Of a stretch of DNA of 61,831 nt, positions 1-61,831 are shown piece after piece (within the stretch, counting starts at the first letter, position 1; every line of letters starts with the position of its first letter). This stretch comes from Pseudoroseomonas ludipueritiae (GTDB taxonomy: Bacteria; Pseudomonadota; Alphaproteobacteria; Acetobacterales; Acetobacteraceae), in assembly GCF_014490445.1 (NCBI RefSeq), contig NZ_JACTUZ010000012.1, forward strand, positions 1 through 61,831. Reading direction: 5' to 3'. The notes under the pieces were generated by a model that had not been told where the DNA came from, did no database searches, and worked only from the letters and a program-made list of their open reading frames with translations. Made by a program: the position numbers and the translations under genes.

Positions 1-361
1 CCAGCAGCGCCTGGGCCACGGCCTCAGCCTGGGTGGCACCCGCCCCGGCGGGCAGATGCGCGGCGACGGGCCGCCGGTCCTCCGGCCGCAGCAGCAGCGT
101 GCCGGGGGAGCGCGCCATCTGGCCCACCAGCGCGGCGTCATAGACATGGTCGGCGCGCAGCAGCAGGGCGGCGCTTTCGCCCGCCCCGGCCACCGGCACC
201 TTGGCGCGGGTCAGCGCACGGCGCAGCAGCTCGGAGGAAGGCATGCTCCAGACCGGCACCGGCCCCTCGCCCAGCAGCCGTGCCGCCACTGGCGCGGGGG
301 CATTCGCCGCCGGTGCGGCAGCCGCTATGGTCGCCCCCTTATGTCCCTGGTCCTGGCCCAT
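1..361 (-). CDS. CDP-alcohol phosphatidyltransferase family protein, N-terminus only (probable)
   Basis: An open frame of 120 codons starts at an ATG at 361 and runs off the left edge, so the catalytic part is not visible. A weak GGAG lies about ten bases before the ATG. After an Ala/Pro-rich start the protein reads VPVWSMPSSELLRRAL, then LLLRADHVYDAALV and GTLLLRPEDRRPVAAHL. This resembles the N-terminal segment before the membrane transferase domain in alphaproteobacterial CDP-alcohol phosphatidyltransferases. The diagnostic DG-x2-AR motif would lie beyond the edge and cannot be checked. It is divergent from the phosphoesterase gene and overlaps its start by 21 bases. Two nucleotidyltransferases 5-7 kb away fit a role in moving an activated alcohol onto a lipid. 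The family call is tentative; the reading frame itself is better supported. Confidence 0.45.
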   Translation of the reverse strand, partial: MGQDQGHKGATIAAAAPAANAPAPVAARLLGEGPVPVWSMPSSELLRRALTRAKVPVAGAGESAALLLRADHVYDAALVGQMARSPGTLLLRPEDRRPVAAHLPAGAGATQAEAVAQALL

Positions 362-1264
362 CTTTCCGATCTCCACCTGCCACCCGAGGCTGGGCCGACC
401 CTTCGGCAGCTCTTTGGCAAGCGCTTGCTGTCCTACCTTGCGTGGCAACGCAAGCGCCGCCGCCGCACCGAACTGCCTTTGCCCCGCCTGCTGGAGGATC
501 TGGCCGCCTTCGCGCCGGAAGCGATCGCCGTCACCGGCGACCTGACGCATTTCGCCCTGCCGGACGAGTTCCGCGCCGGGCGCGCCTTCCTGCAACGGCT
601 GGGGCCGCCGGGCAAGGTGCTGGCCATTCCCGGCAACCACGACGCGCTGGTGCCGGTGCCCTGGGCGGCGGGGCTGGGCCATTGGGCCGAGTGGATGCGC
701 GGCGACACCGCCGGCTTCGAGGGTTTCCCCTTCCTGCGCCGCATCGGCGATGCGGCCATCATCGGCCTCTCCACCGCCGTGCCGACCATGCCGGGCCTCG
801 CCTCCGGCCGGCTGGGGCGGGAGCAGGTGGACCGGCTCGGCTCATTGCTGGCGGAGGCGGGGCGCCAGGGCCTGTGCCGCGTGGTGCTGATCCACCACCC
901 GCCGCTGGGCGAGAACCGCCGGCGCGGGTTGCAGGACCGGGCGGCGCTGTTGCAGGTGCTTGCCCAACATGGGGCGGAGATGCTGCTGCATGGCCATAGC
1001 CACCGCCCCGCCCTGCTGCCGGTGGCGGGCCCGGCCGGGCAGGTGCTGCCGAGCATCGGGGTGCCCCAGGCCCTGGCGGGGGCGGGGCACCGTCATCTCT
1101 CGCGCTGGCACCTCTACCGCCTCGGCCGGGAAGGCGGCGCCTGGGTGCTGGAAACCCTGGTGCGCGGCTACGACCCGGCGGCGGGCCGCTTCCGCAGCCT
1201 GGGCGAATGGCGCCTGAGGCTCGGCGGCGCGGTGGGGGAGGCGGCGGTCAGTATCGCAGCCTGA
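341..1264 (+). CDS. Calcineurin-like metallophosphoesterase
   Basis: A 307-residue cytoplasmic enzyme with the full set of calcineurin-type metal motifs: D10-x-H12 (SDLHLP), GD at 66-67 (GDLTH), GNHD at 98-101, a His pair in LIHHPP near 188 and GHSH near 222. Family members hydrolyse phosphomonoesters or cyclic nucleotides at a two-metal centre; the substrate cannot be told here. The start at 341 places DLH at the usual distance from the N-terminus, although the frame stays open upstream and no good ribosome site is seen. It overlaps the divergent transferase gene at its 5' end and the convergent DUF2141 gene by 17 bases at its 3' end. In this lipid-gene setting a phosphatase for a lipid or head-group phosphate is possible but unproven. 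Confidence 0.85.
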   Translation: MSLVLAHLSDLHLPPEAGPTLRQLFGKRLLSYLAWQRKRRRRTELPLPRLLEDLAAFAPEAIAVTGDLTHFALPDEFRAGRAFLQRLGPPGKVLAIPGNHDALVPVPWAAGLGHWAEWMRGDTAGFEGFPFLRRIGDAAIIGLSTAVPTMPGLASGRLGREQVDRLGSLLAEAGRQGLCRVVLIHHPPLGENRRRGLQDRAALLQVLAQHGAEMLLHGHSHRPALLPVAGPAGQVLPSIGVPQALAGAGHRHLSRWHLYRLGREGGAWVLETLVRGYDPAAGRFRSLGEWRLRLGGAVGEAAVSIAA

Positions 1265-1709
1265 TCGGTACACGGCCTCCCTCCGGCCCCACCTGGAAGC
1301 GCACGGAGTCGAAGCTCGGCAGGCCGATCACCGTCGGCGCGTCGTTGGAGAAGCCATAGCCTTCCGCCGGCATGCCCAGCAGCGTGCGGTTGAAATCATG
1401 GTCGTCATTCTCGTCGTGATAGACCGCGACCGCGTAGATGCCGGGGGTGGAGACGGCGAAGCAGGCCTCCGCCTGGGTGCTGTGCAGCGGCACGCGCTGC
1501 CGGGCCAGCTTGCCGGTGCGGGCCAGGAAGGCATCGGGCCGGCTGCCATAGAGCGTGATCGTCATGTTGCCCGCGACCTTGCGCGCGCCGCTGACCACCA
1601 CCTCGATGCGCGGCCCATTCGGCGCGCCGGGGGCGCCGCAAATCCCCGCCACCTGTTCCGCGGCGCTGACGGATGCCAGTGGCGCCAGGGCCAGCATGGC
1701 GAGCAGCAC
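1248..1709 (-). CDS. DUF2141 family secreted protein
   Basis: The protein carries the conserved DUF2141 block: ITLYGSRPDAFL, YAVAVYHDENDDHDF, then GMPAEGYGFSND and a C-terminal beta-rich segment. Family members are small exported beta-sandwich proteins of unknown function. A hydrophobic export signal ending near SVSAAE is visible. The start is uncertain. GTG at 1709 is given, but the residues encoded just upstream (LRRLRRGWP) look like the basic head of a signal peptide, so translation may begin further upstream, possibly overlapping the divergent HIT gene; ATG at 1697 is a third option. The 3' end overlaps the convergent phosphoesterase gene. Nothing in it indicates a specific link with the lipid genes. 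Confidence 0.75.
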   Translation of the reverse strand: MLLAMLALAPLASVSAAEQVAGICGAPGAPNGPRIEVVVSGARKVAGNMTITLYGSRPDAFLARTGKLARQRVPLHSTQAEACFAVSTPGIYAVAVYHDENDDHDFNRTLLGMPAEGYGFSNDAPTVIGLPSFDSVRFQVGPEGGRVPIRLRY

Positions 1710-1818
1710 AGGCCAGCCACGTCTCAGCCGCCGCAGCCGCCCCTCGTCCTCGGCGGCGTGAGGGACTATGTTGAGCCCCGGAAACGCCCTTCGTCCCCTC
1801 TGTTTTTTGAGACGCGGA

Positions 1819-2262
1819 ATGCCAAGTGCGACACTGAACAAGTTCGGGTATCCCATGACGCTGGTGGGGGAGACGAAGCACTGGGCGGTGCTGGTGCGCC
1901 CGGAGCAGCCGACGCTCGGCAGCCTGGTCATGATCTGCCGCGAGCCTGTTACAGCCTTCGGCGAGGTCAGCCCGGCCGCCTTTGCCGAGATGGGCGGCGT
2001 GGTGGCGCGGATCGAGGCCCTGCTGCGGGATTTCATCGGCTACGCCAAGATCAACTACCTCATGCTGATGATGGTGGACCCCGATGTCCATTTCCACGTC
2101 ATCCCCCGCTATGAGGGCAGCCGTGAGCATAACGGCCTCTCGGTGCCGGATGCCGGCTGGCCCGGCCCCCCGGCGCTTGGCACGGCCGTGAAGCCGGATG
2201 AGGCGGCGCTGAAGGATCTGGTCGCCACGCTGCGCGCGCGCTGGGCCGGCCTGCCAGCCTGA
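1819..2262 (+). CDS. HIT family protein (Ap4A-hydrolase-like)
   Basis: A 147-residue histidine-triad family protein. The start at 1819 gives MPSATLNKFGYP, a typical beginning for alphaproteobacterial HIT proteins that continue LGSLVMICRE and end near PDAGWPG. The active-site strand reads NYLMLMMVDPDVHFHVIPRY. Two His of the H-x-H-x-H motif are present, but the third position is Pro-flanked rather than His, so this belongs to a variant group. HIT proteins hydrolyse or transfer nucleotides at an alpha-phosphate, which fits dinucleoside polyphosphate turnover. The stop TGA overlaps the start of lptF as TGATG, so the two are probably translationally coupled. An ATG at 1768 would add 17 residues that the family lacks. 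Confidence 0.85.
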   Translation: MPSATLNKFGYPMTLVGETKHWAVLVRPEQPTLGSLVMICREPVTAFGEVSPAAFAEMGGVVARIEALLRDFIGYAKINYLMLMMVDPDVHFHVIPRYEGSREHNGLSVPDAGWPGPPALGTAVKPDEAALKDLVATLRARWAGLPA

Positions 2263-3560
2263 TGGACACGGCCCCCGCCACGCTGGAGGCACGGCCGCGC
2301 GCCACCAGGGGCGCCGGCAGTCCGCTGGTGACGCGCTATCTGCTGCGCCTGCTGGGGCGGCCGCTGGTGGCGACCCTGCTGGTGGTGCTGCCGGCCCTGC
2401 TGCTGGAGCGGCTGCTGCGGCTCTTCGACCTTGTCGCCACCAGTGCCGGCGCGGTGGGGCCGGTGATCCAGCTGGTGCTCTTCCTGGTGCCGCATTACAT
2501 CGGCCTGGCGCTGCCGGCGGCCTTCTTTGTCAGCGTCTTCACCGTTATCACCCAGTTGAGCGAAAATCATGAGCTGGATGCCCTGCAAGGCACCGGCATG
2601 TCGCTCTCGCGGCTGGCGCGGCCCCTCCTGGCGGTGGGCGTGGCGCTGGCGCTGCTGGGGTTGTTGCTGCATGGCTATATGCAGCCGCTCGGCCGCTACA
2701 ACTACCGCGCCGCCTTCAATGCCGTGACCCATGCCGGCTGGAACGCCAAGGTGGGCGCGGGGGACTTCATCCGCCTCGGCAGCCGCCTGACCGTCACGGC
2801 TGATTCCGTGGATGCCATGACCGGCCAGCTCACCGGCGTTTTCATCGAGCAGCGGCGGACCGATGGCACCGAGGTCACCACCACCGCCCGGCGCGGCTGG
2901 CTGGTGCGCCAGCCCGATGAAGGCACGCTGGTGCTGCAACTGGAAGGCGGCTCGCAGATCGAGGTTTCGCCCGAGGGCGAGGTGAATACCCTGCGCTTCG
3001 GGGATTCCTCCGTCACCCGCCCCTTCAGCCTCTCCATCCCGCCCTTCCGGGCCCGCGGCGACGACGAACGCGAGATGACGCTGGACGAGCTTTGGAAAGC
3101 CACGTCCGGCCCGCCGCCCACCTCGACCGGCGGCGGCGGCCCGATCCCGCACAGCCGCCTGGTGGGCGAGCTGCATGGCCGGCTGGTGCGCTCCTTCTCC
3201 TTCGCGCTGCTGCCGCTGCTGGCGGTGCCGATGGGCCTGGGCGCCAAGCGCACGCGGCGCTGGCAGGGCGTGGCGCTCTCGGCGCTGATCCTGGTGATCT
3301 ACCACCATGGCGTGCAGCTGGCGGAATCGCTGGGCGATATCGGGCTGATCGACCCGCGCCCGGCGCTCTGGGGCCTTTTCGCCGGCTTCGCCATCCTCTC
3401 GGCGCTGGCCTTCCGCCATGCCAACCGCAATCCCTACGAAGGCCCCTTCGACGCGGTGCTGGAGCGGTTGGAGGGCGTGACCGCCGCCATCGGCGCCCGC
3501 CTGCCGCGCCGCCGCCGCCGTGCCGCCGCCGAGGCCTCTTCCGAGGCCGCGCAGCCATGA
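2262..3560 (+). CDS. lptF: LptF/LptG-family permease, first of pair
   Basis: A 432-residue inner-membrane permease of the YjgP/YjgQ family. Three N-terminal membrane segments lie at about residues 30-60, 65-95 and 110-140. A periplasmic beta-jellyroll domain follows (about 150-290), then three C-terminal membrane segments (about 305-395). The conserved LSENHELDALQGTGMS cytoplasmic stretch of the family is clear. In LPS export, LptF and LptG form the permease of the LptB2FG extractor that passes lipid through the jellyroll to LptC/A. There is an extra 20-residue head and a basic RRRRR tail of about 30 residues. It is coupled to lptG by an ATGA overlap. Its place beside ceramide-type genes leaves open a dedicated role in sphingolipid rather than LPS transport. 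Confidence 0.9.
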   Translation: MDTAPATLEARPRATRGAGSPLVTRYLLRLLGRPLVATLLVVLPALLLERLLRLFDLVATSAGAVGPVIQLVLFLVPHYIGLALPAAFFVSVFTVITQLSENHELDALQGTGMSLSRLARPLLAVGVALALLGLLLHGYMQPLGRYNYRAAFNAVTHAGWNAKVGAGDFIRLGSRLTVTADSVDAMTGQLTGVFIEQRRTDGTEVTTTARRGWLVRQPDEGTLVLQLEGGSQIEVSPEGEVNTLRFGDSSVTRPFSLSIPPFRARGDDEREMTLDELWKATSGPPPTSTGGGGPIPHSRLVGELHGRLVRSFSFALLPLLAVPMGLGAKRTRRWQGVALSALILVIYHHGVQLAESLGDIGLIDPRPALWGLFAGFAILSALAFRHANRNPYEGPFDAVLERLEGVTAAIGARLPRRRRRAAAEASSEAAQP

Positions 3561-4621
3561 TCCGCCGCCGCTACCTGTCGCGGCTGTTCCTGGGGCGGCT
3601 GCTGGCGGCGCTGCTCGGGCTGGCGGCGCTGATCCAGTTGCTGGACCTGTTGGACCGCGCCAGCGAGGTGCTGCACCGCGGCGGGCTGCTGGACCTCGCG
3701 CGCTATGCCGGGCTGCGGCTGCCCAGCGTGCTAGGGCAGATGGTGCCGCTGGCGGTGCTGATCGCCGGCATGCTGACGCTGCGCCGGCTGGCCATGACGC
3801 TGGAGATGACGGCCCTGCGCGCCGCCGGCATCCCCGTGCGGCGCGTGCTGGTGATGCTGCTGCCCGCCTGTGCCATGGCGGCGGTGGCGCAGGCGCTGCT
3901 GCTGGGCATCGTGGCCCCGCGCACGGAACGTGCCCTGGCCGCCTGGTGGGCCCGCACCGAAAGCCGTGCCCTGGTGCCGGACAAGAAGCCGCAGCGGGTG
4001 TGGCTGCGGGCTGGCTCGCAGATCATCGGCATCGACCGTGTGTCGCTGGATGGCACGCAGTTGCAGGGCGTGCTGCTGGTGCCCCGCAGTGCCGATGCCC
4101 TGGCCCTGGCCCGCATCGAGGCGGGCAGCGCCGAGCATACCTCCGCCGGCTGGACCCTGCGTGACGTGCGCGTGGCGGAGCCCAGCGGCGCCGTGCTGGC
4201 GCGGCAGGCGCTGCGCCCCTGGCCCGAGGGCCCGCCACCGGCCGAGATCCTGGACGTGGCACGGCCGACCGAGGCACAGGACCCCTGGTGGCTGCTGCGT
4301 GCCCTGCGGCGGGAAAAGGCGGTGGACCGTGGGCCCGCCTTCTACCAAACCCGCCTGCATACCATGGCGGCGCGGCTGCTGGGCCCCTTCGTGATGCTGC
4401 TGCTGGCCGCCGCCGTGGCCTTCGATGTACCGCGACGGGGTGGTGGCATGGCGCGGCCGCTGCTGGCGCTCTGCCTGGGGCTTGGCTTCATGCTGCTCGG
4501 CGGCCTGCTGGGCGCGCTGGGTGAGGCCGGGGTCATACCCGCCGCCCTGGCTGTCTGGACCGCGCCGATCCTTTTCGCCGCGATCGGCGGCAGCCTGCTG
4601 ATCCGCTTCGAGGAACAATGA
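3557..4621 (+). CDS. lptG: LptF/LptG-family permease, second of pair
   Basis: A 354-residue partner permease with the same layout as LptF: membrane segments at about 10-35, 50-75 and 95-125, a periplasmic domain at about 130-260, and three segments from about 270 to the end. The cytoplasmic LAMTLEMTALRAAGIP stretch matches the family coupling-helix region. The ATG overlaps the lptF stop, and its own TGA overlaps the ATG of the next gene, so lptF, lptG and the acyltransferase read as one coupled unit. Neither the LptB ATPase nor LptC/LptA is in the window. The lptF/lptG order is the common one; assignment as G rather than a second F rests on that order. Confidence 0.88.
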   Translation: MIRRRYLSRLFLGRLLAALLGLAALIQLLDLLDRASEVLHRGGLLDLARYAGLRLPSVLGQMVPLAVLIAGMLTLRRLAMTLEMTALRAAGIPVRRVLVMLLPACAMAAVAQALLLGIVAPRTERALAAWWARTESRALVPDKKPQRVWLRAGSQIIGIDRVSLDGTQLQGVLLVPRSADALALARIEAGSAEHTSAGWTLRDVRVAEPSGAVLARQALRPWPEGPPPAEILDVARPTEAQDPWWLLRALRREKAVDRGPAFYQTRLHTMAARLLGPFVMLLLAAAVAFDVPRRGGGMARPLLALCLGLGFMLLGGLLGALGEAGVIPAALAVWTAPILFAAIGGSLLIRFEEQ

Positions 4622-5778
4622 TGACCGAGCACAGCCGGGCGGCGGTGGAGATCGTCCCGGTCTCCGGCGCCGCCGCCATGGAGCGTTTCATCCGCCTGCC
4701 GGAGCAGTTGCTGCGTGGCGACCCGAACTTCGTGCCGCCGCTGCGGATGGAGCGGCGCCTGGCCTTCTCCACGCGCAAGAACCCCTATTTCCGCCATGCC
4801 GAGGCCGCCTTCTGGCTGGCGCGGCGCGGCGGGCGGGTGGTCGGGCGCGTCAGCGCGCAGCAGGACCGGCTTTCCCCGCCCATGGCGGATGGCAGCCCCG
4901 CCGGCCATTTCGGCCTGCTGCTGGCCGAGGACGACGCGGATGTCCACGCCGCCCTGCTGCGCGCCGCCGAGGGCTGGTGCGCCGCGCGTGGGGTGAAGCG
5001 CATCACCGGCCCCTTCAGCCTGTCCATCAACGAGGAAAGCGGGCTGCTGGTGGCGGGCCACGACACGCCACCCATGCTGATGATGCCGCATGACCCGCCC
5101 CATACCGCCCGGCAACTGGAGGCGCTGGGCTACCGGCGGGAGAAGGACCTGCTGGCCTACCGGGTGGAAACCGCCGCGCCGCCTTCCGCCGCCGCCGCGC
5201 AACTGGTTGGGCGCGGCCTGCCGCCGGGCGTGGTGCTGCGGCCCATCCGCATGGGCGAGATGCGGCAGGAGGTCGCGCGGCTGGTGGGCATCTTCAACGA
5301 TGCCTGGGCCGACAACTGGGGCTTCGTGCCCATCACCCAGGACGAGGTGGACACCATGGCCACCGCCCTGAAGCCGCTGCTGCGGGAGAAGCTGGTCTGG
5401 TTCGCGGAAGTGGAGGGGGAGGCGGTGGCCTTCGCCGTCTGCCTGCCCAATCTGAACGAGGCGATCCGTGACCTGGGCGGCAAGCTGCTGCCGCTAGGCT
5501 GGGCCAGGCTGCTCTGGCGGCTGAGGGGCCAGCGCATCCACACCGCACGGGTGCCGCTGATGGGGGTGAAGCGCAGCCTGGCCAAGGGCATGCTGGGCCG
5601 GGTGCTGCCCTTGTTCATCGTGGATGCGCTGCGGCGGGAGGCACGGGCGCAGGGCATCCGCACCATCGAGATGTCCTGGGTGCTGGAGGATAACCTGCCG
5701 ATGCGCCGCCTGGCCGAGGCTGTGGGAGGCGAGGCGTACAAGACCTATCGCGTCTTCGGCAAGGACCTGGCGGCGTGA
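4618..5778 (+). CDS. YghO/bacterial ceramide synthase-like N-acyltransferase
   Basis: A 386-residue protein of the GNAT-related family that includes E. coli YghO and the bacterial ceramide synthase of Caulobacter. Family signatures seen are LLRGDPNFVPPL (about 31-42), KNPYFRHAEAAFWLAR then VVGRVSAQ (about 58-82), ITGPFSLSINEESGLLVAGHD (about 129-148), and a C-terminal GNAT half ending in EMSWVLEDNLPMRRLAEAVGG. The bacterial ceramide synthase joins a fatty acyl group to the amine of 3-ketosphinganine. It is tied by 4-base overlaps to lptG before it and the nucleotidyltransferase after it. A fatty-acyl-AMP ligase and an epimerase-type reductase follow within 4 kb. The family placement is good; ceramide synthesis as the actual reaction is inferred from this context. 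Confidence 0.72.
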   Translation: MMTEHSRAAVEIVPVSGAAAMERFIRLPEQLLRGDPNFVPPLRMERRLAFSTRKNPYFRHAEAAFWLARRGGRVVGRVSAQQDRLSPPMADGSPAGHFGLLLAEDDADVHAALLRAAEGWCAARGVKRITGPFSLSINEESGLLVAGHDTPPMLMMPHDPPHTARQLEALGYRREKDLLAYRVETAAPPSAAAAQLVGRGLPPGVVLRPIRMGEMRQEVARLVGIFNDAWADNWGFVPITQDEVDTMATALKPLLREKLVWFAEVEGEAVAFAVCLPNLNEAIRDLGGKLLPLGWARLLWRLRGQRIHTARVPLMGVKRSLAKGMLGRVLPLFIVDALRREARAQGIRTIEMSWVLEDNLPMRRLAEAVGGEAYKTYRVFGKDLAA

Positions 5779-6542
5779 GCGGCGCCACCGCCCTGGTGCT
5801 GGCCGGCAGCCGTGCCGGCGCGGCGGACCCGATGGCCGTGGCCGCCGGCGTCTCCCACAAGGCGCTGCTGCCGGTGGCTGGCGTGCCGATGCTGGCACGG
5901 GTGCTGGAAGCCTTGCGGGACAGCCCCCGCATCGCTCGCATCGTGGTGATGATCGAGGCGCCGGAGCGCAGCCTGGCGGGCTTTCCGCTGGAGCCCGATG
6001 TGCTGCTGCGCCCGGCGCAGCCCTCGCCCAGCCTAAGCGTGGCGGCGGCGCTGGAGGAATTCGGCGCGCCGCTGCTGGTCACCACCGCCGATCATGCGCT
6101 TCTGACGCCCGCCATGGTGGCGGAGTTCATGGCCGACCTGCCGCCGGGTGTGGACGCGGCGGCGGGGCTGGCGCGGTCGGAGGTGGTGCTGGCCGCCTGG
6201 CCGGGTACGCGCCGCACCTGGCTGCGCTTCCGCGGCGGGCGCTTCAGCGGCTGCAACCTGTTCTGGATGGGCACGCCGCGCGCCGCTGGGGTGGTGGAGT
6301 TCTGGCGGCGGGTGGAGCAGCAGCGCAAGAAGCCGCTGGCCATGGTGCGGATGCTGGGTCCCTGGGTGCTGCTGCGCTTCGCACTGGGCCTGCTCAGCCT
6401 GCCGCAGGCCCTGGCCGCGCTGGGGGCCCGCACCGGCACGCGGCTGGGAGTGGTGCAGATGCGCTTTGCCGAGGCCGCCGTGGATGTGGACAAGCCCGCC
6501 GACCTGGAACTGGCCGAAGCCGTCCTGGCGCGGCGGGGCTGA
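5775..6542 (+). CDS. MobA-like NTP transferase domain protein
   Basis: A 255-residue nucleotidyltransferase-fold protein starting at GTG in a GTGA overlap with the acyltransferase. The N-terminal LVLAGSRAG replaces the usual G-x-G-T-R loop, HKALLPVAGVPML follows at about 30-42, and TTADHALL near 100 carries the metal-binding Asp. The C-terminal half (SGCNLFWMGTP to VDKPADLELAEAVL) is typical of the NTP_transf_3 group. Such enzymes activate sugar or alcohol phosphates with an NTP. Genes of this type accompany bacterial sphingolipid loci, so a head-group activating step is plausible, but the substrate is not readable from sequence. It converges on the next gene with a 9-base gap. Confidence 0.75.
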   Translation: MSGATALVLAGSRAGAADPMAVAAGVSHKALLPVAGVPMLARVLEALRDSPRIARIVVMIEAPERSLAGFPLEPDVLLRPAQPSPSLSVAAALEEFGAPLLVTTADHALLTPAMVAEFMADLPPGVDAAAGLARSEVVLAAWPGTRRTWLRFRGGRFSGCNLFWMGTPRAAGVVEFWRRVEQQRKKPLAMVRMLGPWVLLRFALGLLSLPQALAALGARTGTRLGVVQMRFAEAAVDVDKPADLELAEAVLARRG

Positions 6543-6551
6543 GGGCAGGGG

Positions 6552-7325
6552 CTATTCGGCCGCCGCCGGTGCGAGGCCGGCCTGGCGCCAGCGCTGGCCC
6601 AGCAGCTCCGCCCGCATCACATCGGCCGGGAAGTCGATCTCGCCCCAGGAGAGGCCCTCGATGGAGGCGACGCGGACCTCGGTCTTGGCCGCAAGGGCGT
6701 CGATGACGGAAAGGTACCAGCGCTTCAGCCCCTCCGGCTGGCGCATCACCGCCTCCACCCCCGCTGTGAACTGGGTGCCGCCTTCCCCACGGAACAGCAG
6801 CATGCCGATCGACTCGCCATGGGTGCGCTCCGGCGGCAGGGTCTTGCCGATGGCGCGCAGGCGCGTGCCTTCCAGCGAGACCTTCATGTCGTCGTCGTCG
6901 TAATGCGGCTTGCGGTCGATGGTGACGGTGATGGGCACCTGGGGCGCCTGCAACAGCCGGGTCAGGATGGCGGGCTCGAAGAGCGTGTCGCCATTCAGCA
7001 GCACGCAGCCATCCTCGCGGCTGCCGCTTTCCAGCACGTCGCGGGCGAGGAAGCAGCTACCGATATTGTCGGCCACGGCGAAGAAGGGATTGAACCGCGC
7101 CCTTACCCTGGCGGCGAAGCTCCCGAGTCCCGCCAGCATCTCATCCACCCGCCCGGCCCCGAATCCGGTCACAACCGTGACATCGGTGATGCCATTGGCG
7201 GCCAGGCCCCGGAGCTGCCATTCCAGCACGGGCATGCCGGCCACGGGCAGGAGGCACTTGGGGCGGGTCTCGGTCAGGGGCATGAGGCGCCGGCCCTGGC
7301 CGGCACAGAGAATAACAGCACGCAA
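6552..7325 (-). CDS. Sugar/phosphocholine cytidylyltransferase-like nucleotidyltransferase
   Basis: A nucleotidyltransferase of 257 residues when started at TTG 7325, where the family N-terminus LRAVILCAGQGRRLMPLT begins and a GAGGA lies ten bases upstream. An ATG at 7472 would add 49 low-complexity residues not expected in the family. Visible motifs are the G-x-G-x-R loop, RPKCLLPVAGMPVLEWQL, LLNGDTLF near residue 105 with the metal Asp, and EIDFPADVMRAE near the C-terminus. Relatives transfer CMP or UMP to phosphocholine, inositol phosphate or sugar phosphates. With the CDP-alcohol phosphatidyltransferase fragment at the left edge, a CDP-alcohol donor for a lipid head group is a reasonable guess. 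It is on the strand opposite its neighbours. Confidence 0.78.
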   Translation of the reverse strand: MRAVILCAGQGRRLMPLTETRPKCLLPVAGMPVLEWQLRGLAANGITDVTVVTGFGAGRVDEMLAGLGSFAARVRARFNPFFAVADNIGSCFLARDVLESGSREDGCVLLNGDTLFEPAILTRLLQAPQVPITVTIDRKPHYDDDDMKVSLEGTRLRAIGKTLPPERTHGESIGMLLFRGEGGTQFTAGVEAVMRQPEGLKRWYLSVIDALAAKTEVRVASIEGLSWGEIDFPADVMRAELLGQRWRQAGLAPAAAE

Positions 7326-7610
7326 GATATTCTGGTCCTCGTCGGCCGGGGCTGCGGCACCGCCGCGGAGCCCGGGGCCTGAGCTCCGGGTCAAGGGGGC
7401 AAGGCTAGCATCGGACCCGCTCTTACGCCACGGCAGGGCAGCTCTGCATCCGCCATTGTCATCCAACCGCAAGATTGACGCGGTGGAAGCGAGTCTCTAG
7501 GCAGGCGTGGCGAACTCCCGATCGTGGAGCCGCCTCTATGCCCGCCGGAGCTCTAGGCGGGCTGTATTCGTTTCCGGCCAGGCCGGACATCAGGGCGGAG
7601 ATAGCTCTAC
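7326..7610. other. Intergenic region between divergent nucleotidyltransferase and acyl-AMP ligase genes
   Basis: About 285 bases without a convincing gene. It must hold promoters for both divergent genes. A TTGACG at 7475-7480 followed after 17 bases by TAGGCA is a weak candidate for the ligase promoter; the -10 is poor. GGCGGAG lies 15 bases before the ligase ATG. Short open frames here have no family features. Confidence 0.4.
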
Positions 7611-9353
7611 ATGCCGCTTCCGATCCCGACCTTGAGCGGCCTTCCGCTGCGCCGGGGTGAGTTCGATTCGCTGCCACAGGCCCTGGATTACGCTGCCGGC
7701 GGGGCCACCGGGCTGGCTTTCCATTCCATCCGTGGCGGCCATGTCGCCAGCCTTCCTTACCGCGAGTTACGGCAGGACGCCCTGGACCTGGCGGGGCGGA
7801 TGCTCGGCGCCGGCCTGCGGCGTGGGGAGCGGGTGGCCATGCTGGCGGATACCTCTCCTGATTTCGTGCGCGCCTTCTTCGCCGCGCAGTATGCCGGGCT
7901 GGTGCCGGCGCCGCTGCCGCTTCCGCCGCCCTTCGGCGGGCGTGATGCCTATGTGGGGCAGATCGACCGGCTGCTGCGCGAGTCGCGGGCCGCGGCCCTC
8001 TTCACCCCCGCCGAGATCCTGCCCTGGCTTTCCCCGGTGGCGGAGCGGCTCGGCCTGAAGCTGTTTGGCACGGTGGAGCAGATGCGCGGCGTGCAGCCCG
8101 GTGCCGAGGCGCCGGTGCCGAGCGGGCCGGAAGACATCGCCTATCTCCAGTTCTCCTCCGGCAGCACGCGCCATCCGGCGGGTGTGGCGGTGCGGCAGCG
8201 GGCGGTGATGGCCAATACCTCGGGCATCATGCAGCACGGGCTGAAGATGCGCCTGGGCGACCGCACCACCTCCTGGCTGCCCTTCTACCATGACATGGGG
8301 CTTGTCGGCTTCCTGCTGACCCCGGTGGCTGGCCAGCTCTCGATCGACCTGATGCCGACGGCGGATTTCGCCCGCCGGCCGATGATGTGGCTGTCGATCC
8401 TTTCCGAGTACAAGGGCACGCTCTCCTTCAGCCCCTCCTTCGGCTACGAGCTTTGCGTGCGCCGCCGGGCCGCCGTGCCGGAAGGGCTGGACCTGTCTTC
8501 CTGGCGCGGCGCGGGCCTGGGTGGCGACATGATCCGCCCGCATGTGCTGGCCAGCTTCGTGGAAACCTTCGCCCCGCATGGCTTCCGGGCCGAGGCGCTG
8601 GTGCCCAGCTACGGCATGGCCGAGGCGACGCTGGCCATCTCCTTCGCCGAGCTGGACCGTGGCATCCGGACCGATGAGATCGACCTGACCCGGCTGGAAA
8701 CCGATGGCCGCGCTGAGCCCGCCACCGAGGCCACAGAGCGCCGCCGCCAGTTCGTCGCCTGCGGCGCCGTTCTGCCGGAGCACGAGCTGGATATTCGTGA
8801 CGCCGAGGGCCACAGCCTGCCGGACCGGCAGGTGGGCAGCATTCTGGTGCGCGGCCCCTCGATCATGCTGGGCTATGATGGCCAGCCGGAGCGCACGGCC
8901 GAGGTGCTTTCGCCCGATGGCTGGCTGAACACCGGCGACCTGGGCTACCGCCTGGATGGCGAGGTGGTGATCACCGGCCGCGCCAAGGACGTGATCCTGG
9001 TCAATGGCCGCAATATCTGGCCGCAGGACCTTGAGTGGTCGGTGGAGCAGGCGGTGCAGGGCCTGCGCACCGGCGACGTGGCCGCCTTCTCGGTCGATGA
9101 GGAAGGCGAGGAAACCGTGGTGGTGCTGGTGGAAGCCCGTGGCGCCCCGGACCCCACGGCGCGGGAGCGGCTGATCGCCGATGTCGGTGGCGTGCTGCGT
9201 TCCCGCCATGGGCTGGAAAGCCGGGTGGTGCTGGTGCCGCCGGGTGGGCTGGTGCAGACCTCCTCCGGCAAGCTGAGCCGGGCATGGACGCGCCGGAAGT
9301 ACCTCGAAGGCGCCTACGGCCCGGTCGCGAGCGCGAATTCGGAAGCCGCCTGA
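7611..9353 (+). CDS. Fatty-acyl-AMP ligase (AMP-binding enzyme)
   Basis: A 580-residue adenylate-forming enzyme. Core motifs are LQFSSGSTRHPAGVAV (P-loop-like A3, about 180-195), WLPFYHDMGLVG (about 225-236), PSYGMAEATLA (A5, about 330-340), WLNTGDLGY (A7, about 438-446), GRAKDVILVNGRNIWP (A8, about 455-470) and TSSGKLSR (A10, near 553). The FYHDMGLVGF block and SSGSTRHP are characteristic of fatty-acyl-AMP ligases that load an acyl carrier protein rather than CoA. In Caulobacter ceramide synthesis an acyl-ACP synthetase of this kind neighbours the reductase CerR. Here the reductase-like gene follows after 3 bases. No acyl carrier protein gene is seen in the window. Confidence 0.88.
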   Translation: MPLPIPTLSGLPLRRGEFDSLPQALDYAAGGATGLAFHSIRGGHVASLPYRELRQDALDLAGRMLGAGLRRGERVAMLADTSPDFVRAFFAAQYAGLVPAPLPLPPPFGGRDAYVGQIDRLLRESRAAALFTPAEILPWLSPVAERLGLKLFGTVEQMRGVQPGAEAPVPSGPEDIAYLQFSSGSTRHPAGVAVRQRAVMANTSGIMQHGLKMRLGDRTTSWLPFYHDMGLVGFLLTPVAGQLSIDLMPTADFARRPMMWLSILSEYKGTLSFSPSFGYELCVRRRAAVPEGLDLSSWRGAGLGGDMIRPHVLASFVETFAPHGFRAEALVPSYGMAEATLAISFAELDRGIRTDEIDLTRLETDGRAEPATEATERRRQFVACGAVLPEHELDIRDAEGHSLPDRQVGSILVRGPSIMLGYDGQPERTAEVLSPDGWLNTGDLGYRLDGEVVITGRAKDVILVNGRNIWPQDLEWSVEQAVQGLRTGDVAAFSVDEEGEETVVVLVEARGAPDPTARERLIADVGGVLRSRHGLESRVVLVPPGGLVQTSSGKLSRAWTRRKYLEGAYGPVASANSEAA

Positions 9354-9356
9354 CGC

Positions 9357-10346
9357 ATGGGGCTGGTGGCCGTCACCGGCGGCACCGGCTTCGTTGGCCG
9401 TTATGCCGTCGCGGCGCTGGCGCGGGCCGGGTGGTCGGTGCGCATGCTGGTGCGGCGGGACCCGGTGCACCCGCTTCTGCGGGACGTGGTGCCGGAACTG
9501 GTGCTGGGCGACCTTGAGGAAGAGGCCGCGCTGGCCCGGCTGGTGCGCGGCGCCGACGCCGTGGTGCATATCGCCGGCCTGACCAAGGCGCCCGACCTCG
9601 ATGGCTTCCTGCGCGTCAACCGCGACGGCACCGCCCGCATCGCCGCCGCCGTGGCGCGTGAAGCGCCGGGAGCGCGGCGGCTGCTGGTCTCATCCCTCGC
9701 GGCGCGGGAGCCGACCCTGTCGCATTACGCCGCCAGCAAGCGGGCAGGGGAAGAAGCGGCACGCGCCGCGCCGGGCGGCGAGGGCTGGACCATCCTGCGC
9801 CCCGGCGTGGTCTATGGCCCGGGCGACGAGGAAGGGAAGGCGCTGCGTGGCCTGGCCACCGCGCCGCTGGCCGCCATGCCGGGCCCGCCGGAGCCGCGCA
9901 TCGCCATGATCCATGCCGCCGATGTGGCGGAAGCCATTGCCGCTTTCTGCGGCGCCGGCATGGCAGGCGGGCTCCACGAACTCTGCGATGCACGCCCTGA
10001 TGGCTATGGCTTCGCCGAGGTGCTGGCCATCACCGCCGCCGCCCTGGGCCGCAGGCCGCCGCGCATGCTGCGGCTGCCGGATGCCGTTTTCCTCGGCGCC
10101 GGCGCGGCGGCGGATCTCTGGGCCGGCCTCAGCGGCCGGCGAGGCATCTTCGGCCGTGGCAAGGCGCGCGAGTTGCTGCACCGCGACTGGAGCGCCAACC
10201 GCGCCCTGCTGCCGCCCGCCACGCTCTGGGCGCCGCAGATCCCACTGGCACGGGGCATGGAAGGCGTGGCGAAATGGTGGGCGAATGGCTCCGCCGAGGT
10301 CACGCTTGCTGGCGCGCATCTACCCGGAGTCGATAATTCGGACTAG
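9357..10346 (+). CDS. NAD-dependent epimerase/reductase (CerR-like)
   Basis: A 329-residue extended short-chain dehydrogenase. The Rossmann motif GGTGFVG is at residues 8-14, VVHIAG near 65, SSLAAREP near 118 and the catalytic Y-A-A-S-K near 126-130; ILRPGVVYGPGD follows near 145. It begins 3 bases after the acyl-AMP ligase and is certainly co-transcribed with it. In the bacterial ceramide route a member of this family (CerR) reduces the 3-oxo group after N-acylation, giving dihydroceramide. Many epimerase-family proteins act on sugars, so the assignment depends on the neighbours: acyl-AMP ligase, YghO-like acyltransferase and lipid permeases. Confidence 0.75.
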   Translation: MGLVAVTGGTGFVGRYAVAALARAGWSVRMLVRRDPVHPLLRDVVPELVLGDLEEEAALARLVRGADAVVHIAGLTKAPDLDGFLRVNRDGTARIAAAVAREAPGARRLLVSSLAAREPTLSHYAASKRAGEEAARAAPGGEGWTILRPGVVYGPGDEEGKALRGLATAPLAAMPGPPEPRIAMIHAADVAEAIAAFCGAGMAGGLHELCDARPDGYGFAEVLAITAAALGRRPPRMLRLPDAVFLGAGAAADLWAGLSGRRGIFGRGKARELLHRDWSANRALLPPATLWAPQIPLARGMEGVAKWWANGSAEVTLAGAHLPGVDNSD

Positions 10347-10446
10347 TGTCTCCGCCCCTGCTCCAAGACGCAGGCCGGGACCATTACATCGCAGCTGCGG
10401 CCGGGCTTCCGCCGATGGCGCACAACAACCACCGTGGGGAACAACG

Positions 10447-11553
10447 ATGAACGACATGGCACAGGGCAGCCAGGCACAATCCGGCAAGAAGCTGCAGCCG
10501 GGCGTGGTGACCGGCGCCGACTACCTGACGCTGCTGGAGGCCTGCCGCGAGGGCGGCTATGCCCTGCCCGCGGTGAACGTGGTCGGCACCAACAGCATCA
10601 ACGCGGTGCTGGAAGCGGCGGCGAAGAACAAGTCCGACGTCATCATCCAGCTCTCGAACGGCGGCGCCCGCTTCTTCGCCGGTGAGGGCTGCCCCGATGC
10701 CGCCGCCGCCCGTGTGCTGGGCGCCGTTTCCGCCGCGCAGCATGTGCATACCGTTGCCAAGGCCTATGGCATCTGCGTGGTGCTGCACACCGACCACGCC
10801 GACCGCTCCCTGCTCGGCTGGGTCAATGCCATGATCGACCATGGCGAGGAGCACATGAAGAAGACCGGCAAGCCGCTCTTCTCTTCCCACATGATCGATC
10901 TCTCGGCCGAGCCGCTCGATGTGAACATCGAGGAATGCGCCAAGGTCCTGAAGCGCATGGCGCCGCTGGGCATGAGCCTGGAGATCGAGCTGGGCGTGAC
11001 GGGCGGCGAGGAAGACGGCATCGGCCATGATGTCGAGGAAAGCGCCGACAACGCCCACCTCTACACGCAGCCTGAGGACGTGCTGAAGGCCTGGGAGGTG
11101 CTCTCCCCCATCGGCCATGTCACCATGGCGGCCTCCTTCGGCAACGTGCACGGCGTCTATGCCCCGGGCAACGTGAAGCTGCGGCCGGAGATCCTGAAGG
11201 CGTCGCAGGAAGCGGTGTCCAAGAAGTTCGGCGGCGGCGACAAGCCGATGGCGCTGGTCTTCCACGGCGGCTCGGGCTCGGAGAAGGACAAGATCACCGA
11301 GGCCGTGTCCTATGGCGTGTTCAAGATGAACATCGACACCGACACGCAGTTCGCCTTCGCCGAGCCGGTGGGCGCCTATGTCGATGCCAATCCGGTGGCC
11401 TTCAAGCACCAGATCGACCCGGCCACCGGCAAGCCGCAGAAGAAGCTCTACGACCCCCGCAAGTGGCTGCGCGCGGGCGAGAAGGGCATCGTGAAGCGCC
11501 TGGACGAGGCCTTCGCCGACCTGGGCTCCGCCGGCCGCTCGCTGGCGCAGTAA
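10447..11553 (+). CDS. fbaA: Class II fructose-bisphosphate aldolase
   Basis: A 368-residue zinc aldolase of the E. coli FbaA type, cleaving fructose 1,6-bisphosphate to dihydroxyacetone phosphate and glyceraldehyde 3-phosphate in glycolysis and gluconeogenesis. Visible features are PAVNVVGTNSINAVLEAA (about 38-55), VLHTDHADRSLLGW with the zinc and catalytic residues (about 114-128), EIELGVTGGEEDG (about 179-191), FGNVHGVYAPGNVKL (about 232-246), VFHGGSGS (about 274-281) and KMNIDTDTQ (about 296-305). ATG 10447 follows GGGGAACAACG. It stands alone after about 100 bases and ends in a strong hairpin shared with the convergent iclR-type gene. The symbol is by similarity. Confidence 0.95.
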   Translation: MNDMAQGSQAQSGKKLQPGVVTGADYLTLLEACREGGYALPAVNVVGTNSINAVLEAAAKNKSDVIIQLSNGGARFFAGEGCPDAAAARVLGAVSAAQHVHTVAKAYGICVVLHTDHADRSLLGWVNAMIDHGEEHMKKTGKPLFSSHMIDLSAEPLDVNIEECAKVLKRMAPLGMSLEIELGVTGGEEDGIGHDVEESADNAHLYTQPEDVLKAWEVLSPIGHVTMAASFGNVHGVYAPGNVKLRPEILKASQEAVSKKFGGGDKPMALVFHGGSGSEKDKITEAVSYGVFKMNIDTDTQFAFAEPVGAYVDANPVAFKHQIDPATGKPQKKLYDPRKWLRAGEKGIVKRLDEAFADLGSAGRSLAQ

Positions 11554-11561
11554 GCGACTTC

Positions 11562-11589
11562 GGCCCGGCGCGTCACGGCGCGCCGGGCC
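11562..11589. terminator. Bidirectional hairpin terminator between aldolase and IclR genes
   Basis: An 11-bp perfect stem, GGCCCGGCGCG at 11562-11572 with its complement at 11579-11589, closes a 6-base loop TCACGG. It begins 8 bases after the aldolase stop. The right arm and loop are also the 3' end of the IclR gene, whose stop codon (TCA on the plus strand, 11573-11575) sits in the loop. There is no T run. Confidence 0.7.
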
Positions 11590-12391
11590 AGCCCTCGGCC
11601 TGGCTGAGGGCGCGGGCCGCCTCGATGGCCAGGGGCCCGACGCGGCGGCGGAAGGCATCCACTTCCCATTCCGCCAGCGACGCCGCGACATGGATCGCGG
11701 CCACCGGCCGCCCCTCCCGGTCCCGTACCGCGGTGGCCAGCACAATCTCCCCCAGCAGCGTTTCCTCGGCCGTCAGGGCGAAACCGTCCCGCCGCGCCTC
11801 GGCGATCTTGCGCCGCAGGCCGGGCAGGTCCGTGATGGTCCTGGGCGTCAGGCGGGGTCGTTCCGATTGCGCCAGGATTGCCTCGGCCTCGGCGGATGGC
11901 AGCGCCGCCAGCATCGCCCGGCCGCCGGAGCTACTGAAGGTGGGCTGCCGCCGCCCGACCAGCGTGGCGAAGAAGCTTTCCCGCTTGCTTTGCAGCCGCA
12001 CCGCATAGACCACGCTGGCGCCGTCGAAGAGGCTGAGGTCCACGCGCTCCTGCACCGTGCGGCGCAACTCCTGCAGCACAGGCGTGGCACGCTCCACAAG
12101 CGGGTTCATCCGCAGCGCGTCGAAGGAACGGTCCAGCAGCCGCTTGCCCGGCACCAGCCCGGCGCCCCCCGCGCCGCGTTCCAGGTAGCCCAGGGCCTGG
12201 AAGGTATGGGCGATGCGCTGCGCCGCGCTTTTGTCGAGCCCGCTGGCCGCAGCCAGCTCCGCCAGGGAAAGGGGGCGCGCCTGCTGCCCGAAGGCTTCCA
12301 GCACGCGCATGGCGCGTTCCACCGATTGCAGGAACAGGCGGTCGTCCGCGCCCTCCGGCACGGCTGGGCGCTTTCCCTTTGACACCTTCAC
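11573..12391 (-). CDS. IclR-family transcriptional regulator
   Basis: A 272-residue regulator. The N-terminal winged helix-turn-helix (about 20-85) reads FLQSVERAMRVLEAFG, LSLAELAAASGLDKSAAQRIAHTFQALGYLER. The C-terminal IclR effector domain (about 95-265) includes VDLSLFDGASVVYAVRL, SSSGGRAMLAALP and GFALTAEETLLGE. IclR proteins bind short palindromes as dimers of dimers and usually repress or activate adjacent catabolic genes. It is divergent from an SDR-SDR-deacetylase-binding protein operon, and a GTATTG/CAATAC palindrome lies midway between the two start codons. Its effector cannot be told; the operon content points to a small oxidisable alcohol or amide. Confidence 0.9.
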   Translation of the reverse strand: MKVSKGKRPAVPEGADDRLFLQSVERAMRVLEAFGQQARPLSLAELAAASGLDKSAAQRIAHTFQALGYLERGAGGAGLVPGKRLLDRSFDALRMNPLVERATPVLQELRRTVQERVDLSLFDGASVVYAVRLQSKRESFFATLVGRRQPTFSSSGGRAMLAALPSAEAEAILAQSERPRLTPRTITDLPGLRRKIAEARRDGFALTAEETLLGEIVLATAVRDREGRPVAAIHVAASLAEWEVDAFRRRVGPLAIEAARALSQAEGWPGAP

Positions 12392-12424
12392 CGAGGCTTC
12401 CTAGGCTTCAATTCCGATGTGACT

Positions 12425-12441
12425 GTATTGTAGAGCAATAC
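12425..12441. promoter_or_regulatory. Probable IclR operator (GTATTG-N5-CAATAC)
   Basis: A perfect inverted repeat of 6-base arms, GTATTG and CAATAC, around TAGAG. It lies 34 bases from the regulator start and 35 bases from the SDR start, in the 84-base divergent gap. It is AT-rich against a very GC-rich background, as expected for an operator. The link with the IclR protein is inferred from position. Confidence 0.6.
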
Positions 12442-12475
12442 GGGTTATGTCCAGTATTCTTTCGGGGCCTGCGGC

Positions 12476-13240
12476 ATGGGTGGACGTTTCGATGGGCGGG
12501 TTGCGGCGGTAACCGGGGCCGCCTCCGGCCTCGGCCGCGCGGTGGCCGAATCCCTGGCGCGAGAAGGTTCCCGGCTGCTGCTGATGGACCGTGACGCGGC
12601 GGGGCTGGAAGCGCTGGCGGCCCGCTGCCCTGGTTCCCATGCCGTGGTGGTCGATGTTTCCAATGCCGCCGACATGGCGCGCGCGGCAGCCGAGGGGCTG
12701 GAACGCCTCGGCCCCGCCAGCCTGCTGGTCACTGCCGCCGGGATGCTCGGCCCAACGGTGCCTGCTGTGGAGGCGGAGGAAGCGGATTGGGACCGCGTCT
12801 TCGCCGTCAATGTGAAAGGCACGTGGCTGACCGCGCGGGCCTTCATTCCGCAGATCCGGCAGGCCGGTGGCGGCGCGGTGGTGACCATGGCCTCCACCGC
12901 CGGTCTCGCAGGCTCGCTGGCGCTGCCGGCCTATTCAGCCAGCAAGGGGGCGGTGGTGATGTTCACACGCTCCCTGGCGCTGGCGCATGCGCCGGAAGGC
13001 ATCCGCGTCAATTGCGTCTGCCCCGGCTCCATCGAGACGCCGATGCTGGAAGCCACCTTCGCGGCGGCGGGAGATGAGGCGGCGGTGGCCGCGCGCATCG
13101 CCGCCTTCCGCGCCCGTCATCCGCTGGGCCGCTTCGGCAGGCCGGATGAGGTGGCGGAGACCGTGTTGTTCCTGCTGAGCGAAGGCGCCGGCTTCGTCAC
13201 CGGCGTCGCCCTGCCTGTCGACGGAGGCCGCCTTGCCTGA
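12476..13240 (+). CDS. SDR family NAD(P)-dependent oxidoreductase
   Basis: A classical short-chain dehydrogenase of 254 residues. TGAASGLG (about 14-21) is the cofactor motif, LLVTAAGMLG replaces the usual NNAG (about 83-92), the Ser is in MASTAGLAGS (near 138), and Y-S-A-S-K is near 153-157. The C-terminus VTGVALPVDGGRLA is typical. It is the first gene of the operon divergent from the IclR regulator. Its stop lies inside the start of the next SDR, so the two are translationally coupled. Substrate unknown; two SDRs in series suggest stepwise oxidation of an alcohol or sugar-like compound. Confidence 0.88.
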   Translation: MGGRFDGRVAAVTGAASGLGRAVAESLAREGSRLLLMDRDAAGLEALAARCPGSHAVVVDVSNAADMARAAAEGLERLGPASLLVTAAGMLGPTVPAVEAEEADWDRVFAVNVKGTWLTARAFIPQIRQAGGGAVVTMASTAGLAGSLALPAYSASKGAVVMFTRSLALAHAPEGIRVNCVCPGSIETPMLEATFAAAGDEAAVAARIAAFRARHPLGRFGRPDEVAETVLFLLSEGAGFVTGVALPVDGGRLA

Positions 13241-13991
13241 CCCCACCCGCTTCGCCGGAAAGGCCGCGATCGTCACGGGTGCGGCCGGCGGCATCGGCGC
13301 GGCCACGGCAGCCCGCCTGGCCGCCGAGGGCGCCAAGGTCCTTCTGGCGGATCGTGAGCCCGGCTTCGCGACCCCGCCTGGTGCCGCCGCCTGCGTGGTG
13401 GATATCACCGCGCCTGATGCCGGCAAGCGGCTTGCCCAGGCGGCGTTGGATGCCTTTGGCCGCATCGATATCCTGGTGAACAATGCCGGCATCGGCGGCT
13501 CCCGCCCGCTGCTGGACAGCGATGACGCGCTGATCGCGCGTCTCGTCGATACCAACCTGAGCGCCGTCCTGCGCGTGACGCGCGATGTGCTGCCGCATCT
13601 GACGCTGCCAGGTGGCTGCGTGGTGAATCTCTCCTCCGTCTTCGGGCTGGCGGGCTATCCGGGCAGCACGGCCTATGCGGTGGCCAAGGCGGGCATCGCG
13701 CAGTTCACCCGTCAGCTGGCGGCGGAGCAGGGGCCAAGCGGGTTGCGCGTCAATGCCGTGGCGCCGGGCGTCATCGAAACGGCGATGACGAAGGGGCATT
13801 TGCAGAATCCCGACTACCAGCGCGCCATGTTGGCCGCCACGCCGCTGCGCCGCAGCGCGCGGCCGGAGGAGATTGCCGGCGTCATCGCCTTCCTGGCATC
13901 GGAGGATGCATCCTTCGTGACGGGACAGGTGATCGTGGCCGATGGCGGCTGGCTGGACGGGCGACACCCGCCGCGCGGCGACGAACACTGA
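13233..13991 (+). CDS. SDR family oxidoreductase
   Basis: A 252-residue short-chain dehydrogenase starting at TTG 13233, preceded by an ideal GGAGG six bases upstream inside the previous gene. Motifs are TGAAGGIG (about 13-20), LVNNAGIGGS (about 77-86), the Ser in NLSSVFGLAG (near 132) and Y-A-V-A-K (near 147-151), with GQVIVADGGWLDG near the end. It overlaps the upstream SDR by 8 bases. The paired dehydrogenases are paralogous but clearly distinct. Followed after 14 bases by the deacetylase-fold gene. Confidence 0.88.
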   Translation: MPDPTRFAGKAAIVTGAAGGIGAATAARLAAEGAKVLLADREPGFATPPGAAACVVDITAPDAGKRLAQAALDAFGRIDILVNNAGIGGSRPLLDSDDALIARLVDTNLSAVLRVTRDVLPHLTLPGGCVVNLSSVFGLAGYPGSTAYAVAKAGIAQFTRQLAAEQGPSGLRVNAVAPGVIETAMTKGHLQNPDYQRAMLAATPLRRSARPEEIAGVIAFLASEDASFVTGQVIVADGGWLDGRHPPRGDEH

Positions 13992-14005
13992 AAACAGGAA
14001 CGACC

Positions 14006-14836
14006 ATGATCGACATGAAGGTGAACTGGCCGAACGGGGCCCGCATCGCGGTGATGCTGACCTTCGACTTCGATGCCGAGACCCTGTGGCTCTCCCGCGA
14101 CCCGGCCAATGCGCGCCGCCCCGGCATCCTGAGCCAGGGCGTCTATGGCGCGCGTGTCGCCGTGCCGAAGATCCTGGAGACACTGGCGGAGGAAGAGGTC
14201 AAGGCCACCTTCTTCGTGCCCGGCTGGACCGCGGAGCATCATGCCAGCCGTGGCGAGATGATCCTGAAGGGCGGGCATGAGATCGCGCACCATTCCTATT
14301 CCCACAACTGGATCGATCCTGACTTCCCCGACAAGGAAGTGGAGGAGATGGAAAAGGGGCTGGAGGCGCTGAAGCGCGTGCTGGGCGTGGTGCCGAAGGG
14401 CTATCGCTCGCCGGCCGGGGAGAGCAGCGACAACATGGTCTCGCTGCTGCAGAAGCACGGCTTCCTGTATGACAGCTCACTGATGTCGGACATCAATCCC
14501 TATCGGCTGGAGCTGCCGGATGGCAGCCGCGGACCCATTGAGCTGCCCTGGCACTGGAGCCTGGACGACGCTCCGCATGCGCTCTTTTCCATCAAGAGCC
14601 CGCGTCCGATTTTTCCCAACAGCCACCTACGCGAGATCTTCCAGGACGAGTTCCGCGAGATCTACCGCTGGGGCGGCCTTTATAACCTTGTGATGCATCC
14701 GCAGATCAGCGGCCGGCCCAGCCGCGTGGCGCTGCTGCGCGAGATGATCCAGTGGATGAAGACTTTCCCCGGCGTCTGGTTCGCGACGGGCGCCGAGGTG
14801 GCGCAGGCCTGGTCCGCCGCGCATGAGGCTGGCTGA
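14006..14836 (+). CDS. NodB-fold polysaccharide deacetylase family hydrolase
   Basis: A 276-residue hydrolase of the polysaccharide deacetylase superfamily. Motif 1 is LTFDFDAET (about 18-26), VKATFFVPGWTAEHH follows (about 63-77), motif 2 is EIAHHSYSH with H-x3-H (about 92-100), and GYRSPAGESSD is motif 3 (near 132). There is no signal peptide. The intracellular branch of this fold includes PuuE allantoinase and a cyclic imide hydrolase, so an amide-bond hydrolase acting on a small molecule is more likely than a cell-wall enzyme. A paralogue at 55125 shows the same motifs, and both sit beside the same subtype of binding protein. A clear ribosome site (AGGAACGACC) precedes the ATG. Confidence 0.85.
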   Translation: MIDMKVNWPNGARIAVMLTFDFDAETLWLSRDPANARRPGILSQGVYGARVAVPKILETLAEEEVKATFFVPGWTAEHHASRGEMILKGGHEIAHHSYSHNWIDPDFPDKEVEEMEKGLEALKRVLGVVPKGYRSPAGESSDNMVSLLQKHGFLYDSSLMSDINPYRLELPDGSRGPIELPWHWSLDDAPHALFSIKSPRPIFPNSHLREIFQDEFREIYRWGGLYNLVMHPQISGRPSRVALLREMIQWMKTFPGVWFATGAEVAQAWSAAHEAG

Positions 14837-14865
14837 GCGCGATGACCAAAGGGGAAGATAAGGCC

Positions 14866-16473
14866 ATGCAGCTTCGGAAATGGCTTCGCAGGACGGTCCT
14901 GGCCTCGGCGCTGCTGGCGACGGTGGGCATGGGGGCACCGGCGGCGGCCCAGCCGGCGGAAAAACCGCTGCGGCTGGTGATCAATGTCGGCTTGCAGGTG
15001 CTGGACCCGATCGTCGGCACCTCCTTCGTCACGCGCAACTTCGCTTACATGGTCTTCGACACGCTGGTGGCGATGGACAGCAAGGGCGACATCAAGCCGC
15101 AGATGCTGGAAGGCTGGCGGGTCAGCGACGATGGCCTGACCTATACCTTCACCCTGCGCCCTGGGCTGGAATGGCATGACGGCAAGCCGGTGACGGCGGA
15201 GGATTGCGTCGCCTCCATCAAGCGCTGGGGCGGGCGAGATTCCACTGGCCGCCGCCTGATGGCCGCCACCAGGGAGCTGCGGGCGGAGGGTGAGAACCGT
15301 TTCGTGCTGCAACTGGCGCGGCCCTTCGGTGGCGTCATCGACGCACTGGCCAAGCCCAGCATCCATGTCCCCTTCATGATGCCCGCGCGCATCGCCGGCA
15401 GCACGCCACCGACGGAAGCGGTGAAGGAGATCATGGGTTCCGGTCCCTTCCTCTTCGTCAAGGAGGAATGGGTGCCGGGCGAGAAGACCGTCTTCCGCCG
15501 CAACCCGCGCTATCAGCCGCGCAGCGAGCCCGCCGATGGGCTGGCCGGCGGCAAGGTGGTGCATATCGGGCGCGCCGAGTTCATCAACATCAACGACCCG
15601 GCCACCCGCGCCGCCGCCTTGCAGAATGGCGAGGTGGATTATCTGGAATACGCGCCGCTGGACTTCCTGCCGGTGCTGAGCCGGGACCGCAACCTGACCA
15701 TCGCCAAGCCCGGCGGCATCGCGCAGATCATGGGCGGGCTGGCGCTGAACCATGCCCAGCCGCCCTTCAACAACCTGAAGGTGCGCCAGGCCTTGCAGAT
15801 GGCGCTGGACCAGGGCGAGACGGTGGCCGTGCATGGCCTGCCCGACGGCATGTTCAGGCCGATCTGCCAGTCCATGACCATGTGCGGCACGCGCTACAGC
15901 AGCGAGGCCGGCAGCGAGGGCATCCGGCAGCCCAATATCGAGCGCGCCCGCCAGATGCTGAAGGAATCCGGCTACAACAATGAGCGCGTGGTCTTCCTGC
16001 ACCCGGCGGATTCGGCGCTGATCAACCCCATGGCCATGGTGGTGGCCGACCGCATGAAGCGGATGGGGCTGAATGTAGACCAGCAGACACTGGACTGGGC
16101 CACCGCCGCGCAGCGCTGGCTGAGCAAGGAGCCGGTGGAGAAGGGCGGCTGGAGCGCGGTGCCGGTGGTCTATACCGGCTTCGACCTTTCCGACCCGCTC
16201 AGCAATGTCGGCATCAGCTATAACTGCACGGGCAGCGCGCCCTGGCTTTACTGCGACGAGCAACTGACGCCGCTGCTGCGGCAGTTCGAGGCGGAAGCGG
16301 ACCTTGAGAAGCGCAAGCAGATCATGGCGGAGATCAACCGCCACGCCTTGGCCAACGTGAATTTCCCGCTGACGGGGCAGTTCTCCAGCCCCGCGGTCTG
16401 GCGCTCGGAGCTGCAAGGGGTGATCGACTTCGGCTTCCCCGTGCTCTGGAACATCCGTCGCGCGGCACGCTGA
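14866..16473 (+). CDS. ABC transporter substrate-binding protein, family 5
   Basis: A periplasmic binding protein of the dipeptide/oligopeptide/nickel class (SBP_bac_5), 535 residues from ATG 14866. That start gives a clean signal peptide (MQLRKWLRR, then a hydrophobic core ending GAPAAAQ) and has AGGGGAAGAT ten bases upstream; ATG 14842 adds only 8 residues. Visible family blocks are MVFDTLVAMDS, TFTLRPGLEWHDGKPVTAEDC, GSGPFLFVKEEWVPG and QPPFNNLKVRQALQMALDQ. No permease or ATPase gene follows, so it must use transport components encoded elsewhere. It closes the IclR-linked operon and resembles the binding protein at 56907 closely in sequence and context. Confidence 0.9.
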   Translation: MQLRKWLRRTVLASALLATVGMGAPAAAQPAEKPLRLVINVGLQVLDPIVGTSFVTRNFAYMVFDTLVAMDSKGDIKPQMLEGWRVSDDGLTYTFTLRPGLEWHDGKPVTAEDCVASIKRWGGRDSTGRRLMAATRELRAEGENRFVLQLARPFGGVIDALAKPSIHVPFMMPARIAGSTPPTEAVKEIMGSGPFLFVKEEWVPGEKTVFRRNPRYQPRSEPADGLAGGKVVHIGRAEFININDPATRAAALQNGEVDYLEYAPLDFLPVLSRDRNLTIAKPGGIAQIMGGLALNHAQPPFNNLKVRQALQMALDQGETVAVHGLPDGMFRPICQSMTMCGTRYSSEAGSEGIRQPNIERARQMLKESGYNNERVVFLHPADSALINPMAMVVADRMKRMGLNVDQQTLDWATAAQRWLSKEPVEKGGWSAVPVVYTGFDLSDPLSNVGISYNCTGSAPWLYCDEQLTPLLRQFEAEADLEKRKQIMAEINRHALANVNFPLTGQFSSPAVWRSELQGVIDFGFPVLWNIRRAAR

Positions 16474-16480
16474 CCCAAAA

Positions 16481-16508
16481 GGAGGGGGACGCCGCCGCTC
16501 CCCCTCTT
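16481..16508 (+). terminator. Hairpin terminator after the IclR-linked operon
   Basis: GAGGGGGA at 16482-16489 pairs with TCCCCCTC at 16499-16506 across a 9-base loop, 9 bases after the binding-protein stop. Only a short pyrimidine tail (TTCC) follows. Confidence 0.6.
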
Positions 16509-16651
16509 CCAGCCCGGGGTCATGGCTGACCCAACGGAAAAACTCTTCCGACCGGAAGATTTTCAGAGCATCGGATGTGTGGCCGGGCTGAAGCAGGGCC
16601 GCTTGAACCATGCGCCCGCGCGTTGCATCCTTGGCGCGACGGAGGCCAGCG

Positions 16652-17467
16652 ATGGTGATCGCTAGGAATAATGTGCGTATCCTGGGGCGCGGGCGGCAAT
16701 CTGTCGTCTTCGCGCATGGCTATGGCTGCGACCAGGAGGTCTGGCAACTGATGACGCCGGCCTTTCTGGCCGATTACCGTGTTGTACTCTTTGATCATGT
16801 CGGCTCCGGCGGCTCCGACCTTTCCGCCTATCATCCGGAGCGATATTCCAGCCTGCATGCCTATGCGGAGGATGTGCTGGAGGTCTGCGAGGCCAGCTGC
16901 GGCGATGCGCCGGTCTTTATCGGCCATTCGGTCGGCGCCATCATCGGTGCGCTGGCGGCGGCGCGGCAGCCTGGCTACTTCTCCCGGCTCGTGATGCTCA
17001 CGCCATCACCCTGCTACCTCAATGATGGCGATTATCCCGGCGGCTTCAGCCGGCAGGATATCGAGGATCTGCTGGGGCTGCTGGACCGGAACCGGCTGAG
17101 CTGGGCGCGGCTGATGGCTGAGACCATCATGGGCAACCCGGACCGGCCCGCGCTGGCGGAGGCACTGGCGGAGCGCTTCTGCCGTACTGATCCATTGGTC
17201 GCGCGGCAATTCGCCCGCGTCACCTTCCTGTCCGACCACCGTGCCGTGCTGCCGGCGGTGAGCACGGAAACCCTGGTGCTGCAATGTGCCCATGACGCCA
17301 TCGCGCCTGATGCCGTGGGGGCTTACGTGCAGGCGCATCTGCCGCGTGGCCATCTGGTACGGCTGAAGGCCAGCGGCCATTGCCCGCACCTCAGCGATCC
17401 GGTCGAGACGGCAGCGGCCATCCTGTCCTGGCTGGCGGATAGTCACTTCTCCCGGGCCAGGGCGTGA
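16652..17467 (+). CDS. RsbQ-like alpha/beta hydrolase
   Basis: A 271-residue alpha/beta hydrolase very like Bacillus RsbQ, and so like the KAI2/D14 receptor group. Matching blocks are FAHGYGCDQEVW, FDHVGSGGSD, GHSVGA with Ser93, TPSPCYLND, PGGF, FCRTDP, ARQFARVTFLSDHR, LQCAHDAIAP with Asp near 219, and GHCPHLSDP with His near 247. The catalytic triad is complete. RsbQ activates the PAS-domain phosphatase RsbP in the energy-stress pathway, probably by processing a small ligand. The start at 16652 has GGAGG eight bases upstream; an ATG at 16610 lacks this. Its TGA overlaps the GTG of the PAS-kinase gene, mirroring rsbQ-rsbP. Confidence 0.9.
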   Translation: MVIARNNVRILGRGRQSVVFAHGYGCDQEVWQLMTPAFLADYRVVLFDHVGSGGSDLSAYHPERYSSLHAYAEDVLEVCEASCGDAPVFIGHSVGAIIGALAAARQPGYFSRLVMLTPSPCYLNDGDYPGGFSRQDIEDLLGLLDRNRLSWARLMAETIMGNPDRPALAEALAERFCRTDPLVARQFARVTFLSDHRAVLPAVSTETLVLQCAHDAIAPDAVGAYVQAHLPRGHLVRLKASGHCPHLSDPVETAAAILSWLADSHFSRARA

Positions 17468-18603
17468 GAGGCCCGCCGGTCCCAGGAGCCGGCGCCCCGA
17501 TGGATATGGATGGCGATGCCCCTGGCGGGCGGATCTCGACGCGGCCGGATGGCAGCATCCTGCAGGCCAACCGCACCTTCCTGAGTTGGACCGGGCATGA
17601 CGAGGCCACGCTGCTGGCGGGCCGCCGCTTTCAGGACCTGCTGACCGCAGCCGGCCGCGTCTTCCACGACCTGCGCTACCTGCCGGCGCTGCTGCTGGGC
17701 GGGCTGGTGGAGGAGATGGACCTCGATCTGTTGCGGGCAGACGGACAGCGGCTGCCCGTCCTGGCCAGTGCGCGGCTGCTGCGCGGCGCGGAAGGCGAGC
17801 CGGAGCGCATTCTGCTCAGCTTCACCCTGGCCACGGAGCGCCGCCACTATGAGGAAGAACTCCTGCAGGCACGCCGCCGGGCCGAGGCGGCGGAGGCCGA
17901 AGCGCGGCAGGCCCTGCTCGCCGCGCAGTCCGCCAATGCGGCGAAGGGCCGCTTCCTTTCAGCCATGCAGCATGAGTTCCGTACGCCGATCGGGTTGATC
18001 ATGGGCTATGGCGAGCTGCTGGTCATGGGGGCCGCGCCCGCCCAGCAGCGGGAATACCTCACGGCGATCCAGGACGCCGCCGGGCGCCTACTACATCTGG
18101 TGGATGACGCGGCGCTTTATACCGAGGTTCTCGCCGCCACGACGCCGCTGCACCTGACGACGATGTCCATTGGCCTGCTGACACGGCAGGCGACGCAGAT
18201 GGCCGCGGTGCGGCTCGCCGATGCGGGATTGCGGGTCTCGGCCATGGCGGGGCCGGATCTTTCGGCCGCGATGGAGCCGAAGCTGATGCGCGACGGCATT
18301 GCCAGCCTGATGCGGGAACTGGCCAGCCACGCGCCCACGGGCGCGCGGCTGGAGGTCGGCTGGGTGTCGGGGGAGGGGGGGCTGGAACTGACCCTGTGCT
18401 GCGAGGCGCTGTCGCCGGAAGTGGCGGCGCGGCTACAGGACCCCCTGAGCGCGGAGAACCTGCACAGGCGCTCGCTGGAAGGCGCCGGGCTCGGCATTGC
18501 CATCGCGAAGCAAGTGATGGAACTGCACCAAGGCAGCCTCAGGCTGGAAAGCACCACTGGCGGTGGCACCCTCTTCCGCCTGACGCTGCCCCGAGGCGGT
18601 TGA
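17464..18603 (+). CDS. PAS-domain histidine kinase with degenerate ATP site
   Basis: A 379-residue protein with no membrane segments. A PAS domain spans about residues 22-130 (DGSILQANRTFLSWTGHDE), a coiled coil about 130-165, and a HisKA dimerisation domain with the phospho-acceptor His170 in QHEFRTPIG. The HATPase domain (about 260-378) keeps the GAGLGIAIAKQV G2 box and the GGGTLFRLTLP end. The N-box position reads SLMRELASHAP without the usual paired Asn, and no D-x-G-x-G box is visible. ATP binding may be weak or lost, so it could act as a sensor-scaffold. The GTG start overlaps the RsbQ-like stop; ATG 17500 is an alternative. No response regulator or sigma-regulator gene lies beside it. 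Confidence 0.82.
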   Translation: MRGPPVPGAGAPMDMDGDAPGGRISTRPDGSILQANRTFLSWTGHDEATLLAGRRFQDLLTAAGRVFHDLRYLPALLLGGLVEEMDLDLLRADGQRLPVLASARLLRGAEGEPERILLSFTLATERRHYEEELLQARRRAEAAEAEARQALLAAQSANAAKGRFLSAMQHEFRTPIGLIMGYGELLVMGAAPAQQREYLTAIQDAAGRLLHLVDDAALYTEVLAATTPLHLTTMSIGLLTRQATQMAAVRLADAGLRVSAMAGPDLSAAMEPKLMRDGIASLMRELASHAPTGARLEVGWVSGEGGLELTLCCEALSPEVAARLQDPLSAENLHRRSLEGAGLGIAIAKQVMELHQGSLRLESTTGGGTLFRLTLPRGG

Positions 18604-18660
18604 TCACCGCCATAACGGCACGTGTTGTGCTGGCTTCCACGGCAAACATGGCCGCAGATG

Positions 18661-18837
18661 TCAGAAGGGGCGGTAGGAGCCCATGAGGAAGCTGTTCTTC
18701 TCGCCCCAGCTGTTCCAGTTGCCATTCATCTCGGCCAGCTCGGCATAGGCAGCACTCTCGCGCTCACGGCGGGCGGCGGCGACCGCGTCTTCACGGGTCT
18801 TCTTGGTGCTGCGGATCTCGATCAGCTTGCTGTCCAT
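18661..18837 (-). CDS. Small hypothetical protein, 58 residues
   Basis: A short charged protein (MDSKLIEIRSTKKTREDAV, then AARRERESAAYAELAEMN and an aromatic tail NWNSWGEKNSFLMGSYRPF). A strong AGGAGG lies 8 bases before the ATG at 18837, which is why the gene is taken as real; an upstream in-frame ATG at 18864 lacks such a site. The middle looks helical. No signal peptide or membrane segment is visible, and I recognise no family. The 165 bases upstream hold repeated AATT/GGGCTG motifs, which suggests specific regulation. Confidence 0.6.
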   Translation of the reverse strand: MDSKLIEIRSTKKTREDAVAAARRERESAAYAELAEMNGNWNSWGEKNSFLMGSYRPF

Positions 18838-18885
18838 AGGTCGGCCTCCTGCTCTGCATCTCAATTAGGGCAGAGCCTTGCCACA

Positions 18886-18990
18886 TTCCAGCCCCAATTA
18901 AGGCGGGGAGGGTCACGTTTCTGCCATTTTCAGCCCGAATTAAACGCAGGAACTGCAACGATCCAGGAACAGAATGGGCTGAATTGAGGC
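18886..18990. repeat. Repeated GGGCTGRA/AATT motifs upstream of the 58-residue gene
   Basis: Two direct copies lie in the orientation of the small gene: CAGCCCCAATTAAGG at 18889-18903 and CAGCCCGAATTAAAC at 18931-18945. A third, GGGCTGAATTGAGG at 18976-18989, is on the opposite strand. Further AATT cores are at 18863 and 19002. The five cores start at 18863, 18896, 18938, 18982 and 19002, that is 33, 42, 44 and 20 bases apart, close to whole helical turns. Confidence 0.5.
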
Positions 18991-19003
18991 GATGGTCGCC
19001 GAA

Positions 19004-19612
19004 TTATGGCATGGGCTCACGGGCCGGCAGGGTGGGGCGCCGCCGCTCGCCAGGGCTGCGCAGGGGCTTCGGCCCAGGCCTCGGCGGCCACATGGCCCCC
19101 AGCAGGCTCAGTAGAAGCTGCGCCAGCAGCAGGCCCAGCATCAGCCCGGCCAAGCCATAGATCGCCCCTGCGGTGCTGATCACCACCTGCGGCACATGCG
19201 TGGCCCAGGCGATGCGCAGCACCTCCCGTGCCTCGGTTCTCATGTCCGTCGCCAGCGCCCAGCCTGCCTTCAGCGGCCGCAGCAGCTCCGGCGTAGCCAG
19301 CAGCCTTCTGTGGCTGTCGCGCAGCAGTTCCTCCCGCCTCATCGAGGCGGCCAGGCCTTCGGCATTCGCGGGCTCCAGCGGCCGCAGGGCATCCACGGCG
19401 GCGGCATCGGCCAGGGCCTCGTTCCAGCGGTAATGCTGGCGCGCGATCTCCTTGCGCTGGTCGATGTCGCGGCGGGTTCCCTCTGCCACCTGCAACAGGG
19501 CGGCAGTATAGGCATGGGTCAGCGCCGGCAGTTGCAGCGCCGCCAGTGCGAGCGCCAGCCCCAGCCCGAAGCGGATGCTGTCCGAAAGCCAACCCGCGAT
19601 GAAGCGCCGCAT
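19004..19612 (-). CDS. DUF2937-like inner-membrane protein
   Basis: A 202-residue membrane protein. One hydrophobic segment is near the N-terminus (FGLGLALALAALQLPALTHAY, about 14-34) and one or two are near residues 140-175 (AIYGLAGLMLGLLLAQLLLSLLGAM). Between them is a soluble helical stretch with RRDIDQRKEIARQHYRWNEAL. This layout matches DUF2937, a family of uncharacterised proteins with one hydrophobic segment at each end. The start at 19612 gives MRRFIAGWLSDS and follows AAGGAACAGG. The long open frame upstream is antisense to the hisD-like gene. The basic, Pro-rich C-terminus should be cytoplasmic. Function unknown. Confidence 0.65.
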   Translation of the reverse strand: MRRFIAGWLSDSIRFGLGLALALAALQLPALTHAYTAALLQVAEGTRRDIDQRKEIARQHYRWNEALADAAAVDALRPLEPANAEGLAASMRREELLRDSHRRLLATPELLRPLKAGWALATDMRTEAREVLRIAWATHVPQVVISTAGAIYGLAGLMLGLLLAQLLLSLLGAMWPPRPGPKPLRSPGERRRPTLPAREPMP

Positions 19613-19716
19613 CGGCACCTGTTCCTTGCTGCCCTTGGTCGGGAAAGCGGTGCGGGGGTGCGGGGTTGCGGGTGATGCCAGCCCGTTGCGGCTCGCCGAA
19701 AGCTGGTTTAGGCTGA

Positions 19717-19732
19717 TTGCATACGTATGCAA
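19717..19732. promoter_or_regulatory. 16-bp perfect palindrome upstream of the HisD-like operon
   Basis: TTGCATACGTATGCAA is perfectly self-complementary and ends 21 bases before the ATG at 19754. It stands out as an AT-rich palindrome in GC-rich sequence. It probably binds a dimeric regulator such as a GntR or LacI protein that represses the operon. No regulator gene is adjacent, so the protein is unidentified. Confidence 0.6.
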
Positions 19733-19753
19733 CAAATTGAGGGAGAGTGATCC

Positions 19754-21061
19754 ATGGCACAGTGGCTCAAGCGCGGCACCGATGTGGAAGCCGCCAAATC
19801 CGCTGACCGGCAGGTACGGGAGACGGTGGAAGCCATCCTGCTGGATATCGAGGCACGCGGCGATGTCGCGGTGCGCGAACTCTCCATCCGCTTCGACAAG
19901 TGGGACCGCGACGGCTACCGCCTCAGCCCCTCCGAGATCCAGGACTGCATGGCCCAGCTGAAGGACCGCGACCTGGACGACATCGCCTTCGCCCAGACCC
20001 AGGTTCGCAACTTCGCCCAGGCGCAGCGGGACGCGCTGAAGGATATCGAGGTGGAGACGCTGCCGGGCGTGGTGCTCGGCCACAAGAACATCCCGGTGAA
20101 TTCCGTGGGCTGCTACGTGCCGGGCGGCAAGTATCCGCTGCTGGCTTCGGCCCATATGTCCGTCATCACCGCCAAGGTGGCGGGGGTGCCGCGCATCATC
20201 ACCTGCGCGCCGCCCTACCAGGGCAAGCCGGCGCCGGCCATCGTCGCCGCGCAGCACATGGCGGGGGCGGATGAGATCTACTGCCTGGGCGGCATCCAGG
20301 CCATCGGCGCCATGGCGCTGGGCACGCAGAGCATCGAGAGCGTGGACATGCTGGTCGGCCCCGGCAATGCCTTCGTGGCCGAGGCCAAGCGGCAGCTCTA
20401 TGGCCGCGTCGGCATCGACCTCTTCGCCGGCCCCACCGAGACGCTGGTGATCGCGGATGAGGCCGTGGATGGCGAGATGTGCGCCACCGACCTGCTGGGC
20501 CAGGCCGAGCACGGCCCTGATTCGCCCGCCATCCTGCTGACCACCTCCGAGAAGCTGGCGCGGGAGACCATGGCCGAGGTGGAGCGCCTGCTGAAGATCC
20601 TGCCTACCGCCGAGATCGCGCGGAAGGCGTGGGAAAGCCATGGCGCCGTCATCGTCGCGGAAGACGATGAGGAGATGCTGAAGATCGCCGACCAGATCGC
20701 CTCCGAGCATGTGCAGGTCATGACGGAGGACCCCGACTGGTTCCTGGAGCGCATGACGAACTACGGCGCGCTCTTCCTCGGCCCGCGCACCAACGTGGCT
20801 TATGGCGACAAGGTCATCGGCACCAACCACACGCTGCCCACCAAGAAGGCGGCGCGCTACACGGGCGGCCTGTGGGTCGGCAAGTTCCTCAAGACCTGCA
20901 CCTATCAGCGCGTGCTGACGGATGAAGCCTCGGCCAGCATCGGCGAATACTGCTCCCGCCTTTGCGCGCTGGAAGGCTTCACGGGCCATGGCGAACAGGC
21001 CAACCTGCGGGTGCGGCGCTACGGCGGCAAGAACGTGCCCTACGGCGCCGCCGCCGAATAA
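19754..21061 (+). CDS. HisD-family dehydrogenase (sulfopropanediol 3-dehydrogenase-like)
   Basis: A 435-residue paralogue of histidinol dehydrogenase with the zinc and catalytic positions intact: GQAEHGPDS (Gln and His ligands, near 250), [13 protein letters not shown] (Asp ligand, near 355), the catalytic Glu-His in ASEHVQV (near 320) and [10 protein letters not shown] (His ligand, near 410). The opening MAQWLKRG and the absence of any his gene nearby separate it from the biosynthetic enzyme. Relatives include HpsN, which oxidises dihydroxypropanesulfonate to sulfolactate. Two further dehydrogenases follow, so the operon looks catabolic toward a polyol-like substrate. GGGAGAG precedes the ATG, and a 16-bp palindrome lies just upstream. 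The exact substrate is not established. Confidence 0.82.
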
Positions 21062-21088
21062 GAGAAGATCGAGGGAGGAGCGCACTCA

Positions 21089-22027
21089 ATGGCCGAGAAG
21101 ATCGCCATCATCGGCACAGGCCTGGTCGGCAGCGGCTGGGCCGTGGTCTTCGCCCGTGCGGGATGCGAGGTCGCCCTGTACGACGCCGCGCCCGGTGGGG
21201 CGGAGAAGGGGCGGGAGGTGGTGGCGCAGCAGCTCAACGACCTCGCCGCCTATGGGCTGGTGGAGGATGAGCCGCCGGCCATCCTGGGCCGCGTTTCCGT
21301 CGCCGCCACGCTGAAGGAGGCACTGGACGGCGCCGTCTACGCGCAGGAAAGCACCTTTGAGCGCACGGACGTGAAGCGCGAGGTCTTCAGCGCCATCGAC
21401 GCGGTGATCGGGCCCGAGACGCTGGTGGGTTCCTCCTCCTCCGGCATCCCGGCCTCGGCCTATACAGACCACGTGGCCTGCAAGGCGCGCTGCCTGGTGG
21501 CGCATCCGGTCAACCCGCCCTCGCTGGCCCCGGTGGTGGAGCTGGTGCCCGCCCCCTGGACGGCACCCGAGACGGTGAAGGCCGTGCGGGCCCTCATGGA
21601 GCGTGTCGGCCAGGCGCCGGTGGAGATGACGCGGGAGATCGAGGGCTTCATCCTCAACCGCCTCCAGGGCGTGCTGCTGATGGAGGCCTGGCGGCTGGTG
21701 GAAGCCGGCCTCGCCACGGCCGAGGACGTGGACAAGACGGTCTCCAAGGGCCTCGGCCTGCGCTGGGCCTTCATGGGGCCCTTCGAGACCATCGACCTCA
21801 ATGCCCCTGGCGGCGTGGCGGATTACGCGCGACGCCTGGGCCCGCTCTACCACAGCATCGCCGCCTCCACCGATGAGCACCGCGTCTGGGACGAGGCGCT
21901 GATCGGCCAGATCGAGGCGCAGCGGCGGGAGGTGCTGCCGGCCTCCGACCTCGCCACCCGCCGCGCCTGGCGCGACCGCCGGCTGATGGCGCTGGCCCGC
22001 CACCTGAAGAACGCGGAGGCCTCGTGA
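21089..22027 (+). CDS. 3-hydroxyacyl-CoA dehydrogenase/L-gulonate dehydrogenase-like oxidoreductase
   Basis: A 312-residue NAD-dependent beta-hydroxyacid dehydrogenase. The Rossmann motif is IIGTGLVGSGW (about 7-17). VGSSSSGIPAS and AHPVNPPSLAPVVELVPAPWT (about 113-160) match the lambda-crystallin/L-carnitine dehydrogenase branch, in which the HP-x-NP motif holds the catalytic His. The C-terminal 6PGDH-like helical domain (from about 185) carries EGFILNRLQGVLLMEAWRLVE. These enzymes oxidise free 3-hydroxyacids or carnitine rather than CoA esters. It sits 27 bases after the HisD-like gene with GGAGG upstream, and overlaps the next SDR as GTGA. Confidence 0.82.
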   Translation: MAEKIAIIGTGLVGSGWAVVFARAGCEVALYDAAPGGAEKGREVVAQQLNDLAAYGLVEDEPPAILGRVSVAATLKEALDGAVYAQESTFERTDVKREVFSAIDAVIGPETLVGSSSSGIPASAYTDHVACKARCLVAHPVNPPSLAPVVELVPAPWTAPETVKAVRALMERVGQAPVEMTREIEGFILNRLQGVLLMEAWRLVEAGLATAEDVDKTVSKGLGLRWAFMGPFETIDLNAPGGVADYARRLGPLYHSIAASTDEHRVWDEALIGQIEAQRREVLPASDLATRRAWRDRRLMALARHLKNAEAS

Positions 22028-22788
22028 TGCTGCCCCGCACGCCATCCTTCCGCCTGGACGGGCGGCGCGCGCTGGTGACGGGGGCGGGGCGGGGCATCGG
22101 CCTCGCCGCCGCCGCCGCATTGGCCGAGGCGGGGGCGCATGTCACCCTCGCCGCCCGCACGGCCAATGAGATCACGGAGGGCGCCGAGGCTATCCGCGCC
22201 GCCGGGGGCAGCGCCGATACGCTCTGCCTGGACATGGGCGACACCAGGGCCACCGCCGCCGCCCTGGCGGCGCGGGAACCCTATGGCATCCTGGTCAACA
22301 ATGCCGGCACCAACCGCCCGGCGCCCTTCACTGAGGTGACGGTGGAGGATTTCGACGCGGTGATGAACCTGAACCTGCGCGGCGCCTTCTTCGCCGCCCA
22401 GGCGGTGGCGAAGCGGCTGGTGGAGGCCGGGCTGCCGGGCTCCATCATCCATATCTCCTCCCAGATGGGGCATGTGGGCGGGCCGCGCCGCACAGTCTAT
22501 TGCGCCAGCAAGCACGCCATCGAGGGCTTGACCAAGGCCATGGCCATCGACCTGGCGCCGCATGGCATCCGGGTGAACAGCATCGGCCCCACCTTCATCG
22601 AGACGCCGCTGACGCGCCCCTTCTTCGAGGACCCGGCCTTCAAGGACCACGTGCTGGGCAAGATCAAGCTGGGCCGCATTGGGCAGGTGGAGGACCTGAT
22701 GGGGGCGGTGCTCTTCCTGGCCTCCGACGCCTCGGCGCTGATGACCGGGTCGGCCATGCTGGTGGATGGCGGCTGGACGGCGGAGTAG
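22024..22788 (+). CDS. SDR family oxidoreductase
   Basis: A 254-residue short-chain dehydrogenase with TGAGRGIG (about 20-27), LVNNAGTNRP (about 93-102), Ser in HISSQMGHVG (near 143) and Y-C-A-S-K (near 159-163); the C-terminus is GSAMLVDGGWTAE. GTG 22024 overlaps the stop of the preceding gene; ATG 22027 is equally likely and differs by one residue. It is the third dehydrogenase of the operon, which may therefore oxidise or epimerise the same carbon skeleton in steps. Confidence 0.87.
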   Translation: MMLPRTPSFRLDGRRALVTGAGRGIGLAAAAALAEAGAHVTLAARTANEITEGAEAIRAAGGSADTLCLDMGDTRATAAALAAREPYGILVNNAGTNRPAPFTEVTVEDFDAVMNLNLRGAFFAAQAVAKRLVEAGLPGSIIHISSQMGHVGGPRRTVYCASKHAIEGLTKAMAIDLAPHGIRVNSIGPTFIETPLTRPFFEDPAFKDHVLGKIKLGRIGQVEDLMGAVLFLASDASALMTGSAMLVDGGWTAE

Positions 22789-22832
22789 GGAGACCCCATC
22801 TCTCCTGCCACACTTCCACGGAGCCATGCCCC

Positions 22833-23240
22833 ATGGACACTCATACTCGCCAATATCCCGTCACCTTCACCGATGCCGAGTGGCGCCAGCGCCTGACGCC
22901 CGAGCAATACCAGGTGATGCGCCAGCACGGCACGGAGCGCCCCGGCACCTGCGCGCTGCTGCATGAGAAGCGGCAGGGCACCTTCTCCTGCGTCGGCTGC
23001 GGCCAGCCGCTCTTCACCAATGGCCGCAAGTTCGAGAGCGGCACCGGCTGGCCTTCCTTCGACGAGCCGCTGGAAGGCGCGGTGGAGACCACGATCGACC
23101 GCAGCTACGGCATGGTGCGGACCGAGGTGCATTGCTCCCGCTGCGGCAGCCACCTCGGCCATGTCTTTCCGGACGGCCCGCCACCCACCCACAACCGCTA
23201 CTGCATCAATGGCGTGGCGATGGATTTCACCCCCGCCTGA
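22833..23240 (+). CDS. msrB: Peptide-methionine (R)-S-oxide reductase
   Basis: A 135-residue MsrB that reduces methionine R-sulfoxide in the cytoplasm. The structural zinc site is two C-x2-C pairs, CVGC at 53-56 and CSRC at 101-104. The catalytic Cys124 is in RYCIN, and GTGWPSF (70-76) and HLGHVF are conserved. No second recycling Cys is obvious. The start is the ATG at 22833 following GGAG; open frame upstream belongs to the SDR region. It is 45 bases after the SDR and may be transcribed separately. Confidence 0.95.
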   Translation: MDTHTRQYPVTFTDAEWRQRLTPEQYQVMRQHGTERPGTCALLHEKRQGTFSCVGCGQPLFTNGRKFESGTGWPSFDEPLEGAVETTIDRSYGMVRTEVHCSRCGSHLGHVFPDGPPPTHNRYCINGVAMDFTPA

Positions 23241-23388
23241 CGCCCTGGCCCGCGCCGTAGATCCGGCGTGGGCCAAGCCCGAGGCATGACGCAGCGGCAT
23301 GCGAGCCGCCCGCTGCGTCCTGTCATGCCCTGGCGCGGACGGCGCTATCGTGTTTCCTCAGGCACCCGCGCAAGAGGAAACCAGCCAT

Positions 23389-24240
23389 ATGACATTCCTG
23401 ATCTCCACCGCCCGGCTGGAAGCGATGCTGCGGGAAGACGCTCCCTACGGCGACCTGACCACCCAGGCCCTGGATATCGGCGAGACGCGGGGTCAGGCGG
23501 TGCTGCGCGCCGGCGCCACCATGACGCTCTGCTGCGCCGAGGAAGCCGAGGCGCTGTTCCGCCTCGCCGGCTGCACCGATGTGCATCGCGTCGCCGCTTC
23601 CGGTGGGTTGCTGGAGGAGGGCGGCACCATCCTGACCGCCGAGGGGCCGGCCGCCGCGCTGCATCTGGCCGCCAAGGCGGCGCAGGCTTTGATGGAGACA
23701 GCCTCCAGCGTCGCCAGCCGCGCCGCCCGAATCCGCGGCGAGGCCCGCAGCGCGCGGCCGGATATCGTGGTGGCCTGCACCCGCCGGCACCTGCCCGGCG
23801 TCAAGGACGTGATGCTGAAGGCCATCATGACCGGCGGCTGCATCCCGCACCGCCTGGGGCTTTCGGACAGCCTGCTGGTCTCCGCCCAGCACCGTGCCTT
23901 CCTGGGGCGGGAGCCGGCGCATCGCTGGGTGTCCCGCCTGCGTGCCGCGCAGCCGGCCCGCCGGCTGGTGGTCGAAGCCTATAGCGTGGATGAGGCGGTG
24001 CTGCTGGCCCATGCCGGCGTCGATACCGTGCAATGCGACCGGCTGCCGCCGGAGCAATTCGCCGAGGTGGCCCGTGCCCTGACGGACCATCCCGACCGCC
24101 CCGTGCTGGCCGCGGCGGGCGACATCCATGAAGGCAATGCCGCCGCCTATGCGCGGGCGGGGGCCGATGTCCTCGTCACCTCCGCCCCCTATGCGGCACC
24201 GCCGCTGGAGGTAAAGGTGTCGATGGACCGGCTGGGCTGA
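23389..24240 (+). CDS. modD: ModD-like quinolinate phosphoribosyltransferase homologue
   Basis: A 283-residue protein of the nicotinate-nucleotide pyrophosphorylase fold. The opening LISTARLEAMLREDAPYGDLTT, the GATMTLCCAEEAEALFRLAG block and VACTRRHLPGVKDVMLKAIMTGGCIPHRLGLSD match the ModD branch, whose genes often lie with molybdate transport genes. The ModD reaction is not settled; a phosphoribosyltransferase activity is expected from the fold. No modABC or molybdenum cofactor gene is nearby, which is unusual. The start at 23389 follows AGAGGAAACCAGCC. It converges with the transporter gene after a 10-base gap. Confidence 0.8.
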   Translation: MTFLISTARLEAMLREDAPYGDLTTQALDIGETRGQAVLRAGATMTLCCAEEAEALFRLAGCTDVHRVAASGGLLEEGGTILTAEGPAAALHLAAKAAQALMETASSVASRAARIRGEARSARPDIVVACTRRHLPGVKDVMLKAIMTGGCIPHRLGLSDSLLVSAQHRAFLGREPAHRWVSRLRAAQPARRLVVEAYSVDEAVLLAHAGVDTVQCDRLPPEQFAEVARALTDHPDRPVLAAAGDIHEGNAAAYARAGADVLVTSAPYAAPPLEVKVSMDRLG

Positions 24241-24250
24241 GGCCCGGCCG

Positions 24251-25510
24251 TCAGGCGCCCTGGCGGGGGCGGAACAACCGCCCGCCCTCGGCAAAGAACA
24301 CCACCGCCAGCGCGGCCAGGCCGCAGGTGGCGAAGCCCACCATCAGCGGCCCCGTGGTGCCGTTGAACTGCTGGCCGATGAAGAAGCCGATCAGCGCGCC
24401 GCCCACGGTGGTGACGAAGCCCTGCACCGCCGAGGCTGTGCCGGCGATATGCCCCAGCGGTTCCATGGCCATGGAGCCGAAATTGGGGCCGGTCAGGCCG
24501 AAGCAGAACATCATCCCCGCCTGCAGCAACGCAAAGCTCCAGAGGTTCTCATGCCCGGAGAGCGCGACCCCCGCATGCACCAGCGCGAAGGCGATATAGC
24601 CCAGCAGCGCGGCATGGGAGATGCGGCGCGTGCCGAAGCGCCCCACCAGCCTGGCGTTCAGCACCGAGGCCACGGCCATGGCGATGGCGACGGCCGCGAA
24701 GATGGTGGTGAAGAGTTCCGGCGCCTGGAAGGTATCGGCGAAGACCTGCTGCGCGGAGTTGATGAAGCCGAAGAGGCTGCCCAGCATCAGCGTCATGGCC
24801 AGCATGTAGCCCACCGCGACGCGGTCGCTGAGCACGAAGCGGAAGGCGGCCAGGATGCGGCCGGGCGCGATGGGCAGCCGGTCCTCCGGATGCAGCGTCT
24901 CGGGCAGGCGGCTGAGCGCCCAGAGGCTGACCGCCCCGCCGAAGACCGCCAGGAAGAGGAAGATGAAGGGCCAGGGCGCCACCAGCATGATCAGCTGCCC
25001 CAGCGTCGGCGCCACCACCGGCACCGCCAGGAAGACGATGAAGGCGAGCGACATCACCTGCGCCATCTTCCGCCCCGCGTAGCAGTCCCGCACGATGGAG
25101 ACCGCCAGCACCCGGGTGCTGGCCGCGCCGATGCCCTGCAGCACGCGGGCCGCCATCATGGTCTCGAAGCTGCCGCTGAACATCGCGATCAGGCTGGCCA
25201 GCGTATAGATGCCGAAGCCGGCCAGCAGCACCGGCTTGCGGCCGTAGCGGTCGGCCAGCGGGCCATAGAAGATCTGCGCCGCGCCGAAGCCCAGCAGGTA
25301 GGCGGTGATGATCCATTGCCGCTGGTTGTCGGTGGCGACGCCCAGCGCATGGCCGATCTCGGGCAGTGCCGGCAGCATGGAATCGATGGCCAGGGCATTG
25401 GTCATCATCATGGCGGCGATAATCGTCACGAATTCCCGGAAGCCCATGCCGGGATGCGGCACGGCGGTCTTGAGCCGGGGGGGCGCGGTGGCCCCGTCCA
25501 TGTTTGCCAT
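24251..25510 (-). CDS. Bcr/CflA-family multidrug MFS transporter
   Basis: A 419-residue inner-membrane carrier of 12 predicted segments. The opening FVTIIAAMMMTNALAIDSMLPALPEI and the loop GPLADRYGRKPVLLAG (MFS motif A, about 83-98) are typical of the DHA1 Bcr/CflA group, with RVLQGIGAASTRVLAVSIVRDCY (motif C region) near 122-144. The group exports drugs such as bicyclomycin, or metabolites, using the proton gradient. It is convergent with the ModD gene and alone on its strand for about 100 bases. The substrate is unknown. Confidence 0.9.
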   Translation of the reverse strand: MANMDGATAPPRLKTAVPHPGMGFREFVTIIAAMMMTNALAIDSMLPALPEIGHALGVATDNQRQWIITAYLLGFGAAQIFYGPLADRYGRKPVLLAGFGIYTLASLIAMFSGSFETMMAARVLQGIGAASTRVLAVSIVRDCYAGRKMAQVMSLAFIVFLAVPVVAPTLGQLIMLVAPWPFIFLFLAVFGGAVSLWALSRLPETLHPEDRLPIAPGRILAAFRFVLSDRVAVGYMLAMTLMLGSLFGFINSAQQVFADTFQAPELFTTIFAAVAIAMAVASVLNARLVGRFGTRRISHAALLGYIAFALVHAGVALSGHENLWSFALLQAGMMFCFGLTGPNFGSMAMEPLGHIAGTASAVQGFVTTVGGALIGFFIGQQFNGTTGPLMVGFATCGLAALAVVFFAEGGRLFRPRQGA

Positions 25511-25615
25511 ATGCCTGTTCCTGTTCTGTCGCGGCCGTCTCTACTGCACCTGCCGGGAGGAGGTAAGCGGCCGCGGGGCGGGACAGGGCTGCTGCCGGGC
25601 TCAGGCCCCGTCACA

Positions 25616-26449
25616 TCATGGCGCGCTGTCCAGCCGGTTCTCGAAGACCACGAAGAAGGGCGGCTTGTCCCAGGGCGGTGGCAGGGCATGGCCGGCGGGG
25701 TCGGCCGGGAAACGACGCAGCACCACCGCATCCAGCACATTGCCGCCGATGGCCTGCACCACCCCACCGCCGGAGGCCACCACAACGTCGCAATGCATGG
25801 GACGGAACTGCCCGGCCTCGGCCAGCTTGTCCTGCCAGTGGTAGAGCGGCGCGGACGAGCGGTCGGCGCAGATCAGGTCCCCTGGGCGAGGTGCGTATTC
25901 GGAGGGGTCGTGGGGGCGGAAGGGGGCGCCCTCCGGGTAGCTGGCCCAGCCGGCCAGCAGCGCGTCGATATAGGTGGAATGCGCGGCCGAGGGCGGGAAG
26001 ACGAAGCCCGGCACCCCCGCCCGCTGCATGACGTAGCTGACGAAAGCCGCTGACCAGGCTGGATAGGCCCAGAGCGAGATGGAAGGCAGGGCGGCAGGTG
26101 GCGCGCCTTCCGGCAGCATCTCCGTCAGCCCCGCCAGCAGGGCGTCATGCGTGTCCTGGTGGCGGCGGATGACTCCGGGTCCTTCCGGCACCGATTCCCA
26201 ATAGGTGAGGATACTGGAATAGTTCTCCGGCGCCGCCTGAACCGGCAGGGCCTCTGGCCAGCCATCCACCGTCAGGCGGCCCCAGCGGTCCCACTCCGTG
26301 AGCGCGGCGCGCACCAGGGCGGCGCTTTGCGTCGCCGGCGGGACGGAGGCCGGCGGCACCACAGGTGGCGGAGGTGGCGAGGCGCAGCCCGCCAGCAGTG
26401 CCGCCCCGGCCATCGCCAGGGCCAGCCCCTTCCTCATCCATCCGCGCAT
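25616..26449 (-). CDS. DUF2272 lipoprotein
   Basis: A 277-residue lipoprotein: MRGWMRKGLALAMAGAALLAGC has a lipobox with the modified Cys near residue 22, followed by a Pro-rich linker. The DUF2272 domain contains ISLWAYPAWSAAFVSYVMQRAG (about 122-143) and MHCDVVVASGGGVVQAIGGNVLDAV (about 217-241). This pattern is distantly NlpC/P60-like, with a Ser where the classic Cys would be, so peptidase activity is doubtful. It should be anchored in the outer or inner membrane, facing the periplasm. An internal ATG four codons in is an alternative start. Confidence 0.8.
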   Translation of the reverse strand: MRGWMRKGLALAMAGAALLAGCASPPPPPVVPPASVPPATQSAALVRAALTEWDRWGRLTVDGWPEALPVQAAPENYSSILTYWESVPEGPGVIRRHQDTHDALLAGLTEMLPEGAPPAALPSISLWAYPAWSAAFVSYVMQRAGVPGFVFPPSAAHSTYIDALLAGWASYPEGAPFRPHDPSEYAPRPGDLICADRSSAPLYHWQDKLAEAGQFRPMHCDVVVASGGGVVQAIGGNVLDAVVLRRFPADPAGHALPPPWDKPPFFVVFENRLDSAP

Positions 26450-26502
26450 CAGGTCCGCTCCGCCTCGGTTGCGGAAGCTTCAACGCGGCAGAAGGCTTTG
26501 CG

Positions 26503-28368
26503 TCACACAGGATGTCCGTCCTGGTGCAAGGCATCGCGCTCGGCGGCTTCGCGGATCACCGCCTCCGTCTCCTGGCTCAGCGCCTGCCCGGCCTGGCGCG
26601 GGCGGGTCAGCGGCTTCGGCACCATGCGGTTGCCATGCATCAGGGCCCGCGCGGCCTCCCGCTCCCCGAGCCCTTCCAGTTCCAGCCGGGCACGGTCGCG
26701 GCGGCGGATATCGGCCTCGATCTCGCCCAGCGCCTCTTCCTCCACGCCAAGCTGGCGCAGGGTGGCGGTGCCGAAGGCCAGGGCGGATTCCAGGGTCTCG
26801 CGCATGTGGAAATCGACGCCCGCCTTCAGCAGCGCCAGCACATGCGGGCGGTCATAGGCCCGGGCCATCACCGGTGTCAGCGGGAACTCGGCCTTCAGCA
26901 GCCGCACGATGGCGGTGGTGGTCTCCGGCCGGTCGGTGCAGACCAGAACGGCGCGGGCATGGCCGGCGCCGCTGGCATGCAGCACGTCCAGCCGCCGCCC
27001 GTCGCCATAATAGACCTTGAAGCCGAAGCCGGCGGCGGCGCGGATCATCTCCGTGTCGGATTCGATGATGGTGATGTCGATGCCCCGCGCCAGCAGCGCC
27101 TGGCTCGCCACCTGCCCGAAGCGGCCGAAGCCGATCATCAGCACATGGTCGCGCACGGCGCCGATCCGCTCGGCGCCTTCCACACCCTCCAGATCCGGCG
27201 CCGCGGCGGGCTCCGGCAGCAGGCGCATGGCCGCCACCACCAAGGGCGTCAGCGCCATGGACAGCACCACCACCGCCGTCAGCACCGCGTTCACCCGGGG
27301 CTCGAAGATTCCGGCGGCGGTGGCGGCGGCGTAGAGCACGAAGGCGAATTCGCCGCCCTGGCCCATCAGGGCCGCGCGGTGCAGCGCCTCCCGCGTGCCG
27401 GCGCAGGTCATGCGCGCGACGATCAGGATGCCGGCGGATTTCACCGCCATCATCACCACCACGCCGGCCAGGATGATCTGCCAGTCCCGCCCCACCAGCG
27501 CCACGTCCAGCGACATGCCAACGCCCATGAAGAACAGGCCCAGCAGGATGCCGCGAAAGGGCTCGATATCCGTCTCCAACTGCCGCCGGAACGGGCTCTC
27601 GGAAAGCATGACCCCGGCGGCGAAGGCGCCCATGGCCATGGAGAGCCCGCCCGCCTGCATGGCCAGGGCGGCGCCCAGCACCACCAGCAGGGCGGCGCCG
27701 GTCATCACCTCCCGCGCCCCGGCATTGGCCAGCACGGAGAAGACCGGCGTCAGCAGCCAGTGGCTGACCGCCACCAGCGCGGCGATGGCCGCCACGGCGA
27801 TGCCGGCCGTCACCCATTGCGAGGCATCGCTGCCGCCCGAGGGCACCGGCGCCAGCACCGCCACCACAGCCAGCAGCGGCACGATGGCCAGGTCCTCCAG
27901 CAGCAGGATGGAGACGATGCGCTGGCCTGCCAGGGTGCTGGTTTCCCCGCGTTCCTCCAGGATCTGCATGACGATGGCGGTGGAGGAGAGCACAAAGCCC
28001 ATGGCGGCCAGAAAGGCCATGGACAGCGGAAAGCCCAGCAGCCAGCCCAGCGCCGTCAGCAAGCCGCCGCAGGCCGCCACCTGCGTCAGGCCCGAGCCGA
28101 AGATATCCCGCCGCATGCCCCAGAGCCGCGAGGGCTGCATCTCCAGCCCGATGACGAAGAGGAACATGACCACGCCCAGTTCCGCGACGTGCAGCACGGC
28201 CTGCGGGTCCTGGAAGAAGCGCAGCCCGAAGGGGCCGATGGCCAGCCCCGCCGCCAGATAGCCCAGCACCGAGCCCAGCCCCAGCCGGCGGAACAAGGGC
28301 ACCGCCACCACCCCGGCGGCCAGCACCACCACTGCCTGCACCAGATCGCTACCATGCTCGGCCGCCAT
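26503..28368 (-). CDS. KefB/KefC-type cation:proton antiporter
   Basis: A 621-residue protein: an N-terminal Na+/H+ exchanger domain with about 12-13 membrane segments (to about residue 385), a TrkA-N NAD-binding domain (about 405-520, VLMIGFGRFGQVASQALLARG), and a charged C-terminal tail. ELGVVMFLFVIGLEMQP and LSSTAIVMQILEERGE are conserved CPA2 blocks. Such systems move K+ or Na+ against protons under nucleotide or glutathione control. ATG 28368 (MAAEHGSDL) has a GGAGACGG just upstream and is preferred over 28407. It is divergent from the AsmA-like gene, with about 145 bases between. Confidence 0.92.
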   Translation of the reverse strand: MAAEHGSDLVQAVVVLAAGVVAVPLFRRLGLGSVLGYLAAGLAIGPFGLRFFQDPQAVLHVAELGVVMFLFVIGLEMQPSRLWGMRRDIFGSGLTQVAACGGLLTALGWLLGFPLSMAFLAAMGFVLSSTAIVMQILEERGETSTLAGQRIVSILLLEDLAIVPLLAVVAVLAPVPSGGSDASQWVTAGIAVAAIAALVAVSHWLLTPVFSVLANAGAREVMTGAALLVVLGAALAMQAGGLSMAMGAFAAGVMLSESPFRRQLETDIEPFRGILLGLFFMGVGMSLDVALVGRDWQIILAGVVVMMAVKSAGILIVARMTCAGTREALHRAALMGQGGEFAFVLYAAATAAGIFEPRVNAVLTAVVVLSMALTPLVVAAMRLLPEPAAAPDLEGVEGAERIGAVRDHVLMIGFGRFGQVASQALLARGIDITIIESDTEMIRAAAGFGFKVYYGDGRRLDVLHASGAGHARAVLVCTDRPETTTAIVRLLKAEFPLTPVMARAYDRPHVLALLKAGVDFHMRETLESALAFGTATLRQLGVEEEALGEIEADIRRRDRARLELEGLGEREAARALMHGNRMVPKPLTRPRQAGQALSQETEAVIREAAERDALHQDGHPV

Positions 28369-28513
28369 GCCGTCTCCGCCTCTCGTCTGCGCGGCCAGGA
28401 TAGCCACCGCCTCGTGGAAGGCCGCCTCACGGTGGCTTGAGCGTCACGGAAGGCACAACCCTTCGCCGCCGGCGACGTTGGATGCGGAAGGCTGGCAGAC
28501 GTGGAGGAACGCC

Positions 28514-30574
28514 GTGGCGAACCATCGTGCGCGCAGGTGGCTGCTCTGGCTCGGCATTCCGGTGCTGGCCATTGGCCTGTTCCTGCTGCTGTTCCGGTGG
28601 GACTGGCTGATCCCCATCGTCGAGCCGCGCGCTTCCGCCGCCCTGGGCCGGGAGGTGACGCTGGAGCATCTGCATGTGAAGCTCGGCCGCACCGTGGTGG
28701 TGACGGCCGATGGGGTCGTGGTCGGCAACCCCGAGGGCTTCACCGACCCCACGCCCTTCGCGCGGGTGGAACGGCTCTCCGCCGCCATCAATGTCTGGGA
28801 CTGGTGGAAGGGGCGGGGCCTGGTGCTGCCCTGGATCGAGGCCAAGAAGCCCATCCTGAACGTGCGCGCCATGCCGGATGGCCGCGCCAACTATGTTTTC
28901 GACACCGGCAGCAGCGACACGCCAGCCGACCCGAACGCGCAGCCGGCGCAGGAGCCGCAGATTGGCGCGCTGCGCATCCATGATGGCCAGGGCAAGGTGG
29001 TGCTGCCGCAGTTGCGCGCCGATTTCGACCTGCGCATGTCCACGGAGGGTGACGAGAAGCGTGAGGCGGAGACGGCCGCTGAGGCCGAGCCGGAGCCAGT
29101 CTCCACCATGGTGATCGCCGAGAACGGCCTGCCGCTGCCGCCGCCCCCAGCGCCCGAGCCGCCGGGCGAGGGAATGCCGGACATGCTGCCGCAACTGGCG
29201 GCCGAGCCTTCCCGTATCGTGGTCGGCGCCGAGGGCACCTATGCCGGCCAGCCCATCAAGGCACGGCTGGTGGGCGGCGGCCTGCTCTCGCTGCGGGAGG
29301 CGGAGAAGCCCTGGCCGGTGCAACTGCGGGTGGACAACGGCCCCACCAGCGTCTCCCTGCAGGGCACCTTGCAGGACCCCATCCACTTCAAGGGCGCGGC
29401 GCTGCAACTGGTGCTGGCGGGACCTGACATGGGCCTGCTGACGCCGTTGACCGGCGTGCCCATTCCCCAGACGCCGCGCTACCGCGTGGCCGGCGCGCTG
29501 GACTACACGGCCGAGCGCATCCGCTTCAGCGACATCAAGGGCACCGTCGGCCGCAGCGACCTGAATGGCGAGGTTGCCGTGTTGCCTCGCCGCGAAAGGC
29601 CGGATGTCACGGTGAACCTGACGTCACGCCTGGTGGACCTGGATGACCTGGCCGGCTTCATCGGTGAGGAGCCGGGCGAGAAGGCTCCCGCCAAGCCCAG
29701 CGAGCGCGTATTGCCCGACACACCGGTCAATATGCCGAAGCTGACCGCCGCCGATGTGCATGTGAAATACCGCGCCAATTCGATCCGCGGCGGTCGCCAG
29801 CAGCCGCTGGACAATCTGCGCGCCGAGTTCGACGTCGTGGAAGGCAATGTGGAGCTGCACCCGATTTCCTTCGGTGTCGGGCGCGGGCAGATGCTGTTCA
29901 CGGGCAAGCTTTCCCCGGTGAATGGCGGCGGGCTGCGGGCGGATGTGAAGGCGGAGTTCCAGCGCCTCGACATCTCCAAGCTGATGCAGGCGGCGGGCTC
30001 GGAGGGCGGCGGCGCGCTCACCGGGCGAGCGGAACTGCGGGCCACCGGCAAATCCCTGGCGCAGCTGCTGGGCACCGGCGATGGGCGGATCACGCTGACC
30101 ACCTCGGGCGGCAATCTCTCGGCGCTGCTGGTGGATCTGTCAGGGCTGCGGATCGCCAATGCCGTCCTCTCGGCGCTTGGCATCCCGAGCCGTACCTCGC
30201 TGCAATGCTTCATCGCCGACTTCCGGCTGCAGGATGGCGTGCTGAACACGCAATCCGCCATCATCGACACCGATGAGGCGATCATTGTCGGCGATGGCAG
30301 CGTGAACCTGGGGCGGGAGCAGATCGCCTACCGGCTGCGGACCCAGTCGCGCGATTTCACCATCGGTGCCCTGTCCACCGACATCCGCATCGGTGGCACG
30401 TTTCGCGACCCGAGCGTGCTGCCGGACCCGGTGGAGCTGGGCGCGCGGGGCGGCGCCGCCGTGGCGCTGGGCTTCCTGAACCCGCTGCTGGCCATTCTGC
30501 CCACCATCCAGTTCGGCACGGATGAGGACAGCGGCTGCAAGTCGCTCGCCAGCCGCGCGGGCGGCCGGCGGTAA
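28514..30574 (+). CDS. AsmA-like envelope protein
   Basis: A 686-residue protein with one N-terminal anchor (RRWLLWLGIPVLAIGLFLLLF, about 7-27) and a long periplasmic beta-rich body. EPRASAALGREVTLEHLHVKLG near the N-terminus and the C-terminal region (GDGRITLTTSGGNLSALLVD, AIIDTDEAIIVGDGSVNLGREQIAYRLRTQSRDFTIGAL) are typical of AsmA/YhdP-type proteins thought to bridge the envelope and move phospholipids. An acidic and Pro-rich insert lies at about 185-225. GTG 28514 has GGAGG seven bases before it; upstream open frame is not coding. It ends at a strong palindromic hairpin. Confidence 0.82.
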   Translation: MANHRARRWLLWLGIPVLAIGLFLLLFRWDWLIPIVEPRASAALGREVTLEHLHVKLGRTVVVTADGVVVGNPEGFTDPTPFARVERLSAAINVWDWWKGRGLVLPWIEAKKPILNVRAMPDGRANYVFDTGSSDTPADPNAQPAQEPQIGALRIHDGQGKVVLPQLRADFDLRMSTEGDEKREAETAAEAEPEPVSTMVIAENGLPLPPPPAPEPPGEGMPDMLPQLAAEPSRIVVGAEGTYAGQPIKARLVGGGLLSLREAEKPWPVQLRVDNGPTSVSLQGTLQDPIHFKGAALQLVLAGPDMGLLTPLTGVPIPQTPRYRVAGALDYTAERIRFSDIKGTVGRSDLNGEVAVLPRRERPDVTVNLTSRLVDLDDLAGFIGEEPGEKAPAKPSERVLPDTPVNMPKLTAADVHVKYRANSIRGGRQQPLDNLRAEFDVVEGNVELHPISFGVGRGQMLFTGKLSPVNGGGLRADVKAEFQRLDISKLMQAAGSEGGGALTGRAELRATGKSLAQLLGTGDGRITLTTSGGNLSALLVDLSGLRIANAVLSALGIPSRTSLQCFIADFRLQDGVLNTQSAIIDTDEAIIVGDGSVNLGREQIAYRLRTQSRDFTIGALSTDIRIGGTFRDPSVLPDPVELGARGGAAVALGFLNPLLAILPTIQFGTDEDSGCKSLASRAGGRR

Positions 30575-30580
30575 GGCGAT

Positions 30581-30604
30581 GCCCCGGGGCCTGGGCCCCG
30601 GGGC
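30581..30604. terminator. Convergent hairpin after the AsmA-like and Bug-receptor genes
   Basis: GCCCCGGGGCC (30581-30591) and GGCCCCGGGGC (30594-30604) are perfect complements 6 bases after the AsmA-like stop and just past the convergent receptor's 3' end. The loop will open to 4-6 bases. No T run follows. Confidence 0.6.
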
Positions 30605-30611
30605 GGTCCGG

Positions 30612-31598
30612 TTATTCCACCTGGATCTTCGCGTTGCGCGCCACATCGCCCCAGCGCTTGGTCTCGCTGGCGATGAAGGTGCGGAACTCCTCCGGCGTGT
30701 TGCCGATGGGGGTGATGCCCAGCTCGCGGAAGCGGGCGGCGACGGTGTCGGACTTCAGCGCCGCCACGGCCTCCTTGTTCAGCCGCGCCACGATCTCCGG
30801 CGGCGTGCCGGCGGGGGCGAAGAAGCCATGCCAAGACAGGCTCTCGAAGCCCGGCACCGTCTCGGCGATGGCGGGGATATCGGGCGCCGTCTGGCTGCGC
30901 GTGGCGGAGGTCACGCCCAGGATGCGGATCTTGCCTTCCTTGGCGAAAGGCCAGGCGGAGGAGAAGTTGTCGAAGGCCAGCGGCAACTCGCCGCTCAGCA
31001 GCGCCGTCATGATCTGGCCGCTGCCGCGGTAGGGCACATGCTCCATCTCCGTGCCCGTGAGCTGGGAGAAGAGCGCGCCGGCCAGATGGATGGAGGTGCC
31101 GACGCCGGAGGAGCCGTAGTTGTACTTGCCCGGGTTCGCCTTCAGCAGCGTGATCAGCTCCTGGATGTTCTTCGCGGGCAGGTCGTTGGTCACGGCCAGC
31201 GCATTCGGCTGGGCCGCGAGCTGGGTGATCGGCGCGAAGTCCTTCAGGTTGTCGTAAGGCATCTTCACGAAGATCGATGGATTGATCGCGTGGCTGCTGA
31301 TGGTGCCGAGGCAGATGGTATAGCCATCCGGCGTGGCGCGGGCGCAGGCCTCGCTGCCGATATTGCCGCCGGCGCCCGGGCGGCTTTCCACCACCAGCGG
31401 CTGGCCCAGCGTCTCGCTCATCTTCTGGCCGACGAGGCGCGCCACGGTATCCGACGTGCCGGCCGAGAAGGGCACGATCACGCGGATCGGCTGGGTCGGG
31501 TAGGCGCGGTTCTGCGCCGCCGCGGGCGAGGCGGCCCAGGGCGCCGCCAGCGTCAGCATGGCTGCGGCCAGGGCCGCGCGCGGGAAGAGCTTGCTCAT
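30612..31598 (-). CDS. Tripartite tricarboxylate transporter receptor (Bug family)
   Basis: A 328-residue periplasmic binding protein of the TctC/Bug family, with a signal peptide ending ASPAAAQ and the hallmark blocks YPTQPIRVIVPFSAGTSDTVAR, SRPGAGGNIG, DGYTICLG, HVPYRGSGQ and GFFAPAGTP. These capture carboxylates and related solutes. A perfect AAGGAGG precedes the ATG. The TctA and TctB membrane genes are absent, as is common for Bug proteins. A GntR regulator lies 86 bases upstream on the same strand and probably controls it. Confidence 0.93.
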   Translation of the reverse strand: MSKLFPRAALAAAMLTLAAPWAASPAAAQNRAYPTQPIRVIVPFSAGTSDTVARLVGQKMSETLGQPLVVESRPGAGGNIGSEACARATPDGYTICLGTISSHAINPSIFVKMPYDNLKDFAPITQLAAQPNALAVTNDLPAKNIQELITLLKANPGKYNYGSSGVGTSIHLAGALFSQLTGTEMEHVPYRGSGQIMTALLSGELPLAFDNFSSAWPFAKEGKIRILGVTSATRSQTAPDIPAIAETVPGFESLSWHGFFAPAGTPPEIVARLNKEAVAALKSDTVAARFRELGITPIGNTPEEFRTFIASETKRWGDVARNAKIQVE

Positions 31599-31684
31599 TC
31601 CATTCCTCCTTGTGGCAGTGCGTTGGCCGCCCGCCGGTTCAGTTATTCAGGCACGTCATCCGGCGGCGGCACCGCCGGCACGTC

Positions 31685-32389
31685 TCAGCCACCCGCTTCC
31701 TCTGGAAAGGCCACGGCCAGGGACCGGAGGGCATGCGCGCGCATCAGGGCTTCCGCCGCCTCGGCTTCGCCACCGGCGATGGCGTCGAGGATGGCGGCGT
31801 GTTCGTCCAGCGCCTGGGGCGGCTCGTTCTTCGCCGCCAGGGCCCGGGCACGGCCAATATGGTCATAGGCGCCCAGCGCGTTCAGGCTGCGGATCAGGAA
31901 GCTGTTTCCGCCGATGGCATGCAGAGTGTCGTGGAAGGCCTCGTTCGCCCGCCGCAGCACCGCCGGATCTCCCAGCGTCGTGGCGGCACGCATGGCGGAA
32001 AGGCGGCAGCGCAGGGCGGTGACATCGGCGGGCTTGGCGCGCCGGGCGGCCAGCCCGGCGGCGGCGCCTTCCAGGGCGGCGCGGATGCGCCCCATCTCCA
32101 CCAGCCGGGCGGTATCCAGCGGCGCGACGAAGGAGCCGCTGCGGGGGCGGGTTTCCACCATGCCCTCGGCTTCCAGTTGGCGCAGGGCTTCCCGCACCGG
32201 CTGGGCCGAAATGCCCAGGGCGGCGGCAAGGCTCCGTTCCGACAGCTTGGCACCGGAAGTCAGGAGGCCGTCCACGATGGCTTCCCGCAGCCGCTCATAG
32301 GCACGGTCGGCCAGGGGGCGGAGATCGTCTTCCGCTGGCAGCGGGTTCAGCGCGAGCGGGGCGGGGACAGGAGCCATCTCATCTGCCAT
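31685..32389 (-). CDS. GntR-family regulator (FCD domain)
   Basis: A 234-residue regulator. The winged helix-turn-helix (about 25-90) reads AYERLREAIVDGLLTSGAKLSERSLAAALGISAQPVREALRQLEAEGMV. The FCD ligand domain (about 98-225) has the expected metal-site residues, in RIRAALEGAAAGLAA, NEAFHDTLHAIG and DEHAAILDAIAGG. FCD-type GntR proteins bind organic acids. Its position directly upstream of the orphan carboxylate receptor suggests local control. Confidence 0.9.
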   Translation of the reverse strand: MADEMAPVPAPLALNPLPAEDDLRPLADRAYERLREAIVDGLLTSGAKLSERSLAAALGISAQPVREALRQLEAEGMVETRPRSGSFVAPLDTARLVEMGRIRAALEGAAAGLAARRAKPADVTALRCRLSAMRAATTLGDPAVLRRANEAFHDTLHAIGGNSFLIRSLNALGAYDHIGRARALAAKNEPPQALDEHAAILDAIAGGEAEAAEALMRAHALRSLAVAFPEEAGG

Positions 32390-32418
32390 AGCAGAGCTCG
32401 CATTGGGGCGGCAAGCAC

Positions 32419-33168
32419 CTAGCCTGTGCCGAGGCCCAGCCGCCCCAGCCCCGGCAGCTTCAGCGCCGGCCGCCGCAGATCCAGCCCCGCCACGGCGCCC
32501 AGGATATTGACCTCGATACCCTCCACCCAGGCCATGGTCAGCCCGCCATAGCCCGCCAGCGTCAGCCGGAAGCCGGTGCCGGAAGGCGTGCCGCGCAGCC
32601 AGCGGCCGTCATAGGGGTAATCCTTGCCGATGGCGGTGGGCGGCAGCGCCAGCTTCACCTCCGGCAACCCGTCCAGCACAGCGGCGACGAAGGTGTTGGA
32701 ATTGGGGCCGGGCCAGGCCTGGTAGTCGCCCCGGCTCCGGAAGGCATAGCCTTCGATCGCCTGCCGCACGCGCGGGATCAGCGCCTCCGCCGCCGCGCCA
32801 TCGGCCGAGAAGACGGTCTCCGGCACGTGGCCGAACCAGCGGCCATCGGGCTCGAAGCCGTTCATGCGGATTGGCTCGCCCCAGGCGGTGTAGTCGTAGC
32901 GGGTGTAGTGCGCGGCGCCCTCCGGCTTGAAAACGATCCAGCAATGCACGGCGAAGATGCCCCGCCATCGCACCGTCTGGGCGGCGAAGACACGCAGCAC
33001 CGCCGGGCGGTGCGTCGCCGGCGCCGGCAACAGCCCGGCGGAGGAGCGGTCGGCGGTCTGCCAGCCAGCGCCCTGGCCCTTGTGCCAATAAAGCGCGGCG
33101 GAAATGCACAGCGGCAGGATGAAGAACAGCAGGAAGAGCCCGAGGGCATATTTGAGCAGGGTCGGCAT
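32419..33168 (-). CDS. DUF3750 family protein
   Basis: A 249-residue protein with a single N-terminal membrane anchor (YALGLFLLFFILPLCISAALY) and a soluble body. VRWRGIFAVHCWIVFKPEGAAHYTRYD, WPGPNSNTFVAAVLDGLPE and DGRWLRGTPSGTGFRLTLAGYGGL match DUF3750. The His/Asn/Cys pattern suggests an NlpC/P60-like fold, but catalysis is unproven. It starts at ATG 33168, about 37 bases from an FNR/FixK-like box whose promoter more probably faces ompW on the other side. Confidence 0.78.
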   Translation of the reverse strand: MPTLLKYALGLFLLFFILPLCISAALYWHKGQGAGWQTADRSSAGLLPAPATHRPAVLRVFAAQTVRWRGIFAVHCWIVFKPEGAAHYTRYDYTAWGEPIRMNGFEPDGRWFGHVPETVFSADGAAAEALIPRVRQAIEGYAFRSRGDYQAWPGPNSNTFVAAVLDGLPEVKLALPPTAIGKDYPYDGRWLRGTPSGTGFRLTLAGYGGLTMAWVEGIEVNILGAVAGLDLRRPALKLPGLGRLGLGTG

Positions 33169-33204
33169 CCGGCAGAGATTGTTCCGCTTTCGTCGAAGGC
33201 AATG

Positions 33205-33218
33205 CTGATGCAGATCAA
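33205..33218 (+). promoter_or_regulatory. FNR/FixK-like box upstream of ompW
   Basis: CTGATGCAGATCAA differs from the FNR consensus TTGAT-N4-ATCAA at one base. Its centre is about 30 bases upstream of TAAGCT at 33241-33246, a fair -10. This is the spacing of a class II activated promoter, with transcription starting near 33253. OmpW is under FNR control in enterobacteria. Confidence 0.6.
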
Positions 33219-33288
33219 GGAAGGCTTTGGCCAAGCTTTCTAAGCTCCCTCCCGGGCGGCCCAGGCTGCCTGAAAGAGAGAGTTTTCC

Positions 33289-33954
33289 GTGAACCAGATT
33301 CTTCGTAGCCTTTCCGCCGCCGCGGCCTTCTCCTGCCTCGCGGCCCTTCCCCTGGCTAACACCGCCACGGCCCAGGAGCCGGTGCGCGGCAAGCAGGCCG
33401 GCGACCTCGTGCTCGGCCTCGGCGTCATCGGTGTGCTGCCGGATTCGGGCGGGCGGGTGGATGCCATCGGCGGCAAGCCGAATGCGAGCGACAGTGCCTC
33501 GCCGCAGTTGGACCTCACCTGGTTCGCCACGCCCAACCTGTCCCTTAACCTGATCGCCGCCACCACCCGCCACGACGTGCATGTGAATGGCTCGGCTTTG
33601 GGCGAGGTGGACCTCGGCCGGGTCTGGGCGCTGCCGCCGACGCTGACGCTGCAGTTCCATCCCTTTCCGCAGGCGCGCGTCAGCCCCTATGTCGGCGCCG
33701 GCATCAACTACACCTTCTTCTACTCCGAGGGCGGCCGCCGCACCCCACCGGTGGAGAAGGTGGATGTGAAGAACAGCTGGGGCTGGGCGCTGAATGCTGG
33801 CGTGGATATCGAGGTGGCGCCGCGCTGGGCGGTGAATTTCGACGTCAAGAAGCTGTTCCTGCGGCCGGATGTCTCGGTCAACAGCGGCGCCATCGGGGCG
33901 CGGGCCGATCTGGACCCCTGGATCGTCGGCGCGGGCGTGCGTTACCGCTTCTGA
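33289..33954 (+). CDS. ompW: OmpW-family outer-membrane protein
   Basis: A 221-residue beta-barrel precursor starting at GTG 33289 with AGAGAGAG upstream. After a signal peptide ending TATAQ the body shows OmpW features: GDLVLGLGVIGVLPDSGG near the mature N-terminus, PQLDLTWFATPNLSLNLIAATTRHDVHVNG, LPPTLTLQFHPFPQARVSPYVGAGINYTFFY, and a terminal Phe in VGAGVRYRF, the barrel assembly signal. OmpW forms a narrow eight-strand barrel for small hydrophobic molecules. A FNR-type box and matching -10 lie upstream; hemN follows with its own box. Confidence 0.9.
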   Translation: MNQILRSLSAAAAFSCLAALPLANTATAQEPVRGKQAGDLVLGLGVIGVLPDSGGRVDAIGGKPNASDSASPQLDLTWFATPNLSLNLIAATTRHDVHVNGSALGEVDLGRVWALPPTLTLQFHPFPQARVSPYVGAGINYTFFYSEGGRRTPPVEKVDVKNSWGWALNAGVDIEVAPRWAVNFDVKKLFLRPDVSVNSGAIGARADLDPWIVGAGVRYRF

Positions 33955-33955
33955 C

Positions 33956-33969
33956 TTGACCCATCTCAA
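33956..33969 (+). promoter_or_regulatory. FNR/FixK-like box upstream of hemN
   Basis: TTGACCCATCTCAA matches TTGAT-N4-ATCAA at eight of ten positions, immediately after the ompW stop. A GAGAAT at 33991-33996 lies at -10 distance for a class II promoter, putting the start of transcription near 34003. Oxygen-independent coproporphyrinogen oxidase is a classic FNR/FixK target. Confidence 0.55.
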
Positions 33970-34002
33970 GGCGCGGGGCCTGGCATCGGGGAGAATGACG
34001 GC

Positions 34003-35352
34003 ATGACCGACGCCCCGATGCCCTCCCGCGACCTGCTCGCCCTGGCCGAGGCCAGGGTGCCCCGCTACACCAGCTACCCCACCGCCGCGCAGTTCGGCGC
34101 GCTGGAGGAAGCCACCTACCGCGAATGGCTGCGGGAGGGCATCGGCGCGGCGGACCCGCTTTCGCTCTACCTGCATGTGCCCTTCTGCCGCGACCTTTGC
34201 TGGTATTGCGCCTGCCACGCCAAGCCGACGCGGTCGGACGCACGCGTCGCCGCCTACGGTGCCGCGCTGCGGGCGGAACTGGACCTGCTGGCGGCGGCGC
34301 TGCCGGCGCATGGCGGCATCTCCCACCTGCATTTCGGCGGCGGCACGCCATCCATCCTGAAGGCGGAGGGGCTGGGCCTGCTGCTGGCCGCCATCCGCGC
34401 CCGCATCGGCATCCGCCCCGGCGCCGAGCTGGCCATCGAGCTGGACCCCCGGCTGATGGACGAGGCCCTGGTGGAAGGGCTGGGCGCGCTGGGCTTCACC
34501 CGTGCCAGCCTCGGCGTGCAGGACATCGCGCCGGAGGTGCAGGCGCGCATCGGCCGTCCGCAGCCCGCCGAGATGGTGCGCGTGGGGGTGGAGCGGCTGC
34601 GGCGCGCCGGCATCACCGGCATCAACCTGGATCTGATGTATGGCCTGCCGGCGCAGACCGTGGCGCATGTGGAAGCCAGCGCGCGCTTCGCGGCGGAGCT
34701 GCGGGTGCCGCGCATCGCGGTCTTCGGCTATGCCCATGTGGCCTGGATGAAGCCGCACCAGAAGGCGATCGACGCCAGCCTGCTGCCCGGCGCCTCGGCG
34801 CGCATGGAGCAGGCGGAGGCTGCCGAGGCGGTGTTGCGTGCCGCCGGATACGTGGCCCTGGGCCTCGACCACTTCGCGCTGCCGGAGGACCCGCTGGCCA
34901 TCGCGGCGGACGAGGGTCGGCTGCGCCGCAACTTCCAGGGCTATACGACCGATACGGCGCCGGCGCTGCTGGGGCTGGGCGCATCCTCCATCGGCGCGCT
35001 GCGCGGCGGCTTCGCGCAGAACATCGCCGATGAGCGCCGCTATGCCGAGGCCGTGGCGGCCGGACGCCTGCCGGTGGCGCGCGGCGTCGCCACCACGGAG
35101 GAGGACCGGCTGCGCGCCGGGCTCATCGAGCGGCTGATGTGCGACTTCGCACTGGATCTCTGCGCCGTGCCGGATGTCATGCTGGTGGATGCCATGGCGC
35201 GCCTGGGGCCGCTGGAGCGTGACGGGCTGGTGCGGCTGGATGGCGCGCATCTGCTGGTGCCGCCGGCCGGGCGGCGCTTCGTGCGGCAGGTGGCGGCCTG
35301 CTTCGATGCCTATTGGCAGCCGGCCGCGCAGCGCCACTCGGCGGCCGTCTAG
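34003..35352 (+). CDS. hemN: Oxygen-independent coproporphyrinogen III oxidase
   Basis: A 449-residue radical-SAM enzyme converting coproporphyrinogen III to protoporphyrinogen IX without oxygen, for haem synthesis under low oxygen. The cluster motif is C62-x3-C66-x2-C69 (CRDLCWYCAC), with YTSYPTAAQF near the N-terminus as in HemN proper rather than HemW. FGGGTPSIL (about 106-114), INLDLMYGLPAQT (about 205-217) and the C-terminal HemN domain (RLMCDFALDL) are present. The predicted transcript starts at about 34003, so either the ATG is leaderless or the second ATG at 34018 is used. The stop overlaps that of the convergent GntR gene. Confidence 0.93.
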   Translation: MTDAPMPSRDLLALAEARVPRYTSYPTAAQFGALEEATYREWLREGIGAADPLSLYLHVPFCRDLCWYCACHAKPTRSDARVAAYGAALRAELDLLAAALPAHGGISHLHFGGGTPSILKAEGLGLLLAAIRARIGIRPGAELAIELDPRLMDEALVEGLGALGFTRASLGVQDIAPEVQARIGRPQPAEMVRVGVERLRRAGITGINLDLMYGLPAQTVAHVEASARFAAELRVPRIAVFGYAHVAWMKPHQKAIDASLLPGASARMEQAEAAEAVLRAAGYVALGLDHFALPEDPLAIAADEGRLRRNFQGYTTDTAPALLGLGASSIGALRGGFAQNIADERRYAEAVAAGRLPVARGVATTEEDRLRAGLIERLMCDFALDLCAVPDVMLVDAMARLGPLERDGLVRLDGAHLLVPPAGRRFVRQVAACFDAYWQPAAQRHSAAV

Positions 35353-36032
35353 CCTGCGGCGATAATCCGGTGCACGGCCGCGATGTGGTCGTGCATCCGT
35401 GCCTGCGCCGCCGCCGCCTCGCCACCCGCGATGGCGGCGACGATGCCTTCATGCTCCGCGAAGGAGGGGTGGCCGGGGGGTGGGCCCTCCGGCTGCGGGC
35501 GCGGGCGGTTCCAGGTCAGCACGCGGCGGATGGCGGCGAGCTGGTCGAACAGATGCAGCAGCAGCGGATTGCCGGCGGCGGCGGCAATCTCCCGGTGCAG
35601 CCGGGCATCCTGGCCCTCGTAGCCGCGCCAGGAGAGGCCGGGGCGGCGGGAAGCCTCCATGGCGGCGCGCATCGCTTCCACCTGCGCCGGGGTGGCGTGG
35701 CGCGCCGCCAGCGCCGCCAGTTGCGGCTCCAGCACCAGCCGCGCCCGCAGCATGTCGTCCGCCCCGGCCTGCCGCGCCAGCTGCGCCACGTCGCCAATGG
35801 CCGCCAGCGGCCTCGCGCCCAGGAAGGTGCCCTTGCCGACATGACGCCAGAGCTGCCCTTCCGCCTCCAGCGTCGCCAGAGCCTTGCGGAGTTCGGCACG
35901 GGAGACGCCCAGCGCCTCCGCCAGCTCGCGCTCCGGCGGCAGACGGCCGGAATCGGGCAGGGGAGTGCTGGCGAGATAGGCTTGCAGCAGCGTCAGCACC
36001 GGCGTGCCATCCAGGCCGGGTTCAGGTTCCAT
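35349..36032 (-). CDS. GntR-family regulator (FCD domain)
   Basis: A 227-residue regulator taken from ATG 36032 (MEPEPGLDGTPVLT); longer frames run into the divergent gene. The helix-turn-helix region (RLPPERELAEALGVSRAELRKALATLEAEGQL, about 32-64) precedes an FCD domain (RARLVLEPQLAALAARHA to MHDHIAAVHRII). It is divergent from the fumarylpyruvate-hydrolase-like gene. An inverted repeat over that gene's -10 is the likely operator. Its 3' end shares the bases CTAG with the hemN stop. Confidence 0.88.
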   Translation of the reverse strand: MEPEPGLDGTPVLTLLQAYLASTPLPDSGRLPPERELAEALGVSRAELRKALATLEAEGQLWRHVGKGTFLGARPLAAIGDVAQLARQAGADDMLRARLVLEPQLAALAARHATPAQVEAMRAAMEASRRPGLSWRGYEGQDARLHREIAAAAGNPLLLHLFDQLAAIRRVLTWNRPRPQPEGPPPGHPSFAEHEGIVAAIAGGEAAAAQARMHDHIAAVHRIIAAG

Positions 36033-36074
36033 GGGGCATTGCCATAGGCGGGCTTTCGACGTCGCGCCAGCGGC

Positions 36075-36118
36075 TTGACGGCCTTCGGGCACGGGCGTAA
36101 CCAATTCCCCGATTGGTT
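36075..36118 (+). promoter_or_regulatory. Promoter and overlapping operator for the FAH-family gene
   Basis: A -35 TTGACG at 36075-36080 is followed after 17 bases by a weak -10 TAACCA at 36098-36103. The inverted repeat AACCAAT-N6-ATTGGTT (36099-36118) begins within the -10, so bound protein would block polymerase. The divergent GntR regulator is the obvious candidate. Confidence 0.6.
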
Positions 36119-36132
36119 CAGGAGAGACCACC

Positions 36133-36819
36133 ATGCGCTACGTCATCGAGCCCGCGCCCGAGACCACCATCCCCGTCACTGGCGAGGAAGGCGTCTTCCC
36201 GGTGCGGCGCATCTGGTGCGTTGGCCGCAACTATGCCGATCATGCGCGTGAGATGGGCCATGACCCGGACCGCGAGCCGCCCTTCTTCTTCTCCAAGCCC
36301 GCCAATGCCGCGGTGCCCGGTGGCACGCTGCCTTTCCCTGGCCAGACCAAGGACCTGCACCACGAGGTTGAGCTGGTGGCGGCCATCGGCAAGGGCGGCA
36401 AGGACATCCCGGCCGAGCGGGCGCTGGAGCATGTCTATGGCTATGCCATCGGCCTGGACATGACGCGCCGCGACATCCAGGCGGAAGCCAAGAAGCTTGG
36501 CCGCCCCTGGGAACTCTCCAAGGGCTTCGACCAGTCCTGCCCGATCAGCCCGATCGTGCCGGCGGCGCGCATCGGCCATCCGAGCCAGGGCAAGATCGAG
36601 ATCACGGTCAACGGCAAGGTGCAGCAGACCGGCGACATGAACCAGATGATCTGGTCGCTGCCCGAGGCCATCGCCTATCTCTCCCGCTACGTGGAGCTGC
36701 TGCCGGGCGACCTGATCATGACCGGCACCCCCGCCGGCGTCAGCGCCGTGAAGCCAGGCGACACCATGCATGGCTATTGCGAGGGCGTGGGTGAGGTGAC
36801 GGTCACCTACACCGCCTGA
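36133..36819 (+). CDS. Fumarylacetoacetate hydrolase family protein (fumarylpyruvate hydrolase-like)
   Basis: A 228-residue FAH-fold enzyme of the short fumarylpyruvate hydrolase/oxaloacetate tautomerase type. RRIWCVGRNYADHAREMG (about 25-42) holds the catalytic His pair region, HHEVELVAAIGKGGK (about 76-90) gives the metal-binding E-x-E, and YAIGLDMTRRDIQ with DLIMTGTPAGVSAVKPGD completes the site. The typical activity is C-C cleavage of fumarylpyruvate to fumarate and pyruvate at the end of the gentisate route; no gentisate dioxygenase is visible. AGGAGAG precedes the ATG. The LrgAB and D-lactate dehydrogenase genes downstream suggest that pyruvate is the common product. Confidence 0.87.
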   Translation: MRYVIEPAPETTIPVTGEEGVFPVRRIWCVGRNYADHAREMGHDPDREPPFFFSKPANAAVPGGTLPFPGQTKDLHHEVELVAAIGKGGKDIPAERALEHVYGYAIGLDMTRRDIQAEAKKLGRPWELSKGFDQSCPISPIVPAARIGHPSQGKIEITVNGKVQQTGDMNQMIWSLPEAIAYLSRYVELLPGDLIMTGTPAGVSAVKPGDTMHGYCEGVGEVTVTYTA

Positions 36820-36846
36820 GGCTCCTGTCCTCCGCAAGGCTGGCCG

Positions 36847-36868
36847 TGCTGCATTGTGCATTGCAGCA
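36847..36868. promoter_or_regulatory. Inverted repeat upstream of lrgA
   Basis: TGCTGCA (36847-36853) and TGCAGCA (36862-36868) flank TTGTGCAT. Direct copies of GGCTGGCCG lie on either side. It begins 27 bases after the FAH stop and about 80 bases before lrgA, and could be an operator or a weak attenuating hairpin. Confidence 0.4.
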
Positions 36869-36948
36869 ATGGCTGGCCGGAGGGAACCTGGGGCTCCTTG
36901 CGCTGTAGGGGCCCTTGCCATGTCCATCTCCATCACCGGATGCCGGCC

Positions 36949-37299
36949 ATGACCGGCGCCATCACCGCCCTTCTTGCTTGCCAGTTGATCGGCGAGGTCC
37001 TGGCGCGCGTGCTGCACCTGCCCGTGCCGGGGCCGGTGATCGGCATGGTGCTGCTCTTCCTCGCCCTGCTGCTGCGCCACCCGGGTGGCGAGACGCCGGA
37101 GGCCCTGGGCAAGGTGGCGGATACGCTGCTGGGCAATCTCGGCCTGCTTTTCGTGCCGGCGGGCGTGGGCGTGGTGGTTCTGCTGCACACCCTGGCGGAG
37201 AACTGGCTGTCGCTGGCCTTGGCCATCATCGGCGGCACGCTGCTCGCCATGGCTGTGACCGGACGGCTGGCGCAGGCCCTGCTGCGCCGGTGGGGCTGA
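36949..37299 (+). CDS. CidA/LrgA-family membrane protein
   Basis: A 116-residue holin-like protein with four hydrophobic segments. LACQLIGEVLARVLHLPVPGPVIGMVLLFLAL (about 9-40) carries the conserved PGPVIGM, and the next segments are GNLGLLFVPAGVGVVVL and LALAIIGGTLLAMAVTG. With LrgB it forms the CidAB/LrgAB system, now linked in Bacillus and Streptococcus to pyruvate uptake as well as to murein hydrolase control. ATG 36940 is an alternative start; neither has a strong ribosome site. lrgB follows after 6 bases. Confidence 0.87.
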   Translation: MTGAITALLACQLIGEVLARVLHLPVPGPVIGMVLLFLALLLRHPGGETPEALGKVADTLLGNLGLLFVPAGVGVVVLLHTLAENWLSLALAIIGGTLLAMAVTGRLAQALLRRWG

Positions 37300-37305
37300 G
37301 GCGCC

Positions 37306-38034
37306 ATGCCGGACGATCTCGCTTCTATCTGGGTGTATCTGGCGCGGGAGCCCCTGTCCGCTCTGACTTTGACGTTGCTGGCCTGGCTCGCGGCGCTGCG
37401 GCTGCACCGGATGGCGCGCTACCACCCGCTGGCCAATCCCGTGCTGATCGCGGTGCTGATCCTGGCGCTGGGGCTGATGGCCGCGGGCATCGAATACCGC
37501 GCTTACTTCCAGGGCGCGCAATTCGTTCATTTCCTGCTGGGCCCGGCCACGGTGGCGCTGGCCATTCCGCTGCACCGGCAATGGCACGGGCTGCGCAACG
37601 CCATGGCGCCGGCGGTGATTTCCATTCTCCTTGGCGGCATGCTGGCGGCGGCGCTGGGGGTCGGCATCGCCGCGGCGCTGGGCTCGCCGGCCGAGATCGT
37701 TGCCTCCCTGGCGCCGCGCTCGGTCACCACGCCTGTGGCCATGGGCATAGCCGAGCGGCTGGGCGGGCTGCCCTCGCTGACCGCCGTGGTGGTGCTCTGC
37801 TCCGGTGCGGTGGGCGCCGTGCTGGGGCCGATGGCCATGGACTGGGCCGGAATCCGTGACTGGCGGGCGCGGGGGCTGGCCATCGGCACCGCCGCGCATG
37901 GCATCGGCACGGCGCGCGCGCTTTCGGTCAATATGCAGGCGGGGGTGTTCAGCGGGCTCGCAATGGGGCTGAATGCGGTGCTGACAGCGCTGTGGCTGCC
38001 CTTTCTGTGGAGCCTGCTGCGCTCCCTCGGTTGA
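37306..38034 (+). CDS. lrgB: LrgB-family membrane protein
   Basis: A 242-residue polytopic protein. Conserved blocks include YHPLANPVLIAVLILALGLMAAGIEYRAYFQGAQFVHFLLGPATVALAIPL (split over two segments) and LAPRSVTTPVAMGIAERLGGLPSLTAVVVLCSGAVGAVLGP, the signature of LrgB/CidB. It acts with LrgA in the inner membrane. It is immediately followed by a D-lactate dehydrogenase gene (14 bases), which supports a pyruvate/lactate role over a purely lytic one. Confidence 0.92.
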   Translation: MPDDLASIWVYLAREPLSALTLTLLAWLAALRLHRMARYHPLANPVLIAVLILALGLMAAGIEYRAYFQGAQFVHFLLGPATVALAIPLHRQWHGLRNAMAPAVISILLGGMLAAALGVGIAAALGSPAEIVASLAPRSVTTPVAMGIAERLGGLPSLTAVVVLCSGAVGAVLGPMAMDWAGIRDWRARGLAIGTAAHGIGTARALSVNMQAGVFSGLAMGLNAVLTALWLPFLWSLLRSLG

Positions 38035-38048
38035 AAGACGGAGACCGG

Positions 38049-39050
38049 ATGCGCATCGCCTTCTTCAGCACCAAGTCCTACGATCGCCAGAGCTTCGACG
38101 AAGCCAACCGCGATTACGGCCACGAGATCGGCTATTTCGAGCCGCACCTGGATGCGGTGACAGCCAGCCTCGCCGCCGGCTGGCCCGCCGTCTGCGCCTT
38201 TGTCAACGACCGCCTGAATGCCGCAGCCCTGGCCGTGCTGGCGGAAGGCGGCACGCGGCTGGTGGCCATGCGTTGCGCCGGCTTCAACAACGTGGATCTC
38301 GCGGCGGCGGAGAAACTGGGCATCGCCGTGGTGCGGGTGCCGGCCTATTCGCCGGAAGCGGTCTCCGAATTCACCATCGGGCTGATGCTGGCGCTGGACC
38401 GTAAGATCCACCGTGCCTGGGCGCGGGTGCGGGAGAACAACTTCTCCCTCGATGGGCTGCTGGGCCTGGGGTTGCATGGCCGGGTGGCGGGGGTGGTCGG
38501 CACCGGCCGCATCGGCGGGCTGGTGGCACGGGCGCTGCGGCTGGGCTTCGGTTGCGAGGTGCTGGCGACCGACCGGGTCGAGGACCCCGCCCTGATCGCC
38601 GCTGGCGTTCGCTACGTGCCGGTGGAGCAACTCATGGCGGAAGCCGACATCGTCACCCTCCATTGCCCGCTGACGCCGGGGACGCATCACCTGGTCAATG
38701 CCGCCAGCCTTGCCACGGTGCGGCCGGGCTTCCAGCTGATCAACACCAGCCGGGGCGCATTGGTGGATGCCGATGCGCTGATCGATGCGCTGAAATCCGG
38801 CCGCATCGGCGGCGTCGCGCTGGATGTCTATGAACAGGAAGGCGACCTGTTCTTCGAGGACCTCTCCAACGAGATCATTCAGGACGATGTGTTCCAGCGC
38901 CTGCTGACCTTCCCCAATGTGCTTGTCACGGGGCACCAGGCCTTCCTGACCCGGCCGGCCTTGCAGGCCATCGCGCGCACGACCCTGCAATCCGCCACGG
39001 ATTTCGCCGTGGGCAGGCCGCTGCCCAACCGCCTCGGCACCTCTGGCTGA
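38049..39050 (+). CDS. D-lactate dehydrogenase-type 2-hydroxyacid dehydrogenase
   Basis: A 333-residue NAD-dependent D-2-hydroxyacid dehydrogenase, close to fermentative LdhA. The start MRIAFFSTKSYDRQSFDEAN, the motif VVGTGRIGGLVARAL (about 154-168), NTSRGALVDADAL with the substrate Arg (about 232), DVYEQEGDLFFEDLS with the Glu (about 262) and VTGHQAFLT with the catalytic His (about 295) are all present. It reduces pyruvate to D-lactate or oxidises D-lactate. It lies directly behind lrgAB and was probably co-transcribed. A 7-bp hairpin follows. Confidence 0.92.
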   Translation: MRIAFFSTKSYDRQSFDEANRDYGHEIGYFEPHLDAVTASLAAGWPAVCAFVNDRLNAAALAVLAEGGTRLVAMRCAGFNNVDLAAAEKLGIAVVRVPAYSPEAVSEFTIGLMLALDRKIHRAWARVRENNFSLDGLLGLGLHGRVAGVVGTGRIGGLVARALRLGFGCEVLATDRVEDPALIAAGVRYVPVEQLMAEADIVTLHCPLTPGTHHLVNAASLATVRPGFQLINTSRGALVDADALIDALKSGRIGGVALDVYEQEGDLFFEDLSNEIIQDDVFQRLLTFPNVLVTGHQAFLTRPALQAIARTTLQSATDFAVGRPLPNRLGTSG

Positions 39051-39068
39051 GCCATGCAACCCGGCGCG

Positions 39069-39090
39069 CCGGCGGCCGTTGCTCCGCCGG
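39069..39090 (+). terminator. Hairpin after the D-lactate dehydrogenase gene
   Basis: CCGGCGG (39069-39075) pairs with CCGCCGG (39084-39090) over an 8-base loop, 19 bases past the stop. It has no T run. Confidence 0.4.
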
Positions 39091-39150
39091 CCACCGAATG
39101 GTCACGATGCGGCCTTGCCGCCGCCAGGGACGGGAGTGAAACCACCAGGC

Positions 39151-40644
39151 ATGGACCAGGCCGCCTCCTTTCGCGCGGCATCTCCCCTGCTGCGGCCGGG
39201 CGAGAATTGCTGGCGCATCGCCCGCGCTGACCGCGCGGCGGTGATCGTGGATGCCGATGAGTATTTCCGTGTCGCGCGCGCGGCCATGCTCACGGCCCGG
39301 CGCCGCATCATGCTGGTGGGCTGGGACTTCGACGCACGCATCCGGCTGGGGCAGGCGGGCGCGGGCGACGATGCGCCGGAAAAGCTGGGCGATTTCATCC
39401 TCTGGCTGGTGAAGCGCCGGCCGGAGCTGGAGGTCTTTCTGCTGCGCTGGGACCTGGGCGCGGTGAACACGCTGTTCCGCGGCACCACCATCCTGACCCT
39501 GGCGCGCTGGATGTGGCACAAGCATATCACCGCGCGGCTGGATGGCACGCACCCCACCGGCGCCTCCCATCACCAGAAGATCGTGGTGCTGGACGACAGC
39601 CTCGCCTTCTGCGGCGGCATCGACATGACCAGCGACCGCTGGGACACCCGCCAGCACCTGGACCACGACCCCGGCCGCCGCCGCCCCAGCGGCCGCCCCT
39701 ACAAGCCCTGGCACGATGCCACCATGGCGCTGGAAGGCGAGGCCGCGCGCGCCATCGGGCAGGTGGCGCGCGACCGGTGGCGTGCCGCCGGCGGGCGGGA
39801 ACTACAGCCGGTGGAAACCTGCACCGATTGCTGGCCGGAGACGCTGGCGCCGCAATTCGAGAATGTGGATGTCGCCATCGCCCGCACCTATCCGCAGATG
39901 CCGGATGTGGAGCCGATCCATGAGATCGAGCGCCTCTACCTGGACCTGATCGGCAGCGCCAGGCGCTTCATCTATGCGGAAAGCCAGTATTTCGCTTCCC
40001 GCCGCATCGCTGAGGCCATCGCGCGCCGGTTGGCGGAGCCTGACGGGCCAGAGATCGTGCTGGTCAATCCCGTCACTGCCCAGGGATGGCTGGAGCCAGT
40101 GGCGATGGACACCGCCCGCGCCCGGCTGCACGAGGCGCTGCGGCGGGCCGACACCCATGGGCGCTTCCGGCTCTATCATCCCTTCACCACCGGGGGCGAG
40201 CCCATCTACGTTCATGCCAAGATCATGATCGTGGATGACCGCGTGCTGCGGGTCGGCTCCTCCAACATGAACAACCGCTCCCTGCGGCTGGACACGGAAT
40301 GCGACGTGGCGATCGATGCCGGCGAGCCCTGCGACCCGGAGCTTTCCGCCCGGATCCGCCGCTTCCGCCATTCGCTACTGGCGGAGCACCTGGGTGTGGA
40401 GGAGGCGGAGGTGGCGCGGCGGATGGAGCGGGAAGGTTCGCTGGTCCGCACCATCGAGGGGCTGCGGGGCACGGGGCGCTCCCTGCGCCCTTATGAAGAG
40501 CCGGACCTCAATGCCGTCGAGCAATGGCTGGCGGACCATGAGGTCCTGGACCCAGAGGGACCGGAGGAGATGTTCGAGGCGCTCAGCCGCCGCGGCCTGT
40601 TCCGTGGCGGCCGGTTGCGGCGCCTGCTGCGCCGCAACTCGTGA
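39151..40644 (+). CDS. Phospholipase D-type enzyme (two HKD motifs)
   Basis: A 497-residue phospholipase D superfamily enzyme with both catalytic motifs: HHQKIVVLDD (about 148-157) and HAKIMIVDD followed by GSSNMNNRS (about 353-376). There is no clear membrane anchor, and the body matches bacterial PLD/cardiolipin synthase-like proteins that act on phosphatidyl groups. The length is typical for bacterial phospholipase D, longer than cardiolipin synthase A without its membrane segments. Hydrolysis versus head-group transfer cannot be separated by sequence. The 3' end forms a small hairpin with the convergent racemase-family gene. Confidence 0.88.
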   Translation: MDQAASFRAASPLLRPGENCWRIARADRAAVIVDADEYFRVARAAMLTARRRIMLVGWDFDARIRLGQAGAGDDAPEKLGDFILWLVKRRPELEVFLLRWDLGAVNTLFRGTTILTLARWMWHKHITARLDGTHPTGASHHQKIVVLDDSLAFCGGIDMTSDRWDTRQHLDHDPGRRRPSGRPYKPWHDATMALEGEAARAIGQVARDRWRAAGGRELQPVETCTDCWPETLAPQFENVDVAIARTYPQMPDVEPIHEIERLYLDLIGSARRFIYAESQYFASRRIAEAIARRLAEPDGPEIVLVNPVTAQGWLEPVAMDTARARLHEALRRADTHGRFRLYHPFTTGGEPIYVHAKIMIVDDRVLRVGSSNMNNRSLRLDTECDVAIDAGEPCDPELSARIRRFRHSLLAEHLGVEEAEVARRMEREGSLVRTIEGLRGTGRSLRPYEEPDLNAVEQWLADHEVLDPEGPEEMFEALSRRGLFRGGRLRRLLRRNS

Positions 40645-40656
40645 GGCGCCGCCTCA
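40642..40656. terminator. Small convergent hairpin containing both stop codons
   Basis: TGAGGC (40642-40647) pairs with GCCTCA (40651-40656). The phospholipase TGA forms the outer end of one arm and the convergent gene's stop the outer end of the other. The stem is only 6 bp with a 3-base loop, so termination strength is uncertain. Confidence 0.35.
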
Positions 40657-41400
40657 GAAGTCGGACAGCAGCCGCCCGAAGCCCTGCATCTGGTCCTTGA
40701 TGCCATTGGCGCGCAGCGCGTGCCAGTAGGTGGCGGTATTGATCGCCACCACCGGCTTGCCGAGCCACATCTCGGCCGCCGCCGCCAGCCGCACCATGGA
40801 GAGATTGGTGCCGACCTGCACGATGGCATCCACATCGTCGCCATCAAGCTGCCGCAGCACGCCGCGCAGCGTTTCCTCCGTCACCTCGGCGATGGCTGTC
40901 CAGGACTGGCACTGCAGGCAGGTCTCGCGCACGGTCTCGAAGCCCATGTCGCCGAAATACTGCTTCACCTCGGCATTGATCACCGGCCAGTAGGGCGAGA
41001 GGAAAGCGATCTTTCTGACACCGCCATAGGCATTCAGGGCAGCGGCGCAGGCATGGCTGCCGACGCTGATCTTCACGCCGGCCTCGTCCTCCACCTTCTT
41101 CACGAAGGCATCGGCCCCCTTGGCGCCATCGAAGAAGGTGACGGCGGACATGCCCATGACGAGGTAGTCGGGCTTGCAGGTCATGACGCTGCGGACGGCA
41201 TCCAGCACATTGCCGGCGATCACCTCCGTGCCGGCGCGGGAGCTTTCGTTGCTAACGGCATTGGCATTGGGCGTGAAGATGCGAGAATAGTGGTTGGTGA
41301 CGCCCATCGGACGCATGGCGTCGAAATCGGGCTGCACGATGGTGTTGGTGGAGGGGCCAAGCACACCGAACTTGGCGCGCCAGCCTTGGACGTCAGGCAT
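40654..41400 (-). CDS. Asp/Glu racemase-superfamily protein (maleate isomerase-like)
   Basis: A 248-residue protein of the maleate isomerase/arylmalonate decarboxylase group: FGVLGPSTNTIVQPDFDAM near the N-terminus, DYLVMGMSAVTFFDG in the middle, GVRKIAFLSPYWPVINAEVKQYF, then DAIVQVGTNLSMVRLAAAAEMWLGKPVVAINTATYWHALR. The positions that normally carry the two catalytic Cys read Ser (MGMS) and Ala-Thr (NTATYW). Other Cys exist (SHACAAA, TCLQCQSW), but at other places. A different mechanism or a non-isomerase reaction should be considered. The start ATG 41400 gives MPDVQGWRAKFG. It is divergent from the serine hydrolase gene. Confidence 0.75.
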   Translation of the reverse strand: MPDVQGWRAKFGVLGPSTNTIVQPDFDAMRPMGVTNHYSRIFTPNANAVSNESSRAGTEVIAGNVLDAVRSVMTCKPDYLVMGMSAVTFFDGAKGADAFVKKVEDEAGVKISVGSHACAAALNAYGGVRKIAFLSPYWPVINAEVKQYFGDMGFETVRETCLQCQSWTAIAEVTEETLRGVLRQLDGDDVDAIVQVGTNLSMVRLAAAAEMWLGKPVVAINTATYWHALRANGIKDQMQGFGRLLSDF

Positions 41401-41489
41401 CACCGTTTCCTTCACTTGCGTCGCCGGCTGGCCAAACCCGCCGGTGCCGGGCATGGTGGCGCATCATGCCGCGGTGGGGAAGCCATTCC

Positions 41490-42716
41490 ATGAATGAGCC
41501 ATTTCATCCTGTGAAACCGGAGGCTGTTGGCCTCAGCGGCGAAAGGTTGTCGCGCGTCGATGCTTGGCGGGAGGCACTGATCCGCGATGGCAAGCTGACC
41601 GGGGCCACCACGCTGGTGATGCGGCGCGGGCAGGTGGCGCATCTGGGCTGCTCCGGCCTCGCGGACATGGAGCGCGGTGCGGCGATGACGCCGGAAAGCA
41701 TCCTGCGCATCTATTCCATGACCAAGCCGCTCACCAGCGTCGCCATCATGATGCTCTATGAGGAAGGCCGGTTCCAGCTGGACGACCCGATCACCCGCTT
41801 CCTGCCCTGCTTCCGGGACATGCGGGTCTTCACCGGCGGCAGCCGCGGCTCCTACGAGTCGGTGCCGGCGGAACGCGACATCACCTTCCGGGACCTGCTG
41901 ACGCATACCGCTGGCCTGACCTATGGCTTCATGCAGTCCACGCTGGTGGATGCCATGTACCGCGAGCAGGGCGTGGATTTCCAGACCTCCGACCGCAGCC
42001 TGGCGGAGGTGGTGGAACTCGCCGCCTCGCTCCCCTTGCTGGCGCAGCCCGGGCGGGCCTGGAACTATTCCATCGCCACCGATGTGCTCGGGCATCTTGT
42101 TGCCGTCATCTCCGGCCAGGATTTCGGGGATTTCATGCGGCAGCGGATCATCGCGCCGCTGGGCATGACGGACACCGATTTCCATCTGCCGGAACAGAAG
42201 CTCTCCCGCTTCGCGGCCTGTTACGCGCGGGGTCAGGACGGGCGCCCCGTGCTGATGGACGATCCACGCGATAGCCGCTTCGGTGCGCCGCGCGCCATCT
42301 GCTCCGGCGGAGGCGGCCTGCTTTCCACGGTGTGGGATTATGCGCGCTTCTGCCGCTTTCTCCTGAACAAAGGGGAGCTGGATGGCGTGCGGCTGCTTGG
42401 CCGCAAGACGGTGGAACTGATGATGAGCAACCACCTCGACGGCGACATGGCCGCCATGGGCCAGTCGCGCTTTTCCGAAAGCACCTATACGGGCATCGGC
42501 TTTGGCCTTGGCTTTTCCGTCATGCTCGACCCGGCGCGGGCGCAGATCCTCGGCACGCCGGGGGAATGCGCCTGGGGCGGCGCGGCCAGCACGGCCTTCT
42601 GGGTGGACCCGGTGGAAGACATGGCGGTGATCCTGCTGACACAGCTCATGCCATCCTCCACCTACCCGCTGCGTCGGGAATTGCGCGTGCTGACCTACCA
42701 GGCAATCACGGACTAG
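41490..42716 (+). CDS. Serine hydrolase of the beta-lactamase/EstB family
   Basis: A 408-residue class C-type esterase. S76-x2-K79 (YSMTK) is the nucleophile motif, the Tyr of WNYSIATDVLG near 192 is the general base, and WGGAAST near 358 replaces KTG. TFRDLLTHTAGLTYGF is typical of EstB-like esterases and 6-aminohexanoate hydrolase relatives. No signal peptide is evident, so it is probably cytoplasmic and acts on small esters or amides. ATG 41490 is preferred to 41466 because of GGGGAAG upstream. Downstream lies a binding-protein/M20 pair. Confidence 0.87.
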   Translation: MNEPFHPVKPEAVGLSGERLSRVDAWREALIRDGKLTGATTLVMRRGQVAHLGCSGLADMERGAAMTPESILRIYSMTKPLTSVAIMMLYEEGRFQLDDPITRFLPCFRDMRVFTGGSRGSYESVPAERDITFRDLLTHTAGLTYGFMQSTLVDAMYREQGVDFQTSDRSLAEVVELAASLPLLAQPGRAWNYSIATDVLGHLVAVISGQDFGDFMRQRIIAPLGMTDTDFHLPEQKLSRFAACYARGQDGRPVLMDDPRDSRFGAPRAICSGGGGLLSTVWDYARFCRFLLNKGELDGVRLLGRKTVELMMSNHLDGDMAAMGQSRFSESTYTGIGFGLGFSVMLDPARAQILGTPGECAWGGAASTAFWVDPVEDMAVILLTQLMPSSTYPLRRELRVLTYQAITD

Positions 42717-42803
42717 TTCGGCCCACTTCCTGGAAAATGGCCGACTGACCCAGAAGCGCGGGACCCTGAGGAACAATTCAGCGGCGGAACGTTGCCCGCG
42801 ATC

Positions 42804-42833
42804 CTGACAAAGGCTCTGGCCGCACAGTAAACT
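42804..42833 (+). promoter_or_regulatory. Sigma-70-like promoter for the binding-protein/M20 operon
   Basis: CTGACA at 42804-42809 and TAAACT at 42828-42833 are separated by 18 bases, giving a predicted start near 42840, about 37 bases before the ATG. Confidence 0.5.
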
Positions 42834-42876
42834 TCAGGTAACATTTCGGAAGGAACGATCAGGAATCAAGAAACTC

Positions 42877-44454
42877 ATGCGATACCATCATGCTGCTCTT
42901 CCGGTCGCGGCTCTGCTCGCGGCACTTGCCGTGGCGCCGGCTTATGCCGAGACGACGTTGACCATCGCGGCAATGACATCGCCCAGCGCTCTCGATCCGC
43001 ATTATCATTCCACCAATAACAACAACATGGCGCTGAAGCAGATCTTCGACTCGCTGGTCGAGGAAGCGAATTCCGGCGCGCTGGAGCCGAGCCTCGCGGA
43101 ATCCTGGCGGGTGGTGGATGACCTGACCTGGGAGTTCAAGCTGCGCCCCGGCGTGCGCTTCCATGACGGCACGCCCTTCGAGGCCGAGGATATCGCCTTC
43201 ACGCTGGAGCGTATCCCGAATGTCCCGAACAGCCCGGGGCCTTTCACGCCTTATGCACGCTCGATCAAGTCCGTCGAGATTGTCGATCCGCTGACGGTGC
43301 GCATCCACACGCATCAGCCGAACCCCTTCCTCGACTATGACCTGACGCGCGTGTTCATCCTGTCGCGCAAGATCCACAAGGACGCAACGACATCCGGCTT
43401 CACCTCCGGCAAGCTGGCGATCGGCACCGGTCCCTATCGCTACCGTTCCTTTGTGCTGAACGAGCGGCTGTCGCTGGAAGCCAACCCCAGTTTTCACGGC
43501 AAGAAGCCGGCCTGGGACCGGGTCGAGACGCGCTACGTGTCCAGCCCGGGCTCCCGCGTCGCGGCCATCCTGGCGGGCGAGGTCGACCTGATCGACACGG
43601 TGCCGGTGCAGGACGTGAAGCGGCTTGAGGCGGATTCACGCATCACCATCAGCGGCACCGACAGCTACGGCACTGCCTATCTCTTCCCGGACTCCAACCG
43701 GGATCAGGTGCCCTTCATCACGGACAAGCAAGGCAAGCCGCTGGCGCGCAACCCGCTGCAGGACCAGCGGGTGCGTGAGGCATTGTCGCTGGCCATCAAC
43801 CGCCAGGGCATCGTGGACCGGCTGCTGGCCGGGCAGGGCACGCCGGCCGAGCAATTCGCGCCGCCACCGGTGCAGGACCGCGCGCGCGGCCTGCCGCCGC
43901 TGGCCACCGATGTGGACCGCGCCCGGAAGCTGCTGGCGGAAGCCGGCTATGCCAATGGCTTCCGTATGACCATCCATGGCCCCAACGGCTTCTTCGCCAG
44001 TGACTCGGATGTGCTGCAGGCCATCGCCCAGGGCTTCAACCGCATCGGGGTGGAGACCCAGGTCGAGGTACTGCCGCCGGCGAATTTCTTCACCCGCGCC
44101 ACCAACCGCGACTTCGCGATGTTCCTGACGACCTACACAGCAAATCTGGCCGCCAATACGCTGCGCCAGGTGGCCATGACCAGGGACACAGCGACCGGCG
44201 CTGGCCCCTTCAACCGGCAGCATTACGCCAACCCCGCGGTGGACAAGCCGCTGGAGGAAGCGCTGCGCACCATGGACCCGGCGCGCCGCCTGCAACTGAC
44301 CGGCCAGTCCATGACGGCGCTGGTGGAGGACAAGGGCGTGATCCCGGTCTTCTACCTGCGTGTGAACTGGGCGGCCCGCAAGGACCGCATCAATTACGAC
44401 GCCAGCCCGAACTGGTACACCTCGGCGCTCTATGCCACGCCGGCGCAGCGCTGA
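42877..44454 (+). CDS. ABC transporter substrate-binding protein, family 5
   Basis: A 525-residue periplasmic binding protein with a signal peptide ending APAYAE. Family blocks are LDPHYHSTNNNNMALKQIFD, WEFKLRPGVRFHDGTPFEAEDIAFTLERI, GTGPYRYRSFVLNERLSLEANP and VREALSLAINRQGIVDRLLAGQGTPAEQF. It is of the dipeptide/glutathione type and differs in sequence from those at 14866 and 56907. No permease genes accompany it. An M20 amidohydrolase gene follows 17 bases later, so the captured solute is probably a peptide or N-acyl compound that this enzyme cuts. Confidence 0.92.
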   Translation: MRYHHAALPVAALLAALAVAPAYAETTLTIAAMTSPSALDPHYHSTNNNNMALKQIFDSLVEEANSGALEPSLAESWRVVDDLTWEFKLRPGVRFHDGTPFEAEDIAFTLERIPNVPNSPGPFTPYARSIKSVEIVDPLTVRIHTHQPNPFLDYDLTRVFILSRKIHKDATTSGFTSGKLAIGTGPYRYRSFVLNERLSLEANPSFHGKKPAWDRVETRYVSSPGSRVAAILAGEVDLIDTVPVQDVKRLEADSRITISGTDSYGTAYLFPDSNRDQVPFITDKQGKPLARNPLQDQRVREALSLAINRQGIVDRLLAGQGTPAEQFAPPPVQDRARGLPPLATDVDRARKLLAEAGYANGFRMTIHGPNGFFASDSDVLQAIAQGFNRIGVETQVEVLPPANFFTRATNRDFAMFLTTYTANLAANTLRQVAMTRDTATGAGPFNRQHYANPAVDKPLEEALRTMDPARRLQLTGQSMTALVEDKGVIPVFYLRVNWAARKDRINYDASPNWYTSALYATPAQR

Positions 44455-44471
44455 GACGGAGAGGAAAGCCC

Positions 44472-45758
44472 ATGCCTGACAACACTGTTCTCGAGCGCCT
44501 GCGCAAGGCGGTAGACGCCAATTTCGACGGGGAAATCGGCTTCCTCGCGGAGATGGTCCGCTTTCCCAGCCTGCGGGGCAACGAGGCGCCCATCCAGGAC
44601 TGGCTCGCGCGGCAATTCGCCACGCGCGGCTATGCCGTGGACCGCTTCACCATCGCGGACACGCCTCTGGCCGCGCATCCCAAGGCCAGCCCGATGGTGG
44701 ATGCCGACCCGGCCAAGTCGGTGCAGGTGGTGGCCAGCCACCGCGCCAAGGACCCGACCGGCCGCAGCCTGATCATGCAAGGCCATATCGACGTGGTGCC
44801 GGAAGGTCCCGCCGAGATGTGGACCCATCCGCCCTATGCCGCCGTGATCCGCGACGGCTGGATGTATGGCCGTGGCGCCAATGACATGAAGGCCGGCGTG
44901 GCCTGCATGATCTACGCCATGGATGCCATTCGCGCCGCCGGCTTCGAGCCCGCCGCCGACGTGCATCTGCAGACGGTGACGGAGGAGGAAAGCACCGGCA
45001 ATGGCGCGCTCGCCACGCTGGCGCGCGGCTACCGGGCCGATGCCTGCCTCATCCCGGAACCCACCAACCACACCATCACACGTGCCCATACCGGCACGCT
45101 GTGGTTCCGCATCCGCGTGCGTGGCGTGCCGGTGCATGTCGCTTATGCGCAGACCGGCACCAACGCCATCCTCTCCGCCATGCACCTGATCCAGGCGCTG
45201 CAGGAGCATACCAAGGCGCTGAATGTCGAGGCGCGCTCGCACGCCTGGTATTCCGAAGTCCAGGACCCCATCAAGTTCAACCCCGGCATCATTCGGGGTG
45301 GTGACTGGGCCAGCTCCACCCCGGCCTGGTGCGAGGTGGACTGCCGCATCGGCGTGCTGCCGGGCACCGAGGTCAAGGACGCCATGGCGGCGGTCGAGGC
45401 CTGCGTCCGCTCCGCGCAGTCCGGCGACAACTTCCTCTCCAACAACCCGCCCGAGATCATCTGGCACGGCTTCCAGGCCGATGGCTTCGTGCTGGAGCCG
45501 GGCAGCGAGGCGGAGAAGGTGCTGGCGGAGGCGCATCGGCAGGTCTTCGCCAAGCCGATGGAGGAGCGCCGCTCCACCGGGGTGAACGACACGCGCTTCT
45601 ACGGCCTGTATTACGACATGCCGGCGCTGTGCTACGGCCCGGCTGGCGAGGGCTCCCATGCCTTCGACGAGCGGACCAACCTGGACAGCATCCGCAGGAC
45701 AACGCTGTCCATGGCGGCCTTCATCGCCGACTGGTGCGGACTGCGGGAGGTCGGCTGA
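44472..45758 (+). CDS. M20-family metallohydrolase (ArgE/DapE-type)
   Basis: A 428-residue zinc hydrolase. LIMQGHIDVVPEG (about 98-110) gives the first zinc His and Asp, YGRGANDMKAGVACM (about 134-148) the bridging Asp, and TVTEEESTGNGAL (about 172-184) the Glu pair; GEGSHAFDERTNLDS near 398 supplies the last His. The dimerisation domain is inserted at about 205-325. Members deacylate amino acids or split dipeptides. It probably works on what the preceding binding protein imports. It ends in a hairpin shared with the convergent MFS gene. Confidence 0.92.
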   Translation: MPDNTVLERLRKAVDANFDGEIGFLAEMVRFPSLRGNEAPIQDWLARQFATRGYAVDRFTIADTPLAAHPKASPMVDADPAKSVQVVASHRAKDPTGRSLIMQGHIDVVPEGPAEMWTHPPYAAVIRDGWMYGRGANDMKAGVACMIYAMDAIRAAGFEPAADVHLQTVTEEESTGNGALATLARGYRADACLIPEPTNHTITRAHTGTLWFRIRVRGVPVHVAYAQTGTNAILSAMHLIQALQEHTKALNVEARSHAWYSEVQDPIKFNPGIIRGGDWASSTPAWCEVDCRIGVLPGTEVKDAMAAVEACVRSAQSGDNFLSNNPPEIIWHGFQADGFVLEPGSEAEKVLAEAHRQVFAKPMEERRSTGVNDTRFYGLYYDMPALCYGPAGEGSHAFDERTNLDSIRRTTLSMAAFIADWCGLREVG

Positions 45759-45766
45759 GGCAATCC

Positions 45767-45787
45767 GGGGCGCCCTTACGGCGCCCC
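45767..45787. terminator. Convergent hairpin terminator with embedded stop codon
   Basis: GGGGCGCC (45767-45774) pairs perfectly with GGCGCCCC (45780-45787) around CTTAC. The convergent MFS gene's stop (TTA on the plus strand, 45776-45778) is in the loop. It begins 9 bases after the M20 stop. Confidence 0.65.
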
Positions 45788-47002
45788 TGTGGCTGCTTGA
45801 GGGGCGGCGGGCAGGGTGCTTGCCTCCCGCGTCTCCGGCATCGCCAGGGCGGCGAGCAGGAAGCCAAGGAAGCCGGCCGCGGTGAGGAAGGCGAAGGCCG
45901 CGCCGACCCCGACCCAGGATGCGATCGCGCCGGCCAGGGTGGTGCTGATGGTGCCGCCCAGGCCCATCGACAGCCCGAACAGCGCCATGCAGAGATTGAA
46001 GCGGTTGCTGCCCCGGGTCAGGTCGGCGGCCAGCAGCGGCACCAGCACGCCGAGGGCGGCGGCGCTGATGCCATCCAGCGCCTGCACCGCCGCGATGCCG
46101 AAGGGATTTTCAATGATGCCCATCAGCAGCGCGCGGAGGGGCAGGGCGCCCAGCCCCGCCAGCAGCACCAGGCGGCGCCCGCGGCTTTCCGTCAGCCGCC
46201 CCACCCAGGGCGCGATGGCGCACATCACCAGCTGCGGCACCACGATGCAGGCGGCGATGACGAGATTGGCGTAGTCCCCGGCATTGCGGGTGATCTCGGT
46301 GCCCGCCAGCGGCAGCAGCGCGGCATTGGACAGGGTGAAGAGCATGGCGCAGCCGGCGAAGACCAGCACCCCCCGGTCCAGCAGCAGCGTGCGCAGGCCG
46401 CCTTCATGCGCCGTGACGCCCGCCACCGGCTGCACCGGCGGCGGATGCAGCGTCTGGCCCCGGATCGCCGCCAGCGCCACGAGGCTGGGAATGGTCAGCG
46501 CCGCCGTCAGCCAGAAGACCGACCCGGCGGAGAACCAGGCCCCCACCGCGCCCATCACCGCCGCTGCGATGCCGCTGCCAAGGGCGCCGAAGCGTGCGTT
46601 GCGCCCCAGCCGCTCCCCCAGATGGGCGCGGCCGACCAGTGCCAGGCTGATGGCGGCGATGGCGGGCGTCAGCACGCAGGAGGCGACGCCGTGCAGTACC
46701 TGGGAGCCGAGCACCGGCAGGTAGGAAGGCCAGATCACCATCAGCAGGGCACTGAAGGCGATGCAGAGGATGGCGACCAGTGCCGCCAGCCGCTTGCGCG
46801 GAGTTGCATCCACCAGCATCCCGGCGGGCACCTGGCACAGCATCATGGTGGCGGTGCCGATGCTCAGCACCACGCCGATCTGCACCTCGGTCCAGGATTG
46901 GGTGGTCAGGTAGACGACAACAAAGGGACCGAAGCCGGTCTGCACATTCGCGGTGAAGAAGTTGAGCCAGTCGAGCGCCCGCCCGCTCCGTCCGCCTGTC
47001 AT
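45776..47002 (-). CDS. MFS transporter
   Basis: A 408-residue carrier of 12 predicted membrane segments. ALDWLNFFTANVQTGFGPFVVVYLT opens the first, VPAGMLVDATPRKRLAAL is the motif A loop, and VLHGVASCVLTPAIAAISLALVGRAHLGERLGRNA follows. The pattern matches a poorly characterised MFS group of proteobacteria. Substrate unknown; a drug or metabolite exporter is possible. It is followed on the same strand by nothing closer than the M20 terminator, and lies 11 bases downstream of the PRC-barrel gene's stop, so it may be co-transcribed with that gene. Confidence 0.88.
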   Translation of the reverse strand: MTGGRSGRALDWLNFFTANVQTGFGPFVVVYLTTQSWTEVQIGVVLSIGTATMMLCQVPAGMLVDATPRKRLAALVAILCIAFSALLMVIWPSYLPVLGSQVLHGVASCVLTPAIAAISLALVGRAHLGERLGRNARFGALGSGIAAAVMGAVGAWFSAGSVFWLTAALTIPSLVALAAIRGQTLHPPPVQPVAGVTAHEGGLRTLLLDRGVLVFAGCAMLFTLSNAALLPLAGTEITRNAGDYANLVIAACIVVPQLVMCAIAPWVGRLTESRGRRLVLLAGLGALPLRALLMGIIENPFGIAAVQALDGISAAALGVLVPLLAADLTRGSNRFNLCMALFGLSMGLGGTISTTLAGAIASWVGVGAAFAFLTAAGFLGFLLAALAMPETREASTLPAAPQAATGAP

Positions 47003-47013
47003 GAACCCGCCTT

Positions 47014-47514
47014 CTATTGGACCGCGGGTGGATCTCCCGCGGGTGCCGGTTCCTCCGCTGGCGCCGGAGGCACGGCGAGGACGGCACCCTCGCCATCCTT
47101 AAAGTCGGGGACGCTGCGAAGTTGCTCCCGGCTCAGGTTCAGTTTGATGCCGGAAGGACCGATGCTCAGCACCTCCCAGGCCACGGCCAGCCGCCGCTTG
47201 CCCACGCCGAGGAAGCCGCCGTAGTCCAGCACCGCGCCCACCGGCTGGGCCTCCGCATCCACCAGCACATTCACCAGCTGCGCCACGACCATGTCGCTGG
47301 GCCCCTTCACGTCCTGGCCGAGCAGGCGGAAGAAGCTGCCCTTCTCCAGCTTGCGGGTGGCGGCGGGTGGCTGGGGCGGCGCCTCGGAGGCGGGGGGCGT
47401 GGCGGGCGGGGCCGGGGCCTCCTCGCTGCCAGCGGCCAGCGCCGCCAGGGGCGGCAACAGCACCAGCCCTGCCAGGGCCAGGGCGGGAATCTTGGAGCGA
47501 TGCAGCGGACCCAT
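47014..47514 (-). CDS. PRC-barrel domain exported protein
   Basis: A 166-residue protein with a signal peptide (KIPALALAGLVLLPPLAALAAG), a Pro/Ala-rich linker (about 30-55) and a PRC-barrel (about 60-140: FRLLGQDVKGPSDMVVAQLVNVLVDAEAQPVGAVLDYGGFLGVGKRRLAVAWEVL, split here only by description). PRC-barrels are small beta domains that bind RNA or protein partners; exported versions in alphaproteobacteria are uncharacterised. The Pro-rich C-terminus is disordered. ATG 47514 is preferred over longer frames because it starts the signal peptide. Confidence 0.8.
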   Translation of the reverse strand: MGPLHRSKIPALALAGLVLLPPLAALAAGSEEAPAPPATPPASEAPPQPPAATRKLEKGSFFRLLGQDVKGPSDMVVAQLVNVLVDAEAQPVGAVLDYGGFLGVGKRRLAVAWEVLSIGPSGIKLNLSREQLRSVPDFKDGEGAVLAVPPAPAEEPAPAGDPPAVQ

Positions 47515-47608
47515 GCTTTTGTAACTGCGCTTCCTCGCGGCGCGGGGCAAGCCCTCTTGCCGCCTGCGCGCCGTGCTGCGCGGATTGGTGAAGAAGGATG
47601 CGCGTGGC

Positions 47609-49732
47609 TCAGCCGCGCGCGGGCTCCGGCCGCCGCAGAGCGCCTTCCAGCAGCTCGACCTGCCGGGCAATCCGCGCCAGCGGGTCCAGCAGCGCTTCTC
47701 CCTGCGGCAGCGGCGGGCGGGGCGGCAAGGGGCCGTCGCCGGCCGTGAGGCTGCCGAGGGAGGTGGTGATCCAACTCCGCCAGGCATCGCCCGCGGCCGC
47801 TGTCAGGGTGGCGCGGGCCGTGGGGTCGTGGCGCAGGGCGGAAAGCCGGCCGGCGATGCGGCGCAGCGTGGCATCCACCAGCGTGGCGGTGCCGACCGCC
47901 GGGCGCCTGCCGCCGCGCGGCTCCTGCAAGGCGCGGGAGATGCAGGCTTCCAGGTTGTTGGTGGCCATGCCGGCGGCGCGGCGGGCTGCCTCGGCACTGC
48001 CCGCCGGGCTCTCGCCGATGACCTCGGAGAGCACGGCCCGTGCGTAGTCGGCATGGGCGGCGATGGCGTTGCGCTGCTCCTGGCTCAGCCGCGCCGGCTC
48101 CCAGCTTGGCCAGAGGAAAAGGCAGCCGAAGATGGCCAGCAGGCCGCCTGCCAGGGTGAAGAGCGCGCGCAGGCCGGCGATGGCCCAGGAGCTATGGCCG
48201 GGATGGATCAGTTCCATCAGCACCACCACGATGGGCGTGACGCCGGTGATCCAGGCGGTGAAGGAAACCTGCCGCGCGGCGAAGGCCGCCGTACAGAGCG
48301 GAAACAGCACCAGCGCGAGGTCCATGGGCGCGCGGATGAAATAGGCGATGACGGCGCCGATCAGCCCGCCCAGCACGGTGCCGCCGATGCGCTCCAGCGC
48401 CCGCTGCCAGGTGATGGCGAAGAAGGGCTGGAGCGTCACGATGGCGGTGATGGGCAACCAATGGGCGAACTGCCGGCCGTAATAATCCAGCGTCACCGCC
48501 ATGGCCGGCGCGCCGATGACGGCGACGCGCAATGCGTGCCGCAGCGTCACCGATTCCCAGTTCAGGTTGGCGCGCAGCGGGACCAGCACGCGGTCGCGCC
48601 AGGGCTGCGCCTGGGCGGCACCCACCGGCCCGCCGGGCAGGTAACCGCCGGGGGTGCTGAGCCGGGCGGCGATGCGCAGGCGCTCGGCCATGGCTTCCGC
48701 CAGCGGGCGCAGCAGCGGGTCGGCGGCGGTGGCTGCCAGGGCGCGGGTGGTGGCGCGTTCCAGCACCTCGGCACGCACATCGGTATCGGCGGCGATGGCA
48801 TCGGCCAGCACCACCAGCATCGGGCGCAGCAGGCGCAGCAAGGTCTCGGCGGCGGTGAGGCGGGCGGGGTCGCTCTCGCCCTCCAGCAGGTCCGACAGCG
48901 CGATCAACGAGCCGAAGAGCTGGTCGCAGGCCTCCAGCCGCAGCAGCGCCTGCCCGCCGCGCAGCGACAGGCGGCCGCGCATGCTGACCAGGTCCAGCAC
49001 GATGGTGCGGGCATGTTCCAGCTCCTCCCGCACCGCGCGGCGATGGGCGCGGCCATGGGCGTCCCAGGCTTCGGTGCCGGCACCCTCCAGCAGCAGCCGG
49101 CGCTGGTCGGCGGCGAGTTCCGCCAGCCGGCACCAGCAATCGGCCACGGCGGTACGGGCAGGGCGGTAGGGATGCAGGCGCCAGACCACCATGGTCAGCA
49201 GAGTCGCCCAAAGCCCGCCGCAGACGAACATGGCGCCGACCTGCCAGGCCTCGTGCCAGGTGAGGGGCTGGCCGACCGAGACCACCAGCACGATGGACAG
49301 GATATTGCCCACCGCCGTCGCGCCGGTGCCCCAGACGCGCGCCATGCCCAGGCAGAAGAGCCCGGCAAAGGCCAGCGGCAGCACCACCGCCAAGCCGAGG
49401 TCCCGCAGCAGCCCGAAGCAGACCCAGACCACGGCGCCCAACACCGTGAAGGCCAGCAGCGCCGGCACGCGGAAGCGGATGGGGCCGCCGATGTCGCAAA
49501 GGCAGGTGAAGAAGGCCGCCATCGCCATATAGACCAGCGGCGGCCAGCCCAGCCATTCATTGGCCAGCAGCACCAGCCCGCAGGCCAGGGCGGCACGGAT
49601 GCCCTCGGCCATCCGCACGGCGCCCAGGTCCAGGCCCCAGGGCAGGCGGGACAGGTCGGCGCCCGGGTTACGGGGCGTACCGGCGCGCAGGCGCTGGCCA
49701 ATGCGGGTGGCGTCGATGCGTCTGGAAGCCAT
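47609..49732 (-). CDS. FUSC-family membrane protein (aromatic-acid efflux type)
   Basis: A 707-residue protein with two membrane bundles (about 40-170 and 380-510) separated by a soluble helical domain and followed by a soluble tail. MAAFFTCLCDIGGPIRFRVPAL is in the first bundle; WLPITAIVTLQPFFAITWQRALERIGGTVLGGLIGA is the FUSC signature in the second. Relatives are AaeB, YccS and fusaric-acid resistance proteins, which export aromatic carboxylates, usually with a membrane-fusion partner. No AaeA-like partner is seen. Start 49732 or 49738 (two residues longer). Confidence 0.87.
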   Translation of the reverse strand: MASRRIDATRIGQRLRAGTPRNPGADLSRLPWGLDLGAVRMAEGIRAALACGLVLLANEWLGWPPLVYMAMAAFFTCLCDIGGPIRFRVPALLAFTVLGAVVWVCFGLLRDLGLAVVLPLAFAGLFCLGMARVWGTGATAVGNILSIVLVVSVGQPLTWHEAWQVGAMFVCGGLWATLLTMVVWRLHPYRPARTAVADCWCRLAELAADQRRLLLEGAGTEAWDAHGRAHRRAVREELEHARTIVLDLVSMRGRLSLRGGQALLRLEACDQLFGSLIALSDLLEGESDPARLTAAETLLRLLRPMLVVLADAIAADTDVRAEVLERATTRALAATAADPLLRPLAEAMAERLRIAARLSTPGGYLPGGPVGAAQAQPWRDRVLVPLRANLNWESVTLRHALRVAVIGAPAMAVTLDYYGRQFAHWLPITAIVTLQPFFAITWQRALERIGGTVLGGLIGAVIAYFIRAPMDLALVLFPLCTAAFAARQVSFTAWITGVTPIVVVLMELIHPGHSSWAIAGLRALFTLAGGLLAIFGCLFLWPSWEPARLSQEQRNAIAAHADYARAVLSEVIGESPAGSAEAARRAAGMATNNLEACISRALQEPRGGRRPAVGTATLVDATLRRIAGRLSALRHDPTARATLTAAAGDAWRSWITTSLGSLTAGDGPLPPRPPLPQGEALLDPLARIARQVELLEGALRRPEPARG

Positions 49733-49839
49733 GGCCATTCCGCTGTTGATACTGGCTGGCGAGGGAAGGGGGCGCGCTTCTAGCGCCCGCGATGGTTCCC
49801 ACCAAGCCCGCGGCGCGTGCTGGCTGGTAGATCCCAGGC

Positions 49840-50643
49840 TTATGTTGAGATCGTGGCGACGGAGCCGCCATCGACGCGCAGATTGGCACCGTTGATGAAG
49901 CTGGCCTGGGCGGAGCACAGGAACAGGATGGCGGCGGCGACTTCCTCCGCCTCTCCCCGACGTTGCAGTTCCAGGTGCGGCCGTTCCTCCCGCAGGAAGC
50001 TTTCAATGGCCTCCTCGAAGCTGCTGCCCATCTCCTTCGCGCGCTTGTGCATCATCGCATCGGTCATCGGCGTGGCGATAAAGGCGGGGCTGACGACATT
50101 GGTCAGCACGCCCTGCCGCGCATAGGCCTTGGAGAGGCCCTTGCCCAGGTTGAGCAGCCCGGCCTTGCTGGCGCAGTAGGGCAGTTCATCCGGATAAGGC
50201 TGCACCGCGTCTTCCGAGGCGATCAGCACGATACGGCCCCAGCCCTTGCGGCGCATGCCCGGAATGACGCCGCGTGCCATGCGCACGGCCGTGAAGAGGT
50301 TGGTGTCGATGGCTTCCAGCCAATCCGCGTCACTGGCTTCCAGGAAGTCGCCCTGCTTGCCGGTGATGCCGGTGGCATGCACCAGGATATCGGCGCCGCC
50401 GAGCTTCGCCTCGGCCTCCGCCAGCAGCGCCCGCGCGGCGGCGGGGTCGGTCAGGTCGGCCGCGAAGCAGTGGACGGTGCCATGCTGGCCCAGCCGCGCG
50501 GCAGCCTCTTCCAGCGCATCGGGGCGCGTGTCGCTGAGCAGGACACGCGCGCCCTCCCGCAGCAGCAGTGCCGCCGTGTGGAAGCCGATGCCGGAATCGC
50601 CGCCGGTGACCAGTGCGGTGCGGCTATCCAATCCGTAATTCAT
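49840..50643 (-). CDS. SDR family oxidoreductase
   Basis: A 267-residue short-chain dehydrogenase with TGGDSGIG (about 13-20), LVHATGITGKQG (about 86-97), Ser in LIASEDAVQPYP (near 143) and Y-C-A-S-K (near 156-160), ending GANLRVDGGSVATIST. The VHATG variant replaces NNAG. It lies 52 bases downstream of the LysR gene on the same strand and may be co-transcribed with it. Substrate unknown. Confidence 0.87.
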   Translation of the reverse strand: MNYGLDSRTALVTGGDSGIGFHTAALLLREGARVLLSDTRPDALEEAAARLGQHGTVHCFAADLTDPAAARALLAEAEAKLGGADILVHATGITGKQGDFLEASDADWLEAIDTNLFTAVRMARGVIPGMRRKGWGRIVLIASEDAVQPYPDELPYCASKAGLLNLGKGLSKAYARQGVLTNVVSPAFIATPMTDAMMHKRAKEMGSSFEEAIESFLREERPHLELQRRGEAEEVAAAILFLCSAQASFINGANLRVDGGSVATIST

Positions 50644-50695
50644 GGCGGGTCCAATCCGCGAGGTTTCCGCGGAGAACCCGACCCGGCGCGATTGG

Positions 50696-51604
50696 TTACA
50701 GCGACGCCTGGGCCGGCAGGTCGCCTACCAGGCCGTCCAGCGCTTCCATGACTTCCGCCAGGAAGCGCCGCGCGGTCTGCGAGATCGGCTTGCGGGCGGA
50801 CCAGAAGGCATAGGCAACCGAAGGGATCGCCGGCTCAAAGGGCCGCACCGCCAGGCTATGGTCCCGGGTGGGGGAAAAGGGGTCCACCACCGCCGCTCCC
50901 AGCCCGGCGGCGGCCAGGACGCAGGCGGTGTCGCAGTAACGGACTTCGGCGCGGAAGCCGAAGGGCTGGCGCTCGGCCAGGAAGGCGTCGCGCACCGCGA
51001 TGCCCATGCGCGTGCCGGCCTCCAGCGCGATGAAGGGATGCGCCACCAGATCCCGCGGCGTCACGCTGGGCATGCGCGCCAATGGATGATCGCGGCGGCT
51101 GACGCAGACCATCCGGCCGGTAAAGAGCGGCTGCACCTGCAAGGATTGGTGGTGCCCGAGGCTGAGGCCGAAGCCGAGGTCCGTGGTGCCGGCCTCGACG
51201 CTGCGCACCACTTCGGAGAGATCGCGCACATCGAAGAAGATCCGCAGGCGCGGGTGGCGGCGCAGGAAGGTCTCCAGCGCCCGGGGAATGGCGGAATGGC
51301 CCAGGGGCGGCGTGCTGAGGATGCGCAGCCGGCTGATCTTGTCTTCCCGCAGGTCCTGCAGCTTCAGTTCCAGCGCGGCGTGGATGGCGAAGAGCGGCTC
51401 CGCATCCTCATGCAGCACACGGGCGGCCTCGGTGGGAAAAAGGCGGTTGTTGACCCGCTCGAAGAGCGGAAAGCCAAGCTGCCCCTCCATGTGGCGGATG
51501 GCGCTGCTGACGGCGGGCTGCGACATCCCCAATTCGCGCGCCGCAGCCATGGTGGTCTGGCAGCGGATGGTGGCGCGGAGGATCTCCAATTGGCGTAAGG
51601 TCAA
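50696..51604 (-). CDS. LysR-family transcriptional regulator
   Basis: A 302-residue LysR-type regulator. The helix-turn-helix (about 1-60) reads LRQLEILRATIRCQTTMAAARELGMSQPAVSSAIRHMEGQLGFPLF, followed by the two-lobed effector domain (from about 90). The start is TTG 51604; no better ATG lies at the family N-terminus. It is divergent from the D-carbamoylase operon, and a TTTCG-N5-CGAAA repeat, which also fits T-N11-A, lies between them. It probably senses a pathway intermediate of that operon. Confidence 0.9.
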   Translation of the reverse strand: MTLRQLEILRATIRCQTTMAAARELGMSQPAVSSAIRHMEGQLGFPLFERVNNRLFPTEAARVLHEDAEPLFAIHAALELKLQDLREDKISRLRILSTPPLGHSAIPRALETFLRRHPRLRIFFDVRDLSEVVRSVEAGTTDLGFGLSLGHHQSLQVQPLFTGRMVCVSRRDHPLARMPSVTPRDLVAHPFIALEAGTRMGIAVRDAFLAERQPFGFRAEVRYCDTACVLAAAGLGAAVVDPFSPTRDHSLAVRPFEPAIPSVAYAFWSARKPISQTARRFLAEVMEALDGLVGDLPAQASL

Positions 51605-51645
51605 TCCTTGGGCACCCTATAACCTCGGCGACTAGAAGTCAGCGA

Positions 51646-51660
51646 TTTCGTATACCGAAA
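51646..51660. promoter_or_regulatory. Probable LysR binding site
   Basis: TTTCGTATACCGAAA has perfect 5-base arms around TATAC and fits the T-N11-A rule of LysR-type sites. It lies 42 bases upstream of the regulator and 62 bases upstream of the carbamoylase gene. Confidence 0.6.
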
Positions 51661-51722
51661 CCAATTGATCTGCCAGGCCGTTATGCGATGTTCGGGGCCA
51701 AGATTGAACGGAAGAGCGCCAC

Positions 51723-52664
51723 ATGCCCCGTATGCTCCGTATTGCCGCCGCCCAGATGGGCCCCACCCAGCGTGCAGAGACGCGCGAGACAACCTTGGCG
51801 CGCATGATCGCGCTGCTGGAAGAGGCCGCCGGCAAGGGCGCGCAACTGGTGGTCTTCCCGGAACTGGCTTTCACCACCTTCTTCCCGCGTTGGCTGCTGA
51901 GCGGCGAGGAGCTGGAGAGCTACTTCGAGCCCGCAATGCCGAACCCGCGCGTGCAGGCGCTGTTCGACCGCGCCAGGGAACTGGGCGTCGGCTTCTATGT
52001 CGGCTATGCGGAGCTGACGCCGGAAGGCCAGCACTTCAACAGCGCCATCACGGTCGGGCCGGACGGCACCATCCTGGGCAAGTACCGCAAGGTGCACCTG
52101 CCGGGCAGCGTGGAGCCGCGCGAGGGTGCCCGCTTCCAGCAGCTGGAGAAGCGCTACTTCGAATATGGCGACCTCGGCTTCCCCGCCTTCCGTGGCGCGG
52201 AATCCTGGCACCGCCCGGTGATGGGCATGCTGGTCTGCAACGACCGCCGCTGGCCGGAAGCCTGGCGCGTCTATGGGTTGCAGGATGTCGAGCTGATGGT
52301 CATGGGCTACAACTCCGCGGCCTATGATCCTAACGGTGGCAGCACCGAGAACGAGTCTATCCGCACCTTCCACTCCACCCTCGCGGCGCAGGCCAATGCC
52401 TATATGAACGCCACCTGGGCAGTGAGCGTGGCCAAGGCCGGCAACGAGGACGGGTCCGGCCTGATCGGCGGCTCCTGCATCGTGGACCCGAACGGTGTCG
52501 TGGTGGCGGAAGCCAAGTCGCTGGCCGATGAAGTGGTGGTGGCGGAGATCGACCTCGACGCTTGCCGCCAGGGCAAGGAGAAGATGTTCCACTTCGCCAG
52601 CCATCGCCGGCCGGAACATTACCGGCGCATCGTGGACCAGGTCGGCGCCCAGGCGCCGGCGTGA
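51723..52664 (+). CDS. N-carbamoyl-D-amino acid hydrolase (nitrilase superfamily)
   Basis: A 313-residue nitrilase-fold enzyme with the catalytic triad E47 (FPELAFTTFFPRW), K123 (KYRKVHLPG) and C172 (VCNDRRWPEAWRVYG). The spacing and surroundings match Agrobacterium D-carbamoylase, including YAEL and LEKRYFEYGDLGFP. It removes the carbamoyl group from N-carbamoyl-D-amino acids, giving amino acid, CO2 and ammonia, and is the second step of hydantoin use. It is first in an operon with an amino-acid ABC transporter and a NodB-fold hydrolase. No hydantoinase of the usual type is present. Confidence 0.88.
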   Translation: MPRMLRIAAAQMGPTQRAETRETTLARMIALLEEAAGKGAQLVVFPELAFTTFFPRWLLSGEELESYFEPAMPNPRVQALFDRARELGVGFYVGYAELTPEGQHFNSAITVGPDGTILGKYRKVHLPGSVEPREGARFQQLEKRYFEYGDLGFPAFRGAESWHRPVMGMLVCNDRRWPEAWRVYGLQDVELMVMGYNSAAYDPNGGSTENESIRTFHSTLAAQANAYMNATWAVSVAKAGNEDGSGLIGGSCIVDPNGVVVAEAKSLADEVVVAEIDLDACRQGKEKMFHFASHRRPEHYRRIVDQVGAQAPA

Positions 52665-52693
52665 AGGCAGCGCAGCGCCGGGAAGCACTGCCT

Positions 52694-53536
52694 ATGTCAA
52701 ACCCCGCACCGGCCCTGCCGGACATCTCCGGCTACCGGATCATTCCAACGCGCCACTGGGGGCGGTGGCTCGCGGTTGCGGTCATCGCCGTTCTGCTGGC
52801 ACTGCTGGCCCGGGCCTTCGCGGTCGGCCAGATCGAATGGGACTATGTCGGCCAGTTCCTGACTGCGCCGGCCATCATGCAAGGCCTTATCAACACTATT
52901 TGGATGTCCATCGCCGCCATGGCGCTGGGCATCACGCTCGGCATCGGTACGGCCGTGATGCGTATGTCGCCCAACCCGGTGCTCTGCGGCGTCGCCATGG
53001 GCTACACTTGGTTGTTCCGCGGCACGCCGATCATCCTGCAACTGCTGCTCTGGTTCAATCTGGCGCTGGTCTTCCCCCGGCTGGGCTGGGGCGACTGGTC
53101 GGTGCGCACGGTGGATGTCATGACGCCGACCCTGGCCGCGCTGCTCGGCCTCGGCATCAACCAGGGCGCCTATACCTCCGAGGTGGTGCGCGCTGGCATG
53201 CTCTCGGTCGATGCCGGGCAGTATGAGGCGGCCAAGTCCATCGGCATGACGCGGCTGATGGCGCTGCGCCGCATCGTCTTCCCGCAGGCCATGCGGGTGA
53301 TCATCCCGCCCCTGGGCAATGAGTTCATTGGCATGGTGAAGCTGACCTCGCTGGCCAGCGTCATCCAGTTCGCCGAGATCCTGCACGCTGCGCAGAACGT
53401 CTACTACGCCAATTCGCGTGTCATCGAGCTGCTGATCGTCGCCGCCATCTGGTACCTGGCCGTGGTCTCGCTGCTAACTCCGGCGCAGATGCTGCTGGAA
53501 CGCCGCTTCTCCCGCGGTGCGGGGAGCACCCGATGA
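52694..53536 (+). CDS. Amino-acid ABC transporter permease (HisM/GlnP type)
   Basis: A 280-residue inner-membrane permease with an N-terminal anchor (about 26-46) and about five further segments. [28 protein letters not shown] and [18 protein letters not shown] are typical, and the coupling loop is [40 protein letters not shown] (EAA motif, about 197-236). A single permease gene suggests a homodimer. ATG 52694 is chosen; the frame runs back into the carbamoylase gene. Its stop overlaps the ATPase start as ATGA. Confidence 0.92.
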
Positions 53537-54303
53537 GCAGGATTCCGCTGGTATCCATTGTCGATGTGCAGAAGCATTTCGGCAGCTTCCATGCGCTGAA
53601 GGGTGTCTCCCTGGATGTCGCGGCGGGCGAGGTGCTCTGCATCATCGGCGCCTCCGGTTCCGGCAAGACCACGCTGCTGCGCTGCATCAACCAGCTCGTG
53701 CAGCCCGATAGCGGGGCCATCTGGGTGGACGGCGAACTGACCGGGCACCGTATCCGGGGGCACAGCCTGCACCCCTTGAGCGAGAGCGAAATCGCCCGGC
53801 AGCGTCTAGCCACCGGCATGGTTTTCCAGCGCTTCAACCTTTTCCCGCACATGACGGCGCTGGAAAACATCATCGAAGGCCCAGTGCGCGTGCAGAACCG
53901 CCCGCGCCGCGACTGCGAGGCCGAGGCGCGCGCGCTGCTGGAGCGTGTCGGCCTGGCGCACAAGGCCGATGCCTATCCGGCGAACCTGTCCGGTGGGCAG
54001 CAGCAGCGGGTGGCCATCGCCCGCGCCCTGGCCATGAAGCCGAAGCTGATGCTCTTCGATGAACCGACCAGCGCGCTCGACCCCGAGTTGGTGGGCGAGG
54101 TGCTGGCGGTGATGAAGGAACTCGCCCGCTCCGGCATGACCATGATCGTGGTGACGCATGAGCTGGGCTTCGCCCGTGAAGTCGCCGACCGGGTGGTCTT
54201 CATGGACCATGGCAGCATCGTTGAATCCGGCCCCGCGTCCGAGGTCCTGGGCAAGCCGCGCGAGGCGCGCACCCAGGCTTTCCTTTCCGCTGTGATCTCC
54301 TGA
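53533..54303 (+). CDS. Amino-acid ABC transporter ATP-binding protein
   Basis: A 256-residue ATPase of the GlnQ/HisP class with Walker [10 protein letters not shown] (about 39-47), Q-loop [16 protein letters not shown], signature LSGGQQQR (near 156), Walker [16 protein letters not shown] and switch His in VVTHELGFA. It powers the adjacent permease and begins in a 4-base overlap with it. The binding protein follows after 10 bases. Confidence 0.95.
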
Positions 54304-54313
54304 AGGAAACGTC

Positions 54314-55138
54314 ATGAAAAAGGCCCTGATGCTTTCGGCCGCGCTGCTCGCGACCACCGTCGCGGTACAGGCCGCCGAACTGCCTGCGCGCATCAAATCG
54401 CGCGGCACCATCGTCGCCGCCATTGTGCCGAACTACCCGCCGCTCGACCTGCGTGACCCCAAGACCAATGAGCTGACCGGCTTCGATGTGGAACTGGGCA
54501 ATGCGCTGGCCGCCAAGCTGGGCGTGAAGATGCAGTGGCAGGAAACAAGCTTCGACCAGATGCTGGCCTCGGTCCGCACCGGCCGCGTGGACATCATCCT
54601 CTCCGGCATGAGCGACCTGAAGACGCGGCAGGATACCGCCACCTTCGTCGATTACCTGCGCTCCGGCTCGCAATTCTTCACGCAGGCCAGCCGCGCCAAT
54701 GAATTCAAGACGCCCGAGGCGCTGTGCGGGAAGTCGGTCGGCGCCAGCCGCCGCACCGCGCTGGTGAACGATATCAAGGTCTTCAGCGATACCGAATGCG
54801 TCGCCAAGGGCCGGCCGGAGATACGCGTCGTTGGCACGGAAGGCTCGGCCGATGCGCGCACGCAGCTGCGCCAGGGCCGTATCGATGCCGCCATGCAGGG
54901 TGGCGAGACGCTGCCCTACATCATGGCGCAGGAGCCGAATACCTATGTGCCGGTGGGCGAGCCGGTGCGCTACACGCTGATGGGCATCGCCGTCGGCAAG
55001 GAAGAAACGGCGCTGCAGAATGCGCTGGCCGATGGTGTGCGGGCCCTGATGGCGGATGGCACCTATGCCAAGCTGCTGGAGAAGTGGTCGCTGACGCCGA
55101 GCGCTATCCCCGAGGTGAAGATCAATGGCGGCGATTGA
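54314..55138 (+). CDS. Amino-acid ABC transporter substrate-binding protein (family 3)
   Basis: A 274-residue periplasmic binding protein with a signal peptide ending VAVQAAE. IKSRGTIVAAIVPNYPPLDLRDPKTNELTGFDVELGNALAAKLGV and VRTGRVDIILSGMSDLKTRQDTATFVDYL are characteristic of SBP_bac_3. It completes a full importer for a polar, amino-acid-like solute with the two genes before it. Its last 14 bases overlap the start of the NodB-fold gene. Confidence 0.93.
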   Translation: MKKALMLSAALLATTVAVQAAELPARIKSRGTIVAAIVPNYPPLDLRDPKTNELTGFDVELGNALAAKLGVKMQWQETSFDQMLASVRTGRVDIILSGMSDLKTRQDTATFVDYLRSGSQFFTQASRANEFKTPEALCGKSVGASRRTALVNDIKVFSDTECVAKGRPEIRVVGTEGSADARTQLRQGRIDAAMQGGETLPYIMAQEPNTYVPVGEPVRYTLMGIAVGKEETALQNALADGVRALMADGTYAKLLEKWSLTPSAIPEVKINGGD

Positions 55139-56012
55139 TCCCGCGGCGCTGAACGCCATTCCGCTGGCGCCCGCCAACCGGGCGCCGCTGGCCCCTGAGT
55201 ATCCCTGGCCGCAGGAATACAAGGCTGCGATGTTCCTGTCCTTCGATGTCGATGCCGAGACAGCCTGGACGGCGAAGGACCCCGCCCGCTACGGCGAGTT
55301 GGTGACCATGTCCTATGGTGGCTTCGAGGCGCGCGTCGGCGTGCCCAAGCTGCTGGAGATGCTGCGCCAGCAGGAGCTGAAGGCCACCTTCTTCATCACT
55401 GGCTGGTCGGTCGAGGCGCATCCGGCGATGTGCGAGGCCATCCTGATGCATGGCCATGAGATCGGCCACCACGGCTTCCACCACGTTATGCCCATTCCGG
55501 GCGACCCGATGCTGGTGGAAGAGGTGGACCGCGGCCTGGAAGTGCTGAAGCGCCGCCTGGGCGTGGTGCCCAAAGGCTATCGCGCGCCTTCCGGCGAAAG
55601 CTGCGAGGAGCTGCGCGTGCTGCTGAAGGAGAGGGGGCTGGTCTATTCCTCCTCCTGGCGCGACGACGTGCGGCCTTACCGGCACCTGCTGGCCGATGGC
55701 CGGCCTGGGTTGATCGAGCTGCCGGTGACCATGACCTATGACGACTGGCTGTTCGGCCTCTCGCACCGCTACAGCCCGCGCCCGATGTTCGAGCGTGAGC
55801 ATGTCCTCTCCATCTGGAAGGATGAGCTGGAGGAAACGCGCGAATGGGGCGGCATGGTCACCACCGTGCTGCACCCGCAATGCAGCGGCCGCCCGATGCG
55901 ACTGAAGCTGCTGCGGGAGTTCCTGGAGCACGCGCGCGCCTACAAGGATGTCTGGATCGCCACGGGCGAGCAGATCGCCGCGCATTTCGCAAGCTGCGAG
56001 GCTGCTGGCTGA
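55125..56012 (+). CDS. NodB-fold hydrolase (cyclic imide hydrolase/PuuE-like)
   Basis: A 295-residue cytoplasmic member of the polysaccharide deacetylase superfamily. Motif 1 is LSFDVDAET (about 38-46), LKATFFITGWSVEAH follows, motif 2 is EIGHHGFHH with H-x3-H (about 112-120), and GYRAPSGESCEE is motif 3. It lacks a signal peptide. Known intracellular relatives open cyclic amides: PuuE allantoinase and the Pseudomonas cyclic imide hydrolase. Within an operon headed by a D-carbamoylase, a ring-opening step that feeds that enzyme is a logical role. It shares extended motifs with the gene at 14006. It overlaps the preceding gene by 14 bases. Confidence 0.83.
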   Translation: MAAIDPAALNAIPLAPANRAPLAPEYPWPQEYKAAMFLSFDVDAETAWTAKDPARYGELVTMSYGGFEARVGVPKLLEMLRQQELKATFFITGWSVEAHPAMCEAILMHGHEIGHHGFHHVMPIPGDPMLVEEVDRGLEVLKRRLGVVPKGYRAPSGESCEELRVLLKERGLVYSSSWRDDVRPYRHLLADGRPGLIELPVTMTYDDWLFGLSHRYSPRPMFEREHVLSIWKDELEETREWGGMVTTVLHPQCSGRPMRLKLLREFLEHARAYKDVWIATGEQIAAHFASCEAAG

Positions 56013-56039
56013 ACCACCGAAACAAGGAAGGTCGGTGCC

Positions 56040-56867
56040 ATGAGGATCGCGTTTCTCTCCGCCGCTGTTGCCGCCATGTTCTTCATGGCACCCGCCTTTG
56101 CCCAGGATCTGCCGGAGGCCGTGCGGAAGCAGGGCCACCTTCGGGTCGGCATCGAGGCCACCTATCCGCCGATGGCCTACAAGGACCCCGCCACCAATGA
56201 GCGGCGCGGCGTCAATGTCGACCTCGTCACCGCCATCGGCAAGGAACTCGGTATCGAGCTGCGCTGGGAGGAGATGGCCTTCGCGCAGCTGATCCCGGCC
56301 ATCGCCACCAATCGCGTGGATTTCAGTGGCAGTTCCATGACCGACCTGCCCTCGCGGCGGGAAAAGCTGAGCTTCGTGGACTATATTGCCACCGGCGCAC
56401 AGATCTTCACCACAGTGCAGCAGCAGAAGGGCGCGCAGCAGCCGGCTGATTTCTGCGGCCGCAGCATCGCGACGCCGCGCACCACCAACTATTTCCCGCA
56501 GGCCCAGGCCTGGAGCGAGAAGAACTGCGTCGCCGCCGGCAAGCCGCCGATCCGGGTGATCGGCACCGAAGGCGCCGCCGCTGCCCGCACCGACCTGCAG
56601 CAGGGTCGTGCCGATGGCGCCATTCTGGGTGCCGAATACGTGGTGTACCTGTCCCAGCAGAATCCGGGCACCTTCGTCACGATCGGCGAGCCGATCTCGC
56701 GCAACCTTTCCGGCATGGCCTTTGCCAAGGAGCAGGCGCCGCTGCGGGACGCTGTGGCCGGTGCCCTGAGCCGTCTGATCTCCAATGGCACTTACATGGA
56801 AATCCTGAAAAAGCACGGGCTGGAAAAGCAGGCGCTTTCCGCCATCACCATCGACGCGGGCGAGTAA
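56040..56867 (+). CDS. Amino-acid-type substrate-binding protein (family 3), second copy
   Basis: A 275-residue SBP_bac_3 protein with a signal peptide ending APAFAQ. VRKQGHLRVGIEATYPPMAYKDPATNERRGVNVDLVTAIGKELGI and VDFSGSSMTDLPSRREKLSFVDYIATG are the family blocks. It is related to the one at 54314 but clearly diverged, and shares the SxMxDLxxRRxxxxFVDY pattern. The two could serve the same permease with different solutes. AAGGAAGG precedes the ATG. Confidence 0.92.
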   Translation: MRIAFLSAAVAAMFFMAPAFAQDLPEAVRKQGHLRVGIEATYPPMAYKDPATNERRGVNVDLVTAIGKELGIELRWEEMAFAQLIPAIATNRVDFSGSSMTDLPSRREKLSFVDYIATGAQIFTTVQQQKGAQQPADFCGRSIATPRTTNYFPQAQAWSEKNCVAAGKPPIRVIGTEGAAAARTDLQQGRADGAILGAEYVVYLSQQNPGTFVTIGEPISRNLSGMAFAKEQAPLRDAVAGALSRLISNGTYMEILKKHGLEKQALSAITIDAGE

Positions 56868-56906
56868 CCGCCCATCGGCGGACGCCGATCCTCCTGGAGT
56901 ATCTTC

Positions 56907-58490
56907 ATGCATCGTCGTTCCCTGCTGCGCGCCGCCGCGGCAACGCCTCTGGCTGGCCTCGCGGCACCACGCTTTGCCCGGGCGGCCTCGGCCACCACGC
57001 TGCGCTTCATCCCGGTGATCGACCTGGCCTTCGTGGACCCGATCTATTCCACGGCGCAGGTCTCGCGGAACCATGGCTTCATGGTCTTCGACACGCTCTA
57101 CGGCATGAACAGCAAGCTGGAAGTCTCGCCGCAGATGGTCGAGGGCCATCGCGTGGAGGATGGCGGCAGGCGCTGGGACCTGACGCTGCGCGAGGGCCTG
57201 ACCTGGCACGACGGCGAGAAGGTGCTGGCACGGGATTGCGTCGCCAGCATCAGGCGCTGGGCGAAGCGCGACCCCTTCGGCGATGCGCTGATGGCTGCCA
57301 CGGACGAGCTTTCGGCGCCGGATGACCGCACCATCCGCTTCCGCCTGAAGCGGCCTTTCCCTTTCCTGCCGATGGCGCTGGGCAAGGCGGCGGTGCCGGC
57401 CTGCTTCATGATGCCGGAGCGGCTGGCCAATACCGACCCCTTCAAGGTCATGCCCGAGGTGATCGGCAGCGGTCCCTTCCGCTTCGTGGCCAATGAGCGC
57501 GTGCCCGGCGCCCGCAACGTCTATGAACGCTTCGCCGGCTACAAGCCGCGCGAGGGCGGCATGAGCGACTGGACCGCCGGGCCGAAGGTGGTGCACTACG
57601 ACCGCGTGGAATGGACCACGATGCCGGATGCCGCGACCGGCGCCGCCGCCTTGCAATCGGGTGAGCAGGACTGGCAGGAAACCACGCCACACGACCTGCT
57701 GCCGGTGCTGCGGCGTGGCGGCAACATCAAGGTGGATGTGCTGGACCCGCTGGGCTTCACCTGCCTGCTGCGCGTGAACCACTTGCAGCCGCCCTTCAAC
57801 AACCCGGCCATCCGGCGCGCGCTGCTGGGTGCCGTCAACCAGGCGGATTTCATGACGGCCGTGGCGGGCGATGACCCGGCCTTCCAGCACACGCCCATCG
57901 GCTTCTTCTGCCCGGGCACGCCGATGGCCAGCAATGTCAGGCTCGATGTCTTCAAGGGTGAGCGCGACTACGACAAGGTGAAGCGCGACCTCGCCGCCGC
58001 GGGCTACAAGGGCGAGAAGGTGGTGGTGCTGGTGCCGGCGGATTCGCTGGCGCAGAAGCCGCTGGGCGATGTCGCCTTCGGCATGTTCCAGCAGGCAGGC
58101 ATGAACGTGGAATATGTCGGCATCGACTTCGGTTCCGTGCTGACGCGCCGCAACCGCAAGACGCCGGTGGAGGAGGGAGGCTGGAGCGCCTTTGTCGCCA
58201 ACTGGCAGGGCATGGATTGGCTGAACCCGGCCGGGCACCTGACCCTGCGCGGCAATGCCAGCTATCCCGGCTGGTCCAGCAGCGAGCGGACGGAAGCGCT
58301 GCGCGACCACTGGCTCTCCGCTGCTTCGCTGGAGGAGCAACAGGAGATCTGCGCCGAGATCCAGCGCATCAGCTTCGAGGAAGTGCCTTACTATCCGCTG
58401 GGCCAGTACAAGCAGCCCACCGCCTACAGCAGCGCCATCACCGGCATCGGCAAGGGCACGGCCACCTTCTGGAACGTGCGGCCGGCCTGA
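56907..58490 (+). CDS. ABC transporter substrate-binding protein, family 5
   Basis: A 527-residue SBP_bac_5 protein. The N-terminus MHRRSLLRAAAATPLAGLAAP followed by FARAAS is a signal peptide with an RR pair that could be a weak Tat signal. FMVFDTLYGMNSKLEVSPQMVEGH, LTLREGLTWHDGEKVLARDCVASIRRW, GSGPFRFVANERVPGARNVYERF and QPPFNNPAIRRALLGAVNQADF align block by block with the protein at 14866. No family 5 permease genes are nearby. It sits downstream of a NodB-fold gene, as does its relative. Confidence 0.92.
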   Translation: MHRRSLLRAAAATPLAGLAAPRFARAASATTLRFIPVIDLAFVDPIYSTAQVSRNHGFMVFDTLYGMNSKLEVSPQMVEGHRVEDGGRRWDLTLREGLTWHDGEKVLARDCVASIRRWAKRDPFGDALMAATDELSAPDDRTIRFRLKRPFPFLPMALGKAAVPACFMMPERLANTDPFKVMPEVIGSGPFRFVANERVPGARNVYERFAGYKPREGGMSDWTAGPKVVHYDRVEWTTMPDAATGAAALQSGEQDWQETTPHDLLPVLRRGGNIKVDVLDPLGFTCLLRVNHLQPPFNNPAIRRALLGAVNQADFMTAVAGDDPAFQHTPIGFFCPGTPMASNVRLDVFKGERDYDKVKRDLAAAGYKGEKVVVLVPADSLAQKPLGDVAFGMFQQAGMNVEYVGIDFGSVLTRRNRKTPVEEGGWSAFVANWQGMDWLNPAGHLTLRGNASYPGWSSSERTEALRDHWLSAASLEEQQEICAEIQRISFEEVPYYPLGQYKQPTAYSSAITGIGKGTATFWNVRPA

Positions 58491-58504
58491 GGGGAATGAG
58501 TGAC

Positions 58505-59893
58505 ATGTCCATGACCGAGCCCGGCACAACCGCAATCTTCGGCAGCTATGTGCTGACGGAGCGCGATGGCGAGCAGGTGGTGCTGCGAGACCACTGGGTG
58601 ATGACGGAGGGGCGGCGCATCGCCGCCATCACCACCAGCCGCCCGCGAGCGGATATCGTGCTGGACCAGCCCGGCCGCTTCGTGCTGCCCGGGCTGATGA
58701 ACCTGCACAACCACTGCTTCAGCGAGGCCGTGGCCCGCACGCATTCCGAGGATGGCGCGGGGCGGAAGAACAATGCCAGCATCGTCTATACGGTGCTGCT
58801 GCCGCTGACCAAGCGCGGCATCGAGATCCTCTCGCCGGAGGAGAGGCTGGCCGTGGCGCGGCTGGGCATTCTGCAATTGCTGAAGGGTGGCGCCACCACG
58901 GTCATGGAGCCCTTCCGAAACGGCATCCCGGAGATGTTCGACGCGGCTCTGGATATGGGGCTGCGCTTCTATGGCGCGCCCTATCTCTTCTCCACCGCCG
59001 ATGCCAAGGCGGATGCCTCCGGCCAGGTGACCTATGCGGGGGATGACGGCGCGGTGGATCTCGCCGCCTGGAACGCGCTGCACGCGCGCTGGGAAGGCGC
59101 CGACCATGGCCGTATCCGGATGGCGATGAGCCCGCATGCGACGGATACCTGCGCCCCCGACCTGCTGCGCGCCGCCGCCGCGCGGGCGCGGGAGCTGGGC
59201 GTGCCAATCACCACGCATCTGGCGCAGAGCCCGGGCGAGGTCGCGACCATCGGCCAGCGCCACGAGGGGCGCACCCCGGCGGAATACCTGGACTGGCTGG
59301 GCGTGCTCGGCCCGGACCTGCTGGCGGCGCATTGCATCGACTGCACGGGCGACGACCTGCGGCTGATGGCGGCACGCGGCAGCACGGTGCTGAACTGCCC
59401 GCGTGTCTTCGCCCGCGCCGGCACCACCGCCTCCTACGCGCATTTCGCCGCGCATGGCGTGCGGACCGTCATTGGCACCGATGGCTACAACATGGACCTG
59501 CTGGGGGAGGTGAATGCCGCCGCCATCATCTCCAAGGTCACGGCGGGGAAGGCGGATGTCGCCACCGCACCCGAGCTGATCGGCTCCGTGACGCGCGACG
59601 CCGCGGCGGCGATCGGACGCGAGGATCTGGGCGCGATCCGCATCGGCGCCACGGCCGACCTGACGGTGGTGGATCTCAACCACCCGCATCTCCAGCCCTT
59701 GTTCGACCCGCGCCGCGCGCTGGTCTGGCTGGCCAACCGCGCCAATGTCGACGGTGTCATGGTGGATGGCCGGTTGCTGCTGCACAATGGCGCGCTGTTG
59801 GGCGGGGATGAGCATGCCATCACCACGGCCGGGGCCGCCGCCATCCAGCGCATCTGGGACCTGCCGGAGGCCCGCGCCGCCTTCGCCGGCTGA
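58505..59893 (+). CDS. Amidohydrolase-superfamily enzyme (deaminase/chlorohydrolase-like)
   Basis: A 462-residue metal-dependent hydrolase of the cytosine deaminase/TrzN/AtzA type. The first metal motif is LHNHCF (H-x-H), HLAQSPGEV gives the third His (near 240), AHCIDC the fourth (near 278) and GTDGYNMD the catalytic Asp (near 324). The C-terminal composite domain (IGATADLTVVDLNHPHLQPL) restores the beta-sandwich. Substrates in this group are N-heterocycles, which fits a locus for ring-containing nitrogen compounds. ATG 58505 has AGGGG ten bases before it; ATG 58496 is only one base from it and so less likely. Confidence 0.87.
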   Translation: MSMTEPGTTAIFGSYVLTERDGEQVVLRDHWVMTEGRRIAAITTSRPRADIVLDQPGRFVLPGLMNLHNHCFSEAVARTHSEDGAGRKNNASIVYTVLLPLTKRGIEILSPEERLAVARLGILQLLKGGATTVMEPFRNGIPEMFDAALDMGLRFYGAPYLFSTADAKADASGQVTYAGDDGAVDLAAWNALHARWEGADHGRIRMAMSPHATDTCAPDLLRAAAARARELGVPITTHLAQSPGEVATIGQRHEGRTPAEYLDWLGVLGPDLLAAHCIDCTGDDLRLMAARGSTVLNCPRVFARAGTTASYAHFAAHGVRTVIGTDGYNMDLLGEVNAAAIISKVTAGKADVATAPELIGSVTRDAAAAIGREDLGAIRIGATADLTVVDLNHPHLQPLFDPRRALVWLANRANVDGVMVDGRLLLHNGALLGGDEHAITTAGAAAIQRIWDLPEARAAFAG

Positions 59894-60013
59894 CGCCGGA
59901 AAAATGCTGGCGGCATCCACAACCGATCCGGCATGCGCACGTTGAGCCTTTGTCCTGACCGTTCCGTCCGTGCCTGCTTGGCGCCGGCGGGCACAGCACA
60001 AGGAGAGAAGACC

Positions 60014-60214
60014 ATGCGGACGATTACCCTGGGTGTCCTGGGCCTCGGCCTGCTTGTCGCCGCCTGCGCGCCGCCGCCCGGAAACCAGAACAGCCCGGCC
60101 TCCGGCCAGGTCGTGCGCGAGGGCGGCCGCCCGGCCGAAGCGCGTGCCACCGCCCCGCCGCCTCCGGGCGTGCCCATCATGAATACCCAGCCGGGGACCG
60201 GTTCCCCCCGCTGA
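60014..60214 (+). CDS. Small lipoprotein, 66 residues
   Basis: MRTITLGVLGLGLLVAAC is a complete lipoprotein signal with the modified Cys near residue 18, followed by an Ala/Pro/Gly-rich and probably unstructured tail (APPPPGVPIMNTQPGTGSPR). An excellent AAGGAGAG lies just upstream, and a strong terminator follows 13 bases after the stop, so this is a stand-alone gene. No family recognised; a small periplasm-facing membrane-anchored peptide. Confidence 0.7.
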   Translation: MRTITLGVLGLGLLVAACAPPPGNQNSPASGQVVREGGRPAEARATAPPPPGVPIMNTQPGTGSPR

Positions 60215-60227
60215 GTACATTGCGCGA

Positions 60228-60257
60228 GGGCGGGGGGAGAGATCCCTCCGCCCTTTT
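60228..60257 (+). terminator. Intrinsic terminator of the small lipoprotein gene
   Basis: A 10-bp stem with one G-U pair, GGGCGGGGGG (60228-60237) with CCCTCCGCCC (60244-60253), a loop AGAGAT and a TTTT tail. It is the clearest Rho-independent terminator of the window. Confidence 0.8.
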
Positions 60258-60707
60258 CCGCCTCTGGGTAGCGCTATCCGCCGCAACCCGCATGCGCGCC
60301 GGCCCGGCGCTTATGGCCAAGCTCGCGCTGGCAGGAGCGCTGCCTTCCGGCTCGCACGCCGTGGTTGTCAGCCCTTGCGGAAAACTCGCCAGGCGCGCTG
60401 CCTGCTTGCCTTCAGTGCAAGAGTCGTTTTCGTTGTACGGCTGTCTGGTGCAAGAGCCCAGCCTGGCCTGACCATGCCAAGATCCTTGATAGACAAGGGG
60501 TGGGGCTGGAATGACACAGTGCAGGACTTACGTTCCCCGCAAATCGGGTTACGCTTTTCAAAAGCCTCCGACCGTTGATAAATTGCGACGGCGGCGATCC
60601 GCCAGGATGGCTTGTCTGGCCTCGCGGCAGGTCCCGGCCTGAACGACCGGCCTGCCGCAGCCTTGGATATCACGTTGGATAGCCTGTTGGTGGATCGGAC
60701 AGAGCGG
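60258..60707. other. 450-bp gene-free region before the BcsC-like gene
   Basis: No open frame here has family features; the frame at 60375-60578 lacks a ribosome site. The region is less GC-rich than the genes. It holds a short GCTTTT-C-AAAAGC repeat at 60553-60565 and a strong hairpin at 60624-60658. It should include the promoter and leader of the BcsC-like gene. I cannot point to a confident -35/-10 pair. Confidence 0.4.
60624..60658 (+). repeat. Strong hairpin in the leader of the BcsC-like gene
   Basis: GCGGCAGG, a TC bulge and CCGG (60624-60637) pair with CCGG and CCTGCCGC (60647-60658) across a 9-base loop, giving 12 pairs. It lies 49 bases before the ATG at 60708 and has no T run after it. 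It could structure the leader or block an upstream transcript. Confidence 0.5.
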
Positions 60708-61831
60708 ATGACACAGCCTTCCCAGCAGCGTGACCCCCGGCCGCGCGCGGATGCTGCCGGCCGTGGATGTGGCGCGCCGGTCGTGGGGGCCGTGCTGGGC
60801 AGCCTGCTCCTCAGTGGCGGCGCCCTGGCGCAGGACTCCGCGCCGCCTGCCACGACTCCGCCGGCCGCCAGCACCCCCGTTGCGCCCGCTGCCGGCGGCG
60901 CGGAACAGAGCGCCGCCCTGGCCACCCTGGCGGAGCAGGTGGAATACTGGCGCGCCCAGAACCGGCCGGAACTAGCCTTCGCGGCCGTGGAGCGCCTGCT
61001 TGCCGCCAGCCCGCGTGACCCGGACGTGCTGGCCAGTGCCGCCGAGATCGCCTCCCAGTTGGGCCGTAAGGATGCGGCCGATGGCTATCTGGCCACGCTG
61101 CGCCGCGTCGCGCCCAACGACCGCCGCATCGCCGTGGTGGAGCGCCACCAGTCCTTTGGCGAATCGGACCGCGCGGCGCTGGAGGAGGCCCGCGCTCTGG
61201 CGCAGTCCGGGCGCGCGGCCGAAGCCATCACGCGCTACCAGAGCCTTTTCCCCAACGGCAACGTGCCGGACAACCTGGCGCCCGAATATTACCAGACCAT
61301 GGCGGGAATCGATTACCAGCGCTTCCGCGATGCCACGGCGGCGTTGCGCCAGCGCCTGGAGCGTGACCCGGACAATGCCCGGATGCGCCTGACCCTGGCG
61401 CAGATCCAGACCTATCGTGAGACCACGCGCTACAGCGGCATCGAGACGCTCCGTTCGCTCACAACCAATTCCTCCGTGGCCGCGCCGGCCCGTGCGGCCT
61501 GGCGCCAGGCGCTGCTCTGGGAGGGGCCCAGCGGCGAGCTGATCAGCGCCATCGAGACCTATCTCGCCTCCAACTCCTCCGACCCCCAGATCGAGGCCAA
61601 GCTGCGGGAAGCACGGGGCACCTTGCCGGATGCCGCCACCCAGGCGCGCATCGACGGCTATCAATCCGTGGAGGCCGGCCAACTCGCGCAGGCGGAACAG
61701 CAGTTCCGCACTTCCCTGCAATCCGTGCCGGACGACCCTGGCGCCCTGGCCGGGCTGGGGCTGGTGCGCTGGCGGCAGGGCCACGCGGCGGAGGCGCGCG
61801 ACCTGCGGGACCGCGCCATCGCCGCCGCGCC
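60708..61831 (+). CDS. BcsC-like TPR protein of cellulose export, N-terminal part
   Basis: The frame is open to the right edge (374 codons seen). A signal peptide (VVGAVLGSLLLSGGALAQ, cut near residue 42) and a Pro/Ala-rich linker precede tandem TPRs from about residue 65: EQVEYWRAQNRPELAFAAVERLLAASPRDPDVLA, then ALAQSGRAAEAITRYQSLFPNG, EYYQTMAGI and RLTLAQIQTYRETTRYSGIETL. The Tyr-Arg-x-x-Thr pattern in LTLAQIQTYRETTR is typical of BcsC, whose TPR stretch spans the periplasm and whose C-terminal barrel (outside the window) exports cellulose. A general TPR protein is the alternative. The bcsA/bcsB genes are not to the left, so they may lie to the right. Confidence 0.7.
   Translation, partial: MTQPSQQRDPRPRADAAGRGCGAPVVGAVLGSLLLSGGALAQDSAPPATTPPAASTPVAPAAGGAEQSAALATLAEQVEYWRAQNRPELAFAAVERLLAASPRDPDVLASAAEIASQLGRKDAADGYLATLRRVAPNDRRIAVVERHQSFGESDRAALEEARALAQSGRAAEAITRYQSLFPNGNVPDNLAPEYYQTMAGIDYQRFRDATAALRQRLERDPDNARMRLTLAQIQTYRETTRYSGIETLRSLTTNSSVAAPARAAWRQALLWEGPSGELISAIETYLASNSSDPQIEAKLREARGTLPDAATQARIDGYQSVEAGQLAQAEQQFRTSLQSVPDDPGALAGLGLVRWRQGHAAEARDLRDRAIAAA

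Follow-up and report, generated by a model that had tools for sequence, protein, structure and literature searches.

A contig-split gene cluster in Pseudoroseomonas ludipueritiae with the predicted capacity to make and export a Caulobacter-type phosphoglycerate ceramide

The window analysed here, a stretch of 61,831 nucleotides from Pseudoroseomonas ludipueritiae (assembly GCF_014490445.1, contig NZ_JACTUZ010000012.1), starts at the first base of its contig, and its first 10,346 bases carry a compact run of genes. At the left edge lie a fragment of cpgA (approximately 1-358, minus strand, start not settled), a calcineurin-like phosphoesterase gene (341-1264, plus strand) and an accessory gene for a DUF2141 protein (1248-1763, minus strand, start not settled). 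Five plus-strand genes follow, each overlapping the next by 1-4 bases, which encode a HIT-family protein (1819-2262), the LptF-like and LptG-like permeases LptF2 (2262-3560) and LptG2 (3557-4621, tested from 3554), a predicted ceramide synthase CerS (4618-5778) and the MobA/CofC-like nucleotidyltransferase NTP1 (5775-6542). Beyond these are cpgD (6552-7472, minus strand), the fatty acyl-AMP ligase/acyl-ACP synthetase gene aasR (7611-9353, plus strand) and, 3 bases further on, the putative ceramide reductase gene cerR (9357-10346, plus strand). This tight spacing, together with the order conserved in relatives, argues for linkage beyond chance. Every gene family named in a preliminary description of this DNA was recovered at the place given; the DUF2141 and HIT-family genes had been left unnamed there.

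That description presented the locus as one without its first enzyme, and serine palmitoyltransferase (SPT) is indeed absent from the window, as an incomplete and non-functional pathway truly devoid of SPT would have it. The genome, however, does contain SPT, on a separate 9.6 kb contig (C75), and the absence is an artefact of assembly. The best PDB match of the spt product (C75 6827-8041, plus strand) is the solved serine palmitoyltransferase 2x8u (E 1.7e-121), and spt is directly preceded on the same strand by the acyl carrier protein gene acpR (6543-6824, PP-binding 43.6 bits), the operon arrangement of SPT with a specialised acpR expected of the Rhodobacterial ceramide pathway. Both reading frames are uninterrupted, with 99% and 96% identity respectively to their Pseudoroseomonas wenyumeiae equivalents. 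The same contig carries a flippase-like gene, a cpgC homolog and the end of a ceramide-kinase homolog, cpgB. C75 is almost certainly the left neighbour of the window, since P. wenyumeiae DNA matches the C75 end and the window end across the gap; in P. wenyumeiae 1,161 bases separate the two matched ends, and these have no convincing match in the P. ludipueritiae assembly. The earlier guess that SPT and a dedicated acyl carrier protein lie left of base 1 is therefore correct so far as this can be judged, and with both genes on C75 and the contig ends bridged we rejected a pathway lacking SPT, to which we attach practically no probability. The cluster is unbroken in P. wenyumeiae and two genomes of the same genus; P. 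wenyumeiae and genome G001 share a single order for the 17 query proteins (the 16 cluster genes plus an aldolase), as does G008 for the 16 cluster genes.

The CerS protein (CC_1154 counterpart) is 49% identical to that of Caulobacter segnis and 42% identical to YghO of Escherichia coli BL21(DE3). It scored 28.0 bits against the GNAT-type acyltransferase profile (cut-off 20.7) as a whole protein with no single stretch passing alone, and a PDB sequence search returned just three weak P450 matches. In a tree of 45 rows drawn from 35 of the 67 available cluster loci it grouped with cluster-linked CerS proteins including those of Caulobacter and YghO, in agreement with its earlier assignment to the bCerS type, and apart from a second CerS-like lineage (support 100/100); the placement of four long branches (G017, G033, YghO and L139) is uncertain. 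This second lineage rules out a single broad CerS clade. Its gene follows an alpha-oxoamine synthase, with a polyketide synthase in front in both loci scanned (n = 2). The polyketide synthase-dependent SgaAB sphingolipid clusters, as set out in the accessible part of PMC12134224, have the alpha-oxoamine synthase in common with our locus, and relatives carry a CerS-like gene after it, whereas their chain comes from a polyketide synthase; judged by CerS, which has a single match in the genome, no SgaAB-type cluster was seen in P. ludipueritiae. The aasR product (CC_1165 counterpart) matched NCBIfam PRK09192 at 781 bits (cut-off 600) and is 42% identical to the E. coli BL21(DE3) enzyme. CerR (CC_1164 counterpart), an NDUFA9-like, NAD-binding SDR with several complex-I NDUFA9-type chains among its PDB matches, is 47% identical to the C. 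segnis and 35% to the E. coli BL21(DE3) protein. A tree using 24 of 53 available loci placed all 29 CerR rows on one side of six paralogs with a weak separation (support 59/63), and since the genome's other reductases are so weakly set apart the assignment rests on gene order, with which the GxxGxxG and YxxSK motifs agree.

The two permeases both exceed the Pfam PF03739 cut-off of 27.9 by a wide margin (LptF2, CC_1156 counterpart, 194.7 bits; LptG2, CC_1155 counterpart, 201.3 bits) and fall below the NCBIfam LptF equivalog and LptG cut-offs (206 against 230 and 197.5 against 240 bits). Four LptF/LptG genes are present in the genome, and the higher-scoring pair lies on contig C339, which rules out the window pair as the ordinary LPS transporter and marks it as a second copy. 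The flippase-like gene on C75, which has a MYG1-type gene as its upstream neighbour, scored 24.2 bits in Pfam, below the cut-off of 28.2. A second LptC of the CC_1168 type, reported as LptC2 in Caulobacter crescentus, was not found, PF06835 having one match in the genome. Extracts of PMC11324152 report the CC_1168 orthologue absent from N. eutropha, A. vinelandii and P. luteola too, so a second LptC is not essential to membership of the CPG2 type.

With regard to the head-group genes, the probable CDP-alcohol phosphatidyltransferase noted at the left edge was correct as to family and is an N-terminal fragment only. This cpgA fragment (CC_1159 counterpart) gave no family match by itself in profile searches and aligns over 109 aa with the beginning of P. 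wenyumeiae cpgA at 96% identity, the protein of the latter having the CDP-OH_P_transf domain; the rest of the gene is lost in the assembly gap. In the P. ludipueritiae assembly both cpgA and cpgB are end fragments. Long open frames for the two genes are present in P. wenyumeiae, G001 and G008, the domains having been checked in the P. wenyumeiae proteins. For wider comparison 80 loci from Alphaproteobacteria, Burkholderiales and Nevskiaceae were chosen by cpgA, 26 of them entering the CpgA alignment, and 50 of 75 loci entered that of CpgC. The phosphoesterase, in the position of CC_1158 (PF00149, 42.4 bits, cut-off 21.5), occurs in 67 of the 80 and the DUF2141 protein (PF09912, 92.7 bits) in 36. 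NTP1, the CC_1153 counterpart (PF12804, 51.8 bits), is 46% identical to its positional equivalent in C. segnis. CpgC had no convincing Pfam family and no PDB sequence match; its nucleotidyltransferase-like character is suggested by our own reading of a GS...D-x-Y motif, a predicted model (pLDDT 91.8) and a remark on an InterPro domain in the available text of PMC11324152.

The phosphoglycerate cytidylyltransferase-like CpgD (CC_1152 counterpart) is 49% identical to the C. segnis protein. Its true start is probably nearer 7340, and for three of four relatives the alignment starts at residue 39-48. Published active-site residues for CTP/glycerate handling (PMC12275187 and PMC13228409, in extract) are conserved: among placeable positions, and allowing the numbering to shift by one residue from one part of the protein to another, Gly12, Arg16, Lys26, Asn90, Asn110, Gly111, Asp112 and Trp201 are identical between the window protein and that of C. 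segnis, and Ser170 was matched by eye only, in an ESIG motif. This identity of residues speaks against a ceramide-based phosphosphingolipid with a non-glycerate head group, for example another CDP-activated alcohol, which we consider improbable. In its favour are the moderate identities to Caulobacter proteins (31-57% to those of C. segnis, used as a stand-in for C. crescentus), owing to which head-group chemistry could differ, and the reactions of CC_1161, CC_1159, CC_1158 and CC_1153, described as still undefined in 2024 in the part of PMC11324152 available.

Set against the C. crescentus CC_1168-CC_1152 cluster for ceramide diphosphoglycerate (CPG2), as given in the same text, the P. ludipueritiae genes include counterparts by family and position of CC_1166, CC_1165-CC_1158 and CC_1156-CC_1152, and all eleven genes named for CPG2 have a counterpart, two as fragments. 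Differences are the lack of a detected second LptC and the MYG1-type neighbour. C. segnis has the same order and strands for spt-cpgC-cpgB-cpgA-phosphoesterase-DUF2141-HIT-lptF2-lptG2-cerS-NTP1-cpgD, the exception being aasR-cerR, which have moved to the far end in P. ludipueritiae. The yghO-spt cluster of E. coli BL21(DE3) (PMC9386255, in part) has in common cerS, aasR, cerR, acpR, spt and a flippase-like gene, and an annotated LptFG pair weakly similar to ours, whereas the 35 kb examined gave no match to cpgA, cpgB, cpgC, the phosphoesterase or HIT. Together with G033 (20 kb), which likewise has ceramide genes and LptFG and no cpgA/B/C matches, it lends some credence to a locus for ceramide only or a plain glycosylated sphingolipid with the remaining genes as unrelated neighbours. 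Such a locus is nevertheless very improbable, as the ceramide and lptFG genes are accompanied by cpgA-B-C, the phosphoesterase and both nucleotidyltransferases in many of the 80 loci.

We consider it very likely that the interval 1-10346 is the right-hand part of a cluster of about 16 genes cut by an assembly gap, and we infer, for reactions and product alike, that this cluster makes and exports a CPG2-type phosphosphingolipid (CPG/CPG2). Gene presence, order, orthology and the CpgD residues are read directly here. The Caulobacter-type ceramide pathway proposed in the preliminary description is thus supported, but the fuller phosphoglycerate head-group cluster had been missed. In favour of CPG/CPG2 are SPT and its carrier protein on C75, the bridged gap, the gene order of relatives, near-complete collinearity with C. 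segnis, the CerS tree, the CpgD residues and the second LptFG pair, besides the literature (PMC11324152, PMC9386255, PMC12275187, PMC11087976 and PMC13228409, in extract); against it are the cpgA and cpgB fragments, the one LptC, the flippase below cut-off, the weak CerR separation and the moderate identities. Following the Caulobacter model, AasR would load a free fatty acid onto AcpR, SPT would condense the AcpR-bound acyl chain with serine to 3-oxo-sphinganine, CerS would N-acylate this and CerR would reduce the CerS product to dihydroceramide. CpgB would then phosphorylate ceramide, CpgC may take part in adding the first phosphoglycerate, CpgD would make CDP-glycerate, and CpgA with the CC_1153-type nucleotidyltransferase and the phosphoesterase may take part in adding the second. 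Transport of the lipid across the inner membrane and out of it would fall to the flippase-like protein and LptF2G2, which perhaps share the general Lpt machinery as no second LptC was found.

The HIT-family gene, first of the overlapping run, is probably the CC_1157 counterpart. Its product gave a profile match to 2oik (E 6.6e-9), a predicted model with pLDDT 95.3 and 20.5 bits against Pfam HIT PF01230, just below the curated cut-off of 21.5; 43 of 49 aligned members match that domain at E 0.01 or better. The alignment holds the window copy and 48 of the 71 loci (of 80) that passed coverage, L098 having been dropped for a stop codon. The three-histidine motif of the HIT family is H-x-H-x-H, which this gene family does not show, its consensus being D-V-H-F-H with two His invariant in 49 rows. 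Of the 80 loci examined, 69 have both this gene and lptF2, and in all 69 it lies before lptF2 in the same orientation. Across 190 Alphaproteobacteria it is present in 9 of 13 cpgA-holding genomes versus none of eight with cpgC alone; its absence from the other four, and its presence in 5 of 169 genomes without cpgC (four of which were inspected over 10.8-20 kb each and showed no other cluster gene nearby), rule it out as an obligatory part. We tentatively suggest, as an idea that is rather unlikely, that it is an unrecognised working component of the CPG2 pathway that operates alongside CpgA on CDP-activated intermediates, in keeping with its tracking of cpgA and not of cpgC alone; on this view the sphingolipids attributed to Roseomonas mucosa would be anionic phosphoglycerate ceramides. 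It would hydrolyse or transfer a nucleotide and possibly be the partial substitute for the CC_1158 phosphoesterase postulated in the accessible text of PMC11324152. Published fitness data, in which CC_1157 mutants are reported without shared cofitness with the cluster, speak against such a role and led us to lower a confidence that was already limited. The gene is conserved in our comparative set and is not discussed by that name in the available portions of the pathway papers searched.

The P. ludipueritiae cluster is a further member of the system known from Caulobacter, not a new system, and extends the CPG2-type cluster to Pseudoroseomonas, Roseomonas and relatives. Caulobacter reportedly relies in part on CPG2 to survive without LPS (PMC12275187, in extract), and CPG2 is also the presumptive polymyxin target there (PMC11324152, in extract). 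The cluster thus predicts outer-membrane chemistry in a group to which the skin bacterium R. mucosa belongs, and most of the cluster is present in R. mucosa.

A pathway lacking its first enzyme had been proposed for the left end of the window (1-10346), with serine palmitoyltransferase (SPT) and its acyl carrier protein (ACP) perhaps lying beyond base 1. The genome scan gave 20 class I/II aminotransferase matches and one of these, on contig C75 of the same genome (9,623 bases), is an SPT (6827-8041, +), its top PDB match being 2x8u (E 1.7e-121) with chains not named as SPT at 4.6e-64 or weaker. The seeming lack of this enzyme is therefore an artefact of the assembly edge. C75 also carries a MYG1-like gene (4036-4974, +), a flippase-like gene (5101-6513, +; Polysacc_synt 24.2 bits, below the cut-off of 28.2) whose product matches its E. 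coli BL21(DE3) counterpart at 33%, the ACP (6543-6824, +), a cpgC homologue (8045-about 9010, -) and a kinase of which the contig, where it ends, holds the C-terminal part (9004-9621, -). Window bases 1-170, within the cpgA fragment (about 1-358, -), and C75 9350-9619 are both matched by one 1,601-base stretch of P. wenyumeiae, which encodes the remainder of the CDP-alcohol transferase and the start of the DAGK-type kinase; its bases 171-1331 (1,161 bases) gave only short chance-like matches elsewhere in the assembly. Because this stretch bridges both ends, sequence comparison indicates that C75 and the window almost certainly border a single gap. In P. wenyumeiae and two same-genus genomes (G001, G008) 16 cluster genes share one order, with CerS and SPT 7.3-7.4 kb apart on a single contig.

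Counterparts of all eleven biosynthetic genes of the Caulobacter ceramide diphosphoglycerate (CPG2) system, two of them fragmentary, are found in P. ludipueritiae by family and position; the locus is real, its reading is well supported and the cluster is a further example of an already known kind of system. In PMC11324152, CC_1165-CC_1162 and CC_1154 are assigned to ceramide synthesis, CC_1161-CC_1158, CC_1153 and CC_1152 to CPG2 formation, and a flippase is proposed to act with LptC2, LptF2 and LptG2 in export. Two of the four LptF/LptG genes in the P. ludipueritiae genome belong to the cluster, and a single LptC is present. The order in Caulobacter segnis is cpgD, NTP1 (CC_1153-type nucleotidyltransferase), cerS, lptG2, lptF2, HIT, DUF2141, phosphoesterase, cpgA, cpgB, cpgC, spt, cerR, aasR and flippase, with no ACP match in the 348 bases between spt and cerR, whereas in P. 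ludipueritiae aasR-cerR lies beyond cpgD. The C. segnis flippase is followed by two further genes (L143:18522-20506), one for a fatty acid hydroxylase and one lacking any Pfam match, at the place of CC_1167 and LptC2 in C. crescentus (PMC11324152).

The CerS tree (45 rows, 35 of 67 available loci, long branches flagged for G017, YghO and L139) places the window CerS among cluster-linked CerS and E. coli YghO and sets these off from a second CerS-like lineage with 100/100 support, in keeping with its assignment as a ceramide synthase. CerR falls with its counterparts (35 rows, 24 of 53 loci), the branch separating the genome's six other reductases being weak (59/63), and among its matches in the PDB are several complex I chains of NDUFA9 type, a resemblance stated for Caulobacter CerR in PMC11087976. 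The cpgD counterpart retains the residues named in PMC12275187 and PMC13228409 at positions that could be placed; C. crescentus numbering was transferred by matching letter patterns in the C. segnis protein, allowing a shift of one residue.

Scanning named genomes for cpgA-type CDP-alcohol transferases gave 262 stretches, 183 of them confirmed. Among the best 80, searched up to 10 kb either side, we counted cpgC in 76, HIT in 72, lptF2 and lptG2 in 70 each, cerS, phosphoesterase and cpgB in 67 each, NTP1 in 66, NTP2/cpgD in 55, spt and cerR in 54 each, acpR in 51, aasR in 50, flippase in 39 and DUF2141 in 36; contig ends cut many loci, so a missing gene may lie in uncovered sequence. In several clusters from Burkholderiales, Nevskiaceae and other groups (L087, L088, L100, L110, L112, L171, L172 and others) lptG2 and cerS are separated by an additional cpgA-like gene, pointing to variants of the head group.

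The HIT gene (window 1819-2262, +) precedes lptF2 on the same strand in 69/69 of these loci having both, the matched segments lying at most 155 bases apart in 67, with spacings of 317 and 502 bases in the other two; it is missing from one of 70 lptF2 loci (Magnetospirillum aberrantis) and occurs without the phosphoesterase in seven of the 80. As cpgA was the basis for selecting all these loci and many come from close relatives, 190 evenly drawn Alphaproteobacteria were examined as well. HIT was found in 9 of 13 genomes with cpgC and cpgA (12 by search, plus P. ludipueritiae counted by hand as its cpgA is broken at the gap) vs 0 of 8 with cpgC only, from 21 cpgC genomes (Fisher one-sided p 0.0024; by genus 9/12 vs 0/6, p 0.0045; excluding P. 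ludipueritiae 8/12 vs 0/8, p 0.0039; all uncorrected for shared ancestry). Against a role in the pathway, four of the 13 cpgA genomes lack HIT, while a HIT match occurs in 5 of the 169 genomes that have no cpgC, with no other cluster genes nearby in the four inspected; in these (L167-L170) the homologues sit outside any sphingolipid locus. CC_1157, between CC_1158 and CC_1156, is probably its counterpart, judging from position and distribution; PMC11324152 calls it probably unrelated, its mutants lacking high cofitness with the cluster, and reports Zymomonas to lack both CC_1159 and CC_1157. The main texts of PMC11324152, PMC12275187, PMC10331486, PMC13228409, PMC9386255 and PMC11087976 contain neither 'HIT family' nor 'histidine triad'. 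The cofitness statement lowered our estimate that HIT is an unrecognised working part of the CPG2 pathway from somewhat doubtful to unlikely.

Following the Caulobacter literature, AasR, AcpR, SPT and CerS would form oxidised ceramide in the cytoplasm, CerR would reduce it, CpgB would phosphorylate the ceramide, CpgC and others would attach the first phosphoglycerate, CpgA with helpers the second from CDP-glycerate made by CpgD, and the flippase and LptF2G2 would export the lipid. A ceramide kinase is expected to require cytoplasmic ATP. CerR, however, is placed in the periplasm (PMC11087976), so the order of steps across the membrane looks unsettled.

Cluster-type CerS and SPT occur together in 5/17 genomes of the genus, P. 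ludipueritiae included, and distribution is therefore patchy. Roseomonas mucosa, which has been tested on skin in atopic dermatitis, may owe part of its effect there to sphingolipid production according to a review (PMC10456496). Strain ATCC BAA-692 (L073) has a CPG2-type cluster, with aasR, cerR and cpgD absent from its 21 kb, and this gene content suggests that its sphingolipids may be phosphoglycerate ceramides; no paper in the literature searched combined 'Roseomonas' with 'ceramide phosphoglycerate'.

Five of 38 genomes hold a second, distant pair of an alpha-oxoamine synthase (about 34% identical) and a CerS-like protein (about 33-39%), at L059-L062 (G009:C43, G008:C1, G021:C20, G003:C5) and G013:C3. 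In both loci scanned the pair stands behind a polyketide synthase, resembling the SgaAB sphingolipid clusters described in PMC12134224, but with the CerS-like gene added behind. G008 carries both systems.

Follow-up and report, generated by a model that had tools for sequence, protein, structure and literature searches.

Positions 1-10346 of the window (the whole of contig C24, 61,831 bases, from a genome of 5.35 Mb in 394 contigs that is 99.8% complete) very probably form the right-hand part, and a second contig, C75, the left-hand part, of one locus, in a Roseomonas-like genome of the Acetobacteraceae, for the synthesis of a phosphorylated sphingolipid and its delivery to the outer membrane. 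The locus is genuine but for the most part ordinary, and belongs to a known type of phosphosphingolipid locus, which the published accounts describe for Caulobacter crescentus and several other proteobacteria as five ceramide genes, six head-group genes and a second LptFG pair. An initial annotation of the window had proposed ceramide synthesis and export, and that reading is supported by gene content, gene order, homology, co-occurrence with serine palmitoyltransferase (Spt) and adjacency in congeners. Among the literature matches listed, no title concerned Acetobacter or Roseomonas sphingolipids.

Results

Open reading frame and profile searches of positions 1-10346 returned the gene families and coordinates given in the initial annotation (Table 1), together with a DUF2141 and a HIT gene that were absent from its list. 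Each junction in the series HIT, LptF2, LptG2, CerS, NT1 is an overlap of 1 to 4 bases (4 bases on either side of LptG2), which suggests that the five genes form one operon, with HIT as the first gene of the run. The metallophosphoesterase displays the motifs DLH, GD, GNHD and HGH, the DUF2141 protein has a signal-peptide-like N-terminus as judged by eye, and NT1 matches the CofC model at E 0.0014, far below the cut-off of that model. The genes of the window are found together again in other genomes.

Table 1. Genes at window positions 1-10346 and the acpR-spt pair on contig C75.
Feature	Position	Strand	Evidence and remarks
CDP-alcohol phosphotransferase, 5' part (~82 codons)	2..247	-	Remainder past contig end; CC_1159-like by family and place
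Calcineurin-like metallophosphoesterase	341..1264	+	PF00149 42.4 bits, cut-off 21.5; CC_1158-like by description and place
DUF2141 protein	1248..1703 (stop 1248; start codon uncertain)	-	PF09912 91.5 bits
HIT-domain protein	1819..2262	+	PF01230 20.1 bits, just below cut-off 21.5
LptF2, second LptF-type permease	2262..3560	+	PF03739 194.7 bits
LptG2, second LptG-type permease	3557..4621	+	PF03739 201.3 bits
CerS/YghO-type N-acyltransferase (bacterial ceramide synthase)	4618..5778	+	42% identity to BL21 YghO
Nucleotidyltransferase NT1, MobA/CofC-like	5775..6542	+	PF12804 51.8 bits; CC_1153-like by family and place
Nucleotidyltransferase NT2	6552..7421 (start uncertain)	-	PF00483 44.1 bits; CC_1152-like by family and place
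AasR, fatty acyl-AMP ligase / acyl-ACP synthetase	7611..9353	+	NF006624 781 bits, cut-off 600
CerR, epimerase-type ceramide reductase	9357..10346	+	PF01370; 35% identity to BL21 CerR
acpR	C75:6543-6824		PF00550 43.6 bits, cut-off 20.8; DS site; directly before spt
spt	C75:6827-8041		NF047599 (serine palmitoyltransferase) 639 bits, cut-off 500

The chemistry, head group and transport predicted from these families would run as follows. AasR would load a fatty acid onto AcpR, and Spt would condense the AcpR-borne fatty acid with serine. The lipid kinase would yield ceramide-1-phosphate, which the Tam41-like enzyme may activate with CTP; NT1, NT2, the CDP-alcohol phosphotransferase and the phosphoesterase would contribute a phosphoglycerate-type head group, and the flippase-like protein and LptF2G2 are predicted to move the lipid outward.

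As described in the part of PMC11324152 used here, the C. crescentus cluster CC_1168-CC_1152 is like this locus in its aasR, cerR, acpR, spt, cerS, second lptF and lptG, and flippase families, as well as in a CDP-DAG-synthase-like enzyme (the CC_1161 family, present here), a phosphoesterase, two nucleotidyltransferases, and a ceramide kinase and a CDP-alcohol transferase of which this assembly has only parts; the likeness is drawn from these descriptions and not from sequence, and CC_ numbers are given by family and place. The two differ in that aasR-cerR here lie far to the right, past NT2, and not beside acpR-spt, that HIT and DUF2141 stand before lptF2, and that a second LptC was not detected here.

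It is conceivable, if rather doubtful, that ceramide is made but receives a head group other than (di)phosphoglycerate, with NT1, NT2 and the CDP-alcohol enzyme using an ethanolamine-, inositol- or glycerol-type alcohol phosphate. The best matches of NT2 are models of sugar- and inositol-phosphate nucleotidyltransferases, with none of the 25 shown (of 31) above cut-off, and the published scheme itself asks for assays of the head-group enzymes (PMC11324152, in the part used). However, all six Caulobacter head-group gene families are matched here in family and place, which favors the phosphoglycerate-type product.

Within the genome, 20 places matched as PLP-dependent transferases and 5 as carrier proteins, and the two sets had one neighbourhood in common, on contig C75, where the serine palmitoyltransferase was found with a score well above the cut-off of its model. 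Its best matches in the PDB are serine palmitoyltransferases (E 1e-117 to 1e-121, best 1.7e-121). Upstream of acpR-spt lie MYG1 and a flippase-like gene (PF01943 below cut-off; 33% identity to a gene beside spt in E. coli BL21), and past spt, on the minus strand, a Tam41-like gene is followed by a lipid kinase gene cut by the contig end, of which the 3' 205 codons are present.

Two lines of evidence from congeners join the contigs. First, in genome G191 the window (1-11782, 92.5% identity) and C75 (2744-9619, 91.9% identity) align to one contig, L068, on which window base 1 corresponds to L068:11870 and C75 base 9619 to L068:13032, with 1,161 bases between them. Secondly, both contigs break off within a gene, and the G191 gap supplies the rest of each: the catalytic half of the CDP-alcohol phosphotransferase (DGKLAR...FDHLTD) for the window, and the beginning of the kinase for C75. 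In G191 the kinase matches PF00781 and carries GGDGT; CC_1160 is described as a ceramide kinase with a GGDG motif (PMC11324152, in the part used). The stretch 2..247 of the window is 98% identical to L068:11627-11869, and the full reading frame on L068 scores 43.7 bits against PF01066 and displays the motif DGx2ARx8Gx3Dx3D (DGKLAR...GNYFDHLTD); of the gene that the initial annotation called a probable CDP-alcohol phosphatidyltransferase, the window has only the 5' fragment. The gene order of G191 is repeated, contiguously, in G190 and G197, and in G204 the locus is split over two contigs in the same region, as it is in our genome.

Since both blocks share one contig in congeners, the apparent lack of the first enzyme is most likely a product of the assembly: the enzyme is indeed not on the contig of the window, but the genome has it on C75, and the split would be an assembly break. 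To the extent that the data reach, C75 and its collinearity with congeners bear out the surmise that Spt and an acyl carrier protein would be found to the left of base 1. We infer from the congeners, rather than read from the assembly itself, that C75 and the window would be adjacent in this genome. Elsewhere in it, PF01066 matched two other places only, on C384 and C192. As a source of the missing CDP-alcohol piece C192 was rejected, since visual inspection suggests a phosphatidylserine synthase-decarboxylase pair there, and a terminal kinase fragment on C148 was rejected as the remainder of the C75 kinase, as it appears to be another gene with a catalytic part and frame of its own.

Alternatively, the window genes could constitute a separate salvage or export system for ceramide made elsewhere, with acpR-spt of C75 unlinked to them in the strain. 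The two blocks do lie on different contigs, and cerS stands in a run apart from acpR-spt, a placement that PMC11324152 (in the part used) links to a possible salvage role; yet the contiguity of both blocks in G191, G190 and G197, and the two broken genes that are completed within the G191 gap, make such a system very improbable and argue for a single locus.

The named reference for CerS and CerR was E. coli BL21(DE3); Caulobacter CC_1154 and CC_1164 were likened by published description only. Among the protein matches listed for CerS, the best with an organism name come from Roseomonas. The identity of CerS to YghO extends over 375 residues, AasR is 42% identical to BL21 AasR, which is itself above the NF006624 cut-off, and CerR matches BL21 CerR at 154 bits, the next best place in the genome giving 70.8 bits. 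A quick CerS tree was built from 47 rows, ten of them of unusual residue composition, with SH-aLRT as the sole support measure, and it leaves 15 of its 44 inner branches open. In this tree the window protein is joined first by those of four congeners (SH-aLRT 99) and next by Roseospira marina (98). Both it and BL21 YghO belong to a part of 41 rows, and five polyketide-module type proteins and G159:C6 form a separate group of six (99). The CerS proteins of other sampled Acetobacteraceae (G206, G026, G158) fall elsewhere in the tree, which may possibly reflect transfer or differential loss. The CerR tree, in which 11 of 28 branches are open and one outgroup row is long, places congeners, Roseospira and G175 together (92). 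The clade test named in the initial annotation therefore turned out in favor of ceramide enzymes, in that acyltransferase and reductase both group with Spt-linked and BL21 homologues, which are what the result rests on. The idea that the product is some other N-acyl amino-ketone lipid (sulfonolipid- or SgaAB-like), built on a polyketide chain or on an amino acid other than serine, can draw on a congener in which a polyketide synthase, an oxoamine synthase and a CerS-like gene form a module, but it is extremely unlikely given a C75 enzyme above the serine palmitoyltransferase cut-off and a window CerS outside the clade of polyketide-module proteins.

A profile of CerS found nothing better than E 0.7 among PDB sequences. 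Between lptG2 and cerS, where 9 of the 11 other loci examined have a fatty-acid-hydroxylase-like gene, the window has no room for one, and the one FA_hydroxylase of the genome gave no match to one of these hydroxylases from other loci.

Across 190 alphaproteobacterial genomes, our own included, CerS (E 1e-10) was found in 25 and Spt of at least 390 bits in 25 (next match 247 bits), with either in 26 and both in 24 (Fisher's test 3.6e-28, uncorrected for relatedness). The exceptions are G035, with CerS beside the 247-bit Spt-like protein, and G071, 82% complete, with Spt at a contig end and without CerS. Hand counts on the fetched loci of the 23 other genomes with both gave CerS and Spt on one stretch of <20 kb in 15, and LptF2 matched beside CerS or Spt in 19. 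Within the genus the locus is patchy (Spt at E 1e-90 in 5/17 genomes, including our own). In a scan of contigs for CerS, in which the best 80 of 582 confirmed stretches were counted, NT1 was matched in 42 of the 80 loci, the metallophosphoesterase in 30 and NT2 in 22; Caulobacter was named in none of these 80.

Discussion

The five ceramide genes are clustered in more lineages than the 2022 paper (PMC9386255) listed in the part used here, which gives such clustering only for C. crescentus and E. coli BL21; PMC11324152, as far as used, adds Azotobacter vinelandii and Pseudomonas luteola. We found all five within 20 kb in, for example, L039, L040, L044, L048, Roseospira marina, G190, G191 and G197.

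In Roseospira marina DSM 15113 (L133) all queried locus genes except DUF2141 lie within 16 kb, at identities of 59% for CerS, 64% for NT1 and 61% for Spt, and lptG2 and cerS are likewise adjacent without a hydroxylase between them; unlike in our genome, aasR-cerR stand beside acpR-spt and the block from phosphoesterase to Tam41 lies to the right of NT1. The yghO-aasR-epi-acpR-spt locus of E. coli BL21(DE3) (L161; PMC9386255) shares the five ceramide genes at 31-51% identity and has an lptG/lptF pair and a flippase-like gene nearby, whereas the phosphoesterase, DUF2141, HIT, NT1, NT2, Tam41-like, kinase and CDP-alcohol genes were unmatched in the 49 kb fetched. Gluconobacter oxydans is also a member of the Acetobacteraceae. 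Compared by description (PMC9386255, in the part used), its aasR, acpR and spt are numbered consecutively, as a likeness, but its cerR (GOX1849) and cerS (GOX2417) lie elsewhere.

A modest addition to the published locus is the repeated occurrence, at loci of this kind, of a HIT gene directly ahead of lptF2 and of a DUF2141 gene divergent from it. Among 126 loci scanned (L149 repeats L037, and L100 repeats L052), 19 of the 21 with both HIT and lptF2 matched had HIT on the strand of lptF2 and at most 200 bp ahead of it, and 17 of the 19 with both DUF2141 and lptF2 matched had DUF2141 divergently upstream of lptF2. These results should be interpreted as raw counts, made without a background control, and the cases are not independent since four congeners are inside both counts. 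Neither gene is universal, as HIT was matched in 25/126 and DUF2141 in 21/126 loci. The predicted structure of the DUF2141 protein (mean pLDDT 84) gave no fold match at E 0.001 or below, and consequently no function follows from it. A search of the genome with PF06835 gave one LptC match only, on C366, although a divergent second LptC could escape the model; locus carriers without a second LptC (CC_1168) are reported in the part of PMC11324152 used. We tentatively suggest that HIT, as a nucleotide-phosphate hydrolase or transferase for the head group, and DUF2141, as a periplasmic partner of LptF2G2 where a second LptC was not seen, might be unrecognised parts of the pathway, though we think it rather unlikely. 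Two left-over genes of the Caulobacter cluster, CC_1157 and CC_1167, were set aside as probably unrelated (PMC11324152, in the part used).

How bacterial sphingolipids reach the outer membrane was described as unknown in 2024 (PMC11324152, in the part used). Through the overlapping HIT-lptF2-lptG2-cerS-NT1 run, N-acylation is linked to the second LptFG pair, and the run offers a compact gene set for a test. Our genome has four LptF/G genes, two in the window and two on C339, and in trees with long outer rows LptF2 and LptG2 group with the LptF2 (SH-aLRT 99) and LptG2 (88) proteins of sphingolipid loci, apart from the C339 pair. The extra LptFG pair of BL21, unlike ours, groups with the canonical pair of E. 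coli BL21 (98 and 97) and not with LptF2G2, which argues against one common origin of all such extra pairs.

Genes around lptF2, lptG2 and cerS

Judged by eye from His-box motifs, the interval between the permease gene lptG2 and cerS, the gene for the YghO-type N-acyltransferase, holds a fatty-acid-hydroxylase-like gene in nine of 11 other loci inspected (L034, L035, L037, L039, L040, L044, L047, L048 and L055), and in L037, L040, L044 and L048 a CDP-alcohol-phosphotransferase-like gene, also assigned by eye, lies there likewise. The window, its congeners and Roseospira have no space for the hydroxylase-like gene in this interval. In Roseospira marina DSM 15113 (locus L133), a named strain, a 16-kb span holds the near-complete sphingolipid locus, and this strain would be a possible host for laboratory tests.

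In sphingolipid loci, lptF2 repeatedly has genes for DUF2141 and HIT-domain proteins at fixed positions next to it.

Features with coordinates
Feature	Location	Positions
DUF2141 (PF09912) gene	window	1248-1703
HIT-domain protein gene	window	1819-2262
Type I polyketide synthase gene, then Spt-like oxoamine synthase and CerS-like gene	L078 (genome G192)	817-10643

Spt-like/CerS-like pairs

The L078 module resembles the published SgaAB polyketide sphingolipid cluster (PMC12134224), relative to which its N-acyltransferase gene is extra. Spt-like/CerS-like pairs also occur in L075, L076, L077 and L079; among L075-L079, the polyketide synthase was looked at in L078 only. The congeners G192, G198 and G202, and G210 from the same family, possess the pair and lack the Spt locus, and G197 contains both in one genome.

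Further CerS loci, for which transfer or misbinning may be the explanation, appear in L116, L117, L120, L121, L132, L136 and L147, records titled as Nitrospirae, Chloroflexi, Thermodesulfobacteriaceae, Desulfobulbaceae, Desulfuromonadales and Desulfobacterales.
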